A stretch of 64,000 nucleotides of DNA. It comes from Morinoia aosen (Eukaryota > Arthropoda > Malacostraca > Amphipoda > Talitridae). The stretch is taken from positions 36,368,068 to 36,432,067 of the forward strand of contig CM059566.1 in the NCBI GenBank assembly GCA_030386875.1. Direction: 5' to 3'. Every line of letters begins with the position of its first letter. The first letter of the stretch is position 1. Made by a program: the position numbers and the translations under genes. Of the stretch, positions 1 to 64,000 are shown piece after piece. The notes beneath the pieces are model-generated. The model was not told where the DNA came from and did no database searches. It worked only from the letters and a program-made list of their open reading frames with translations.

Positions 1-75
1 ATTCAAAGACGTGCCACGAATGATGATTAAACATGATTGCAATATTACTTCTTATTTATAGAACACTTAAGCACT

Positions 76-205
76 TTGACTGCGACGTGCGCCACCGGTG
101 GTACACGGAGGGAATTTTCATTATGCTGCTTACCGGCCAGTAGCAAACTCTGTTTTTATAAATATTTAATCAAAACTAAATGAAGGCATGATCCAGTTCA
201 TGTTT
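76..205 (+). repeat. Dispersed repeat family B, copy 1
   Basis: This block contains GACTGCGACGTGCG, then GGAGGGAATTTTCATTA and, after about 40 bases, AAACTAAATGAAGGCA. It is similar in order and spacing to 12248-12370 (+). A shorter minus-strand copy lies at about 21615-21700. The three copies share a core around CACTGGTGG. No coding potential was seen, so this looks like an old non-autonomous element. Confidence 0.5.
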
Positions 206-405
206 GTTTTTTTCCAAATAGCTTACTACAATTGATATTAAATTTGAGTTTGATGTTGAACTTAATATTTAGTAGTCGCAGTCAAAGATTAAAACACTCA
301 TAGACAACAGTTTTCACTCCTACTTTACTTAGTTTCTTTTTATTACTAAACGAATATTGTATACCCCATGTGTTGTCATATTTTAATTTCGTTCCAGGTT
401 CTCAC

Positions 406-625
406 TTGTGTCTTTTTCCAGATTTTGTATCGCTGATAGCCCGCAAGCACTGAAACGACCGCCGCAGCGAGCCAGAAGTCGATGGCCTGACATCGTTCAC
501 TGTATTCCTGACCAAGAAATTCAAACCTCAATTCTGCGAGCCCTGCATCGCAGGACTGGGGACATTGTGCAATGGTTCTACCAAGTACGGATGATCCTTG
601 AAATCCATCGGACTCTGGCAGAAAT
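406..625 (-). CDS. Candidate internal exon, unrecognised protein
   Basis: On the minus strand an open frame runs from about 625 (possibly 635) down to 406. It ends at a good donor (CAA|GTGAGA) and starts after candidate acceptors (ACTCAG or ATTCAG). The peptide of about 73 residues is compositionally protein-like. It contains two Cys close together (CPQSC), an acidic/aromatic stretch (LRFEFLGQEYSERC), then a hydrophobic run (FWLAAAVVSVLAGY) that could be one membrane segment, followed by a basic tail (KIWKKTQ). I do not recognise the family. No partner exon was found, so the gene would mostly lie outside the window to the left, downstream on the minus strand. The acceptor has a weak pyrimidine tract. 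It could be a chance ORF. Confidence 0.3.
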
Positions 626-639
626 CTGAGTTCTTCTGA

Positions 640-3600
640 ATTTGTTAGAACCTCAGAATAATCCAAAAGCTATTTTAAAATCACAAACGAAAGTATAATA
701 TTTTTCTTCCAAAACTGACGGGGTAGCTCCGAAACTTGCGTATCTGACGCAAAGGAAGCTCCATAGGTTTGAAAATGTAACGTCAGTGTTTTTGTACTCG
801 TATTACCGTTACTACAACCACCAACATTCCACTGGCACTGGCATCAACTCGTCACCAACATCAGAATGAGGAAGTAACTGCAACGCGACAATGAATTTCG
901 GAGAATAGATTAAGGAGAAATTTAGCCAGAAATACAATATATTTACGCTATTTTTGAAAGAAGACCTTATGGTCCTCTGAGGCGTTAGGGGGTTAGAAGT
1001 TTGAAGCAAATGAACGAACCTTCCAGGTTTAGTGAGGGTTCAGAAAAGGAGGATGCCATGAAGAAATTAAACTCGATCGCTAATGGTCAACTCGGAGCCC
1101 GAAGCTGCTTGAAGGGAACCGGTTCAAAAGCGCTACTATTCTGAGTTCGAAAAGCTAAGGTTTCACTTCGTGAAGGCATTTCAAAACTGAGTTTAGGTTC
1201 TATAATTTATACTCCAGTCACGAGCTCTAACAAAAATTTTCACGAGGGACTAGATCGCATTTTGTTGCCTCATGTCTGGTTATCACGAGGGCGGAGTATT
1301 TGGGACGATGGTCGGAAGACTTGATGGCTCTGTAATAGAGGTTCGGTGGCCCAAAAACACTGACAGTAACATTATTACTACTATCAACATTTTTAAGCGT
1401 TTTTCGTCCAATTCCAGAGCAATTCATTTGATTTTGTCCTGGTCAGGACAGTTTCGAAAAATTCCGAAAATGTTTAACCGAGTCACTACACGTCATAAAA
1501 ACACCCAGGTAATAGCAGCTCTTGATAAAAATAATGAAGTCTCAGACAACTATACCAAACCAGCGTTACTGTGGCACGAAATAAGAACCGGGTTGCCTTA
1601 TTCATTAAATTTCTTCCCATTCGATTTCTTGAAAATTATGACTGAAATTATCTGTTAACTGACGTAAAACTGAATGACGATTTTATAGTACTTGAACGAA
1701 CGACTGAGTCCCAATGGATTTTCCTGAGCCACATTAATATAAGAGTGCGCGTGATGTAAAAGTCTCTGAATGATGGACATCAGGAAACATTTCCAGCGTG
1801 GCAATGTGCGAACCAAAACAAAATGACTTGAGTGAAGACAGCGAGTTCTTCTACGTTTGAAATAGCATTAGAAAAATATACGGTTTTCAGCAGCATTTGG
1901 AAGAAAGGAAAAGCTTAATCGTTAAAATTGCATACCTCTGTTAGGCGCAACATAGGGTAACGTATACCTAAAAGACAGCTTAGTATCGTTCCTGAAATTT
2001 GTTCAGAAGTGAAATAAGTGTTATAAAATCTTAGACGAACTTACCACTCCCAGTATTACCACTATCTGCTTCTAGCAAAGCTAGTGCTGATGGTAGAATT
2101 TTATTTTCCGTTTCTCGGTTCTCGCCTTTAGTTTTGTGAAAATTAGGTGCGATAATTCTCATGTTGCACAAATGGCTAAGTAATTTGGATAGTAAATTAC
2201 ACTTTAATTTAAGAACGTGGGAAAAGTTATTGCGTTAGTCGGCTGGTTGATTTTCTCGCGTAAACCATAAGCTCATGAACATAGGAACAAACTAAATAAC
2301 TGCATCAGTTGGGTTTGCTCGTACGTGTTTAGTATACATGTACCTAGGCAACTCTATATTTAAAGTATTAGAGCCCAACTTGAATCTCGTTTGATTTTCA
2401 ATTTGTGTTGAATCCGAGCCAAAGAATAAAATGCTTTTTAAACCAAAGCAATGAAGAAACGACGATATATATTATAATTGTTTAGCCAATGCTTTCAAAA
2501 GTACATTTCCTACTCTTTTTCCTGTGACACTACCCATAAAATTTTAGGATGTAAACATTACGGTATCAAGATTGTGTGACTAGACAAAATTATTAGGATA
2601 CTAACATTACGGTTTCACGATTCTGTTACTGCAAGTGAAATTCATTTTAGCAATTGTTTTCGTGGTTCTGCAACTCCCCAGAAACATGGAACTGTAAACT
2701 GTATTCGATAAATGTTAAATATCAGGTTTAATGACTTGGAGGTAAACATGATTTCGTTCCTCATATTAGTTATTAAGATCGATGTGGATTAATGATTATT
2801 TCTGTATTGACAGAAGTAAGAGTTATAGCTCTTGCTACTACGTTTTTTAAACTTACAGCGTTTTTTACTTGCAGAGGGCAAATTACTCGAAACCTTCCAT
2901 GGGTTTTCACGTACTATACGCTTACAATGACACTATTTCCGTATTTTGGATTATACATTGCAGTTACATCCCTAATTTCACAGAGAATAATACCATCTGC
3001 ATTTAGTTTCTTTGCCATCAATAACCGATTGAACAAAACTTCAGGATTGTCCCGACTTAAGCCAACCTGGAGAGAATGGCAGCTTTTACGAAATGGAGCA
3101 AAAAATTACAATTAATTCAATGAAAGAAATAAAAATTTTGAAACTACACATTGATATCTACATGCATCAAGTAAATAGATTTCGAACATATTACGGGTTG
3201 AGCATAGAAGCCTATATGAAACTTAAAAACTCGCGAATCCAATCACATACACATGCTTGATAAGCTTTATGTCTCTTCTAACTAAGCGTTAAGGAAAGTA
3301 TCTGATTCTTTCATGAACTACTTGCCCCTCTGATAAATGAAAGTATAATTTTCTATCTCTGGCTGGTGGAACATTCACTCATAACAATAGTTACACTAAT
3401 TCTCTATTAATTAAAAACTTATAAGCAGATGGATTATGCTGTATAAGGTACCCTCATAACTTTTTACATGAATTATCTGCTCACATGTATTATTTGATTC
3501 TTGTTTTGTTCGTGATAATGAGTATTTTTGCGAGTGCGATTGATCAAGTTAGGTTAGGTTGGCCTCAACTATTTGTGGTGTTAAAATACTCTGACCAACA

Positions 3601-6600
3601 ATTTTTGGTTCAATTTTTTTCAACTTGATTTATCAGCGGTTTGATATTTGTGGAGGCTAATGTTCGAGTTATAGGAATAATGAAACTTAGCAATTAATGA
3701 CTGCTGGAACTAATGAATAAGGCGGAAATAATTAGTAAAGGAACGTGCACAGCAGTCAATGGACAACAGCCGCTTGCCGGCTTTTGTAGCTCTGAGAATA
3801 TCTATTTTTAATTTAATGGTTCCCTCCTGAAGATATATTATTATGCAAAATAAATATTTTACCACTGTTTGTGTGCTAGAATATATATGAATATATTATA
3901 TAGATATATGCTCAGCTGTGTCCCTGTAAGGCTTTCAGAAATCTCATACGCGACGTGTAGGGTATGCGGGACTGCGGAGGTCTAACTTCTGCTCGCCGGG
4001 GCTGCCGTGCGCGGGCTGATGGGTCTCACACTCGCGCTACCAGAATTATTGTGTGGTCGCGGGAACCGGCAAATTTTATTTCAATTTTGACGATGTTTAT
4101 TTTGTTATGCGTGAGCAAGAAGATTTTATTTCAAAATTACCTATACCAGAATTTTGTGACGCGTGTGCAGGTAAATTTTATTTCAATTTGACGATGTTAT
4201 TCTGTGATGGCGTGAGCAGAAAAAATTGAATTTCAATTTTAATTATGGTAGAATTTTGTGAGGGTGTGAACCGGGTCGTTTCATTTCAACATTAACTACA
4301 CCACAATTTTTTGATGGCGTAGACCGGTAAATTTTTTTTAATTTTGAATACACTAGAATTTTCTGACGCGTGAACCCGTACATTTTATTTCAATTTAAAC
4401 TATGCTTTTTTACGAGCTTTTTGACAATTTACTATCTGGAGGTGATGAAGGTTACAGTTTTCTTCTATTTGGCAAGCCTGTGGTGACACATGTATAACAG
4501 TGGTTCTTAACCGTTTTACTCCCACGCCCCTGAGAATTGTCAGGGGAAATTGTGTGCAGATGGACTGGTAAATAAGAGCTCACAACAAAAAATATTGTAA
4601 ATAGGTCCTCAAACGTATTCAGCAGTGAAAGTTCACTCTTTTGTCGAAAACATTACAGGGAAAAAATGAGGCTTCTCTGCGTAGACTCGCCCCTCCAGGC
4701 TAAGAGCCACTGATGCAAAAATTAAGGAGGTCATGCAAGTGTTGCAATTTGAAACATTGTTGGCTCCAGTGATAAGGTCTGTCCTTCACTTGACTTTTCA
4801 ATTATTTTTGACCACACATACGAAGAGAAACAATTGATTGACTATCATCAATTCTCTCTCCGTGAAAAAGGCTTTTGGAGTATTTCGAAAGATCTTACGT
4901 TTATCGGGCTGTATCAGGTTTTTTAAACTTCTAAACACGTAAATAAATGAGGAACATTCCTCCGCTGTGAGATTCTGTTGAGGAAGAGTAGGGCTTATAC
5001 GATAAGATATATTCAGACTTTTAATCTACGTTGCTGAAAATCAAGAGACTATATATCGTTTAGCTAGATACTGATTACGATACCGACAGAGGCTTCCTTT
5101 GTGAGCTAATTTAAAAATTACATTTTCAGAAAATATTACCTAAACGGGAAAATATTGACGGAAAGTTAACGCAGTCAAAATTCGTGGTGCATTTTTCACT
5201 CCTCTGTAGCGTTTATTTGCTAAGTTAGAATGCCAAGTCACACTGCACCAAAATCTAGTAACTAAATTCAACATGTACTTTGGGCGTTACTTACACCCAT
5301 GAAAGCAGCACTCGTTTTGTATGCCATCCAAATGAATAAACGTAGACGACTTTTAGAAGCCGATCTATTTGCGTCAATTCTTTGTATGGCTAAGTTTTGT
5401 GGAGTGAAAAGCCCCGCTGCGTTGAGAAGTTAGATCCCTCCGCAGTGCGCCTGCTTCAGAGCGGACAACCGCAAAGCTTCCATAGAACACGTCTCGTCCA
5501 GCTTGCTTCGCGCAAATTTCCAGCTAATATTAGACCAAGTAGCACAGCGTGCGTTTGTGTGTTGCTCATACTTTTGTTTTTTATAACCCTCCAGGAGATG
5601 ATGGATGCGTTTTTATGAAAGCTGAAGGAACCCGTGCAATGGCACTTCGTGAACGATGTGTATTGCTGAAGATTTCTTCTATACCGTGTTTCGCGCGAAA
5701 GTCCAGAATTTGAGTAGCTATTCAGTGGAGAAAACTTCAGTGAAACAATGCTGCTGTTTCCTGGACTGCGAGTGTAGCGAAACGTTTTGTATCGTTCGAT
5801 TTTTGGGGGAAATTGAAATTCTAAAATGTGAGACACCAGGAGAACTTTGCCGTCCCTGTGCAACACAGCTCTTGTTGAAATGAATTATCAAATGCTATTC
5901 TTGAAATCTCCACCCCTACGAAACAGTTTACTGCAGCTACTTTACATTTAGAAGTAATTAACAAAAATGGTGTTGAGGTTGATTTAGCGGTGAAGCTAGT
6001 CCGAAGTGTAAACTCCGACTCCAGCGAAGCTTATTTTTGAAACTAAAACGCATCACATGATGTAAGACCCAATATTTTTCATGCCAAACTTCTCAGTGAC
6101 AATTGCAAAAAATACTTGATACTTGAGCTCAGTTCCTGCCATTGGGTGAACTTCCTTAAGGGGACAGCATTTACACGGGCCATGTTATGCTTGTTACACA
6201 AACCGTGTTCAACATTAATCCTACGACTGATGCTTCATGTTGAATAAGCTATCCAAATATACAAGAATGAGAGTATGTTTTGTAGACCCTTTAGTGTAGA
6301 AAAAGAATATAGTTATGGATTAGATGTCGATACTATCCTTGACTTAGAGAAGTTTGAGGTCATTCTTCCGTGACGAAGTGATCTCCTCATGATACTATGA
6401 ACATTGCTTTCAAAGAATACGACGTTTCCAATTCTTCCATGAAATGTATGTCTTTGAAGTACTTCACGAACTATTTCTTCGCGTAATCCGTGTGCACAAA
6501 CCATCTTTCCTAGTAGTGCAGTTTCACGGAATACATAACCAATCACTACACTTCTATGAACTGCTTCTTTAACGCAGGAGCTCCTGGAAAAAAATTTATT

Positions 6601-9600
6601 TGGTTTATTTGTGTGAAATAAGTTTTAAAATCTAAGTACATTCTTTCTCAGAGTATAAATGTTTAGCAAAGCTGCGGTCAGTCACAAACGAGGAATGGAG
6701 AATTTTCCTTCACTTAACCACTTGGAAGTCATGGCAACTCACGTTCGTATGTGTCAGGACACAAACGAGTAATTAACAATTAACAAACATTGAGTAATGA
6801 AAACAATTTCAAGTAAAATGTACACGCCACAATGAAATAATCAATTACGATCTTATTTAAGTGGTTAATCAACCGCGTTGGTGGTCGTTCGTTGAGTTTG
6901 CTTATTTGCCACAGAAATTTTCACCAAAATCGTTAAAATTAGTTTCAAATGTTTTCAAATTATCCGAATGCAGAATGTCCAAATTAAAAAGACGTTCGTT
7001 TTGCACGCGTGAACGCCATTTCTCGCGAGAAAAATGCAGCTCATTTCAATTTTTTAAACAATTTAAACAATTAATTTACCACAGGAGATACAGAGTTAGA
7101 ATGTTTCTTAAGTCTAGTACAATGGTCAAATTTGAATATAACGATCTTTATTTGAAAAGAAATCAACGAGTTTTTATCCACGAAGGCTGTACTTTTACTC
7201 CAAAGAAATATAAAAACGCTCCAAGTCGGAGTCATTTTTATATTTTGATCGCAACCCGCAAATGTCATGAAGAAAAATACAAGTAGAAAATCATTCACTG
7301 GATTTGCGCGAAGTTTACCTCCAGCTGCATTTCAAAAAGGTTGGCTTAAATTTTGCTACAGAGTAAGACTTCTTAATTATAGTAAACGGAAAAATTTTGA
7401 GCTCCATGAGGTTGGAGCGTATTGATATCAGCAACCGATGGTCTTTTATTAATAGGGTATCTCTATATTTTAATTGTCATGATCTAATTGAATACAAATA
7501 AATAGCAAAAATACAGGTTTTGGCCTCTGAATATTATTTTAGATACAGCATTTACCAAGTTATTTCCTTACTAAAATTCTCTCAATTACCAAAATTGATG
7601 GTTCTAGTTTGGGCATCTTGTGTTGCCGTTCCGCAGGTGTCAATAAAATCCTGTTAGAAATCAAAATCTATATTATTCAAACTACATGCAAGCCTTGTGT
7701 TTTTTAAGGAATGCTTTGCAATGATCTTCACATGGTTCTGTTGTAATTTCCTAAGGTTCTGAAGCTGTTCAAGTTGAGGTCGATATTGTAGAATGGAACT
7801 TCAAGTCGAAGGTTGCGTCCAAGTATGTTGCGTCGTATGCTGTGTTTGAGAGGCAGTTGCATAGTGTAACGCACTTAGAACTACGAGTAGTTAAAACTAT
7901 CGTTATACCTTAAAGACTAACTCTCGCAAAATCTTTAAACAAACACCACTAGAAAGAAAACGTCAATTTTATTTCAGTTCCTAAGTGCCACTCAATTCGC
8001 ATGTAAACCAGTTGTTTGTGTCTCTGAGTTATGCTAATTACGCTTGCAAAAAAAAAGATTAGATTAATGGTATTGTAAAAGATGAAATATATTGAGCGGA
8101 ATCAATATACAGATGGTGTACGGTAAGTTGACAATCAGTAGCAGACTTCAACTATTGTACTCTCTACTTACTCTCGAAGGGCAACATGCTCATAATTTCT
8201 GGAGTCTACGCTCTCTATTCCCTTGAGAAGACGGGGCTTTTAAAGTTACCACGATTTTGCGGATACAAGACATTTCAGGCTTTGTGAATTCATAAGAAAG
8301 GCTGCAGTCTCTGTGATCTTCTTCAAGGAATGACAAAGGAGGCAACAGTTGTGCGATTTGTAGTCAAATGTGCACTGAATAGTGAGAATGTTACATGGCT
8401 GAAACCTCGTTACAGAACACTGGTGGAAAATTGCCGCATCATGTTCTTCTCCATCTAAATGAACCCTGTAATATAACTTGCTTCTACAACCTGGAATCTC
8501 ATAAATACTCATTCCTAATTTAAAATGAACTCATTACAAATGCTAATTTGTAACTAGTTTTAAATGTATGAGCAGGCCTCATATTATTCTGAAATATGTT
8601 TTTGTTATTGACTATAAAATATTTGCAAGTCCGATATCGCTTTAAAAGCTAAAACTGAACGCTATTCGCCTGATTAAGCTTAGTGCTAATTTTAAGAAAT
8701 CGTACTTCATTTGAAAAAAAAACGTCTACCATTGATTTTTATTTAATTTGATCGGCTAATGAAATTAATATATGGTTAGTTGTATTTAATGCAAGTGCTA
8801 TTACAAACAGCATTATATACGTAAGATAAAAATGCGTAAATTGAAAATGCTATGAAATATTCCGTTCACGAATGCGTCGGATTACACTGTGCAAAATTAT
8901 TCAAAGTTCACTGAATGAAATTAACTATAACAATTTATTCCTCAAAAGTTATGTTTGACAACCAATTGAGTTCTAATTTCAAATTACTGAACTTTTCAAA
9001 GTTTTTTGAATAAATTCGTGTCGTTAAATTGTGTACTAATTTTTTATATTGAAGTGATAACCCTAGTTAGGAAAAATTGACATTACTGGCGCAGCTGGTG
9101 CATTACTGGTGCACTATATTACTGGTGCATTACATTACTGTTGCAACATATTAATGGTGCATTACTGGAGCAGCTGAGGCCAAACTTGAAAGCTGTAATT
9201 TTTAAGAGATATGTGAATGTTTCATAGTTAAAATATGGCGAACACTCGAGTGGATTGAGCTGGCCTGTTAAGTGTGATTGATTTGGCCGGTACCTCGCCA
9301 GCGGAAGTTGGGTCATTGTCAATGTACACCTGCGCAAAATAAGAATTCTTCCATGAAGGTCAATGTACAGTTGCCATCATGACAAGTCCCAATACAAATA
9401 TCGTAGAATTATCTTATGTGAAGAAAATAATTTCATCGGATGTTAATATTATTGCTCTTCATGACACGCCAGACGAAAATATGCATCCATATTTTCATAA
9501 CATGAAACGTTTGTGGTAACTCTAATTTCAGTAACTCTAACTTCAGCACAAAAATATTTCAAGGTCATGAAGAAGACCAAAATTAAAATGTTTGCATGAC

Positions 9601-12230
9601 TTAACCAGAATAATGATTGGCTTTGAGGTTGTTATAAATTCGAATCTTCTACTAATTAAGTTACGAGCACAAATCTCCATTTTTGTTCCGCCGTAATGTT
9701 GATTTGTGTGAAACATTAATGCTCGCATGTAATTATTTTTCGAATTTCGTTAAGCTGCTGCTAGCTGGACTAGCAAATGAAATCAGAGAGAATTGTAAAA
9801 TTTAAGGGGGTATATCAGTCATATTTTTTGCCTTTTTGGACACGCTATTTCAAATTTTATTGGAATATAAAGCCAATGGTTCTATGCGAGTAAATTTCTG
9901 TACTTTCAACCGTTTATGTAATAGTTTATTGGACTACTAAAGCTGTAGGTCATATGCTTGTAAATTACAATTTATTACACTCTTTTCATGCAATTTGTTA
10001 TTGAACTACTCAAGCCACGGATTCGTTGCCTGTAAATTAACCTATTTTACATTATTTTATTTTACCTTTAATCGAGCAAGTGGTTGTATAAAATTGTTGT
10101 TTTTCATCCGTGAAGTAATTTATAATCCAAATTTCTTTGCGTTTAATTTTTCTGTTTATCCCCGGTAACTTCTACACCGCCATTTTCATTAATTGCATCT
10201 CAAATAGCCATACATTTTTTATTTTTTCTACGATATAATAAACTTTGAATTTCGTTCCCATTAAAAGACTAACCTAATTTTGGTGTATTGTAGCTCCATT
10301 AAAATTAATGAACCATAAAATTTATTGTTGTTAAAATTTACATTTGTTTCCATTACTTCATTTCGTCTATATACAACTTGTGGGTTTCCAATTAATGACT
10401 TTGGACTAATACTTGAGTTTATTTCTGTTGTATTGTCACTGCGTTTTATTTACTCGTGTCAGAAATAGATTACAGTGATAAACTGCAGCACCTTGAATGT
10501 AGTGTCACCAGATTAACTCTTTATGGAAAATGCCTCAAGTTTTGACTTTTCTCGAGTAACATCCAAACATGAAGCCAACTCAACATCTGACGAACCCTAC
10601 GTGGTTTCAAAATAATGGTTGATATTTAAATAATGAATAATTGTAGGCTGCTAAGCTGATTTTTCAGTTATTTCCTAATCTACCGGAAATTTAATTTTTC
10701 AGTAATTAACGGTACTTTGTCTAGGACTTGAAAAAGATGCGTCACAAACTAAAAATAAGTAACCAATCGCAGTCAAGCCTCATGGTTAGCTATTGCAAAT
10801 GTCTGCTCCCATATGTTTGAATGTATATGGTGTGGTTTATCGATCTACAGTAAAGTTGAGGGTCTTAGGTATGTAAAATTACGATTGAAAGAAATTACGT
10901 GGAGTACTTTCGCAATGAAATAAAATAGTCTGGCTGCCTTAATTAGAAGAATTTATCTAAATCTGAAGATATAAATACAATTTATGTACTTATTTTTACC
11001 AAAATTTACTGATTAATTAAGCCGCGTTAACTTAGTATTTGAAACTTGAGTCTGTGTTTATTTTTAGTTAGTTGTTCCTCAAAAATTTTATTCAAGATAC
11101 CACGGTAAAAATTTCATAGCTTATTTAGCTTTATGCATCATTTCAGCAAACTAAAATTTTACTATATGGTACAGTATCCTTGTTTCTTCAGTGAGCCTAA
11201 ACTGATCGTTAAAAATGGGAAACAATGATAAATTATAAAAAACCTAAGATGAAATTCTTCCATATTAATTATTTTCACACAACAGAAACGTTTCACTGTG
11301 GCATAGGAGCCTCATTTGCAAAGAAATATACTTTCAAACACCTGGTTCGGTTTTCTTTGTACAATGTCCCAGCATTTCTACATGTCGATGCTTCCTTGCC
11401 TCTGTCTCAGTAATCTCATTTCACGTACGATCGGCACAAAATATCGGACGATAACGGCAGGTTTGTCTTATTTCTCTTTGTAACCCTGCGCCACATGGCA
11501 GGGAGACGGAGAGGTAACCTTATTAATGAAATCGTAAATCAAAATGTGTTTTTTACCCTTCTCTTCCTTCAGCCGCTTCAAATAGCTCCCGAAAGGAATT
11601 ACTCTCTGACAAATACTGTTTAAGGTTTCAAACTCTGTGGTTTAACGAAGGTATCTGCTGTAGCTCTCACCGCCGACGCTTGTAGCGTAAAGCGATAGTT
11701 AGGAAGGCATTCTAAACTACTCTCAGTTCATGTCCTAGTTAACTTCCCCGGGCGTTAATGAAAAGTTTTCCCTCCGTTAAATTTCTTAAATGAAATTTCA
11801 AATGCACTTGATATCGATGTTCCAGCAAAATTTCGAGCAAAATAAAGCTATAGTGACACGAATGAAGACATGCTACTGTTAATTTCAATAGTCAAGTTCT
11901 TTAATAAAAGTAAGATTTTAAAAATTTTACAAATTTTACGAAGGACTTTCAATTTAAAATGACCAACTAAAAATACGTACGTCTCACCACTGAAGTATCA
12001 CGTAACCTGAGCTTTATTTTATATGTAATCTAACGATTGTAGCACAACGATCTCTAGGTTCACTCGTCACAAAATTAGTCGTGCGCTCCACTATACCTGA
12101 TTTAAATCAATAAAAGACACGAAAAAAAGTTTTTTTGCAAATAATTATAATTGTTGAAACCAATTCAACTTACATCAAAATCTTGCAGAAATGAAGATAG
12201 GAAAAAACATTACAAAAGTCAGTTCTACCT
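640..12230. other. Gene-poor intergenic DNA
   Basis: No exon chain could be supported here. Open frames at 1272-1658 (+), 2792-3115 (+), 5397-5883 (both strands), 6313-6546 (-), 6861-7286 (+) and 8246-8512 (-) have no recognisable motifs. Most are rich in Lys, Asn, Phe and Ile, as expected from AT-rich random sequence. A degenerate tandem repeat occupies about 4060-4400. Short TAGGTTAGG-like motifs occur near 3550. Confidence 0.5.
4060..4400 (+). repeat. Degenerate tandem repeat, about 65-75 bp unit
   Basis: Imperfect copies of a unit containing AAATTTTATTTCAATTTTGA, a TGTTATTCTGTGATG-like segment and GCGTGAGCA follow one another about five times. Copies differ by many substitutions and small indels, so the array is old. 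No gene is associated. Confidence 0.6.
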
Positions 12231-12247
12231 CAATAATTCAACACTTG

Positions 12248-12370
12248 ACTGCAACGTGCGTCACTGGTGGCCACGGAGGGGATTTTCATAAAGATCGACC
12301 AAAATTCACTAGCTCAATTTTATAAATACTTAACGGAAGCTAAATGAAGGCACTATCTAGTTATTGTTTG
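12248..12370 (+). repeat. Dispersed repeat family B, copy 2
   Basis: This matches the block at 76-205: GACTGCAACGTGCGTCA, GGAGGGGATTTTCATA, then CTAAATGAAGGCAC. It is flanked by a local direct duplication at about 12150-12235 and 12510-12595, which shares TTGAAACCAAT, TCTTGCA and a TTCTACCT-containing end. The pair brackets the repeat. Confidence 0.5.
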
Positions 12371-13619
12371 CAATTTGCAAAATTGCATACTTCAATTGCC
12401 TTTAAACTTAAGATGAAAACTGAACTCAAGCTCAACCAATTGCAGTTAAAGTGTTAAAAAAGTAAGAGACAGAAAAATACAAGGATTCCGCAGCTTGCGT
12501 GTTGAAACCAATCCACCCAACGTCAAATTCTTGCAAATATGAAGAAGGGAAAAAGTTATGACAGAAGTAAATTCTACCTTAATTATTTAAACTCTGAAGG
12601 TAATGGCTAAGAAAAACTTTAAAATTATTTTAATAAAACGTTCGTTGAAACGTGTCGCTGCTTTATTTGGAAAGCAATTTGAATACTTGAACAGCTATTC
12701 AGCGATTTTTTTTTATTATTCAATTTATATATTTTTTTTTATTTTACAGATTATAACTAAAAATGAGCTGAAGCTTGAAAACTTGCATTAAAATGATTTT
12801 ATATTTATTTGAAATTACCTTCATGGTTAAACCGCTCAGCACAAAAGATTTTTGTTATATTATTTAAACTGTTAATGGGATGAATAAGCCATGAGAAAGC
12901 CGAGGGGGAAGTATGAAAATCCCACTCGTTCCCAAAGCGGATCTTGACTGGAATGGGTCCCGGAACTCGGGTCGCGGGAATACTATGTCTCTTGAGGGGG
13001 TCAGGAATTTACGATCTTTGAATAACAATGCTTTGAGACTTATGGAAATCCAGACCATAATGTCCCAGATTTGTGGAAGTGTGCGTCTCAAGAATTTAGG
13101 CGCGCGTTCTTAGGTTGTGTTGCTCACGTGTTTAGCGCAAAAGTAAAAGAATGGTTAAATTTGTGCATAAAACTAAACTTTCATTCCCTTACTTAGGTTT
13201 CGCTGAAATTTGATGTGCTTTTGACCCTTGAATCTTTATTTAAATATGTTTTCAACTCTACCTTCCACACTATTGTCATCATTGCATTTCATTTCGTTCA
13301 TTTTGTTGATTACTTCTGCAACCTGCTTGTGCCGAATTTGTCCTTTCCCAACCTAATTTTCCGTAGGCAAAGAGAAAATTATGACTTCGTTTTAGACACT
13401 TGAATATTCTCTTTAATCCACTCAGGGGATACATTAGGAGGTTTCGGGAATGTTGAAACATATGTAGCTAACTAAATATTTTATCTCATATTACCATCGT
13501 TAGTGAACTATACGGACATTTTTTAACTTCAACACACCTGGTGAAAAATGAAATTCCTGACTCAGGTATCAAGTTTTATGTCCTCCATCACCAAGAATTT
13601 TTATCAGAGCATTTACGAA

Positions 13620-13910
13620 TCAAAATTTTTACCATGCGGCTTATGTGACTCGAAAATTGTATCATGTTGTCTTTACGACTCAAAATTGTTATCATGCGGC
13701 TTGCTTGTGTGATTCAAAAATGTGTCATGTTGCCTGTTGCTCAAAAGATGTGCTATGTGGATTGTGAGATTCAAAAATTGTGTCATGTTGCCTGTTGCTC
13801 AAAAGATGTGCTATGTGGCTTGTGTGATTCAAAAATTGTGTCATGTTGCCTGTTGCTCAAAAGATGTGTTATGTGGCTTGTATAACTCAAATATTCGGTC
13901 ATGCAGCCTT
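13620..13910 (+). repeat. Minisatellite, about 60-bp unit, 4-5 copies
   Basis: Units contain GATTCAAAAATTGTGTCATG, TTGCCTGTTGCTCAAAAG and ATGTGCTATGTGG in fixed order. The last three copies are nearly identical and the first copies are degenerate. Cys-rich open frames on the + strand here come only from the repeat, so I do not call a gene. Confidence 0.8.
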
Positions 13911-16221
13911 CATGAGAGAAAAATTATGTTACACAGACATGCATGGTACTTTTCTGATCACGGGGAATCAATAAAAACAAGAAATAATCAGATTATATCG
14001 GTCAATAAATAGCTTATATTTTGGTGATAAACTTTTTTCCGAGGTATAGCTATGGCGAAGTTTTAAACATTCATTATTTCAGTGAATACGCTCGATAACT
14101 TTATTTATTAATTTTATTATTGAAAATCTATCGTCTCTTAGCGCTAAAAAAAACGGCTATTCGTTATCAACAAAACAAACGTAATTTTCAGAAGTGTTGA
14201 AATTATATGCGTCATCAAGCGTTTCTCATTTTAATCAAAAATCATTTTAAGAATCAAAATCATATGCTCCGGTCGGCAAGCTTCTCTGATTACGAGGCAC
14301 TCCAAATATCTGGCCGCCAATGTGCTGACTCATCTCCTTAAAGACCGCAGTGATGCAATCTTGTCCGGTAATTCAAGTAAAACGACTCTCCAGGATGCGA
14401 GGAGCAGTGTATTTAAAAATAATATAATTGCGCCAGCGACGTATTTGCATAGGGCATCTGTCTTGTCCCGGACACAAGCTCGACAACCAAAAAAGCTCGC
14501 CACCGCCATCTGATAAGCTCGCTGACATTAATTTACACTATTTTCCAAGTGCGACATGCTCTTTCTAGTGGCGCTTTTATCGTCTCCACAACCCCACTAG
14601 CCGCTAAACCTGAGAGTGACGGCTGGAAATCCCATGCAACGGACGCACTACGAACGTGTTCCGTATAGACTTCATGGTAGGAATGAAACTTTATCCGCAT
14701 TCCCGAACCCTAATGGCGTACGGAATGCCTGAGCACCGGTCAAAAACTGATGGCTCTGTGGACAGCCGTTCGGACATGCTACAGTAAAGTAGCGATTAAT
14801 TCAAGTCTTTTTTGATAACGAAAGACGGTCGTTTTCGTCCTCGGTCGCTTTTGAAAACGAAAGACGCTCGAATTTAATATGATTTCAATTGACCTCTAAA
14901 ACTCTTCGTACTTGACGCGCGTGAGTCATTTTCGACGCAGGTGGTCACAACAAACTGTCTCAGATTCAGGGAATTATTTTGGTTGTATATGGTTACATTT
15001 GTCTTCTGCAGCGGGGTTTTCCACCCTGATAGTTTTGAAGAACGCTGCACTTATGCAAAAATCAGTGCCCGTTACGGAAGAAATTGCTGAAGACCGTAAA
15101 CATATATACAGCATTGATAGGTAAAAGACATCAATACGAGTCAGGATACCAGACATCGAATTACTGCAAGAATAAATCGGTAGATTTGGACTAGCATTTC
15201 CATCGTGCAATTTTTCTGTTAAATAAAGAAATAAAATTATTTATACTAGCATTTATTCATGAGAAATAACAGGGGATGAAAATTTTTATTTGTGAAATTA
15301 TAAGCCAGTTTAGTTCATTCACCTAGTTGGTTATGTACATATTTTCATGTTATAATTTATGCTATGAAAAACCTCATGTTGTTGTCTCATAGAATTTTCA
15401 TGTTATAATTTATGTTATGAAAACAAATTGCATGTTAAGAAAAATCTCCCCATCGGTATTATAGCCACTATGGTCTCTTGCTAAACGTCTTATTAATGTT
15501 GTAAACATTTCTAAATTTTTATTTTTTCGATATAAGCCGAATTTTTCTACATTCCAATCAAGAGTTATGCATGCATTTTTTGCAAGATTTAATTTCATTT
15601 CACTAAATTCAAATTCGAGCACTACATTATGAAAGTCCTTCCCTGGTTAATTGGTGAGCCAAAGTTGCTTCGAATAATTCCCGTCTTTCGTCCACGCATT
15701 ATGCAACCAGAACAGGCAGCTCGCGCAGAAACATGAGAAACAATCGCTTTATATGCAAACTAATTTGGTCTGCATAAAATCTGCAATTGTAATTGGAATG
15801 GTGCAAGATATTTATGAATTATTTATAACAAAAGAAGCTTGTAAAGCTAATCGCTTTTATTCTCTTAAGGGAGAATCCGGGTTGTACATGGAGAAACAGG
15901 ACTTGCGTTCTAGAATTTGTAGTGATCGCAAGTGTAATTTTACTACCGCAGAAAACTCATAAAGGCATTATCTAAAACAAAAAACTGCAGCTTCTGAAAA
16001 TAGATGAGGTTTTTTTGTGTCATGTTGCTAATCTTAGTTTAATTAGTTGTATAAATGATGCAGCTAATTTGCTTGATGTAGCAGATTTAAAGCCAATTAT
16101 AGAGAGCAATTAAAAAAAAACATTAACTCTATCGTGCTCTCATTCAGCTTTGATTAAGAGAAACATTTCCTCGCTAAACGATCGAAAATCACAAGATTAG
16201 ATAAGTTAGTTTAAGCCACAA

Positions 16222-16522
16222 TAAAGGCATTCCAAAGAGATGAAGGATGAATGCAGCATTGAGCATGGAGTTAAGGGACCGTGGAATCTGTGCAAAAGGT
16301 GCGTTTCCACACGATCTCCAACGCTTAGAAATAAGTTGAGAAAGAAGGGAATAAAAACGATAAAAGTTAAAAAATAAAGTATGAGGTGCTGAAAAACGGG
16401 ACTGCAGTGAACTGATGAAGTATAATCCTCGATAAACGAAACACATATTCTGCTTCAACAAAAAAAAGGCCATTCCTAACTCTCAGCTCGGGACCTCACA
16501 TTTTCATCCTGGGAGTTGAAAA
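16222..16522 (-). repeat. Dispersed repeat family A, minus copy
   Basis: The reverse complement carries the family order: a CCCAGG-containing head, CCCGAGCTGAGAGTTAGG, a T-rich middle, then a tail with ATTCCACGGTCCC and the region corresponding to CTAAATGGTGCCTTCCTCC in better copies. The copy is decayed. See 61619-61940 for the best-preserved copy. Confidence 0.65.
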
Positions 16523-17013
16523 TCACAAAATTCCCATCATGTCACTGGGTAAATCTTAGAAGCCCTAATTTGACATTTTGTTGGTGACCATCTTGTATGG
16601 CTAGCGACCATTTGCTAAAAAGTAATCTAATTTATTATTACGAATTCTTCGAAATTTGGATTTCATTCTCAAGGTCTACAGAGGAATCAGTTGAACGTAT
16701 TTCATTGTATTTCACGTCTCTTTATGCCAACACAATCTACGTGATTTAGGTTAATTTTACTGCCACTAATCGCGAACAATGTTGATCAGAACAGCATTTA
16801 CAATGCTAGTACTAGCATTTTTCATAACACTTCATTTTATAATAATGAAAATCCCTAAAGCTATTTTGAAATAAGTTCTAACAATGTCCTACATAAAAGT
16901 TTATTATTATGCTTTCATTCAAGATAAGTGACGGCTACATTCTAAATAAAGCTAATACATATTAGATTGTGAGTTAAAGTATAAGCTTCCCTATCCTCTG
17001 CAAACTCGTTCCC

Positions 17014-17335
17014 AATAAATGAAGGAGAAAGGCATCATTAATTTCTGAATTAAAGAAATGGGAATCTATGCTCAAATTGTATCCCCACAAGCAACTCATA
17101 GATACAGCAAGATTGAAAAAATTTTTGTAATACGGTTAAAGTTGAAGAAGAAACTAATCGAAACTGAAGCGAAGGACTACGTGAACCGAGGAAATATTGT
17201 CCATCTCCGTAACAAAACCAAAAAATATTCAATTTTAACAACAGTTTGGCTTACATGAAATTCAGCTAGGAATCTCACATCTTCTCCCTGGGAGCGCTAA
17301 TTCTCGTATCCCTCCTCCTAGGAGCAGCAGAAACC
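17014..17335 (-). repeat. Dispersed repeat family A, degraded minus copy
   Basis: The head is recognisable on the minus strand: GGGAGAAGATGTGAGATTCC preceded by GCGCTCCCAGG-like sequence. The middle and the tail near 17020-17045 (GATGCCTTTCTCCTTC on the minus strand) are only weakly similar. Boundaries are approximate. Confidence 0.5.
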
Positions 17336-17700
17336 GACCCATTTTATTCTTTTCTAATACCCGTCGTAAAATATAGTTTCACTTTAATTTTAAACAGAGT
17401 CAAAAAACATAACCAGCTATGAAGATGTTCGAAAATATAATGAATATTTTTTCTGAAAAAGGGCAATTATTATCTTCGAACAAAACAGTAATATAACCTT
17501 GAGAAATGATCGAACTCTAGTGCGCTAACCAGGGATTCTCATCAAACAAAAGATCAGCTTCCAACAAATCAGTTATCCATACCTGAGAGATGGGGAATTT
17601 GGTAGCTCATAATTACAACATTATGAATACTAGCAAGACTTGGGGAAATTCCACGGACAATGTCATCGTTAAGCTAGGTGAACTCGTGAAAAAAAAAATC

Positions 17701-17890
17701 CACCAACATTACCTACCCTATGCTAACCTAACCTATCTTATCTTGCCCTAACTTATACTACCCTAACCTATCCTAACCTGACCTATGCTACCTATCCTAA
17801 CCTAACCTATCCTAACCTAACCTATCGTTTCCTAACCGAACATAACCTATCCTGTCTTATCCTAAACTAACCTACCCTAACCGAACCTAA
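17701..17890. repeat. Interstitial CCTAA-rich (TTAGG-like) tract
   Basis: About 190 bases consist almost wholly of CCTAACCTAT-type words with variants such as CCTTATCTTG and CCGAACCTAA. On the other strand this reads as TTAGG/ATAGG words, related to the common arthropod telomere repeat but degenerate and mixed with a 10-base CCTAACCTAT period. It most likely is a decayed interstitial telomere-like repeat or a simple satellite. Confidence 0.7.
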
Positions 17891-18069
17891 AAAAATGTCA
17901 AACATCAATGCATTTAAATGCCATCTTTCAATGTTACACTGAAGAGTTCGGTATCCATGGTTGTGAACTCGGACGAAAGCGTAACCGATGGACTAAGTAC
18001 AAGCGTAACGGATGAATTAACCAACTAAAGAAAAAAGCAAGAAACAAGCAGAATTTTGTATAGATAACC

Positions 18070-18300
18070 TTACTACTACAAGAGCAATCAAAAGGGTTTA
18101 ACCCAGCAGATTCAGAGTCGGAATGAATATCACGTGTATTGGTAGGTTAGATTAGCTTGTATAGAATATCAGCAGTTGAGACTTAGCAAAGTATACGAAA
18201 GCCATAGAATAGCATGGGAAATCATGGAAAAGCCATGGTGAAGCTCAGTTTGTCCGATATCTAATTCTGTCATTTTTAACGGGCCGTGCGCACTACATAG
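18070..18300 (+). repeat. Dispersed repeat family C, copy 1
   Basis: It shares AACCCAGCAGATTCAGAGTC, GGAATGAATATCACGTGTAT, then CCATAGAATAGCATGG and a terminal ACGGGCCGTG with 48800-49125. A shorter, diverged copy lies at 63003-63350. The conserved GC-rich end (ACGGGCCGTG), itself a near-palindrome, marks the same edge in all copies. Confidence 0.65.
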
Positions 18301-19059
18301 TAATGAAAATAATGGTGATAGGTGTTGATAAAATCAACATTAAAGCCCGGATTTTTAAGTTTTAGTCGTTCGATCATCAGTGTGTCCGTCAGTCCGTACG
18401 TCCTGAACATCAAGCGGTGTCATAATTACGATTGTCGTCGTTACCAGATAGAAATTAAAGTAAATGACGGCTCATATTTTCACTGTTTTTTGGACATGTC
18501 GCGATTTCTAATATTTAGTCCTGATTCAAGCTACCACAACTCAGGTTCAGATTTAATTAATCCGAATATTAAAAACATATTTAATTTAATATTAGTTAAA
18601 CAGGCTCATTCAAGGCTGGAGTAACCAAGTTTATGAGCTACTCTACAGTATCTGAGTTCACCTGACAACGAATGGAGTTCTTTTTTAACCGATTATTCAA
18701 GTCATCTCACAACTCTGAGACAAGTTTAATTTTTCGAAGGGGATTTTTGTGTTCAAGAAAATTAAAAAATAATTTATAAAAATCCTCAAAAAATCAAACA
18801 TGATTCAAAATTTGTTTAGCTCTAATTAGAAGTCGTAACTAGACTTGAAGTTTCCCATGACTCACTGCAAAAAAAAACATTACTAATAAATGTAATACAT
18901 GAGAAATCACGTAAATATATCATGGTCTTTTAACTACGGCATGCTATGTCCATTCAGGGCATGTAATGTCCATATATTTTGTTATATTCTCCAGTGAAAA
19001 ATTGAGTTTCTAACTGATTGAATATAAGTTAGTTTTAGCCTCCATTACCACAACAAAGA

Positions 19060-19350
19060 TGTTGAAAGAGAGCTAAAATGAAGCACCATTCTGTATGGAG
19101 TTAGAGGGAACGTGGAATCCGTACAAGGTGAATTCCCGCACAGGATCCCGTGTGCTAAGAAACAGCAAGTTGTGAAGGTTAGGAAACAAGCCAAAAGCCG
19201 GAAAAGGTAGTCAGAGGTGCTGAAGAGCCGGATAGCAGCGAACCGAAAAAAATGGTCCATTCAACATTCTATTTCAACAAAGAGAAGGCCTAACTAACTA
19301 TCACCTCGGTACCTCATATTTTCCCTCTGGAAATGTTAATTCCCATAAAT
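19060..19350 (-). repeat. Dispersed repeat family A, minus copy
   Basis: Reverse-strand reading gives a GGAATTAACATTTCC head, TGAGGTACCGAGGTGATAG, a T-rich middle and ATTCCACGTTCCCTCTAAC, then CTCCATACAGAATGGTGC. These are in the same order as the plus copies at 28529, 36078, 60277 and 61619. Confidence 0.65.
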
Positions 19351-21231
19351 ACAAAAGTTTTATTCCGCTGAGCGGCGTTGAATTTCGTAAATAAAGAATG
19401 TTTCAAAGTCAAAATTCAGCACGCCATGTGACATACAACGTAGATTAAGTTTGAGTTCGTCCGCCTGCTATTTTATTCATGAACATGGGCAAGTTTGTTA
19501 TGTAACTTTCAATAAATTATAATAATTATTACCAACGATTTTCATTAGTTTTAACAAAGCTTTACGACTTTTGCTGGAGCCAATTGATCGTGTTGTAGGT
19601 AATTAACCAATACGGCACCCGATGTTATGGAAAACCTCGTCGAAATTATGGTAACAAGTTAATAATGTGAATTTGACCCCGTGTTCATTGGACTTGCATC
19701 TTAAAAGTAGCATTTAGTTATTGTTTGGCAGTATATTTCTCATTATATTTTTCAATGTTAAAGAACTACGCGAGCACGACATATTCAACCAAATCAATAT
19801 AATTGAAGATTTTACTATAAGATTTGCTTACATCGAACTTTAATCTACGTACGCTTTAAAATTATATCAATCAAGTAAAGCCTTTCATATTTGGTATGCG
19901 TTGTGAGTATAATATGCAAATAGTAATATACTAATGGTATTCTCTTTCCTAGCATTTTTCTTCTGTTTTCATAATTTGTTTTATCCTAATGCTGAGTCTG
20001 GCATTTTCTGAGAGCATCTGTTTTGAACGACATTCACATGAAGAATTTGAAAGGCTCATTCATGAGCGATTGCACAATAATGGCTACTACTTCTTCATCG
20101 GTATTCTATTTCATGAGACATTTTTCTCTCACAGATTTTTTAATCTCAATCAGAAAACCAAATGTTAACTCACTGAAAGACATGAGCACATATGGGAGGA
20201 AAATTTCACCATAGACTACTTGCACACCTCTCATAGATCATTATTGTTCTTTCTTCGATAGGGAGAGAATATTTTGAAAATAAATGCATTGCATCAGCAA
20301 AGCGTGCATACGAAACTTTTCTAGTCACACTCAAATCGGAAACACAATTACGCGTTCAAAGTATAGAGTAGCGCATTAGATACAGTGAAATTGGCTCGAA
20401 AGTGAACGCCGTGATAAGACTCAAGTTCAGTTAAAATAACTACAAAACCACCCAAAATCCAACATCATAGCTAAAAGTACGTCAAGTTTCTCAACATTCT
20501 CGTCCCAATGAACTGAGAGCGCTTTCGGTTTAAAGACGCTAGAGTTCGAGTCATTTTCGGAGCTGCCCACATTCTGGAGCAAATTAACTAACGTGGAGGC
20601 GTTTGCTTACGTTCTAAGAGAGGTAAATCGCTTAATTTAAGGCATTGCCCACGCGATCTCTTCGTTTAGCCGTGATCGTAGAACCGAGCTCAGGATGGCC
20701 GAGGGTGTAAATCAGAACAGCTTGGGCTCGCAAGACAAGATGTGTTTACTCAGCTCATGGGCGCACAAAAATGTGGAGAGTTGATTTGTATCTCAGAGGA
20801 AGTTTTATTTCCCTGTGTTTTAAATTGAACTCAACACTCGGGGCTGATTTTGCCGCGCCGCAGGCTCTCGTTTCTGCGCAGTCGGTGAAATTGTGCAGCA
20901 AAATTCCTAGCCGCATTCTACTTCTGTGTTTTTCAAATATAAATGCTTGTGAGCTGGGCAGCATGTAGTTAACTTTGCCTATGGAAAGTTCATCTAACAA
21001 TGGATAGCTGTTCGCAACTTTCTCCTCGCGACATACGAACTACTTTACAACTCACTACATTAGTGATCAATCATGCGACGTTCGGATGGGCTGAAAACAA
21101 ACTCATTCGAGGCTCAGGTTCTTGAGACCCAGCGATCATAGGAGTAAGCAGCACCTATGATTAGCGCTGAAGAGGCGCTCTCAGAATAGGCATCTATTTA
21201 AAATTGCGCACTAAATTGATCTCGGAATTTC

Positions 21232-21549
21232 ATGAATGAAACAACTGCTGCACGTGAACCCCTTGAAAAAATATTACTGGGTTGGCAATCTTTTCTGCTC
21301 GAGTTTCCTGACTTGCCTTGTATCGCACAGAGTTTGTGTGCTCCTCCGAAGTTGAAACCCAAATATTTCTTACCTCGAACTGAAGCGACGTTATGGGAAA
21401 TGCCTCACAAAATTGCCTCCTTGGTAGAAATTAAATTGCCGAACGAATCTCACCTTTTCGACGTAAAATGCTATATTAACAAGTTAAGTGCGGCGGATTT
21501 AAATGAAGCTCCGTATTCAACTCAAATTAAGGTTGATTTTAGAGATTAA
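21232..21549 (+). CDS. Uncharacterised ORF, 105 codons
   Basis: A single open frame begins with ATG and ends with TAA. Its composition is balanced, with several Pro, Cys and charged residues, unlike the Lys/Asn/Phe-rich random frames nearby. I recognise no motif, signal peptide or membrane segment. There is no flanking exon I can connect and no clear polyadenylation signal. It could be a fragment of a decayed gene or chance. Confidence 0.2.
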   Translation: MNETTAAREPLEKILLGWQSFLLEFPDLPCIAQSLCAPPKLKPKYFLPRTEATLWEMPHKIASLVEIKLPNESHLFDVKCYINKLSAADLNEAPYSTQIKVDFRD

Positions 21550-21614
21550 TTTTGAAAATAATGAACACTAAATAGATCGCGCTTTCACTTAATTTTCATT
21601 AAGCATTTATCGAA

Positions 21615-21700
21615 ATTGAGTCAGTGACTGCTGGTCGGTCTGCAGCATTAAGAAAATCCCCATAGTGACCACTGGTGGGTCACGTCGCACTTAAGCGTTA
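21615..21700 (-). repeat. Dispersed repeat family B, partial minus copy
   Basis: On the minus strand: AGTGCGACGTGACCCACCAG, then GGTCACTATGGGGATTTTC, parallel to the GTGCG...CCACCGGTGG...GGGAATTTTC order of the copy at 76. Confidence 0.4.
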
Positions 21701-22759
21701 AAATGATATGAAATCGGATTAAACGGTTTGAAAATATCAAATATGAAAAATATCAATATTAAACGTGAAAATAATAATATTATATTCAAATGTATGCGAT
21801 ATGCAGTAAGGAATAAAACCTATAAATATACGCAGGCACATAAGAATAATTTATTCATAACCAATCGCGCTCTCCTAATTAAGTTGGACACAAATAATAT
21901 AAGTAACCACTTTCTTCAAAAAGCAAAAGTTATCTCTCTTGTCACCTCTTATCCCGCATACAAAGCCAAACAAATTCTTCTCAGTGGACGAAAATAGAAA
22001 TGCAGACTCCACAACAAAATGCATGCTCTCGTTCTACAGCGTTGCGCTCACACCAGACACCAGAGTTGTGCGCAGGAAGAGTTCGAAATTCTTTTGATTT
22101 AATTAGGTCCGAATTTGGAAGTTGTCCGAATTAAGCAGCTCGTAGCTGTTTCTAATAAGCCACGACATGGTGTCCAAATTTCTTCTCCTTATATATAAAC
22201 TCGTTCCTAATCAAGCTCGCAGTTTTTAGAGCATCGACCCAAGCCTTTCGAGACCAAGCGCCACCTCTGCACACCTGTTGCAGAGCAGCACCTTGTCAAG
22301 GCTTTCTTGTTCTCGAGACCACGGCTTTCACATGCAAATAAGCTTATAATTATCATGCTCTAATGTTCAACTTCCGTAGTGGCGATAAATGAAATTGATA
22401 CTGAAATCAGAAAACAATCTAAAACTTTAAAAAGTGTGTACCTAATTAGTCAAGGCGAAGTTGCTTAATCTTGGGCAGAAATTAATATAGATTCATCGAA
22501 CATGTTGAGACGTTGTCTATCCCCAGCACAATCTCTTCATGCTCGTCTGGTGCCGCACAATGGCATTAGTCGGTGCCTATTGTGCTTAAATTTGACTACA
22601 CACCTTCTACCTCTAGGCCACCCAGGCACAATACCAAGGGCCTTTAGCCCGGGTCTTTATTTATTACCCAGACGTCGTTCCATAAATAAAACGTCTCTCT
22701 TTCTGCAAGCCAAGAATAATTCTTGGTTTGAGCGAGATGTCTCTCTCTTTCTGCCCAGG

Positions 22760-23240
22760 TGAGGTCGGAAGTTGCGATGGACTCTGGCGCCAACATTCAA
22801 CAGGTGGCGCCGACTCCGCGACTCCGAGCTCGTTATATACCGTGACACCAATTGCTGGCGACTGCAATCACCTTCAGGCATCCATCCAAGTGACAGACAT
22901 CTCTTCTTCTTCTTCCAAACCGGTACCTGCTCACGACTGAGTTTCAGGAAACACTCGACCGACGTGAAGTTCCTATCCTTGTGTAGTTTCCTTCCTGCAC
23001 GGTCCGCCTCGCTCGAAGTTCGGCATACGCTCTCTCCTCGGTTCGAGCGCGAGTTTCGGTGTTGAGTGCAGATGTGGACTTAGGTTTGCTCGGGTAAACT
23101 CCGCATGTAAGGTCACTGTGAACGCCAAGTCTCTTCCAAAGCGCAGTTTCTTGTCTTTCGTGGAAAAAGTTCGCTTCATTCCACCGCACCATTTTTGAAA
23201 ACTTTGATTTGTGTTGAAAAGAAAGTTTTGAGCAAAGAAG
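22760..23240 (+). promoter_or_regulatory. Probable promoter/5' UTR region of the TGF-beta gene
   Basis: A GC- and CpG-richer island in otherwise AT-rich DNA lies about 0.6-1 kb upstream of the first coding exon. It holds a TATATA at 22834-22839, two TGGCGCC-type motifs at about 22788-22812, and a candidate donor (TTC|GTAAGG) near 23248. A possible acceptor (TTGCCAG) ends at 23681, so a noncoding first exon spliced to an exon starting at 23682 is plausible. Overlapping frames on both strands (22502-23192) have no recognisable protein and are treated as noncoding. Transcription start is inferred, not shown. Confidence 0.35.
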
Positions 23241-23790
23241 AGAATTTCGTAAGGTCGTGGTGGACTGAAAGCTAATTCCTACTCGCTCACATTCATTGTT
23301 TTACGGTCGAACGACCCTGATGCAGAGTTTCTGAACACATGTTTCTCGCACTGTTTATCATTATTCAAATTGGCTATGTGCTTTCTCCTGAAATATTCTG
23401 TAAACTGAATTTAAAACTAGGCGAGTTTTCTGCTTCTTAGCTTTGCTTCTATCCTAGTCAGTCATCTTCATACGATTCAGATAGATTCATCATAAATTCA
23501 GAAGTAAAAACATTTTTTTCTTATCATACCGCAAAATGCCCAGGTGATACGCTCAAAATTTCGGCATTATTATGATAAAACTCTGATTTGGTTCAAGAAG
23601 TTATCCTGCGTAAGGCTATTTTTCATGTAAACTACTATACATGAGTTTTTTTTATTCAAAACATACATCTTAACTTGCCAGGGCTCTGCGTGAATCCTGA
23701 CTGTACCAACAAAGTGAAGTGTTTGCTTCGACAAAGAATTGTTTCATTGGAATAACACTTGTGCAGATAAGCTCACTAGACACCCGCGAC

Positions 23791-23895
23791 ATGGCCTTCT
23801 TCAAAGCAGTGTCATTTCTTTGCGTTTTTTCCCTTACGTTATCAGTCACTGCAGGTGTGGCTCTTCTACCTACATCAGCAGACAAACTTCTACAG
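23791..23895 (+). CDS. TGF-beta ligand exon 1: signal peptide
   Basis: ATG at 23791 (context GACATGG) starts 35 codons ending at CAG|GTACGA, phase 0. The first 22 residues have a short basic/polar start and a hydrophobic core, a clear secretion signal. An in-frame upstream ATG at 23719 would bury the signal behind 24 residues, so 23791 is preferred. The exon may start at 23682 as 5' UTR after a TTGCCAG acceptor. Confidence 0.8.
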
Positions 23896-26800
23896 GTACG
23901 ATGACCTTTATTTGCTTAATATTTCCGTGCATTACTTACCATAAACTGGAGCTTGTGAATGGTTCTACATTGTGGACATCCATGCTCTGCAGAATGGTAC
24001 ACAGTGTTGGATTCACACTTTTATTCCAATGTTTTCTTGATGAAAAGCAGCTAACACAATGTTAAAAAATAATAATTTAGGAAACTTTTTCTGGGCAGTC
24101 TTTGATGAAAATGTTACAAAAAGTGAAAAAATGTGCATTTTCTCACTCTTTACGACCATAAAACGATCATCAACATTTCAATTTAAGCAAGTGAAAATAC
24201 AAATTAATAATATTTGAAAACGAATCATTCTCATAATGAAGTTGTTTCCATTTTAAACAACACTCTGTAAACCATTAAAGTAAATCTTACCTTGAACTGG
24301 GAACAAGATTTCCCCCATCACTTGCTTCAGAGTTGTTCACTTGTGACGCCATACGAACACACGTACCAGAAGTATATGTGTTCCACTAAACTCTTCGAAC
24401 ACACTTGGCAGGAATATATGAGTTTCGCTAAACTCTACGAACACACTTGCCAGGAATATGAGTTTCGCTAATTCTCTTACTGTCAGAAGTTAAGATAATA
24501 TCATCTCAATAATGTTGCTTTTTGTGTTATTATTCAGGGCTGTGAGCATGCACCAGCTTTTATTGAACTCTCGCGTAAATGTTGCTTTGATTGTACTGCG
24601 ATTTGCTTGAGTCGGCATTTGCTGTGAATAACTGAATTTTTGTGCATATCATCGGTTGTTGACTTGAGCATTTCACGCATAAACTGAGATGAGCGTGAAA
24701 AATTTAATAAGACTGGAAAATCGCAGCATGTTTGTCAACTTTGAACCACAAATTTTTATTGAGTTACTTTTTCACTCGCATCACTCTCCGGTTACCAAAG
24801 GCTTGAAAATTATTAATAATCCAGCGTGAAATGAGGGACAATAAAGCTTTTAAAGAAGAGGTGACACGTGCATCCGAAAAAACGGGAGTAAATATTTAGA
24901 AATCAATTACTTCAGTAGTGCTTCAGAGATAAAAATAAAACTCGAAAACGAGGCCTAAATGTTTTACGAGGAATTTTTAGAATATAATAATACATTATTT
25001 TCAATTCTTCTCTCTCTCTCTCTCTCTCTCCCTCCCTCTCTCTCTCTCTCTCTGCTCACGGTGAATTGTTTACCTTTTTTGTCACCTCGCGACGCTTTCA
25101 ATTTTGAAGGCTCCAGGAAATCCAAGCAGCATCTGGCAATTTAAAATTCTTCATTTTAAATTAAGCTACTACATAAAATTTCTCCCAAAACCTGTATTAT
25201 AAAAATTTGTAAACTAGACATACTATTAGTTTGGTAACACCATAACCATGCCAGTAGTTGATAAAGCTGAGGGGAAAATACTAAATGGATTGCATCCGTT
25301 AGCTTATTTTAGTTTGAAAAGGAGTATGAACAGTGGATCTGAAAAAATTAGCAGTCATTGATAAAGAAACCCTTTGAAGTCATAGTCTGCATTCACTAAA
25401 ACGTGTGAACTTCATGATGATGCACTAGTGACCGACATTATAGAAAGAAAAAGAGCGAAAAGAAAACAAAAACTTCGCAACTAGGGTGCTGAATGCCAAC
25501 TGGTCATTTTGACCAGTTGTGACGTGAAAGTAGGCCAAATATAAGGATTTAAAATAAATACCAATCCAGTAACCCTGAGGCCGGTGGTTGCGTAGGCACA
25601 GATCCTCAGCATGCATTCGCCCTCCAACAGCTGCTCGACTTGCCCGGGCCTGGAGGTCACAGAGTGGATCCTCCTCAAGTCATGCTCGAGTTGTACTCCA
25701 GAGTGAGCCAGTCTTCCCCCGACTCGGCTCAACTTCCTCATGGTGCCACTACTGTGACAGCCGTCCCAGCCTCAGGTATCTAAGTTCGAGACAAATGTCA
25801 ACCCTTATTATTTTCAAAAACTTCGACTTATCTTTAGAAATTCCCCCCGTTATTGTTTTGCGTCCCCTCGTCAGCAAATTCCGACTGTTGAAAATGTGTA
25901 TTTCGTACGTGAAATGCAATGATATCACGACTGGGTGCTGTTATTCATTTCATTCAAGAAATTTCTCTAAAAAAACAGCAAGATCTGTGAAAAAATTGTT
26001 ACTTTACATTATTCTAAAATTTAAAATAAGAATCCTGGTACGGTATATTTTCGCAGAATATATTCTCCATATATGTACCTACACATGTAAAGTCATATGC
26101 CTTCATTCACCAGCATCTCTCAATGTTTACTCTTCAAATCTTTGAACAACAACATTTTTCAACTAAATTCGTATTTCTCCTCGAATGTGGAAATTTATAA
26201 CGCATTGTACATCGTCAATTCATGTTCTCATACATGCAAAATAAAACTCGTGAGTACACACAACGCATTCCATAACCTTAAAATCTTACAATAATGGTAT
26301 CTTCAAAATGATGGAATATTTCTCCACGAATGTGGATAGTTGTAACACATTCACAGTGATAGTTGTAACACATGAAGCAATGAACATTGGCCATTCATGT
26401 CCTTACGCAATAAAATCTATCACTAGTAAGTGCAACGCTATATTTAATCGTCAAACCTTCTAACATTAACACTTTCAAAATAAGAAAATATTTCTCCATG
26501 AATGTGAATCATGGCAACACACTGTACATAGTTCATTCATGTTCCCACACAAGTGAAACCTCATACATACGTAACATCTAACTCACAGTAAAAACTAACT
26601 CATACGCAATGTTGAATCCTAAAACATCGACATTTTCGAAACGCGTGAACATTTGTGCGAGCAGTGGAGGAAGAAGGGAAGTTCCACTTCGTGCTGCCGT
26701 CGCTCCACCAGGCCGAGGAGGTGGTGGGTGTCGAGTTCCACATGCACCACGGCCACCTGCAGCACTTCTCCACCCTCACGCACAGGGGCATCACTCTGCA

Positions 26801-29763
26801 GGTGGGTGAGGGGAGTGGAAGGGTTATCTCTACTCTACAAGTAAGCGCAGGAAGTGGAAGTATTATCTCTACTTTACGAGTAAGTGCAAGAAGTGGTAGC
26901 GTTATCTTAGTTATCTCTACTATACAAGTATGTGCAGGAAGTGGAAGTGTAATCTTATGATTAGTTGATTAGTTATCATTGCCGACATGATTAGTTTTTG
27001 AGTCGAAATAAATCGTAAAAACTCACGCCTACTCAAATTCAAATTTCTTGAGCATCGGCGTTTCATCGACACCAAAAGAGGCTTTGTGTATTGTAAGAAA
27101 TCACAGCGAGAGCCCCAAACGTCGTTTTGAAATTCTTTGTGATATATTAGTAAAGCACATTTATGGTGACAAATTTGATAGCCAATTCAAAATTAGATTT
27201 CGCAAATACATGTGAGCAGTAACAGACAGCTCAGCCAAAAGCAGTAAAATGTATTTTATTTTATGTTGAACAGATGTTCGCTTTGCTTTAATTTCAGATT
27301 CACTAAAAATTTGAAAGCGAAAAAAAGCTGATAAAATTAGTTATTTTATTATAAATAATTGAAAACTGTTTATAGACCAGCTCCATCATCAGTTCTGTAA
27401 AATACAAAGTATGACCAATTGAATACAAGCATAAATGATCGATAATGAATTTCATACTTTCCATGAAAAAATAGAAAATACAATTATGCATTGACCCTTT
27501 GCCGTCTAAGTGAGTGTCAAAATCTACTTTCATAAATAGTTCTAATATATTTTATTCCTTGTGAAACTTGTGCCCCAATGAGTTTTCAGAAGTTCATTGC
27601 CGACTTGTGGTAGTCCCTTCCCCGCTGTGATATCGGTGACTCCATGATGCCGGTGCCAGTTTAATGATGGTGCTTGAGATAACGGTAATATGAGTACAAA
27701 ATGCGAACATTAAAGCGTTAACTATCTGAAGAGGATACGAAACACAATTTTGCATTAACTATCTGGAGGGCTTACGGACGTTCGAACGTTAACTATCTGA
27801 AGAGGATACGAAAAATAATTTTGCATTAACTATCTGGAGGGTTTACAGACGTTCGAGAGTTAACTATCTGAAGAAGATACGAAAAACAATTTTGCATCAA
27901 CTATCTGGAGAGTATATGGACGTTCGAGCGTTAACTATCTGAAGAGGATAAAAGCTGAGCCTATTGTCTTCTTCACTGTAGGTTGAGGCCCAAATTTACG
28001 GAACGGAATCAAGCAGCACCCAAATCCTGTCGGACCCCGCCACTGGCTGGTACAAATTCCCGCTCCAGGCTTCCGACGTCATTCAGTTCTACAACGAAGA
28101 AGACGCCAGCGAGAAGTTACCCCTTACCATACGCACCAGGTTTACTACAATTGTAAGTACATATAAAAAAATTTTCATTACAAATGTAAGCACGCAGAAA
28201 ATTTCTCTACGGGTACTCTAAGAATTGGTTTTAATTAATGGCCTTTGTTTAAGTTAAGAGAAAGGCAGTCAAGAGAGACATGTGGTTGTGCATTCTGCTG
28301 TCGACGGCTGAGAATAGTTATTTTATGACTTTTCAAACCTATGTAAATAAATTCCACATTCTGACTCATTTTTCAAGCTAGAAGCGGTTCAGTGAGACTT
28401 ATTGACATAGACTCAATTATTTTTCATAGAGTTGACACTTAGTGTTCGTGCCAATTTTTTGAGCTAAAATCTATATTACTCGGGATTTTCAGGGCCTTAC
28501 TCTGCAAAAAAAGTTAGCGTCCCATGCACCCCTCAGGGGGATACAACTATTGTATCTATGGGAATTGGCGCTCCCAGGGGGAAAATGTATGAAGGCCCGA
28601 GCTGCAAGTTAGGTAGGCCTTCTTTATGCCAAAATAAAAAGTGTTTTTCTTGTTGTATTAAGGACCACCTTTTTTCAGTTCAATGGTGTGCTGTTTTCAT
28701 CACCTACTACTTTCTCTTTCAACTTTTATCTCATTTCATAAACCTCTTACTCAGCTTACTGTTTCTACGCTTTTCTGTATAGATTCCGCGTTCCCTTATC
28801 TCCATACTAAATGGTGCCTTCCTCCATCCTCATACAATTATTTTACGTTTGCACGTCGTGCAGAACGGAGAGACCGTCAACCTGAAGCCTCACCGCAACA
28901 AAGCCTCGCGCAATCAAGCGTCGCTGCTGATCATCTTCTCGAGAAAACGAACCTCTTCGCTCGATAAAAATAACCCTGACATTTGGCATCGTGAAGATCA
29001 GAAAGGTATACGGGTAATTCACCTATCACCAATTTATAACTAGCTTGTTGCACAAGTCAAATAAGCCTTAGTGATGGGATTGCATGCTAAACCTTGCAGG
29101 GAATGCAAATCTTTATTTCAAACTCGCTGAAAATTTTTACTTCGAAAATTGTTTTTTTGGCTTTTTTAACAAGTGCACAAACTAGGAAAATGGGCTTAAT
29201 TTGTTCGGTGCTCTATCGATAAAGCAGACATTTTTCATTCTCCTTAACTTCCATGAGTAGATTACTATTTGTCATTGCCAATACTGCATTTTCTCGCCAA
29301 GCTTTCACATACTCTACAGAGTTAATAATTTAGACCATGAAGTAAATAAACATATTTTCCAGAACTAATCACCCACCGAGCAAAGCGGTCGCTGTTCAGC
29401 GATCTGTCCGAGTCGAGCAGCAACTCTACGAGATCCTTCCCCTCGACTCCGAGCGAATGCTACAGAAGGTCCCTTACGATAAATTTCTCTCAGATCGGTT
29501 GGTCGTCGTGGATTATCGCTCCTGCTTCGTTCGATGCGTTCTACTGCTCAGGAAGCTGTGGATTTCCTATTGGCCAAGACATGAACCCGACTAACCACGC
29601 TGTGGTTCAGAGCGTCGCAAGGTTACTCAACGAAAACCTACCTGCCCCGCACTGCGTTCCCAGCTCTTATTCAAGTCTAAGCATGTTGTACGTTGATTCT
29701 TTTCAAAACGTCGTACTCAAGAGTTATGAACAAATGATAGCAGATTCTTGTGGGTGCCACTAA
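23791..29763 (+). CDS. TGF-beta/BMP-type secreted ligand, six-cysteine form (6 exons)
   Basis: Six exons join in phase: 23791-23895, about 25610-25775 (or from 25580), 26665-26801, 27982-28152, 28864-29005 and 29363-29763. They encode about 373 (or 383) aa. Residues 1-22 form a signal peptide (FFKAVSFLCVFSLTLSV core). Residues about 36-240 are a TGF-beta propeptide, with PPQVMLELYSRV, EVVGVEFHM, TGWYKFPL and ASLLIIFSRK typical of the family. A furin site RAKR (246-249) releases a mature ligand of about 124 aa. Its knot domain has Cys at 273, 302, 306, 338, 370 and 372 and ends CGCH, with BMP-like IGWSSWIIAP and NPTNHAVVQ. Residue 337 is His where most ligands have the interchain-disulfide Cys (HCVP instead of CCVP). 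N-glycosylation sites are NST (261) and NFS (281). The closest class is BMP; no specific orthologue is assigned. The cysteine loss is seen in GDF9, BMP15, GDF3 and Lefty, but that does not prove orthology. Confidence 0.9.
24340..24475 (+). repeat. Short minisatellite in intron 1 of the TGF-beta gene
   Basis: About three copies of a 45-60 base unit with CGAACACAC, CAGGAATATGAGTTTCGCTA and ACTCT run in tandem. The second and third copies are closest to each other. Confidence 0.65.
25011..25052. repeat. (TC)n microsatellite
   Basis: A CT/TC dinucleotide run with a short CCCTCCC interruption, in intron 1 of the TGF-beta gene. Confidence 0.9.
25610..25775 (+). CDS. TGF-beta ligand exon 2: start of propeptide
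   Basis: The frame reads FALQQLLDLPGPGGHR then PPQVMLELYSRVSQ, the N-terminal propeptide motif of BMP-like ligands. It ends at CCTCAG|GTATCT with one base carried over. Acceptors in phase 0 with exon 1 are CCTCAG before 25610 (preferred) and CCTGAG before 25580, the latter adding 10 residues. GTAG and ACAG acceptors nearby are out of phase with exon 1. In-frame TAA at 25781 shows the intron is real. Confidence 0.75.
26040..26664 (+). repeat. Degenerate 145-175 bp tandem repeat reaching the exon 3 acceptor
   Basis: Three imperfect copies share AATATTTCTCCACGAATGTG, TTCATGTTCTCATACA and CTTCAAAAT. The last partial copy (CATCGACATTTTCGAAACGC) runs into the exon 3 acceptor at 26663-26664, so the splice site appears to sit in the terminal unit. 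Intron 2 of the TGF-beta gene. Confidence 0.6.
26665..26801 (+). CDS. TGF-beta ligand exon 3: propeptide
   Basis: It begins with TG (completing a Val codon with the G from exon 2) after GCGAGCAG. It encodes EEEGKFHFVLPSLHQAEEVV and GVEFHMHHGHL, then RGITLQ, and ends at CTGCAG|GTGGGT in phase 0. The AEEVVGVEFHM segment matches the family's EVVGAEL-type strand. Both junctions lie inside or beside tandem repeats (see the separate repeat entries). Confidence 0.85.
26795..26960 (+). repeat. Donor-containing tandem repeat after exon 3
   Basis: The exon 3 donor (CAG|GTGGGTGAGGGGAGTGG) is followed by three repeats of about 50-60 bases. Each has a GTAAG/GTATG-like donor (ACAAGTAAGCGCAGG, ACGAGTAAGTGCAAG, ACAAGTATGTGCAGG), then AAGTGGAAG and TTATCTCTACT. 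The repeats align with the true donor at the same register. Confidence 0.75.
27705..27955 (+). repeat. 71-bp minisatellite before exon 4
   Basis: GTTAACTATCTGAAGAGGAT recurs at 27717, 27788, 27859 and 27930, a 71-base period. Each unit holds a second half-copy (ATTAACTATCTGGAGG), so the unit is itself a diverged dimer. The array stops 27 bases before exon 4 of the TGF-beta gene. Confidence 0.9.
27982..28152 (+). CDS. TGF-beta ligand exon 4: propeptide
   Basis: Exactly 57 codons, phase 0 at both ends, lie between CACTGTAG and ACAATT|GTAAGT. They encode VEAQIYGTES, the conserved TGWYKFPLQASDVIQF segment (family GWEVFDVT-like position) and LTIRTRFTTI. There is no stop or frameshift. Confidence 0.85.
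28529..28832 (+). repeat. Dispersed repeat family A, plus copy in intron 4
   Basis: It begins CCCCTCAGGGGG, then GATACAACTATTGTATC (palindrome), GCTCCCAGGGGGA, GGCCCGAGCTGCAAGTTAGG and a T-rich middle. It ends with TTCCGCGTTCCCTTATCTCC and ACTAAATGGTGCCTTCC. It is about 305 bases, with no coding capacity conserved between copies. Confidence 0.8.
28864..29005 (+). CDS. TGF-beta ligand exon 5: end of propeptide
   Basis: After CGTGCAG the frame gives NGETVNLKPHRNKASRNQ and ASLLIIFSRKRTSS, the family's PFLVVFS-like strand, then a polar linker. It ends AAAG|GTATAC with one base carried to exon 6 (G+AA = Glu). The upstream end lies about 30 bases after a copy of dispersed repeat family A, so that element sits just outside the acceptor. 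RKR in this exon is a possible second basic cleavage site. Confidence 0.85.
29363..29763 (+). CDS. TGF-beta ligand exon 6: furin site and mature cystine-knot domain
   Basis: Starts after TTTTCCAG and ends at TAA 29761-29763. It encodes HRAKR (cleavage), a Ser/Thr-rich linker of about 23 residues, then the complete knot domain of 101 residues from the first Cys to the final His. Landmarks are CYRRSLTINFSQIGW, FYCSGSC, NPTNHAVV, PHCVP and CGCH. The codon CAC at 29650-29652 gives His in place of the usual Cys next to CVP, and the surrounding frame is intact. Confidence 0.92.
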
Positions 29764-30385
29764 CTACTCCTGTTGAATTTTTTTGTATTTTTCAGGTTGC
29801 CCATGAATGTCTATTGTACATGGAATCTTTTGGTTTACAAATTAGCGGAAGTGTTTTTTGGGGTATAATTTTGGTCCAAATATTCAAGCGAACGTTTTAT
29901 CGTCAATGTATGTGAGTACCTGCTATTGAGACGCTTCGGTTGCGACTATCTCTTTGAGCTCGTGTCTGAGTATCGTGTCAGGTGTGATGCTGAAATTAAA
30001 TAGAAACGAATCCCAACTTGCCCGAAATAACACGTATTTCTAAGCAACTAGAAAAAAACTTAACCGAATGATGCACGTGTTCGATAAGCGAATTTTTCAA
30101 CTAAAGTGATGCTGTCTATAAATAATTAAAGTCTCTGAAATTTAGCTTTTGTTCATTTTATTAACATATTAGTGTCATACTTTTTGAAAAATGACAGGAA
30201 AGTATTTTTTCAAAATGCTTTCTTCTAAAACTGCTGTGAAACTCTCAGAACTATCTCAGAGGAGTTACAGGAACATTGATGCAAAGCGCGAAAGTGAATG
30301 AAATAATTTCTCATACTGACGTCATAGGTGCCAGCAATCGTAACCGAATCGCTTGACTTAGTTTTTTAAATATATTTGAATAAGG

Positions 30386-30391
30386 AATAAA
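30386..30391 (+). terminator. Candidate polyadenylation signal of the TGF-beta gene
   Basis: AATAAA occurs 0.6 kb after the stop codon, followed within 25 bases by a TGTTTTGTAT element. Earlier weak variants (ATTAAA-like near 29990 and 30125) exist. Choice between them is not possible from sequence alone. Confidence 0.35.
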
Positions 30392-30589
30392 TGTTTTGTA
30401 TATAACATAAAAAAGTATTCATATTCATACACTCATCGGCTTTTTACTGTTTTAGACTGAGGGTATGAAACAATTTATAAATGATCTTGGCGAAAATCAA
30501 TGATGATAAATGTTTACTTTATTTGAGGTTACCCTTCATTTGTCGTCAGAAGGTAAAGCAAGCCTCACGAGCTGACGAAATGATGCAAT

Positions 30590-30820
30590 TCATGGTGACT
30601 TTATTACTCGGTAAATATCATTGATATTGCTGATATTCTTCTGATTTTATCATTATGACTTTATCACTCGGTAAATATTGATATTGTTAACTTTCTTGTG
30701 ACTTTATCATTCGAAAAATATTGAGATTTTTAACTTTCTTGTGACTTTATCATTCGGTAAATATTGATATTGTTAACTTTCTTGTGACTATATCATTCGG
30801 TAAATATCATAGATATTGCT
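30590..30820 (+). repeat. Minisatellite, about 45-60 bp unit
   Basis: Units share GTGACTTTATCATTCGGTAA then ATATTGATATTGTTAACTTT, about four to five copies with small differences. Confidence 0.8.
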
Positions 30821-33800
30821 GGTATTTGCTGAAACTTTTAGCGTTCATATGAATAAATGAAAATGTTCGAGAACATGCCTCGGCCATAAGTTCGTATTTG
30901 TTCCAGATTTTTTTTATTTGCATGATTTTAATGGATTTATGCGAGCTTTTTGAGAGCTGGGTCGAAGAGGTTTGACTTGAATCGATAACGATAAATTTAA
31001 ATACCACTATGAAATAGTGCAAACTGTAAAATACTGTTTCACTTAGATATCTCTGTATGCTAATATTGTTTTGTTGTAAGTTAATTGTATTTTAACACCG
31101 TTTTGCTAATAATTGTGTTAAAACAACAATGCTTACCAACTAAAATCTTCGGAACTTGTTTTTTATTTCCAGAGGCTAGTTTTCCTTCTTCTCGTGGCGT
31201 TAATACTATCGAAGTTATCACGTACACACCGTCAACTGCTGATTAAATTGTTAAAGAAATCATACCAACTATGTACTGCGGTGAGCACTTTCCTTCGTAA
31301 TGGCAGAGCCCTTTTATTAGCATAATGTGGTCTTAGTGAAGTAGAAAAGTCCCAGTTATTTAAACTTCATTCTTCATTCTTTGCAAGGAATTGGTATTGA
31401 GATTTCATTTTTTATGGGCCATGTTTAAGTAAGTAGATAACTCTCAACTACCTCTCCTCCGAATTCTTCTTCAGTAAATAATGCGTCCGTAGTTGATACT
31501 TTTTAATGGTGTTATTCGCCTTGAGAATGGTTTCAAGCGCGCAATTAATTAAGAATAAACCATGGAATTTTCAGTGGCTAAAAAATCCTGTGGCCTCAAA
31601 AGTGCTCAAAATGGAAGCGGATCCCGTCACAGAGCAATGGATTATCGAGTGCGTTAGCATAGGCAGCTCAGACTTTGAAATACACGGAGGAAAAATCTAC
31701 AAGCTTTTCGTAGGAGGGCTTTTGAGCCTTCTGTATCAGTTTGAGAAAAATAGACTTAAAGTAGTATGAAGATTATTTGCAAAAAATTGCCTAAAATTTA
31801 ACCAATGCACTAAACTCTAACAAACAACATCTGAATTGAACATTTTGATGTAAGGTAACTCTGCCGCCTGAATTCCTCTCTTTGGAACACTATTGTTCTG
31901 CTTGTGGAGACCTGAATAAACGTATAATCCAAACTAAAATGCCGCTTAAAATAACTATCGAACGGCTGTGGTTACAAATACGAACACGATTTTCATTAAT
32001 AAATATATTAAAAGAACCTAGCAATATAAACAAACGATCAAACAGGAATCAGATGATAACGTCTCGAAATGACACATTCAGCTGATTCAATAGACGTACG
32101 GTGAAAATTCCCGAAATACGAAATCTTTTCATACAAAAAAAATTATTTTAACAAAATTGAAACTTTGACGTCACACTCAACTACCGAAATCTCTGCATCT
32201 TTAAGTTTTATAAAACCTTAACTCACCATGCAGAAGCTTCACGATCATCCAAGCTTCGACCTCTCCAATATGTGTCTCACCCAACCCTAATATCTCTCGC
32301 ATCGCGTCCGAGTGCCATCAACAGGAGCTTAAGTCAAGTGGAGGTACGTGAAGCTCAGAGCGACGATGACATCACTATGGTAAGCTCTTAAGAATTCAAA
32401 GCAGCCACAACCTGCCTCTGTCTGATGCTAAGTATCTGATAACTCAATATTGGGCCCAGCGTCAAAGGTATTGGTGGTTTTACGAATGCTCTCGACTTGC
32501 TCCCTGACCGTCGTTTACTCGACGGTTAGAATCTCTTAGAATTTGTTTGGCTGCCTAAAGCTGAATTGATCGTTTGTTTTCCTCGCTATACTTTCATACT
32601 TGCTGATAAAGCGTACATTTGAAAATAATTTCTTGTGTCAGTAGTGATTTAATTTTTCTTAAATTAATTCATGATTCAATTCGGGGATTTGATACCATTT
32701 TTGAAAAATGAAATGCGATGAGTACGTTTCAAACTAATGTTGGCATTGATACACCCTTGCGTACGAACTCAGCTGCGAACATCAAGTGCATGTAAAGATC
32801 AGACAGCATTAATTTTAATGACAATTCCACTGGTGGGTACATTTAGAGTCGCAGATGGTCTAAGTGACGTCAAATCCATAAATAGGTTGCGTCGAGAGGG
32901 GCCGCCATATCAGCTTTAGAGCGTTGCGCTGCGACAGATGGAAATTGAGACAGGTGCGATAGCCATCTCTTGCTAACTCGTTTTTGTCTCAGGATACTTC
33001 AGCCAACATTCTGTTGAGAACAAATTGCTGCGTCTCGATGAGCCCACTGGCCAGACTCACAGCGGGATGCTCGGGTACACCTCCGTCCTTTATGGAGTGT
33101 GCTCATAAAAAACACAAAGATTGAAGTCGGCAAAAAATGCTTAAAATTGGACCTGCTAGATTGCGTGGCGCCTCTTCGGAGGTATGCGCGTTCTCCCCCG
33201 GGCTTGTTTTGTGAGGTCCGAGGCTCCAAAATGAATAGAGGTCGAAGTTGCAACGTTTACAGGGTCCGATGTTTCAACATACATCGCAAACGATGTTTCA
33301 ACATTCGGAGGAGCTGATGTTGTAATATTAATTGGGAACACTGTTCGGTCTTTAACGATGACGCTTGGTAAAATTAAAGCATTAGGGACGCAATAGAATA
33401 TTGAACATGAAAATATTATGCTACACTAATGATTGTGAGATCAATTATTCTACAGATCATTAGAATTGAATACTTCACACAAAATAAATTCACATAATAA
33501 ATGGTGAATTTATAAAACCATTAAGCACATGCATATGTACGATTTGAAGAGTTCCGCTCAAAGATGAAAGCCCCTTTGCTGTCATGCTCCCAAATGCGTA
33601 GTTATTTAAATTATTTCGAAGTGAGGAATATTAGAAACTCAAATTGCGGAAGAAGAACAATCAATTAATGTAATATGTCTGAAAACAATGTTCCAAGAGG
33701 TGATATGCAATTTCTTTGTCTGTTCGTTGACATTTTGCGGTAAAAGCTCATGGTTTTAATTAGTATTGATATAGAGCAGCTGAAACCCGATTGCCTTTCT

Positions 33801-34384
33801 GTTCTCGCTAAAAAAATTTGCAAGATAAATTATGTTTCATCCTGAACTTTGCCACACCGGATGATTTATCTTAATATAATTTTGATAACCGAATTTAGCC
33901 CTGCTGACTATTATACTCGTATTTATTTTCCCCGTTAAAACTGTACTTGGGTCACTTTTTCCTTGCATACAGTGGAATTAATTGCTTTAATACAGTTGTC
34001 AGCATACTATCTTGAAGTAATGTGTAAGAATACATATATCGAAATAATTCACCAGAACCAACATTTTCGGTTTAACCAAAACACAGTCTCAAATATTTCC
34101 TTCTAGTACATAAATAAAAACAAATCTACATATCCTATAGGAGTATATGTTCCACACAAGCATATGCTATTAATTTCCAATATCGGTACGGGAACATTAA
34201 CAAATACTATTCATTCATCGTACGATTTAAATGAATACAGGGCTTCATACACTGCATAAAAACCCCTGCCGCGTTTGCGCGTTGACCAACCTAATCATAA
34301 GAGTATTCCGTTTAGTGAAGGAAATCGAACCGCTTCGTTCCTATAAAACTAAGTAATATCGTTTGATCTCGACGGCCAGGGCTA

Positions 34385-34680
34385 TCTGTCGTCATAATTG
34401 TGTTTTATTCCTATTGAATACTTTTGGTTATATGGTGACAGTCGTCATAGTGGCGTTTTGTTTCTATCGAATACTTTTGGTAGTATGGGAACAGTCGTCA
34501 TAATTGTTTTCTATTTACATTGGATACTTTTGGTTATATGGCGACAGTCGTCACAATTGCATTTTCTTTCTAATGAATACTTTTTGTATACGTCAACCTT
34601 CGTCATAATTGCGTTTTCTTTCTAATGAATAATTTTGGAATTTGTCAACAGTCGTCATAATTACGTTATAATTTTAACCA
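34385..34680 (+). repeat. 53-bp minisatellite, 5-6 copies
   Basis: GTCGTCATAATTG recurs with a period of about 53 bases. Each unit contains a TTTTCTTTCTAATGAATAC-like middle and TTTTGGTTATATGG. The first three copies are best conserved. Open frames here are repeat-derived. Confidence 0.8.
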
Positions 34681-36077
34681 ATACTATTGACTTCATGCCT
34701 ACATTAGTCATGAATATTTTTTTGCGTAGTGACGGTTGTCCTTGCATGACAATTTTATTATGTTTGATAAAAAAGACTGCTACATTATAAATTTGTGATA
34801 TCAATTTCCACAGATTCAGAGTTTTAAAAACTTTCTTTTGCAATATCCCAACATCCGATAAAAATTTTCGTAAAGGGTTGCTTTTGGTTGCAAATTAGGA
34901 GAAATTAACAAATAGTTTAAGCAATGTCACAGAATCGTTAATTCGTTTGCCGGAAGCCGTCAAACTGAACCAGAGAATTTAATTATTCATTAGGTTCTAC
35001 AAAATTTGCGTCAGATAGAATTGAACTTCTTATCCCTGAAATTACAATGAATTGAGCATGTATTTCTAAATAGCATCTATTTATTCCTTTAAAATTTCAT
35101 GAGATTTTGCATCAAGCCGAATGCAAGTTTTTATCCCTGAGATTTCAATGAAATGAGCTTGTATTTTTAAAGTGCATCTATTTGGTCCTTCCTCATTCAA
35201 TGAGATTTTATTCCAGTCCCAAAATCAGCACGGATTTAAGATTTCTCTTAAAACAAACACTTCATTCCGGAACTGCAAATACTGAATGGGTTTAAGCATG
35301 ACTGCATTCAAATAGACACTATTCAAATTGACGTCATTCAAATTTACAAATTTTTATTTCTTGTATTCTGTGAATGAAGCAAATTGATTGGCCCGAAAAT
35401 AATTTTTTAGTTTTATACAGAAATTTTAAAGGTTGTGTTCTCCAGGTTTTGAGCGCTCACGAGATCTTACAAATTTCAACTTTTCACAGTTCGTGCCGCA
35501 AGGTGCTGTGTTTTAAATATTATTTTACGAAGTGAAAATTTAGAAATGAGCAGAAATTGAAGTAAAAATGCAAATAGATCTAGACGCGCTCGTGATCGCC
35601 ACAGGTAATTAAAGTTTCTTAGTGTACTTGAAATCAAAAATTGTCTACGGGGAAGGTGAACAATTGCACTTTGTTTTTCAAGGCTAAATAATCATTCGTG
35701 ATTAAATAACAACGAAAAACCTTCTACATGACATGTTCATTCAGGTCAAAAATTTTGAAAGGTTCTTATTTCAATTAATATGTTTATAGATTCAATAATA
35801 GCTCCGTTTCGACTAGTTTCATCAATCAACTAGGGTTCCCACGCAGTATTCGATTTATGACTTAGCCCGGAAATTCTTCAGTTATTTTCCTTTTAAGTGA
35901 GAAAACACAACAATTTCGGAAAAAAATCGCTTCCGAAAAGTATCGTCCTTAATTATTGTCCATTAATTATAATTAGAAGTATTTAAATAGCCATGATGTT
36001 TCTTTTATTTCATTTTAGATTTTATGAACAAAAAAATGATTTTGTTCTAAAATTGTTTTTTCGTCATATTTAAATGC

Positions 36078-36400
36078 TCCCCTCAGGGTTATACAACTAT
36101 TGCGTCTACCGGAATTAGCACTTCCAGGGGGATGAATAAAGGTCCCGAGCTAAAGGTATTGGTAGCCTTTAGATTTCTTTCTGTTGAAATAGATTAGGTT
36201 TTTGGTTTTGTTGCGGACCATCTTTTTCGGTTCACTCCTGTCCTATTTTTCAGTACTTACTATTTTCTTCTTCAACTTTGGTCTTGTTTCATGAACTTTT
36301 TCCTAGCGTACTGTTTCTAAGCACCTTGTGCGTAGATTCTGCGTTCCCTTTAACTCCATACTAAATGGCACCTTCAGCCTTCCTCTTTTTGAACATCTTT
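36078..36400 (+). repeat. Dispersed repeat family A, plus copy
   Basis: Head CCCCTCAGGGTTATACAACT, GGAATTAGCACTTCCAGGGG, GGTCCCGAGCTAAAGG, tail TTCTGCGTTCCCTTTAACTC and ACTAAATGGCACCTTC. It has the same layout as the copy at 28529, with a complete head and tail. Confidence 0.75.
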
Positions 36401-37464
36401 GTTTTGGTAAAGATGTTCAAAAAGATGTTCAAAACCTTTTTGTAATCAATCAGTCAAAATTTAAATGCTGCGTGGATATCTTTTTAATGTCTCTCAAGTC
36501 GCACCATTCCATGTTTTATTTAAAGAAAGAAATAATATTGATTGGTCTGGAAATAAGTTTTTGCAGTCTTTTTTCACATAACTTGGCAATGTATTTTTTT
36601 GTTTTCCACGTCTCTGAGAGAACATCAAAATTTTGCAGCCGTGGTCAAGTGCGACAAAAAATGTAGAAATTTTTTTCGTACTTTTTTAAATTTTTACAAA
36701 AATTTTTGAAAAAATTTTCACTTTCCGTTTGTTCGCCGCTCAAACATTTGTAGTCGAGTTTTTTAGGGGAAATCACGTCAATGTCGAATTTTATAATTTA
36801 AAATTGTCATCGTGTCTCATTTTACCATTTATTCAAATTTATCTGTGAAATATTTTCAGAATAACATAAAAAATATTCGGATTAAATTAGTTAATAGTTG
36901 ACTAAAATTTAGGGAAACTAGAAACATTAAATATATAAAATATTTTTGAAGCCTTAAAGCCTTTGTAAACGCTCAATGCAGAGCATCTTTGATGCAATTA
37001 GATAAATGTTCCAGCTATAATTATGTGAGTTCAGCATGTTTCAATGAAATTTGCATTTTATGAAAATTATTTACTTGATTTGAGAATCCTAGATTTACTT
37101 CTCAGATTTATTATGCTCCACATTTAAATTGTTGAAAGGTACAGGTTACAGTTCTGAATATGAATTATAAATTTCTTTTCTAAGTTTTGATGTTTCTATA
37201 CTAATTTGATACCAAGTTTTGAAATAATGCATAACATGATTTGTTGATTGATAGCAGTCTTTTGCTTTCATTCAATGTAATTAATAAAAATCGCCTTTTT
37301 TGTCTCTAGATATCATAGAATTACGTATTTTGTCCCGATGATCTTTCAAGCATCTGGGTGGCAGATTCATACACCCGCCCAGCGATCATTCATCTCGTTA
37401 TAAATAATTTCTTCAAAATTACAGACCAAAGTTAGTCGAATTTGCTCATTTTGTCATTTTTATG

Positions 37465-37700
37465 GAGTGCAAACGGACTCCACACAAGATGCAGAGAACA
37501 GAAAACTCTACAAAAGATACGGAACACACGCGGACTCTAAAAAGATACAAAATACGCACGCGGATTCCACACAAGATACGAAAATAGATACGAAGTATAC
37601 ACACGGATTCTTCATACGACATGGAACACACTCGGACTTCAAACAACTGCTGAGCACACACGGATCCCACACAAAACACACACAAGAACACACCAGCGTC
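37465..37700 (+). repeat. Degenerate minisatellite upstream of the gene 2 promoter
   Basis: Imperfect units of about 35-45 bases contain ACACGGATTCCACACAAGAT and variants (CGCGGACTCTAAAAAGATAC, CTCGGACTTCAAACAACTGC). Overlapping ORFs on both strands (37446-37922) are produced by the repeat. Confidence 0.65.
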
Positions 37701-37779
37701 CACACAGGATCCAGGATGCTTGCATGTGCAGGAGAAAAGAACCAGCAAAAGGAGTGGGGGGAAGACACTGGGGGGACAT

Positions 37780-37933
37780 GTGGCCCCCACCCGCTGGAGC
37801 GGGAGCTCAACGCAATCAGCAATGAATGGCTACCGGATTTAATTGGTGGTGTGGGGTGGGAGAGGAGCCTCTTATTATGGCTGGTATATAGGCCGGTGCC
37901 GGCCCCTGCCATCCATGCTTAACTAAGTTCATC
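37780..37933 (+). promoter_or_regulatory. Probable TATA promoter of the triple cystine-knot gene
   Basis: A GC-richer block holds TATATA at 37885-37890, followed by a GC-rich GGCCGGTGCCGGCCCC segment. The ATG lies 44 bases after the box, giving a predicted 5' UTR of only about 15-20 bases if initiation is about 30 bases after TATA. Position relative to the signal-peptide exon supports the call; the start site itself is inferred. Confidence 0.45.
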
Positions 37934-37991
37934 ATGGCCGCTACAGCGCCGCTCCACCTTTGCATCTTATTCTTCGTCCTTCTATCTTTAG
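37934..37991 (+). CDS. Triple-knot gene exon 1: signal peptide
   Basis: ATG 37934 (CATCATGGCC context) begins 19 codons with a strong hydrophobic core (LCILFFVLLSL) and ends at TCTTTAG|GTACTC with one base carried over. It sits just after a TATA-type promoter. The donor lies at the head of a tandem repeat. Confidence 0.8.
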
Positions 37992-40900
37992 GTACTCATG
38001 AGTTATGTGGTGGTCACTCATGAGTAATGTGGTGATGGGTACTCATGGGTACCCATGGGTAATGTGGTGATGCGTACGAGGTACTCATGAGGAATGTGGT
38101 GCTGCGTATTCAGCGTATTCAGGAGGAATGTGATGTTAGATACGAGGTGCTCATGAGGAATGTGATACGATGCACCGAGTAATCAAGAAGAATATGATGT
38201 GATGTACCTCTTGGGTAATGTGATGTATAATTTAGGGTAGTCCTGGGGAATGTATTATCTTGAAGTACTTCGGGTTCCTCATCAGAAAATGTTATGCACT
38301 TTGGCTACTAATGGATAACGTGATGTTAGATACTCATGAGAAATGTAATGTAATATAATTCCACTGAGTAGTCATGCGAAATATGGTATTATGAGCTTTT
38401 TTTCGCTCCTGAAAAACGTCTTCTATTTCTCTATTTTTCTGCGGATAAATGAGGGTGGGATATTGTGTGCTGCATCCGGGAGTTTATAAGAAAGGGTCTA
38501 TTTTTTAGGCCATTCAGGTGTTTAATAGACTTATTTTTTGTTCAGTTATTTATACTGTGCAGTTTTTATTCATTTTAAGTACCGATAAAATAATGGGTTT
38601 GATTTTTAGGAAAAATCGAAGTTCCTGTCATTTTGGCTATGTATAAAAGAAATCTTTTTTATTTATACCGGTCCTTTTGTGAAACAAATCTCTCCTCAAT
38701 GCCCTTTTTGTTTTTCCTACCAAGATATCTAGAACAAATTTTTCAAGTGTATTTTGGTCCATATGTTCATAGTAACAGAATTTTGCCTCTTTGTACTTTT
38801 AGGTACTTTTCCTTGTATGCTTGAGTACTATAATAGGTCTGTTTTCTATTTCTTTCATTCTATACAACAGCTCTAGCAACATGAAGAACTGTGATTAAAA
38901 TTAACTTTTTTCAGTGGCTCAGAAAATACGTGTTATTCCAATTTTTCTCTACCCCAAAAAGTAATCTGAAATATTACTTTCTACTTTGCTACTTAGGCGA
39001 GTTCTAAGCATCAAACTGCACCATTTCTACTACCATTATTTTGTTGTAATAACTACTGATAAATTGTAAAAGTTATAACTAGATTTTCTGCCGCGACCTG
39101 CGTATATGAGCTTTTAGAGCAAATATAATTCTTTTTTTAGTTCAGTTTGATAAAGCATCCGACCTAATTTCATTTTTTGAGCCTCTGCGATTTTCAAAAT
39201 CGTTTATTGCCAAAGTTTGTTTGAAATACTGCTATTGTTGAAGTTTCTCTCTATATTTCCAAACGGTAAGGTTTTTACAGGAACCTTTTACCGTTAAAAT
39301 TTCTTCACAAACAACGAAATTTCTCTAAAGCATTTTACTGTTCGTATGTCAGAAGCATGCAATTTAAAAAAAAAATTCAAAAAACTTTTTAATTTTTGTT
39401 TCTGTAAAGTTTTACTACCGTTAAAGTTTCTTTTTGCCTTATATAATTAACCTCTAGGATCTACCGTCAAAGTTTGGATTTAAACTTTATTCCAAAGAGT
39501 TTCTTCAGAAAGCCATTTTCGATGTGAGATTCTCTAAGACCATGAATCAATAAAATCCGTTGTTTTGTTAGCTCCACAGCAAAAGATTCTAACACCGTTG
39601 TTGCTCACTACTTTCCAGTTTCAGGAGCAGCGTGCAGCAGCCTTCACACTCCCCGAAATGGCATTAAATGCTGCGCCAGGAGAAGCAAAATCCTTTCCGT
39701 AGGCAAAGATGGTGAGTGAAGACAGGGCCCATAACGATTAAATTACAAATTCCAATTCCCACAGTTATGATCGAATTACAAATTCAAATACCCCCAGTTC
39801 TCATTACGATCAAATTACACTTAATTATTTCCCAAGTCAAGAAAATTTATTTTGGTCGTTGAAACAAGTGTTTAATTTTCTACCTTTTTCCCAATCATAT
39901 TTCTGAGTCATTGAAAATAATATTTATTCTCAGTTTTTCACTACCTGTCAAGTTCATTTTCAGGTTTCATTCATTTTCAGTTTCCCCTAACCTGTCAACG
40001 TCAGCTGACAGGTTTTTCATTCTCACTTCATGCTCAGTTTTCATTCATTTTCAGTTTCCCCTAACCTGTCAACGTCAGCTGACAGGTTTTTCATTCTCAC
40101 TTCATGCTCAATTTTCATTCATTTTCAGTTTCCCCTAACCTGTCGATGTCACCTGATACGCTTTTGATTCTCAGTTCATTCTCAGTACTTGTTGACCAAT
40201 CAATATCAGAATCAATTTTATTTTTGATTTCATAAAATCAGAATCATTCTTTGTTTTTATATCATCCGAATACATTTTAATTTTTTTACAACAATTATTG
40301 GAAATTTGACCACAGCTGCGTCAGGTGACGTTATCAACGTCGACGTGGGAGAGTGTAAGAATCGATGCCATCACCATCATCATCATCAGCCGCAAGTCAA
40401 GAAGGAAAGATTTCAGCAACTCCTTAGGGAGAACTCGCATCTCAGCCCTGAAGAGGTAAATATTCGTTCTTTTACTTGTTATAACCCAGCATCCTTCTCT
40501 CTGAAATCTTAATAAGCATCCCTGAACCTCCTGAGAGTCAGATATATTTTTCCTCATGACTACGTGGAAAAATGTAGCGTGTATGTTGAAGGAAATGTTC
40601 GCATTCAATTTTGAAGATGTGAATATTTGTTCTTTTACATGTTATAGCCCTGCATCTCCTACTTTAGAGCCTTCGTGAGCATCCCTGTACTGTCTGAAAT
40701 GAGTTAGTTGATTTTTATTTTCTTGGCGACTTCATTGAAAGAAATAAGTCAGTTGATTTTTTTTCTTGGCGACTTCATTGAAAAACGTAGCTTGATGTTT
40801 TGAAGGAAATTGAAGGGAATTTGAAGGGAATTTGAAGGAAAAAGGTACCTTCACGTTAAAAATGCTTCCTACCATGAACCAAATTGTAATGATTATTTGT

Positions 40901-43900
40901 TGCGGGCACAAAATGTCACGGATTTTCAAGTCTTGTTCTCCATATATTTTAGTTTCCTTCGATTTTGTGCGCTTGTAGCATATTATTATTATTTTGCGTA
41001 TTTCGCGTATTTCTGTGTTGAGGCAATTTCCTCGACAATTCGAAAAATATTCGCGAACTGACATCTTATCGTCCGAGCAAAAAACTACCGATAAACCGAG
41101 GCTCATCGTAGTATCCCGATAATCGTATTGACTTTTGTCAATAGTTAACTCTCGCTCAGGCTTCTAGTTATCCAAGCTATCGTTGTAAATATAATTTTCA
41201 AATTCTAAGCTTTGACGGACATCAACCGAGAAACGTCATCTTACTGCATTACGACCATTTCAGCTAATTATTTTCTGTACTTGTGTACTACCGTTTTCAA
41301 AACTGAAGGCTTATTGTTCAGGTGAAGGGAAGCGTCCCCCTTTTGGACGATTTTCTGTAAAATTGAACTTAGAGCAATAAAAATTAATATGCTGAAAGGA
41401 AATGCAATTTGGAATCATTTGTTATCTGTGAAAAAATGCGATTTTCTGTAAAGAAAACGAAAAATTCATAGAAAACAAAATTTTGGGGGAGGTTTTCAAA
41501 ATGCATCTCCTCCTACAGATTTCAAGCTACATTGATGATTTTGGTAGCATTGGATGCAAAAAGACATGGGCATTCCAAAAACTTAAATGGAATTCTTTTA
41601 ACTTATAGTTTGAAATGATTAAAAAAAAATACAAATGCATGTTTTTTGTAAAATTTCATACTTTATGACGTCACAACTTTTGATCATGAATGAATTTCGA
41701 ATTTCCATTTAAGTTTTTGAAATGCTCACGTGTTTCCACATCCAATGATATCAAAATCATCTCTGTAGCTCGAAAACTGTAGGAGGAGATGCTTTTTGAA
41801 ACCCCACATTCCGATCCTCCAAAATAAGGTAAACAAAGAAACATAAACAATTGTAATTAAAATTTTTTTAAATTTTTTGGTTCAGGTTAGACCCCTGAAA
41901 TCATTATAGAGTAATCCAGAGACATAGGAGATGACATAGCAACGTCAAGTCGTAAAGAAAGTGGCAACGAGGAAGGTGTAACATGATGAAATACCACTTC
42001 CCCCTCCCCTCCCCCCATATTTCAAACCCCCGTAGCGGGTGAACGAGTGAACGTACGAACCTGATTTTTTCACAGGATGTACCTGACATCTTACCCTTCC
42101 GAATAGCAGCTATAAATCAATATCCCTAGAAAGTTCTACATTCTGGGGGTACGCTCCTCTGAAGCCATGAATTCAAAATGAATTTGAACGCATTTTATTG
42201 AATTGCAAAAGTAGAAATCAAATTAAATTTATGTCCATCACGTAATGTTCAGATTTGGATTTGCAGGGCGCGTGTTGAGAATAAATGGCCAATGAAATAT
42301 GTTAGCAAGCGAGCAATAAAACAAACAAGCAAGCAAACAAACAAGGTGCAAACTGCGGATTAGATAAGGGATATTGTAATCCTTAAACCGTGGCACTTTA
42401 CTGGTTTTTATCTCAAGAGCGAATTTATTGCAGTTCCGATTGGTAGATTTTCTGCCATTATTCTCTTTAAAAATAACCAATTTGTTAAATTGAATTTCTT
42501 CTCAGATTAACAGCTAATTTTGAATGCATTATTCACAACAGATGTCTCGAAGAATATCAATTGCGCATTTCAGCTTTCCTGCTAGCAGCTGTTTGTGGCA
42601 CGTAATTTACGACAGATTCCTGTCATTTTCGCAGCAGATTGTTCACGCGACGTAGTGATCAGATTGTTTTAATTAGCATCCACAGAGCAAATAACGTCCA
42701 AACATCTCCTTAACATTTTTTCAACAATTGTCGGGGTAGATTTCGCGTTTCGACACCGACATCGGACTAGCTAGCGATTACTCAGACCGGAATACGAGTG
42801 GAGTGGTCTCGGCTTACGCCACACGGACCGTCGCGTGTACACACACATCCTGTCTGGGGCCCCATGAAGAATGTCGAGTGTGTGTGTATCTCGCGGGATA
42901 TTGCGTGCATGATTACCAATATGGTCCTGACCTCCTGAGGCATTGCATCTAATGAGATAATGCCTCTCATGATATATTGCCTCTCATCATATATTGCATC
43001 TCATGAGATATTGTATCTCACGGGATATTGCGTGCATGATTACCGATATTGTTCTGACCTCATTCAACTTTGCTGACATCACTTATGAGCTAAAGGTTAC
43101 TGAAGTGCTGCCAAACCTTTTCAGTTTGAAATATTTATTATACACAAATTGATTGCAACAAGAGGCTTTGTTAACACACTTCAACTTTGTGACTTACAAA
43201 ACTAGCGAGTGAGTTTAACTGATTCTAAACATCGATCGTCAAAAGAGACTGAACACATTTTCAACTGATTCACAAAGTGAAATTGCTGAAAATGAGAAAC
43301 TTCACGCACGTAACCTGACAGACGCATGCGTGCACACGAATATTCACCCTATAGACATTGCACTCAACAGCTTTGGTGAATAAACTAAATATTCGCACTA
43401 AACAGACACAGCTCATAGTAGACGAATGCACGCAGACGTTCACAGCGAGAACACCTGATTCACCACACCTAATCTACGCAGCTCTCCACACTCTCCTCAG
43501 TAGAGACATTCACAACGAGTAGAACACGTAGTTCACCACACCTAATCTACGCAGCTCTGCACACTCTCCTCAGTAGAGGCATTCACAACGAGTAGAACAC
43601 GTAGTTCACCACACCTAATCTACGCAGCTCTGCACACTCTCCTCAGTAGAGGCATTCACAACGAGTAGAACACGTAGTTCACCACACCTAATCTACGCAG
43701 CTCTGCACACTCTCCTCAGTAGAGGCATTCACAACGAGTAGAACACGTAGTTCACCACACCTAATCTACGCAGCTCTGCACACTCTCCTCAGTAGAGGCA
43801 TTCACAACGAGTAGAACACGTAGTTCACCACACCCAATCTACGCAGCTCTGCACACTCTCCTCATTAGAGACATTCACATCGAGAACACACACAATTCAC

Positions 43901-46900
43901 CACACTCTACGCAACTCTGCACACTCGCACGCAGGTGTACAGAGCAGAGCGGAGCCGCCTGCGGAGGACCCAGACGTGCGGCGACGGTGAGGACTGCTTC
44001 CCGAGCTCCACGAGCCGCGTCTCCTACATGATGCAAGAGGGGAACCTCAACGTCACCATCACGGAGGCGTGCTCCTGCGAGCCTGCTGTGCGGGAGTGTG
44101 TCAGGTGTGTTGTGTGCTCTGAAGTTATGGCCCGTTACATCGCTTCTTTGCTCCGGGAAATTATGGCGTGTTTCATTACTCAGGGAAATTATAACGCGTT
44201 TCATTATTCAGGGAAATTATAATGCGTTTGATTGCTTCATTACTCAGTGAAATTATGATGTGTTTAAATGCTTCATTGCCCAGAAAAATTTTGACATGTT
44301 TAATTGCTTCATTACTCAGTGAAATTATAAGGGATTTCAATTGTACCAGCCGGTTTTTTGAAAGCTACGGTTCAAAATCATGAGAAGTGTGAACTGTATT
44401 GCTATTTATTTTGCGGTTACGTTAAAATTATGCTGTGGAATCATGAAGGAAATTGTCTGTACTCTAGTAAATTTTACACTTCGATTTGATATTGTGAGGG
44501 TTATGAGTTGTATCATCTACAAAATTTAATCAGATTCGGAAAGTCATTATGCCTGTACTGAATTCTTTTAAACTGTTCTGTTTCATTATGCCCTGCTCAA
44601 TTTCATCAGATTCCTAAAAAATTTTGTGCTGATGTTTATCTGTGAAATTGTGCGGGCAATTAACGTTACTCTTTTTAAATATTGTTAATTTATAAAGGTA
44701 TTGTTTTTTAATTAATATCTAGTTTTTATACGTCTCACGTATTTGAACATTTTTAAACGAACTATACGTGAAAAGTAAAGAAAAAATAGCTGTTATAAAG
44801 TAATCTTCAAGAAAATCTCGGTAAAAAGATAGACAGTCATTGCGGTGTGACGTGTACAAACGCACATACCTATACCCACAAACCCACGCATAAAAGACCT
44901 ATTTATTTATATACACACATGCACTACACAATTCACACACTCACATGTGTGTATCTATGTAAACGTATTTACGTTCACCATGACATCACGAGTCGGCGAC
45001 TTCTTCTCCTGTAAATGAGATCATCGCACTAGAAGGGAGCTGTGTCAAGTGAGCTATAGGCAATGAACTGTGATTAGTCATAGTCCCCTGAGGGCAACCC
45101 TTAAACTTCATGTTACAAGTTTCGCCAAATGAAATTTAATGAAATTGAAAAGAGAAAACACTAAATTTCCCTACTGGCGGCTCTCGTGGAATTTATTGTA
45201 CATTTACAATCTAGATTATCTAGTTCCATTTACTTTCGTTCTGTTTCTGTGATGTCTGATTCTAAGCTCGTTTTTATATTGAATTACAATTACACAAATC
45301 AAACATCTATACAAAACCAAAGTTTTTTCTAAACGTGAGTTTAGAAATTGGACAAATTTTGCATTCATTTTTCAGTGAACTCACACACATTTTCATCTAC
45401 ATCTTGAAACTGAAAACTCCTTCTTTGAATAGCTTTTTACGAGCCTTTAACAAGTACGTATATGTTTCAAAATAAAATGCAAAATTGAAAAAGACATGTA
45501 GCGTCGTGACCCTATTTTTCTGTTTTTATGTTCCTTATTTTCAACTCACCAGCAACCCTGCAAAAGCTCATTCTAAACTTCTACTCAACGTCATACTTAG
45601 ACAACCATTTCCCAAATCGACATGTGACAAATCCAACTCGTGTGAGTCACGTCATTTCACGGAGATTTAGCTCATGAAGGAAAATTGTTGATACTTTCGT
45701 TGATTGGCGTAGTTGCTCAAATTTAGACATGATCATGACGTTAGATCTTTATTTAATGTTGCAGGCGCCCGCAGTGGGTGACATTCCACGAGGGAACACC
45801 TCTGCAGACAAGTGTTGACGTTGGCGCGTGTGAGGGGCCGTGCTCCGTTGCCGGTAACTTTATATTCGCTACTGCTCGTATTTATACTACCATATTTATA
45901 ACACTTCTACAGTGGTCAGGTGACCGTGTTTTCGTTTTGGCCTCATTTGGGTGACGGGCGGCCGCAATAGGTGATGAGGTGTTCGATTGAAGAATGTTTT
46001 TCTAAGTGATTTGGTTTTGGGACAAAGATGAGATATAGCTTCTGAATGACAGAAGCTTTAGGTGGTGTTGAGAGAATTATGGGAGTTTGTTGAAAGAGTT
46101 AGAGCATACTGAATAGCAGAATTTAAAGGTTAAATATGAAAGAAATATTGGGATTGCATGAAGTTTTGGGTATTAATTGAAAGAAAAGGTAAGCGCAAAG
46201 CGGAATTTTAATAAAATGAAAGCGGGGGTACTTTATGCCACCTGAGTTATTCGCACAACTGGTAGGAGTGTTACAAACTATACGTCCGTCGCACACACAC
46301 GAAGGTTATTTACTAGTTCGTGGGTAAAAAGCGTAAGAAAAACTAAAACTAAAAAAAGTGCGGACTAAGAAGAGAGTGAGCACCAACAGGCGTATACCAG
46401 TGTAGACTGAATAAACAGGTTGAGTCGGAAAACTAGAGATAAACCTTAATTTATAGGTACGTACATATTACATGTAGGTAAATATGCGTAGGTACATACA
46501 TTAGTTGTGTTTGTAATTTTTCTGTGCTTTCTGTTCATTCTAGTCGGAATCATTACACGCCTATAAGCCTCCTTTCGCTCTGCACTCTTACAAATTTAGT
46601 TTTATAGTTGCTATTTTTTACCTAATGTTATACTTTCATTGGAGTCAACTTTTTATGCACTGTTCCATTTAATGCAGAGTTTAATGTTATTTTTTGCATT
46701 CTCTTCTGATGACTGATTGCAGTGATCGAAAGCTCTTCAGATAAAGTTGATCAAAAAGAAGTTCAAACTATTATGTTTTTTTTATCTTTTATTTTGTGTT
46801 TCGTGATTGTAAGATAACAACTAGGGGCTGAGGAGTGTTTTATAGCATTGTATCGAAAGCAATCACTGTTTTTGTTAGGATAGACGAAGTTAAATGAAGC

Positions 46901-49900
46901 AGAGCAAAACAAATTACACCCATCAAATTATTCTTATTAGAAGTCAGATCCATGAGAGGACCCATAATGGCCATGAGCTTTTTTGTGTACTCCGGGTGTG
47001 TTGAATACTTCGTTTTTGTACGACTAATTTGAATGGGCGATTTTGAGATTTGAAAAAGAATTACCAATATTATTATGGCAGCAATATGACTGGAATAAGC
47101 TTATTGATATTAGAATAGGCAGCAATGTGACTAGAATAGGTTTTACTGAGATCATGTAGCAAATTGAAATAAGCATTGGCGTTAAGATGGTAGAACAAGT
47201 GAAACTAAGACCAAAACAGGCGTTATTGAGATTAAAATTGGCGGTATTCAAATAATAATTGACGTAAATAAGATTAGACTAGAAATTAAGGAGTTCAACA
47301 TGGGAGTTAATGACATTAGAGCAGGCCGTAATGAGGCCGCAATCTAAATAAACTGCTAGGATTCTCCAAAATATTTTGCTAACATTTTCCTGTGTAGTAT
47401 TTCTGTTCTTGATAATTTCAAAAATGCACCCCTTGAAATGAGGTTGAAATTTTATAGCCCTTTTGAAACATGCGGAAAATTTTGAATATCTTTTGAAACG
47501 TATTTAAAACGTGAAAACCCATCGAAATCAGATTCAAGAATTGTTAAACATTTCAATCTTAAAACCTCTTGGAATGCGATATGAACTTTGTCATCTACCT
47601 TGAATGATAACTTAATAAAAAGATTTAAATTAAATTTTAGTAAACTGGAGACTATTTACACGAATTAAAAATACGATGCAGTAGATATACATTTCCTGCG
47701 TGTACGACGATGTATACTTAACAATTTATCAGCAATGAAAATTCTAATAAAATAGTCCATTTTACGCAGGAAATTAAATGAATCGAAAAGATTTCGAAGA
47801 CTAGCTCTTTCATCAGCAGCATGAAGAAATTATGGAAAACACTTTCAACAATAACAAAAAAATTGTTCGAGTAAAACGTTCCTTTCCATACAAGATTCAA
47901 ATCTGAGATCCAGAATTTATGTATTTCTTCAGTTACTCTGCAATTGCATGCAAGTTTCTTCACTCAACTAAGAACAAGCATTCTTCCTAGTCATCACCCT
48001 GTCCATAACGATTGAGTTGCTTAGAATTCTGAAATCATCCCCACTCTCGGCAGGAGACGGATGCAGGGCTACGCACACAAGGACCATGGCTCTGACTGGA
48101 CCTAATGGTGAGTTATTATTTACAGCTAAATATTTCTAAATGCAAGTCGCAGTTGTCATTTTTGATTACCTTGCTAGAATGAAGTGTAAATGTTCAATTA
48201 AAAGGCAAACATATCGAGTGGCAAAACAATTGTTATGTTCTAAGGAATATAGAAAAAAATCAAGATAAATCTATTTAAAAGTAAAAGTTGTATTGGAAGC
48301 AAACATGCTGTTGTGATGCATAATTAAAGGGGGAAACAATTCCTCATTATGATACGGGCTGATCTTGGACCTTTAAATAGCTGAAAGAAAATAACCTAAT
48401 GATATACGAAATATTTCATGAGGTAAACGACGACAGCTTATAACTCTTCAGTACTTTTGTACGACGAAGTTCATTTTGGTTATTGTTTTTAAATTTTTGA
48501 ACTGCTGAGCATGGCAATAAAATTACTATTCTATTTATTAACCATTAATCATGTGAGAAAGTGTTGGTACTGTAAGTTGTGTACGGTTTTGTTCATATAA
48601 ATTTATTTATTAAACATTATTCACGCGAGACGGCGTTGATACTTTAATTCTTGAACGTTTATGCTTATGTATTCATGTTTGCTTTAACGTTCTTAGTTCA
48701 TTTTAAAATGATTAAACAAGCGTTTTTTTCTATTATCATGCCCCTCAGACTAAACAAGTTCCCGCTTCTTCTACTCAGACCATAGTTCTCTAGAACTTGT
48801 GAAACCTATACTATAATAAGAGCCGCGTCCGTCTGTCCGTGTGTCACACCCTCCAGCAGAAAGTGTGTGATGAGCGTATCTGTCATACAAGCTTCATCAG
48901 CTCCACAATTTTCGGAGTATTAACCCAGCAGATTAAGAGTCGGAATGAATATCACATGTATTGGTAGATTAGATTTTGTTGTATAGAATATCTGCAGTTG
49001 AGACTTAGGAGAGTATAGGAAAGCCATAGAATAGCATGGATAATCATGGGAAAGCTATGTTAAAGCTCAGTTGGTCTGATATCCAATCCTGTCATTTTTT
49101 GACGGGCCGTGTGCTCTAGTAATAATAAATTCACGGCTACGTTTCCAACAGTGATAGTGATTACTTAAACCTATGCCCCCTTCAGGAGATGTTCCTATAA
49201 ATTTAACGTGTTTGTTACTGAAACGGACCAAGCTACTCACTGAATCTCTTCAAATTTTTCTTGTTCCTCGTTGACTGATTTTAATTTTTTCAGTCTCTTC
49301 TGTTCCTCGTTGACTGATTTCAATTTTTTCAGTATTTTTTGTTCATCGTTGACTGATTTCAATTTTTTCAGTCTCTTCTGTTCCTCGTTGACTGATTTTA
49401 ATTTTTTCGGTCTTTTTTGTTCCGCGTTTACTGTTCTCAAAAGTATTCTCCAGTAGTATATAAAGTATTTATAAGCTTTCAATCATCATGCCCTGGATAA
49501 AATATCCAAGCGAATATATTTTTATTCTTTCTCTCAATAGCATAACCAACCCCTGACATGGCTATTGCGCACTTCGTATGGTGTGACAATCAATTAGGTG
49601 TCTTCATAATAAGGAATTTTTAAAATCTAATGTGTTGTAATACATTTCATACATATATCAACATTTCTGAAAAATAAACGGTTTTTCTTTCTTTCTTTCT
49701 TTCTTTCTGAACAAATAAGTGATACATTTCATTTATCAACTTTTCTGAGAATAAGCGGTTTCTCTTTCTTTCTTTCTTTCTTTTTCTTAACAAATAAGTG
49801 ATACATTTCATTCAGCAACTATTCTGAAAATAAACGGTTTTTTTTCTTTCTTTCTTTCTTTCTTTCTTTCCTATCTTAAAAAATTAACCTACTGAACAGG

Positions 49901-52900
49901 AGCGGAGTGTGTGTCGGTGGTGGAGGAGTGCAGCTGCGTGGGGAGCTGCTACAGAGCCGCGCACCTCCTCCACATATACAACTTCACCGCCCACTCCGGC
50001 GGGTGGACAGGGGGTGGTCACCACAGGAAAATTGAGGTTGGTCTAAATTGAGGTTGGTCTAAATTGAGGTTGGTCTAAATTGAGGTTGGTCTAAATTGAG
50101 GTTGGTCTAAATTGAGGTTGGTCTAAATTGAGGTTGGTCTAAATTGAGGTTGGTCTAAATTGAGGTTGGACTAAATTGAGGTTGGTCTAAATTGAGGTTG
50201 GTCTAAATTGAGGTTGGTCTAAATTGAGGTTGGACTAAATTGAGGTTGGTCTAAATTGAGGTTGGTCTAAATTGAGGTTAGTCTAAATTGAGGTTGGTCT
50301 AAATTGAGGTTGGTCTAAATTGAGGTTGGTCTAAATTGAGGTTGGTCTAAATTGAGGTTGGTCTAAATTGAGGTTGGTCTAAATTGAGGTTGGTCTAAAT
50401 TGAGGTTGGCCTAAATTGAGGTTGGACTAAATTGAGGTTGGTCTAAATTGAGGTTGGTCTAAATTGAGGTTGGTCTAAATTGAGGTTGGTCTAAATTGAG
50501 GTTGGTCTAAATTGAGGTTGGTCTAAATTGAGGTTGGTTACATCAAGGAAATTGAGGTTAGTCTAAATTGAGGTTTGTCAAAATTGAGGCTGGTTACAAC
50601 AGAAAATTTGAGATAGGTTATAACAGAAATTGAGGTTGGTTACAACAGGAAAGTTGAGGTTTCCTCGGGTAGTATTTCACTTATCGACTTCAATATATGA
50701 AAAATATGGAACGTTAAAGTATGGACTTGATCTGAAGATAATCTGTATGATCATCTGATACGTGTAAGTAAAGTAAGTTATTTTCCTTATATATTGATCT
50801 ACGTTTATTTATATCTTCAATGTGATGATAAAGATAATCCGTAGAAAACGATGTGAAGTGTCGACTTAGCTGTGGTATGAAGGTGAAAATATGAAATGGA
50901 ATAGAGTTACGATGTGAAGTCGAAGATGTAATGTGGCAGCAAAGAAACGATGAGAATATATTTAAATGGTTTGAAAATAAAAATTTCGTTTGACAGTAAA
51001 GATATGATATGAAGGTAGATATGCGGTCTGATCATAAAGAGCTGTTAGAGTAAAGGTACCGATATCTTACATGGGTATTTTTGTATGTCAGCGGTTACGT
51101 AGGTTTGTGTTAATGAATAATTAAACAGCCATATTTCACATTGTTACGAAAAACAGTCAAGAACTGATGCAGGTTTCTGTATTAAAATTAGCAAAATAGA
51201 GTACACATTTTTAATCAACTAATATCCGATCTTTTAATTTTGTTCTTCAAATACCTGAAATTTAGATTCTTGGAAAATTATTTTTGAATTTACAGTGGGT
51301 TATTTTATTGTTCAATACTTTTATTTCATGAATTTAGTTTTCCTTTTACAGAGAGGTATATCTATGTGTTTTTTGATACATATGTATCAATACGTGATAC
51401 ACGCATGAAATACTTGAACATGTTTTGGTGCTACTTCAACGTAGCACCCTGGGGTGCATCAAAAAATACTTATAACGTTTCAAAATGAAAATATGATCTG
51501 TGACAAGATTCCCTAAAATCACAGTTCATAAAAAAATTGTAATTATAGTTAAATTAGCTGTCCAAATAAACTTCTATACGCATTATTGCTGGAGAGAGAA
51601 ACACTCCTCTAAAAATTGACGATGCGTTTGGCTCGCTAACGCACCATTCCTCATGCATGAATCTTCATTAAGTGTTATAATTCTCTGAAGAGCTTCAATA
51701 ATAAATCTTCTATTCACTCCGTGAAAAAATCCTAAATTTCAAACTATTATTCTAGAAGAACCAATAACAACTTAGTTTCTCAGTTATTGTACTGTACAGT
51801 ATTTTATTGTACTGTTTATTTTCATGTGAACTACCCCCCTAAAACAGTTTCTCTTAGACAATCGTCGCGGTTATTTAGTGTGAATGAATTATTAGAATTC
51901 TGTAGTGTGTTTGTTCGAGTGATCATCGAGCCATATCAATCAAGCCATAATCAAGTCATAATCAATCTCTATAGCCAATTAGATATATGTACGTAGTACT
52001 GATTCATACGCCTGAAAAACTTTTAAAATTCGGAATTATAACATTCCGAAACGTTTGCCATAAAAAAGAAATAAATAGAAATATATATTTTTACGTTGGT
52101 TCTCTTGTTTATCTTACGCCTGAGATTCCCTAAGAATCGACCTATTAGAAATATGAAAAAAAACTTACTGTTACACGTACTGCGTTCCAAATCTCATTGT
52201 GTGTGCATTTTATAATTATTTAGAAATACTGGTTCATTATTTAAATGCTGTTTTATTTTTATCTTTACGCGCACACGTGAAACGATCTTTTCACATGTGG
52301 TGCAGACAGGTGATACATCTCACTGAGAACAATCTCATAAGGTTTTAATTTTATGTTTATTGGTAATTCTAGCAATTTAAGCTCAATTATTTCAGGTGAT
52401 CGACGTCGGCACTTGCGTAGGAGACTGCAGCACCAGCGATGGAGAGGGGAACTGCGTTTACGAGTGAGTTTTTACTTAATTTTTCCTATTTAGATCCCAT
52501 TTTTAACAAACATGTGTTGCATTTCATACATTGCATTGCGTGCCAAATAGATCTTCCTGAACTTATTTAAGTTTCATAAGCACTTCATTAAAATCATGCA
52601 TTGCTTACCAATTTGAGCAATTTTGAAACTTATTCCTCATTAGTTTTTACGTTGCTTGTTAGCTTCACATCTCTGGATGGCTTCAAGTCTCATAAACTCA
52701 TTGAAAATATGAAGCTAACTGATTTGACCTGTTTATCATTTTGAAGTCGCTCGAAAACCTCATTACGAATTATTTTCTGAATGAGAACTTGAAATTTATA
52801 AATCTATCCGAACAACACAGACACCTCATTTCAACTGATGAACCGCTTTTCAATTTAGATTTATATATGCGCAACAAACACGTCGTTACAGTTTATGAAA

Positions 52901-53255
52901 TGGCGAATTCATTCCATAAAATGAAGTATTGGGAGTCAACTTTGCTTATCAGATCCTTGCAAGCCATAGAAGTACCTAATTTTTGTAATATACTGACTAG
53001 AAATCGAAGATACTGACTATAAATCTACGGTAGCCACACGCAAACTTCCCATCATAAAATGACACTACTGCGCTTTCTAACCGCGTTCTAACATCCGCGT
53101 TTTGCAATCGCAGATCCAGTGGCGGCGACTGCCTGATGTCTCTCCAGCACAGGGAGAAGACCTGCTCCGCAGCCACCCATGAAGTCAGGTCTTACCACTC
53201 CCACGACGGCATGCTGAAAACTCTCAACGTCGTGAAGGACTGCGAGTGCTCCTGA
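37934..53255 (+). CDS. Secreted triple cystine-knot-repeat protein (9 exons, 314 aa)
   Basis: Nine exons join with consistent phases: 37934-37991, 39625-39711, 40316-40455, 43935-44104, 45765-45853, 48054-48107, 49900-50036, 52396-52463 and 53114-53255. A signal peptide (about residues 1-20) is followed by 24 cysteines. After a short CC-containing lead (C23, C35, C36) come three repeats with seven Cys each: 62/66/110/116/141/143/150, 174/178/185/203/210/212/216 and 252/256/265/274/285/311/313. Each begins with a (V/I)DVG(x)C motif and contains CxxxC (CEGPC and CVGDC are canonical CxGxC; the first is CKNRC) and a late CxC (CSC, CSC, CEC). CxGxC plus CxC is the ring signature of cystine-knot growth factors and CTCK domains (bursicon, DAN and mucin-end families). 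I do not recognise the exact family. Probable role is an extracellular ligand, antagonist or matrix component. NVT (134) and NFT (227) are glycosylation sites. Confidence 0.85.
37988..38400 (+). repeat. Degenerate tandem repeat at the intron 1 donor
   Basis: Starting at the exon 1 donor (GGTACTCATGAG), units of 25-50 bases such as GGTACTCATGAGGAATGTGG and GGTACCCATGGGTAATGTGG recur with decreasing similarity. At least three carry a copy of the donor-like GGTACTCATG. Confidence 0.7.
39625..39711 (+). CDS. Triple-knot gene exon 2
   Basis: After TTTCAG (alternative CTTTCCAG six bases earlier keeps frame and adds Val-Ser) the exon encodes GAACSSLHTPRNGIKCCARR and SKILSVGKD, then G|GTGAGT. It holds three cysteines outside the three seven-Cys repeats and a basic patch. 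Confidence 0.75.
39940..40150 (+). repeat. 74-bp minisatellite in intron 2, three copies
   Basis: CCCCTAACCTGTC starts at 39984, 40058 and 40132 (74-base period). Units contain CATTTTCAGTTTCCCC and, in the first two, a hairpin-forming CCTGTCAACGTCAGCTGACA. Confidence 0.9.
40316..40455 (+). CDS. Triple-knot gene exon 3: first DVG-C motif and His6
   Basis: Starts after GACCACAG and ends GAAGAG|GTAAAT, phase 0. It encodes INVDVGECKNRC directly followed by six His codons (40369-40386), then a charged, Cys-free linker (VKKERFQQLLRENSHL) that may be helical. CxxxC lacks the Gly of the canonical CxGxC. Confidence 0.85.
40446..40720 (+). repeat. Direct duplication starting at the exon 3 donor
   Basis: GAAGAGGTAAATATTCGTTC at the donor recurs as GAAGATGTGAATATTTGTTC at 40613, followed in both by CTTTTAC, TGTTATA and CCC(A/T)GCATC. 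Period is about 163 bases. The second copy retains a GT at the donor position. Confidence 0.75.
41485..41815. repeat. Inverted repeat (foldback), arms about 120 bp, intron 3
   Basis: The left arm (41488-41606) has ATGCATCTCCTCCTACAG and AAAAACTTAAATGGAATTC. The right arm (41694-41813) reads as its inverse, with GAATTTCCATTTAAG and CTGTAGGAGGAGATGC. The loop of about 85 bases is AT-rich. It may be a miniature foldback element. Confidence 0.75.
42940..43065 (+). repeat. Short imperfect repeats of CTCATGATATATTGC
   Basis: Four or five copies of a 22-24 base unit (TGCCTCTCATGATATAT, TGCATCTCATGAGATAT, TGTATCTCACGGGATAT) run in tandem. The segment GCGTGCATGATTACC at 42902 and 43031 repeats as well. 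Confidence 0.65.
43440..43934 (+). repeat. 73-bp minisatellite containing acceptor-like units, ends at exon 4
   Basis: AGTAGAACACGTAGTTCACC recurs at 43518, 43591, 43664, 43737 and 43810 (exact 73-base period), with diverged end copies. Each unit has GCTCTGCACACTCTCCTCAG, a pyrimidine-rich CAG. The last copy reads CTCTGCACACTCGCACGCAG and is the real exon 4 acceptor. Confidence 0.92.
43935..44104 (+). CDS. Triple-knot gene exon 4: rest of repeat 1
   Basis: Starts after GCACGCAG and ends TGTGTCAG|GTGTGT with two bases carried over. It encodes a basic segment (RAERSRLRRTQ), CGDGEDC, an NVT glycosylation site and EACSCEPAVREC. Its acceptor lies in the last unit of a 73-bp array, and its donor is followed by another small array. 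Confidence 0.85.
44120..44335 (+). repeat. Tandem repeat after exon 4
   Basis: About five to six units of 33-45 bases share TTCATTACTCAGGGAAATTA and TAATGCGTTT. It begins within 20 bases of the exon 4 donor. Confidence 0.7.
45765..45853 (+). CDS. Triple-knot gene exon 5: start of repeat 2
   Basis: Between AATGTTGCAG and GCCG|GTAACT. It encodes RPQWVTFHEGTPLQTS then VDVGACEGPC, with a canonical CxGxC. The exon completes an Arg codon with two bases from exon 4 and carries one base onward. Confidence 0.85.
46840..47340. repeat. Degenerate repeats of ATTAGAATAGGC type, intron 5
   Basis: Short imperfect units (GCAGCAATATGACTGGAATA, GCAGCAATGTGACTAGAATA) and related TTGAGATTAAAATTGGCGG-like words recur. 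Minus-strand ORFs 46840-47251 arise from this composition. Confidence 0.45.
48054..48107 (+). CDS. Triple-knot gene exon 6: small exon of repeat 2
   Basis: A 54-base exon after TCTCGGCAG, ending AATG|GTGAGT. It encodes GDGCRATHTRTMALTGPN, in phase with both neighbours. Being a multiple of three it could be skipped without frameshift, removing one Cys of repeat 2. Confidence 0.75.
48798..49125 (+). repeat. Dispersed repeat family C, longest copy (possible Helitron-like)
   Basis: Left end ACTATAATAAGAGCCGCGTC, CGTCTGTCCGTGTGTCACAC; right end TTTTTTGACGGGCCGTGTGC. The interior matches 18070-18300, and the segment GTGTGTGATGAGCGTATCTG also occurs at 63008. No TIR or coding frame is visible. The CCGCGTCCGTCTGTC start and GC-rich palindromic end resemble non-autonomous Helitron/Helentron derivatives, as a tentative class. 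Intron 6. Confidence 0.55.
49250..49445 (+). repeat. 39-bp minisatellite with branchpoint/acceptor-like unit
   Basis: GTTCCTCGTTGACTGATT recurs at 39-base spacing (49263, 49302, 49341, 49380), each followed by a TTTTTTCAG-like end. Because 39 is a multiple of three, repeat-derived frames stay open on both strands. Intron 6. Confidence 0.9.
49640..49880 (+). repeat. Three 60-80 bp units with embedded (TTTC)n
   Basis: Each unit has AAATAAGTGATACATTTCAT, a TTCTGAAAATAAACGGTTT-like part and a run of 4-8 TTTC. The array ends 20 bases before the exon 7 acceptor and supplies a pyrimidine-rich upstream region. Confidence 0.9.
49900..50036 (+). CDS. Triple-knot gene exon 7: end of repeat 2
   Basis: After CTGAACAG it encodes AECVSVVEECSCVGSCYR, then a Gly/His-rich linker with NFT, ending AAAATTGAG|GTTGGT, phase 0. 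The donor is a weak one (GTTGGT). It forms the first unit of a long 16-bp array that begins inside the exon's last eight bases. Confidence 0.85.
50029..50560 (+). repeat. 16-bp minisatellite (about 31 copies) starting in exon 7
   Basis: The unit GTTGGTCTAAATTGAG is repeated almost perfectly to about 50537, then degenerates to about 50660. Variants are GTTGGACT, GTTAGTCT and GTTGGCCT. The first half-unit (AAATTGAG) is the end of exon 7, so each unit reproduces GAG|GTTGGT. Confidence 0.97.
52396..52463 (+). CDS. Triple-knot gene exon 8: start of repeat 3
   Basis: Between TTATTTCAG and TACGA|GTGAGT. It encodes VIDVGTCVGDC with a canonical CxGxC, then STSDGEGNCVY. Two bases carry into exon 9. 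Confidence 0.85.
53114..53255 (+). CDS. Triple-knot gene exon 9: end of repeat 3 and stop
   Basis: After ATCGCAG it encodes SSGGDCLMSLQHREKTC, a YHSHDG turn and LNVVKDCECS followed by TGA (53253-53255). The protein ends one residue after the final CxC, like many cystine-knot ligands. Confidence 0.88.
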
Positions 53256-53525
53256 AGATCACCTCACTTCAGGGGATTTGGTGTGGGTAGCTTTCAATAA
53301 TACAGTTGGTCCTCGAGCTATAAGACTTCATCTTGGGCGAATCTAGACAAAAATCGCTCTAGTTATTCCGAGCTATTCTCATCTTGAATCAAGCCTCGAA
53401 TTAGCTGAATAACTGGGGCTGTTTTTTTGTCGGTGTAAGGTTAGATTTATATGAAATTATGGCATGCAACTCGAGGATCGATTGTATTTGGTTTTTGTAG
53501 CTTGAAATGATGTGAGTGTACATGA

Positions 53526-53531
53526 ATTAAA
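53526..53531 (+). terminator. Candidate polyadenylation signal of the triple-knot gene
   Basis: ATTAAA lies 270 bases after the stop. It is the nearest common variant; no canonical AATAAA is seen close by. Confidence 0.25.
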
Positions 53532-55132
53532 ATATTTTACGTGATCTGTTAGGTGTATAAATTACTTGAGTTTACTCCGTTACTCTATTGATTCAAGGTA
53601 GAACATTGTCTGCCCATTTTACGACGCTCAATACAAGGAAAAATTTTGGATCTAAAAATTCCAACTTAGATATTAGAAGGGAGGTAGTATGAAGTATTAG
53701 GGGTTTGGAGATCGGATATTGTGCGTAGGACTATTGCGAATGTAAAGTCATCCAATAGAGTCATTTTTACTAAAGAGGATGTTTAAGTTGCATTGAAGTG
53801 AGGAAAAGCACATTCCTGTCCAACTATCTTCTTTCTGATTCTCAAAAGTCTGTGACAAAATATCCATTGAGATTGCATGTGTTCGCTCAAAGAAATAGTA
53901 ATTAATATTTGTAACTTTATTTTTGAGGTGCTGTGTTCAAACGAGTACTCTTCATAATCTGTGGTGCCCATTGATGAAAGCAGTCTCATTCTACGTGGAT
54001 TTAGAATTACCCTTTAGCAAGGCCTAAATATGACTGTTCGAAAATAGTAAAATTATTACATAGAGTTGTACTAGAATTCAGCCTTGCTGTAAGAAATATT
54101 TGCTCTCGATATAAGATACGCGTATTTTACAGTAAAATATATAGAGAGCTTGGCGCAAATAACCCTTGATAGATACAAATGGATGCAAAGCATGGCGATT
54201 CTAACTAAAATTATAAATCTCTTTTTTTATCAACAAATGATACATGAAATTTTTTTGGTCAAGAAAACAAATATTCATCATTGAGATCACTACTACCTTT
54301 GAATTTTTTACAAAAAAAAGAATGTAGAAATGAGATTCTTATTAATGTTTTCAAATTTCTTTTAAAATAACGAATGAATGCGAGAAAGATTTTTTTTACT
54401 TTTTAATATTTCGTGTGTTTTATGAGATAAGAAAGGTAAAATGTAATTTATTAACTTAGGACTTGTATCCCAGCCGATTGGAAGTTCGGACTGCAGGACC
54501 GGCAATAACCAAATGATGTATAAACAGAAGAGGCTATCGGGCAATGTATAGAACTTAGTTTAAGGATATGTTGTAACAACTATAACCCTCTGTATGCTTT
54601 TCCTCTTATTTAAAGCTTAAGAAATTTTGCGCTCTCCTTGCAAAACTATCTGTACGTAACATGTTCCTTGTGATGTCCGCGGACGAGGGCGGCGCTTGCT
54701 CTTGAGTGCTGAAATATGATCCACTGCTGGGCCCCCACTCAATTTGTGTTACCTATTTTTAAATTAATTATTTTCCTATCTAATAGATTACAAAAATGAA
54801 AATTTCTGAGTGAAGCTCGCCATGACCGCGGTAGAGGAAAGACATGTTGCTAAGCATCACAAGAAACGTGTCAACATCACATCAATGAGAGAAAATATCT
54901 CCGTTGGCCAGATGTGCGAGCTGCTGAGAGAGTAAAGTCACATTTTCACGTTTCAAGTCAAACAATTTCTCTCGAAAACTGAACTGCGTTTGAATTTTGG
55001 GAATAATTTACCACAGAATCCTTGAAATTTTTAACATTTTCTACATTTTTGGGAATATCGGTACATCAGTGCAATAAATAGCCAGTCTCAGAGAGTGAGA
55101 CATACATGTGTAACAAAGTTGACATACGGTAA

Positions 55133-55250
55133 CCCAGTCAAACTTTTTCGCCGCCTGCATGCATGTTTTTCGCCACCTAAGCGATTTAATCGCTTAAATC
55201 ACTTAGGCGGCGAAAAACATGCATACAGGTGGCGAAAAAGTTAGACTGGG
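55133..55250. repeat. 118-bp near-perfect palindrome
   Basis: CCCAGTC at the left pairs with GACTGGG at the right. The arms contain CTTTTTCGCC, TGCATG and TTTTTCGCC elements and meet at GCGATTTAATCGC. Arms of about 55 bases have a few mismatches. It is directly followed by a second small hairpin (AGTGTGTCAAGATTGACACA) at 55251-55273. Confidence 0.9.
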
Positions 55251-56329
55251 AAGTGTGTCAAGATTGACACACTTCTGTGAGTTGTATCAGCTCATGACAC
55301 GCGAGTGTGTCACGCCACGTAAACTGATAATGTATATTGATGACACACTTGTGTGGGATAGTTTTATGACAACTTGATTCACAAAAATGTATTAATTTTT
55401 CGACAAAGTTTTCCCAAATGTGCATATCAATTGCACTAAAAGTTTAATTTCTGTATGTAACTTTTCCCACGTGAAATGCACTTTATCTCTACTTTCCGAT
55501 CAAATATATTGGTGTCTGTAAATGATGTTCTAATTCCTTACAAATGATAAAGACGGCCTCCTATCAAGAGAATGAATGTTTTATCATGAGTAATTCTTGT
55601 TAGTGCGAAAAACAGAATTTACGTCCAATATTACAGGGGAAAAATAATACCATAAACCAGAGCTGAAATTAAAGTTCAGGTCATAGAGGGTTAGTTTTAA
55701 CTGTCATAAAACAAAATTTAGCAAAACGCTGGTCTCAGATTATTTTGCCGCTTCCCACTTTAAATGTCTGTTTACGGTGTCCACTTTATACGTCTGTTCA
55801 CAATTCTTCACACGATAAATAGACGGAATTTACGGAATACGTAGTAAAACAGCATACCCTAGCCAGTAGCCTATAAGGGAATTACAAGGGTTAGGATAAA
55901 TTCATAATGAAAATATCAGTGGCAGTTACCAGTGGTAGTCACCAGTGGTAGTTACAAGTAGTTGTCACCAGTGGCAGTTACTAATGATAGTTGCGGAGTT
56001 GTTACTTCTAAGCAAGCATTTCTGGTAGCTCAAAATGACCCAAATTGGGGCAATTTCAAATACCACTCAGACAGTAGACAATGTCCCTCCATGAATACAT
56101 TCCCTGCCACGTCAGTGTTGCATTAATAAATAACTGAAAGAAAATACTATATTTAAAAAAACTTTTTGAATAAATCTAAACATCCTGACGGTTAGAAAGA
56201 GAAACTAGAAAATTTTGTCCTTAAAATAAAGTATTTTTTCAAGCGCTTCTGTGAGCCCAGTTCCTGCAGAGAAAAAGACGCCGGTGTCCGCCGTGCGAGT
56301 GTCCGCCATCTTGGTGTCCGCCGTCCTCC

Positions 56330-56995
56330 ACATATGTTGAGAACTGGTATGCGGTGGTGTGTTATGTAGGTGTATGATGTGTAGGCTTGGTATGTAGGTA
56401 TGTGGGGGTGTCCAGGTATGCATTGCAGGCGTTAGGGTGTGTCATGCAGGTGTGTGGGGGTGTGTTGGGATGTGCAGGTGTGTAATGTGGGGGTGTTGGG
56501 GTGTGCAGGTGTGTAATGTGGGGTGTTGGGGTGTGCAGGTGTGTAATGTGGGGTGTTGGGGTGTGCAGGTGTGTAATGTGGGAGTGTTGGGGTGTGCAGG
56601 TGAATAATGTGGGGGTGTTGGGGTGTGCAGGTGTTTAATGTGGGGCTGTGCAGGTGTGTAATGTGGGTGTGTTATGGTGAGCAGGTGTGTTGTATGGGTG
56701 TGGTGGGATGTGCAGGTGTGCAATGTATGCGTGTCGGGATGTGTAGGTGTAATGCAGGTGTGTGAGGGTGTATAGCTGTGTATTGCAGGTGTGTGTGGGC
56801 GTGTGGCTGTGTATTGCAGGTGTGTGGGGGTGTGTAGCTGTGTATTGCAGGTGTGTGGGGGTGTGTAGCTGTGTATTGCAGGTGTGTGGGGGTGTGTAGG
56901 TGTGTCATGCAGGTGTGTGGGGGTGTGTAGGTGTGTCATGCAGGTGTGAAGGTGTGTCGTGGGGGTGTGTAGGCATGTATTGCAGGTGTGTGGAT
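56330..56995. repeat. GT-rich minisatellite (CACACC on the minus strand)
   Basis: Units of about 25-33 bases such as GGTGTGTAATGTGGGGTGTT and GTGTGTAGCTGTGTATTGCA recur more than twenty times, with strong G/C strand bias. The minus-strand 165-codon frame rich in Thr, His and Pro is repeat-derived, not a gene. Confidence 0.92.
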
Positions 56996-57010
56996 TACAT
57001 CACATTCACA

Positions 57011-57692
57011 TGCCAGGGTCAATGTGAAGTTTCATGCAATCACGGAAATTAATAATGATATTGCAAACAATCACTAAAGGAACCCATTTAAGAACGTTTT
57101 TCATGAACGACATTCTGCTCTCTGATGCGTTATTTTCGAATTATTGAACTTTGAAGTTGGCCGTCGCGCGCCCAAGGTAGCGAGCGTAATTTAATTAAAA
57201 ACGGAAGCTAACCCCCTATTACAAACGTAAAGAGGTTGGGTCGTGAGGGGTAGCCACAGTTCTTTTAGTGAAAAGTATAAATAAAGCTTCTAAACCACCC
57301 ATTAGGGTGACGACCGCACGACGGCCAACTAACATGGCGACCACCATGGGCGCCGCCATTTTGGACCCGATGTCAACAAGGTTGCGGTCGTCACCCTAAT
57401 GGGTGGGTTAGAAGCTTTATTTATCATTTTCACTAGAAGAACTGTGCCTCCCCCTCACGACCCAACCTCTTTACGTTTGTAATAGGGGGTTAGCTTCCGT
57501 TTTTAATTAAATTACGCTCGCTACCTTGGGCGCGCGACGGCCAACTTCAAAGTTCAATAATTCGAAAATAACGCATCAGAGAGCAGAATGTCATTCATGT
57601 AAAACGTTCTGAAATTTGTTCCTTTACTGATTCCTGGGATCGGCATTATTATTTTCCGTGATTGCATGAAACTTCACATTGACCCATGCCAG
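57011..57692. mobile_element. Foldback element, about 310-bp inverted arms
   Basis: Arms 57011-57318 and 57383-57692 are inverted copies of each other, including TCAATGTGAAGTTTCATGCA at the outer ends and GGTGACGACCGC at the inner ends. The loop of 64 bases contains ATGGCGACCACCATGGGCG. No transposase is encoded, consistent with a non-autonomous foldback/MITE-type element. Arm divergence is only a few percent by eye, so insertion is fairly recent. A core (CCTATTACAAACGTAAAGAG) is shared with 58868-58994. Confidence 0.85.
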
Positions 57693-58289
57693 ACCCAGCA
57701 CCATCTCCATGCTGTGAGTACAACCCGCCTTATTGCGTTTTTGTTAATTTGTGTGGACGCGAGGGTCAATGTTTAATTTAATGTTGTCAACGACTTTTAT
57801 AATTTCGTTACGAAATTTAGGAAATTGGAGATATTTCAAGACGCTTTAATCGAATGACATTTTGCTCACAAATACTTAGTTTTCGAGATAAAGTATAAAT
57901 AAGGTGAAGGTTAGAATAGCATTGCAGGCAGTTTAGATATGGCTCTTGCGGTGGAACGTGCATGCAAAGCGTGTTCTGCGACCTTATTTGAGTGCATTAA
58001 ACGGTGTGTAGGTGAGTAGGTATAAATAGTTGATATATATATATAATGACGATAGTGCTGGTTTAAAAGTGTTAATTTCGCATTCTGTTATTCATTTAAA
58101 CGAAGAAAGTGATATGGCGCTTCCGGTGTATGGCGGATACGGAACATGCGCAGTCATTTTTGCCGGAAACCATCGGTATCGGTATGGCTAAGTTAAGTTA
58201 TCTTATGTTTACTTTGGTTAGTTTATTTAACTAATCTAAACTTACCTCACCTAACCTCAGCTATCGTTAAATCAATACTGTATTTCAGC

Positions 58290-58400
58290 TGATATAGGTT
58301 TTGAGATTTCCAAAAGTGTAGATTTTTGGATATTCAAAAGTGTAGGTTTTTGGATTTTAAAAAGTGTCGGTTTTAAATCATTTTAAAAATACTTTTAAAA
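58290..58400 (+). repeat. Short degenerate repeats left of the composite foldback
   Basis: TTCCAAAAGTGTAGATTTTT, TTCAAAAGTGTAGGTTTTTG and TTAAAAAGTGTCGGTTTT follow in tandem at about 28-base spacing. Confidence 0.65.
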
Positions 58401-58527
58401 TATAGAAAAATATCATTTCAAAAAAATATCATTGTATAGATAAGTTGTATAGACTTAAAATATATAGTTATTAGAATTTATGAAATATGTTCTTAATTCT
58501 TAACTTAGGTTGGTTTTTAGGTTTCGA

Positions 58528-59628
58528 GGGATTAAGGTAAATCTGAAGGATATGACAGTTGTCGATTTTCCACTTTTTGGTGCCTGAACCTAATTAATTG
58601 AATCAAAATAAACAAGTTTTCTTGGTAAATGTAAAGGACTTGACCATAATCGATTTTCCACTCTTTGATCAATAAAGATTGTTGATGAGACCAAAATAAA
58701 CAAGTTTTCTTCAAAGCACTTTTCGGCGGAAATAAGTATTTTAAAAGTTATGGCATTAAATGAGTTACCGTAACTCCAGTGTTTGAGGCGGGGAAAAATA
58801 CACCGCGCGGTCCGACGTGAAAGTAAACAGGCGTTCCCGCGCGCCAACCAAGCCGACGAAGAGCAAACCCCCTATTACAAACGTAAAGAGGTTGGGTCGT
58901 GAGGGGTAGCAACAGTTCTTTTAGTGAAAATTATAAAACTAAAAGAACTGTGGCTACCCCTCACGACCCAACCTCTTTACGTTTGTAATAGGGTGATGCA
59001 CACTGGAGTTCCGGTAACTCATTTAACGCCATAAGTTTTAAAATACTCATTTCCGCCGGAAAGTGCATTGAAGAAAACTTGTTTATTTTGGTCTCATCAA
59101 CAATCTTTGTTGATCAAAAAGTGGAAAATCGATTATGGTCAAGTCCTTAACATTTACCGTTTTCTTCTATGCACTTTTCGTCTCAAATGAGTATTTTACG
59201 ATTTATAGCGGTAAGTTTAGTTTCGTCATTGATGACGAATGCGCTCGAATAAACAGCTACTCATCGATTTTCGAATTTTTGTTGCTTGGAACATGGTAAT
59301 AACATCGAAATAAACAACTTTTCTTCTATACACTTTTTTCGTCAAATGAGTATTTAACGAGGTATAGCGGTAGGTTTGGTTTCGTCTTTCAAGACAGAGC
59401 GCTGGAAGCGAGACGCCATTGCAGTATTGCCATACAACTCGATCAAAGAATTTCTTTCCGCTTCAAAGACTGGAGTTGAGATAAGTCATTTACCGCTATA
59501 ACTAATAAAATACTCACTTGAGACGAAAAGTGCATAGAAGAAAACTTGTTTATTTTGGTGTCATTAACCACGTTCAGGCATTACAATTTGCAAAATCGAC
59601 AACTGTCATATCCTTCAGATTTACCGGG
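58528..59628. mobile_element. Composite (nested) foldback element
   Basis: Outer ends GGTAAATCTGAAGGATATGA (58537) and its inverse (about 59600-59624) enclose further inverted pairs. CAAAATAAACAAGTTTTCTT occurs at 58604 and 58693 and in inverse near 59080 and 59543. GGCATTAAATGAGTTACCG pairs with its inverse near 59012. The central hairpin 58868-58994 has arms of about 58 bases. No protein is encoded. Multiple direct copies of the arm sequence suggest repeated insertion or internal duplication. Confidence 0.75.
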
Positions 59629-59689
59629 ATTAATCTTTAAGTTGTAAAAGAATTGATATGTATCTGCGGGATTTACGGGTACAAATTCT

Positions 59690-60130
59690 TGGATTTATGA
59701 ATGTAGAAATTTGGGTTTTTGAATATATATGAATATAGCTTATGGGTTTATGAAAATAGATTTTTTTCAAGTCCGATTTTTGCGTTTTATAAAGATAGGT
59801 TGTTAAGTCTCATCAGAACAGATTTTTAGGTTTACAAGATTTTTAAGCCCTATAAAGATAGGTTTTGTAGGTTTCAGACGCACAGGTTTTGTTAGCTCTA
59901 TGAAGACGAGTTTATAGTTTTTATATAAAGATAGGATTTTAGTATTTTAAACGAGTAGGTGTTCATCGTTTCAGAAGGGTAGGCTCTTATTTATTTGAAA
60001 TTTGTTTAGTTATTGTGATGACAGGTTGTTAGTTTTTGGCAGGAGAGATTTGCAGTTTTACGTAGGGATAAATTTCAAGTTTTTGGTTATAAATTATAAG
60101 CTTTTTATGCCGATGAATTTGATTCAATTA
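59690..60130 (+). repeat. Degenerate repeats of about 30 bp right of the composite foldback
   Basis: Words such as CTATAAAGATAGGTTTTGTA, ATGAAGACGAGTTTATAG and AATATAGCTTATGGG recur at irregular spacing of about 25-35 bases. They may be the same family as 58290-58400, split by the foldback. Confidence 0.45.
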
Positions 60131-60276
60131 TTACCGTAATTGTGGTCATTGGGCGAGCCGCTGCTGACGGTCATCTACAACTGACGTTTGGCAGTGTAGT
60201 TGTCGTCATCGAAATGCCCGAGTGGCGATATTTGAATTTGCGTTTCAGTTAATTCATTTGCAGCAGTTTTTTTTTC

Positions 60277-60590
60277 TCCCTCAGGATTATGCAACTATTG
60301 TATCTATGGGAATTAACACTCCCAAGAGAAAATGTGAGGGCCCGAGCTGAGAGTTAGGTAGGGTTTCTTTTTGTTGTAATAAAATGTTTTTGTTATGCTA
60401 AGAACTACCTTTTTTGGTTCACTGGTGTCCTGTTTATCAGCTCCTACTATTCCTTCGACTTCTATCTTGTTTCATAAACTTCTTTTTCAACTTACTGTTT
60501 CTATGCCCTTTCTGCAAAGATTCCGCGTTCCATTAACTCGATACTAAATGGCACCTTCCTCCTTCCACTCTTTGTATCGCTTTGTGATGG
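60277..60590 (+). repeat. Dispersed repeat family A, plus copy
   Basis: Head CCCTCAGGATTATGCAACTA, AACACTCCCAAGAGAAAATG, GGCCCGAGCTGAGAGTTAGG, tail TTCCGCGTTCCATTAACTCG and ACTAAATGGCACCTTCCTCC. It is followed by decayed copies. Confidence 0.8.
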
Positions 60591-60632
60591 ATAGGGAGGC
60601 TTAAACCTACTAATAATAATCTTAAGCTGAAG

Positions 60633-60912
60633 GTTAAGTAGGCCTTCCAGTGCTGAAATGTTTTTTTTTAGTTATGTAACTGATCTTTTTTCCTCTTTTT
60701 TTGTGACCGTCTGTATCTGAGGTTTACAGTTCCCCTGTTTGTCAGCAACTATTATTTTTCCACTATTAGCATATTTCATACTTCTTTCAGTCTTGCTGCA
60801 TCTTTACAAGTGATGTGAAGATGCACTTTTGCATATATTCTCCGTTCCTTAAACTGTCTACTGAATAGTGCCTTCATCTCTCTCCATCTTTGGAACACAT
60901 TTTGTGGGTAGG
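60633..60912 (+). repeat. Dispersed repeat family A, decayed copy
   Basis: It lacks a clear head but keeps AGCTGAAGGTTAAGTAGGCC, a T-rich middle, TATTCTCCGTTCCTTAAACT and CTGAATAGTGCCTTCATCTC. Confidence 0.55.
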
Positions 60913-61140
60913 GGTACGTGAACTAAATCCTAATCCATTCTTCTTAATTAACCATTCCCGGGCATTAAGCCAACGGATGCCCCAACATCACAATGTGCAG
61001 CACAACACATCACGCCCCACAACATCTGTGCAGGAGAGCGCAAGTGGCCAGGTTGACTAACAGATTCCCGAGATTCCCAGCCCCGAAACCCCCGGCCCCG
61101 CCACTACTTGAGCTTTTTTCTACTTTTTTCTTGAGCTTTT

Positions 61141-61560
61141 ATCCCTGAGAGGGGATGCAATTATTGTATGTATGAGAATTGGAGCTCCCAGGGGGAAGAA
61201 AAATTTTCTCACCGTAAAGCTATCACGTTCACCAGGTCTAATTTCACCGGTATCCTTCCTACTAATTCGGGGCTTTACAACCAGGGGGAAGATGTGTGGT
61301 CCCGAGATGAAATTTAGGTAGGTCTTCCTTCTGTTGAATTTTATCAGATCTTCTGATTAACTTGTGTTTTGTTGCGAACCATTTTTTTGTCGACTGCTGA
61401 CCTGCTTTCAGCACCCATTACTTTCTTCTTCCACTCTTGTCTTGTTTCAATAACTTGCTTCCTAACTTGCTGTTTGCGTGCGCAAGGGGTCATGTTTCAC
61501 ACTAAGTCCACACTAAGAGGTACCTTCCTCTCTTTGTAACGCCTTTGAATAGGAGTAACG
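61141..61560 (+). repeat. Dispersed repeat family A copy with an 81-bp insertion
   Basis: The head ATCCCTGAGAGGGGATGCAA and GCTCCCAGGGGGAAGA are separated from the body (GGTCCCGAGATGAAATTTAG) by 61200-61280. The 12 bases CCAGGGGGAAGA occur on both sides of the insert (61188-61199 and 61281-61292), as a target-site-like duplication. Confidence 0.6.
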
Positions 61561-61618
61561 CCTCCCACTGGAGTTGATGCATCAGGTTATTTATAAAGGA
61601 CCATTGCTAACATTGATA

Positions 61619-61940
61619 ACCCCTCGGGGGCATACAACTGTTGTATCTATAAGAGTTAGCACTCCCAGGGGGAATGTGTAAGGACCCGAGCTGAGAGTTA
61701 GGTAGACTTTATTTTTGTTGAAATGAAATGATTTTTGTAATGTCAAGGACCTTTTTTCGGTTCACTGCTGTCCTATTTTACAGCACCTGCAACTTTCTTC
61801 TTCAACTTCTGCCTTGTTTCATGAACTTCTTTTTCAACTGACTGTTTCTATGTCATTTCTACATAGATTCCGCGTTCCCTTAGCTCCATACTAAATGGTG
61901 CCTTCCTCCTTCCTCTCTTTGGATCGCCTTTGTTGCGGAT
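61619..61940 (+). repeat. Dispersed repeat family A, best-preserved plus copy
   Basis: CCCCTCGGGGGCATACAACT, TAGCACTCCCAGGGGGAA, GACCCGAGCTGAGAGTTAGG, TTCCGCGTTCCCTTAGCTCC, ACTAAATGGTGCCTTCCTCC, then TGTTGCGGATAAGGAGGC. Copy length is about 320 bases. Confidence 0.8.
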
Positions 61941-62101
61941 AAGGAGGCTTGAACCAAGTAATAACCTAACAATTATTTTTTGTCACCATTAATATACGAG
62001 GGAAATCGTGACTCAGGACTACCACAAACCTAGAACAGAACAATAACATGTGTCGGGCAACAGGCACCGGACCTATTCTATTGAACGTTTGTCTCTTGCA
62101 G

Positions 62102-62193
62102 TCGTGGGATGAACTGGAGGCGCGCGCGCCGTCGAGAGACGTGGTGTGGCTGTCTTTTGCTACAGTCCTGCCCACTCTGGACGGCGTTGGAAG
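62102..62193 (+). pseudogene. Possible exon or exon remnant of a cystine-knot-like protein
   Basis: A GC-rich segment lies between TCTCTTGCAG and a GC-type donor (AAG|GCAAGT). One frame gives RRGVAVFCYSPAHSGRRWK and joins in phase 0 to 63584 (VVKTCGE), similar in layout to the YHSHDG...VVKDCEC end of the gene at 53.2 kb. That frame has a stop near the proposed acceptor, so either the exon starts later (for example after GTCGAG) or it is a broken copy. Weak evidence. Confidence 0.25.
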
Positions 62194-63002
62194 GCAAGTT
62201 CGTGTGTGCCGTACTTGTGTGGGTTGTTCCTTATAGTTTTATTTATTTCTCCGTTTTACTGGGAGCACCTTATCGGTTGCGACGGAAGAAAGTATTTGGA
62301 TTCTCTCGCACGTTTCAAATAGCTATAACCAGAGGTAATGAATCAATTATACCAGAACACAATGTTCTGCATCTGACCGAATATTTATATATACCTACCA
62401 TGATTGGTAGGCGTTACTACTAGAGCCCGGATATCCAGCAATGTTCTATTAATGCTGTAACGGCTATAGGGGCAAAAAAAATTGCAATTATCGTAAAACT
62501 GCTATTTTTTTACTAAGAACGCTTTTTTGATGAGGCACAAAGGCAAAAAGTAGTCATTATGCAATGAATGACTAAAACACCTACACAAAGTACTAGTCGA
62601 CGATGAAGAGGATAATTTAGAACAATGGAAATTTTTCGAGGCGCTAAAAATGGCCTGAACTTTGCAATTTGTGTCCGGTGCGATTCCTTTTCAGCTATCC
62701 TGTAAAAATATTCATTTTTATAGCTGCACATCAAAGAAAACTAATAAATTGCAGCAAAGACCTGCACAGTTTTACTTGATATTTAGCTACAAATAACAAT
62801 TTTTCTAGAAATTCCAAACTATTTTGCAATAATACCTGCAACATCAAATTTTCTAGTGCTATTTTGGCCCCGTTTTTTGCTTTATTTTGATCACTTTTTA
62901 GGACTAGGAATTCAGGCTCTAGTTATTACCACCATAGGATTGTTCTTTTTTTGTGAAACGCCCTGCGGAATAGGTTAATTATTTTCTGATTATTTGAACT
63001 AC

Positions 63003-63350
63003 AGAACGTGTGTGATGAGCGTATCTGTGATACAAGCTTCCTCAACTCCACAATATTCGGTGCATCAATCCATCAGATTCGGAGTCGGAATGAATATTAC
63101 GTGAATTGTCAGCAAATAGGAGCGCGTGTCATGGGATTTGTCGAATATTATTATGCATTTTTTACGGTCACTCGTTTTCAAGGATACTTAATGACCGTAT
63201 TTGTGATAAGAGTTTGATCAGTGCACATGTACTCGAATATTTTAATCGCGGATACTATTAGGTTGGATATATTGGTTTTTCATCAATATCTGGAAGATTT
63301 ACTTGAGGAAAATATTGAATTCCCGTCATTCTTGACGGGCCGTGGCCGTG
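63003..63350 (+). repeat. Dispersed repeat family C, diverged copy
   Basis: GTGTGTGATGAGCGTATCTG, ATACAAGCTTCCTCAACTCC, CATCAGATTCGGAGTCGGAA and the terminal TTGACGGGCCGTGGC are shared with 48860-49120. The interior is different after about 63110. Confidence 0.6.
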
Positions 63351-63583
63351 TAAATGATAATGAAAGACCAGACTCGCATTCACGATATTAATCTGAGATA
63401 TCCAGTCCAGTCATAGCGACAGACACAAAGCCAGAAGCCATGCGTTGTTAAGGAGGAAAACTTATATTTCTCGATAAACATATCATTTTAGATATAAAGG
63501 AAAGAGCGTGGTATATTCATTTAGGTTCAAATCCCGAGTATCTTTAGGGTAGGCTTATCAATGAAGGCTTGTTTTTGTTGCAG

Positions 63584-63631
63584 GTGGTGAAGACTTGTGG
63601 TGAAACCAGCGTTGGAGGGACGAAAAAATAA
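63584..63631 (+). pseudogene. Possible terminal exon, VVKTCGE...stop
   Basis: After TTTTTGTTGCAG the frame reads VVKTCGETSVGGTKK then TAA. The VVK-T-C start resembles the last strand of the cystine-knot repeats, but the final CxC is missing (CGE). The link to 62102-62193 is by phase only. Confidence 0.22.
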
Positions 63632-64000
63632 TTGGCTGGTGGCCGGGAGAACCTACTAAGAATTAATAAATACCCCTCTGTTTATATTTACTTATGTGTT
63701 GGGGCCGCGGGTGCAAGGGCAGCATTGAAAGCAAGTCGTGAAATGCAGGTTTCCAATGGGCAGCGGTGCCTGTGGTGTGTGTGCTGGTGGGCGAGTCCTC
63801 CATGAAGGGGCCGCTGTGTTGTGCGCAGCTTCAAGTAATGCTGTTGTTACAACTTGGCTAAGGCCGCTTCATGGGGAGGCCTACGAATTACAGTTTAAAA
63901 GCTCATTGGCCACACATCCGCCGTTTGGTTGAACTCGACATTTTTCGATTTTGTGACAGGAATACATGAATTTTGGCTTAGCCATGCGTACAATGTACTT
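63632..64000. other. Right edge: GC-richer segment, unassigned
   Basis: 63738-63840 is GC-richer and follows a candidate acceptor (TGAAATGCAG). One frame has Gly/Cys/Ala-rich sequence (FPMGSGACGVCAGG), another a hydrophobic run (PVVCVLVGESSMKGPLCC). No family is recognised, and the segment may belong to a gene continuing past the window. Confidence 0.2.

Follow-up and report, generated by a model that had tools for sequence, protein, structure and literature searches.

A candidate Pinhead gene encoding three cystine-knot frameworks downstream of a BMP-type ligand gene in Morinoia aosen

Organization of the locus

The window analyzed here is the whole stretch of 64,000 nucleotides of Morinoia aosen DNA. 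It contains a BMP-type ligand gene of six exons (384 aa) and, on the same strand and 8.2 kb downstream, a nine-exon gene for a protein with three cystine-knot frameworks (hereafter, the three-knot gene and protein; Table 1). The distance from the stop codon of the ligand gene to the ATG of the three-knot gene is 8,170 bp. The interval between the genes includes eight ORFs of at least 90 aa, and the three of these that were scanned against Pfam gave no match at the cut-off.

Table 1. Positions of predicted exons and a putative promoter element in the window
Feature	Position	Strand	Remarks
ADMP-type ligand exon 1: start codon, hydrophobic leader	23791..23895	+	phase and splice sites, picked by eye
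ADMP-type ligand exon 2: presumed propeptide (VMLELYSRV)	25580..25775	+	tentative acceptor
ADMP-type ligand exon 3: presumed propeptide	26662..26801	+	by eye
ADMP-type ligand exon 4: presumed propeptide	27982..28152	+	by eye
ADMP-type ligand exon 5: presumed propeptide	28864..29005	+	by eye
ADMP-type ligand exon 6: RAKR site for cleavage, then the mature TGF-beta domain	29363..29763	+	Pfam PF00019, E=3e-32
Pinhead-candidate core promoter TATATA, putative	37885..37890	+	starts 49 bp before ATG; consensus resemblance only
Pinhead-candidate exon 1: start codon, signal peptide	37934..37991	+	weak donor TAG/GTACTC
Pinhead-candidate exon 2: N-terminus, with module 1 beginning (CC...)	39625..39711	+	
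Pinhead-candidate exon 3: module 1 ring DVGECKNRC and beginning of long His-rich heel	40316..40455	+	
Pinhead-candidate exon 4: remaining heel (RLRR), module 1 C4 to CSC, first knot Cys of module 2	43935..44104	+	
Pinhead-candidate exon 5: module 2 ring DVGACEGPC	45765..45853	+	
Pinhead-candidate exon 6: module 2 C4 and part of second finger	48054..48107	+	
Pinhead-candidate exon 7: module 2 CSC and first finger of module 3	49900..50036	+	3′ end enters 16-bp minisatellite
Pinhead-candidate exon 8: module 3 ring DVGTCVGDC	52396..52463	+	
Pinhead-candidate exon 9: module 3 C4, second finger, CEC, stop	53114..53255	+	

The original prediction, that nine exons join in consistent phase into one ORF of 314 aa, was borne out: all eight junctions are in phase, GT-AG borders are present at 8/8 introns, and the product begins with a hydrophobic leader. 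The GC content of exons 2–9 is 0.50–0.65, compared with 0.31–0.41 in the flanks; exon 1 has the same GC content as its flank (0.50 and 0.50), and the GC3 of the gene is 0.70. When the codon use of the neighboring ligand gene is taken as the reference, the score per codon is +0.02 for the proposed frame and -0.24 and -0.25 for the other two frames. Weak donors are found at exon 1 and at exon 7 (GAG/GTTGGT, which recurs through the minisatellite), and exons 3 and 7 have acceptors poor in pyrimidines.

Repeats lie close to several of these exons. The 16-bp minisatellite (about 35 copies, 50029–50594) begins where exon 7 ends, the donor sequence of exon 7 (GAGGTTGGT) is present in 27 copies within 50001–50600, and read-through beyond this exon encounters a stop within five codons at most. 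A 73-bp tandem repeat (6.6 copies, 43448–43926) stops 8 bases short of exon 4, beside the acceptor. Elsewhere in the window, an inverted repeat at 55133–55250 consists of two 57-nt arms that are 91% complementary and separated by a 4-nt spacer, and may be part of a mobile element.

Cystine-knot modules of the three-knot protein

In the knots of growth factors, rings are formed by CxxxC and CxC. By the spacing of its cysteines, the three-knot protein has three tandem frameworks of this type, each with six knot cysteines, which follow the layout C1-x(25, 23, 35)-C2-x3-C3-heel(49, 6, 28)-C4-x(24, 24, 25)-C5-x-C6 (values for modules 1, 2, and 3, respectively). The proposed CxGxC in two of the repeats is indeed present (CEGPC and CVGDC), and the ring of module 1 is CKNRC. 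The count of seven cysteines per module has to be corrected to totals of 8, 7, and 8; outside the modules there are Cys23 and one cysteine in the leader. The protein after residue 22 has 24 cysteines, and it carries two N-glycosylation sequons.

The repeated DVGxC motif followed by a second cysteine occurs at three sites in the six frames of the window, all of which are located within the nine exons, and it was absent from all 30 mononucleotide-shuffled versions of the window; a looser pattern adds two minus-strand sites, which do not have DVG. In 20,000 shuffles of residues 23–314, DVG.C...C was found once in 17 shuffles and twice in none, and the framework from CxxxC to CxC was found once in 911, twice in 4, and three times in none. 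Three frameworks in one protein are thus far beyond chance expectation, with figures that are partly non-independent because the choice of exons was partly guided by the motif. The GC content of the exons and the codon scores depend less on that choice. A six-frame scan of the whole window for a complete knot framework within a single ORF gave one match, the upstream BMP-type ligand; the modules of the three-knot protein are split across exons and therefore cannot match in such a scan.

The modules have diverged from one another apart from the cysteines and DVG. Local scores of module pairs, compared with 2,000 shuffles, gave p = 0.003 (modules 1 and 2), 0.25 (modules 1 and 3), and 0.0025 (modules 2 and 3) with the cysteines included, and no significant likeness when the cysteines were masked (p = 0.52, 0.79, and 0.11, respectively). 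The 49-residue heel of module 1 includes a HHHHHH run (residues 67–72) and RLRR (residues 103–106); the latter resembles a furin site, and thus module 1 might be nicked. Overall, the evidence fits a secreted protein of three modules with a predicted cystine-knot-type fold.

Pfam includes models for the CTCK, DAN, bursicon, glycoprotein hormone, Spaetzle, Noggin-like, and Argos families. The original prediction had proposed a comparison with the models of CTCK, bursicon, DAN, glycoprotein hormone, and Spaetzle, and this yielded nothing: the whole three-knot protein and three overlapping parts of it matched 0 families of Pfam-A at E values up to 10, in a search in which the HMMER filters discard most weak matches. 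Assignment of the protein to any of the seven families named above was rejected on this basis. In the PDB, 53 sequences matched with E values no higher than 10, the best at E=0.0072; the top-scoring alignments start from the HHHHHH run and resemble matches to His-tags, and none of the PDB matches listed is named as a cystine-knot growth factor. One PDB chain was matched by a profile built from all three modules (YAP1, E=0.44) and one by module 3 alone (ThreeFoil, E=5), and neither match is credible. NCBIfam, a library built for prokaryotes, gave no match to the protein, and Rfam gave 0 matches at the gathering threshold. Pattern searches found 46 stretches in viral contigs and 98 in prokaryote genomes, with 0 confirmed relatives in either set, where a single-protein query reaches close relatives only. 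As it has no Pfam family, the three-knot protein will tend to escape automatic annotation.

The upstream BMP-type ligand

The ORF at 29350–29763 of the upstream gene encodes a TGF-beta domain (Pfam PF00019, E=3e-32), for which the best PDB matches are a BMP2/BMP6 chimera, BMP3, and BMP2 (E values from 2e-34 to 8e-34). The precursor is assembled from in-phase exons and has a leader and a RAKR site that precedes the BMP-type mature domain. A Pfam scan detected no propeptide, and exons 1–5 were placed by their reading phase, their splice sites, and a visual likeness to BMP propeptides.

With a query of 137 aa, PDB scores for the ligand are 122 bits for the BMP2/BMP6 chimera, 120 for BMP3, 120 for BMP2, 117 for GDF5, and 114 for BMP6, and are low for GDF2 (BMP9; 91) and BMP10 (88). 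By contrast, the Drosophila Dpp mature domain (102 aa, sequence entered by hand) has its top score with BMP2 (184 bits; BMP3, 107), and that of Gbb (102 aa, likewise entered by hand) with BMP6 (176 bits; BMP3, 103). The flat profile of the ligand, unlike the BMP2 and BMP6 peaks of Dpp and Gbb, argues against orthology with either and fits ADMP, or anti-dorsalizing morphogenetic protein, an embryonic growth factor. The upstream ligand is probably ADMP, as judged by its PDB score profile against BMP and GDF chains, although BMP3, which scores equal to BMP2, is a possible alternative identity.

BMPs carry a PCCVP motif, one cysteine of which normally links both chains of the dimer. At 29649–29661, the ligand reads PHCVP, and it seems not to have the usual interchain cysteine (PHC for PCC). 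One speculative idea, which we regard as doubtful, is that in this lineage the three-knot protein has co-evolved with an ADMP-type ligand of this kind, and either traps an ADMP monomer or replaces the partner in the dimer.

ADMP orthologs have been recorded in insects, crustaceans, and chelicerates (PMC4600745), including honeybee and Nasonia (PMC4218986), and Drosophila and Tribolium are described as lacking ADMP (PMC4218986, PMC4600745). Neither of these two standard insects can therefore serve for studies of an ADMP/Pinhead pair.

Identity and proposed function of the three-knot gene

Pinhead belongs to the cystine-knot proteins and carries several such motifs. In work from 2012, Imai et al. 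are said to have described it as an Admp-specific antagonist and as the tandem partner of Admp from arthropods to vertebrates, and reportedly also found that transcribing Pinhead disturbs the Admp enhancer; Itoh et al., in 2021, reportedly found that Pinhead binds Admp. The three-knot gene agrees with this description. Secretion and several knot modules are represented by the leader and the three six-cysteine frameworks defined by cysteine spacing, and tandem linkage with Admp is represented by the BMP-type ligand gene on the + strand, if that ligand is indeed ADMP. Since a secreted protein with three knots, whose gene follows a same-strand ADMP-type gene at a distance of 8.2 kb, fits the description of Pinhead, the three-knot gene is probably an arthropod Pinhead ortholog located in tandem 3′ of Admp, and Pinhead is the most likely assignment on the grounds of architecture and synteny. 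The original prediction of a secreted three-knot ligand or antagonist fits this evidence, but its suggestion of an undescribed family is less likely, given the agreement with Pinhead and the ADMP-type neighbor. Among the matches listed in literature searches, no paper on arthropod Pinhead was found by title, and none on the protein was found for Pnhd; literature beyond those matches may differ.

We propose that the three-knot Pinhead binds, in the extracellular space, the ADMP encoded by the adjoining gene. Such binding would limit the amount of ADMP that reaches BMP receptors, by which the gradient of Smad1/5 activity would be tuned. The tandem arrangement of Pinhead and Admp probably helps to separate the expression of both genes, which would involve coupled transcription.

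Pinhead is on record as a secreted regulator of ADMP (PMC11226491), and zebrafish Pinhead and ADMP are stated to regulate (repress) each other (PMC8753366, PMC8034876). Sources disagree on whether vertebrate Pinhead is an antagonist or a ligand. The main alternative to the proposed role therefore leaves the Pinhead identity in place and assigns to the protein the function of a BMP-like ligand or a promoter of Chordin degradation, rather than that of an ADMP antagonist. It draws on three reviews, in which zebrafish Pinhead activates p-Smad1/5/8, promotes Chordin degradation, and is termed a secreted BMP-like ligand, not an antagonist (PMC8753366, PMC8034876, PMC9504399). Three knots in one chain are, however, unlike a dimer of single knots, and a published title, taken from a reference list, reads 'Pinhead antagonizes Admp.' Work in Ciona is also said to have dealt with Admp-specific antagonism. 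We regard this alternative as possible but clearly the less probable of the two roles.

Two further readings concern the identity of the gene and the gene model. The blank results with Pfam and NCBIfam, the PDB search with no credible match, and the zero confirmed relatives among viral and prokaryote contigs (a result of little weight, as none would be expected there for an animal gene) would suit an undescribed, lineage-specific three-knot ligand or antagonist that is not related to Pinhead and lies beside a BMP gene by chance, but the architecture, the type of ligand, and the same-strand adjacency all agree with the description of Pinhead and Admp, which makes such a coincidence very unlikely. 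It is just as improbable that the gene model is partly wrong, with parts of two or more genes linked by their motifs or with exon 1, 3, or 7 misplaced, as the selection of exons by a reader from sequence alone, the weak splice sites at these exons, and the recurrence of the exon 7 donor in the minisatellite might suggest, because every junction is in phase, exons 2–9 are GC-rich relative to their flanks, the proposed frame has the top codon score, and the chosen exons complete every module.

If the three-knot protein is Pinhead, its gene is a useful annotation of an already known protein family. Both genes are apparently intact in tandem, and the locus is a place to ask whether regulation of the chordate type is ancestral.

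The comparison with known systems is as follows. CTCK, bursicon, DAN, glycoprotein hormone, and Spaetzle proteins share the same general knot layout of CxxxC and CxC, and they differ from the three-knot protein in that they are not known to have more than one knot per chain. The neighboring ADMP-type ligand has a leader, a RAKR site, and a BMP-type knot domain, and also differs in its single knot; unlike this ligand, the three-knot protein has no match to PF00019. Pinhead, compared by description, is alike in being secreted, in having several knots, and in standing in tandem with Admp in many animals, and the three-knot protein may be set apart from it by the 49-residue heel of module 1 with its HHHHHH and RLRR sequences.
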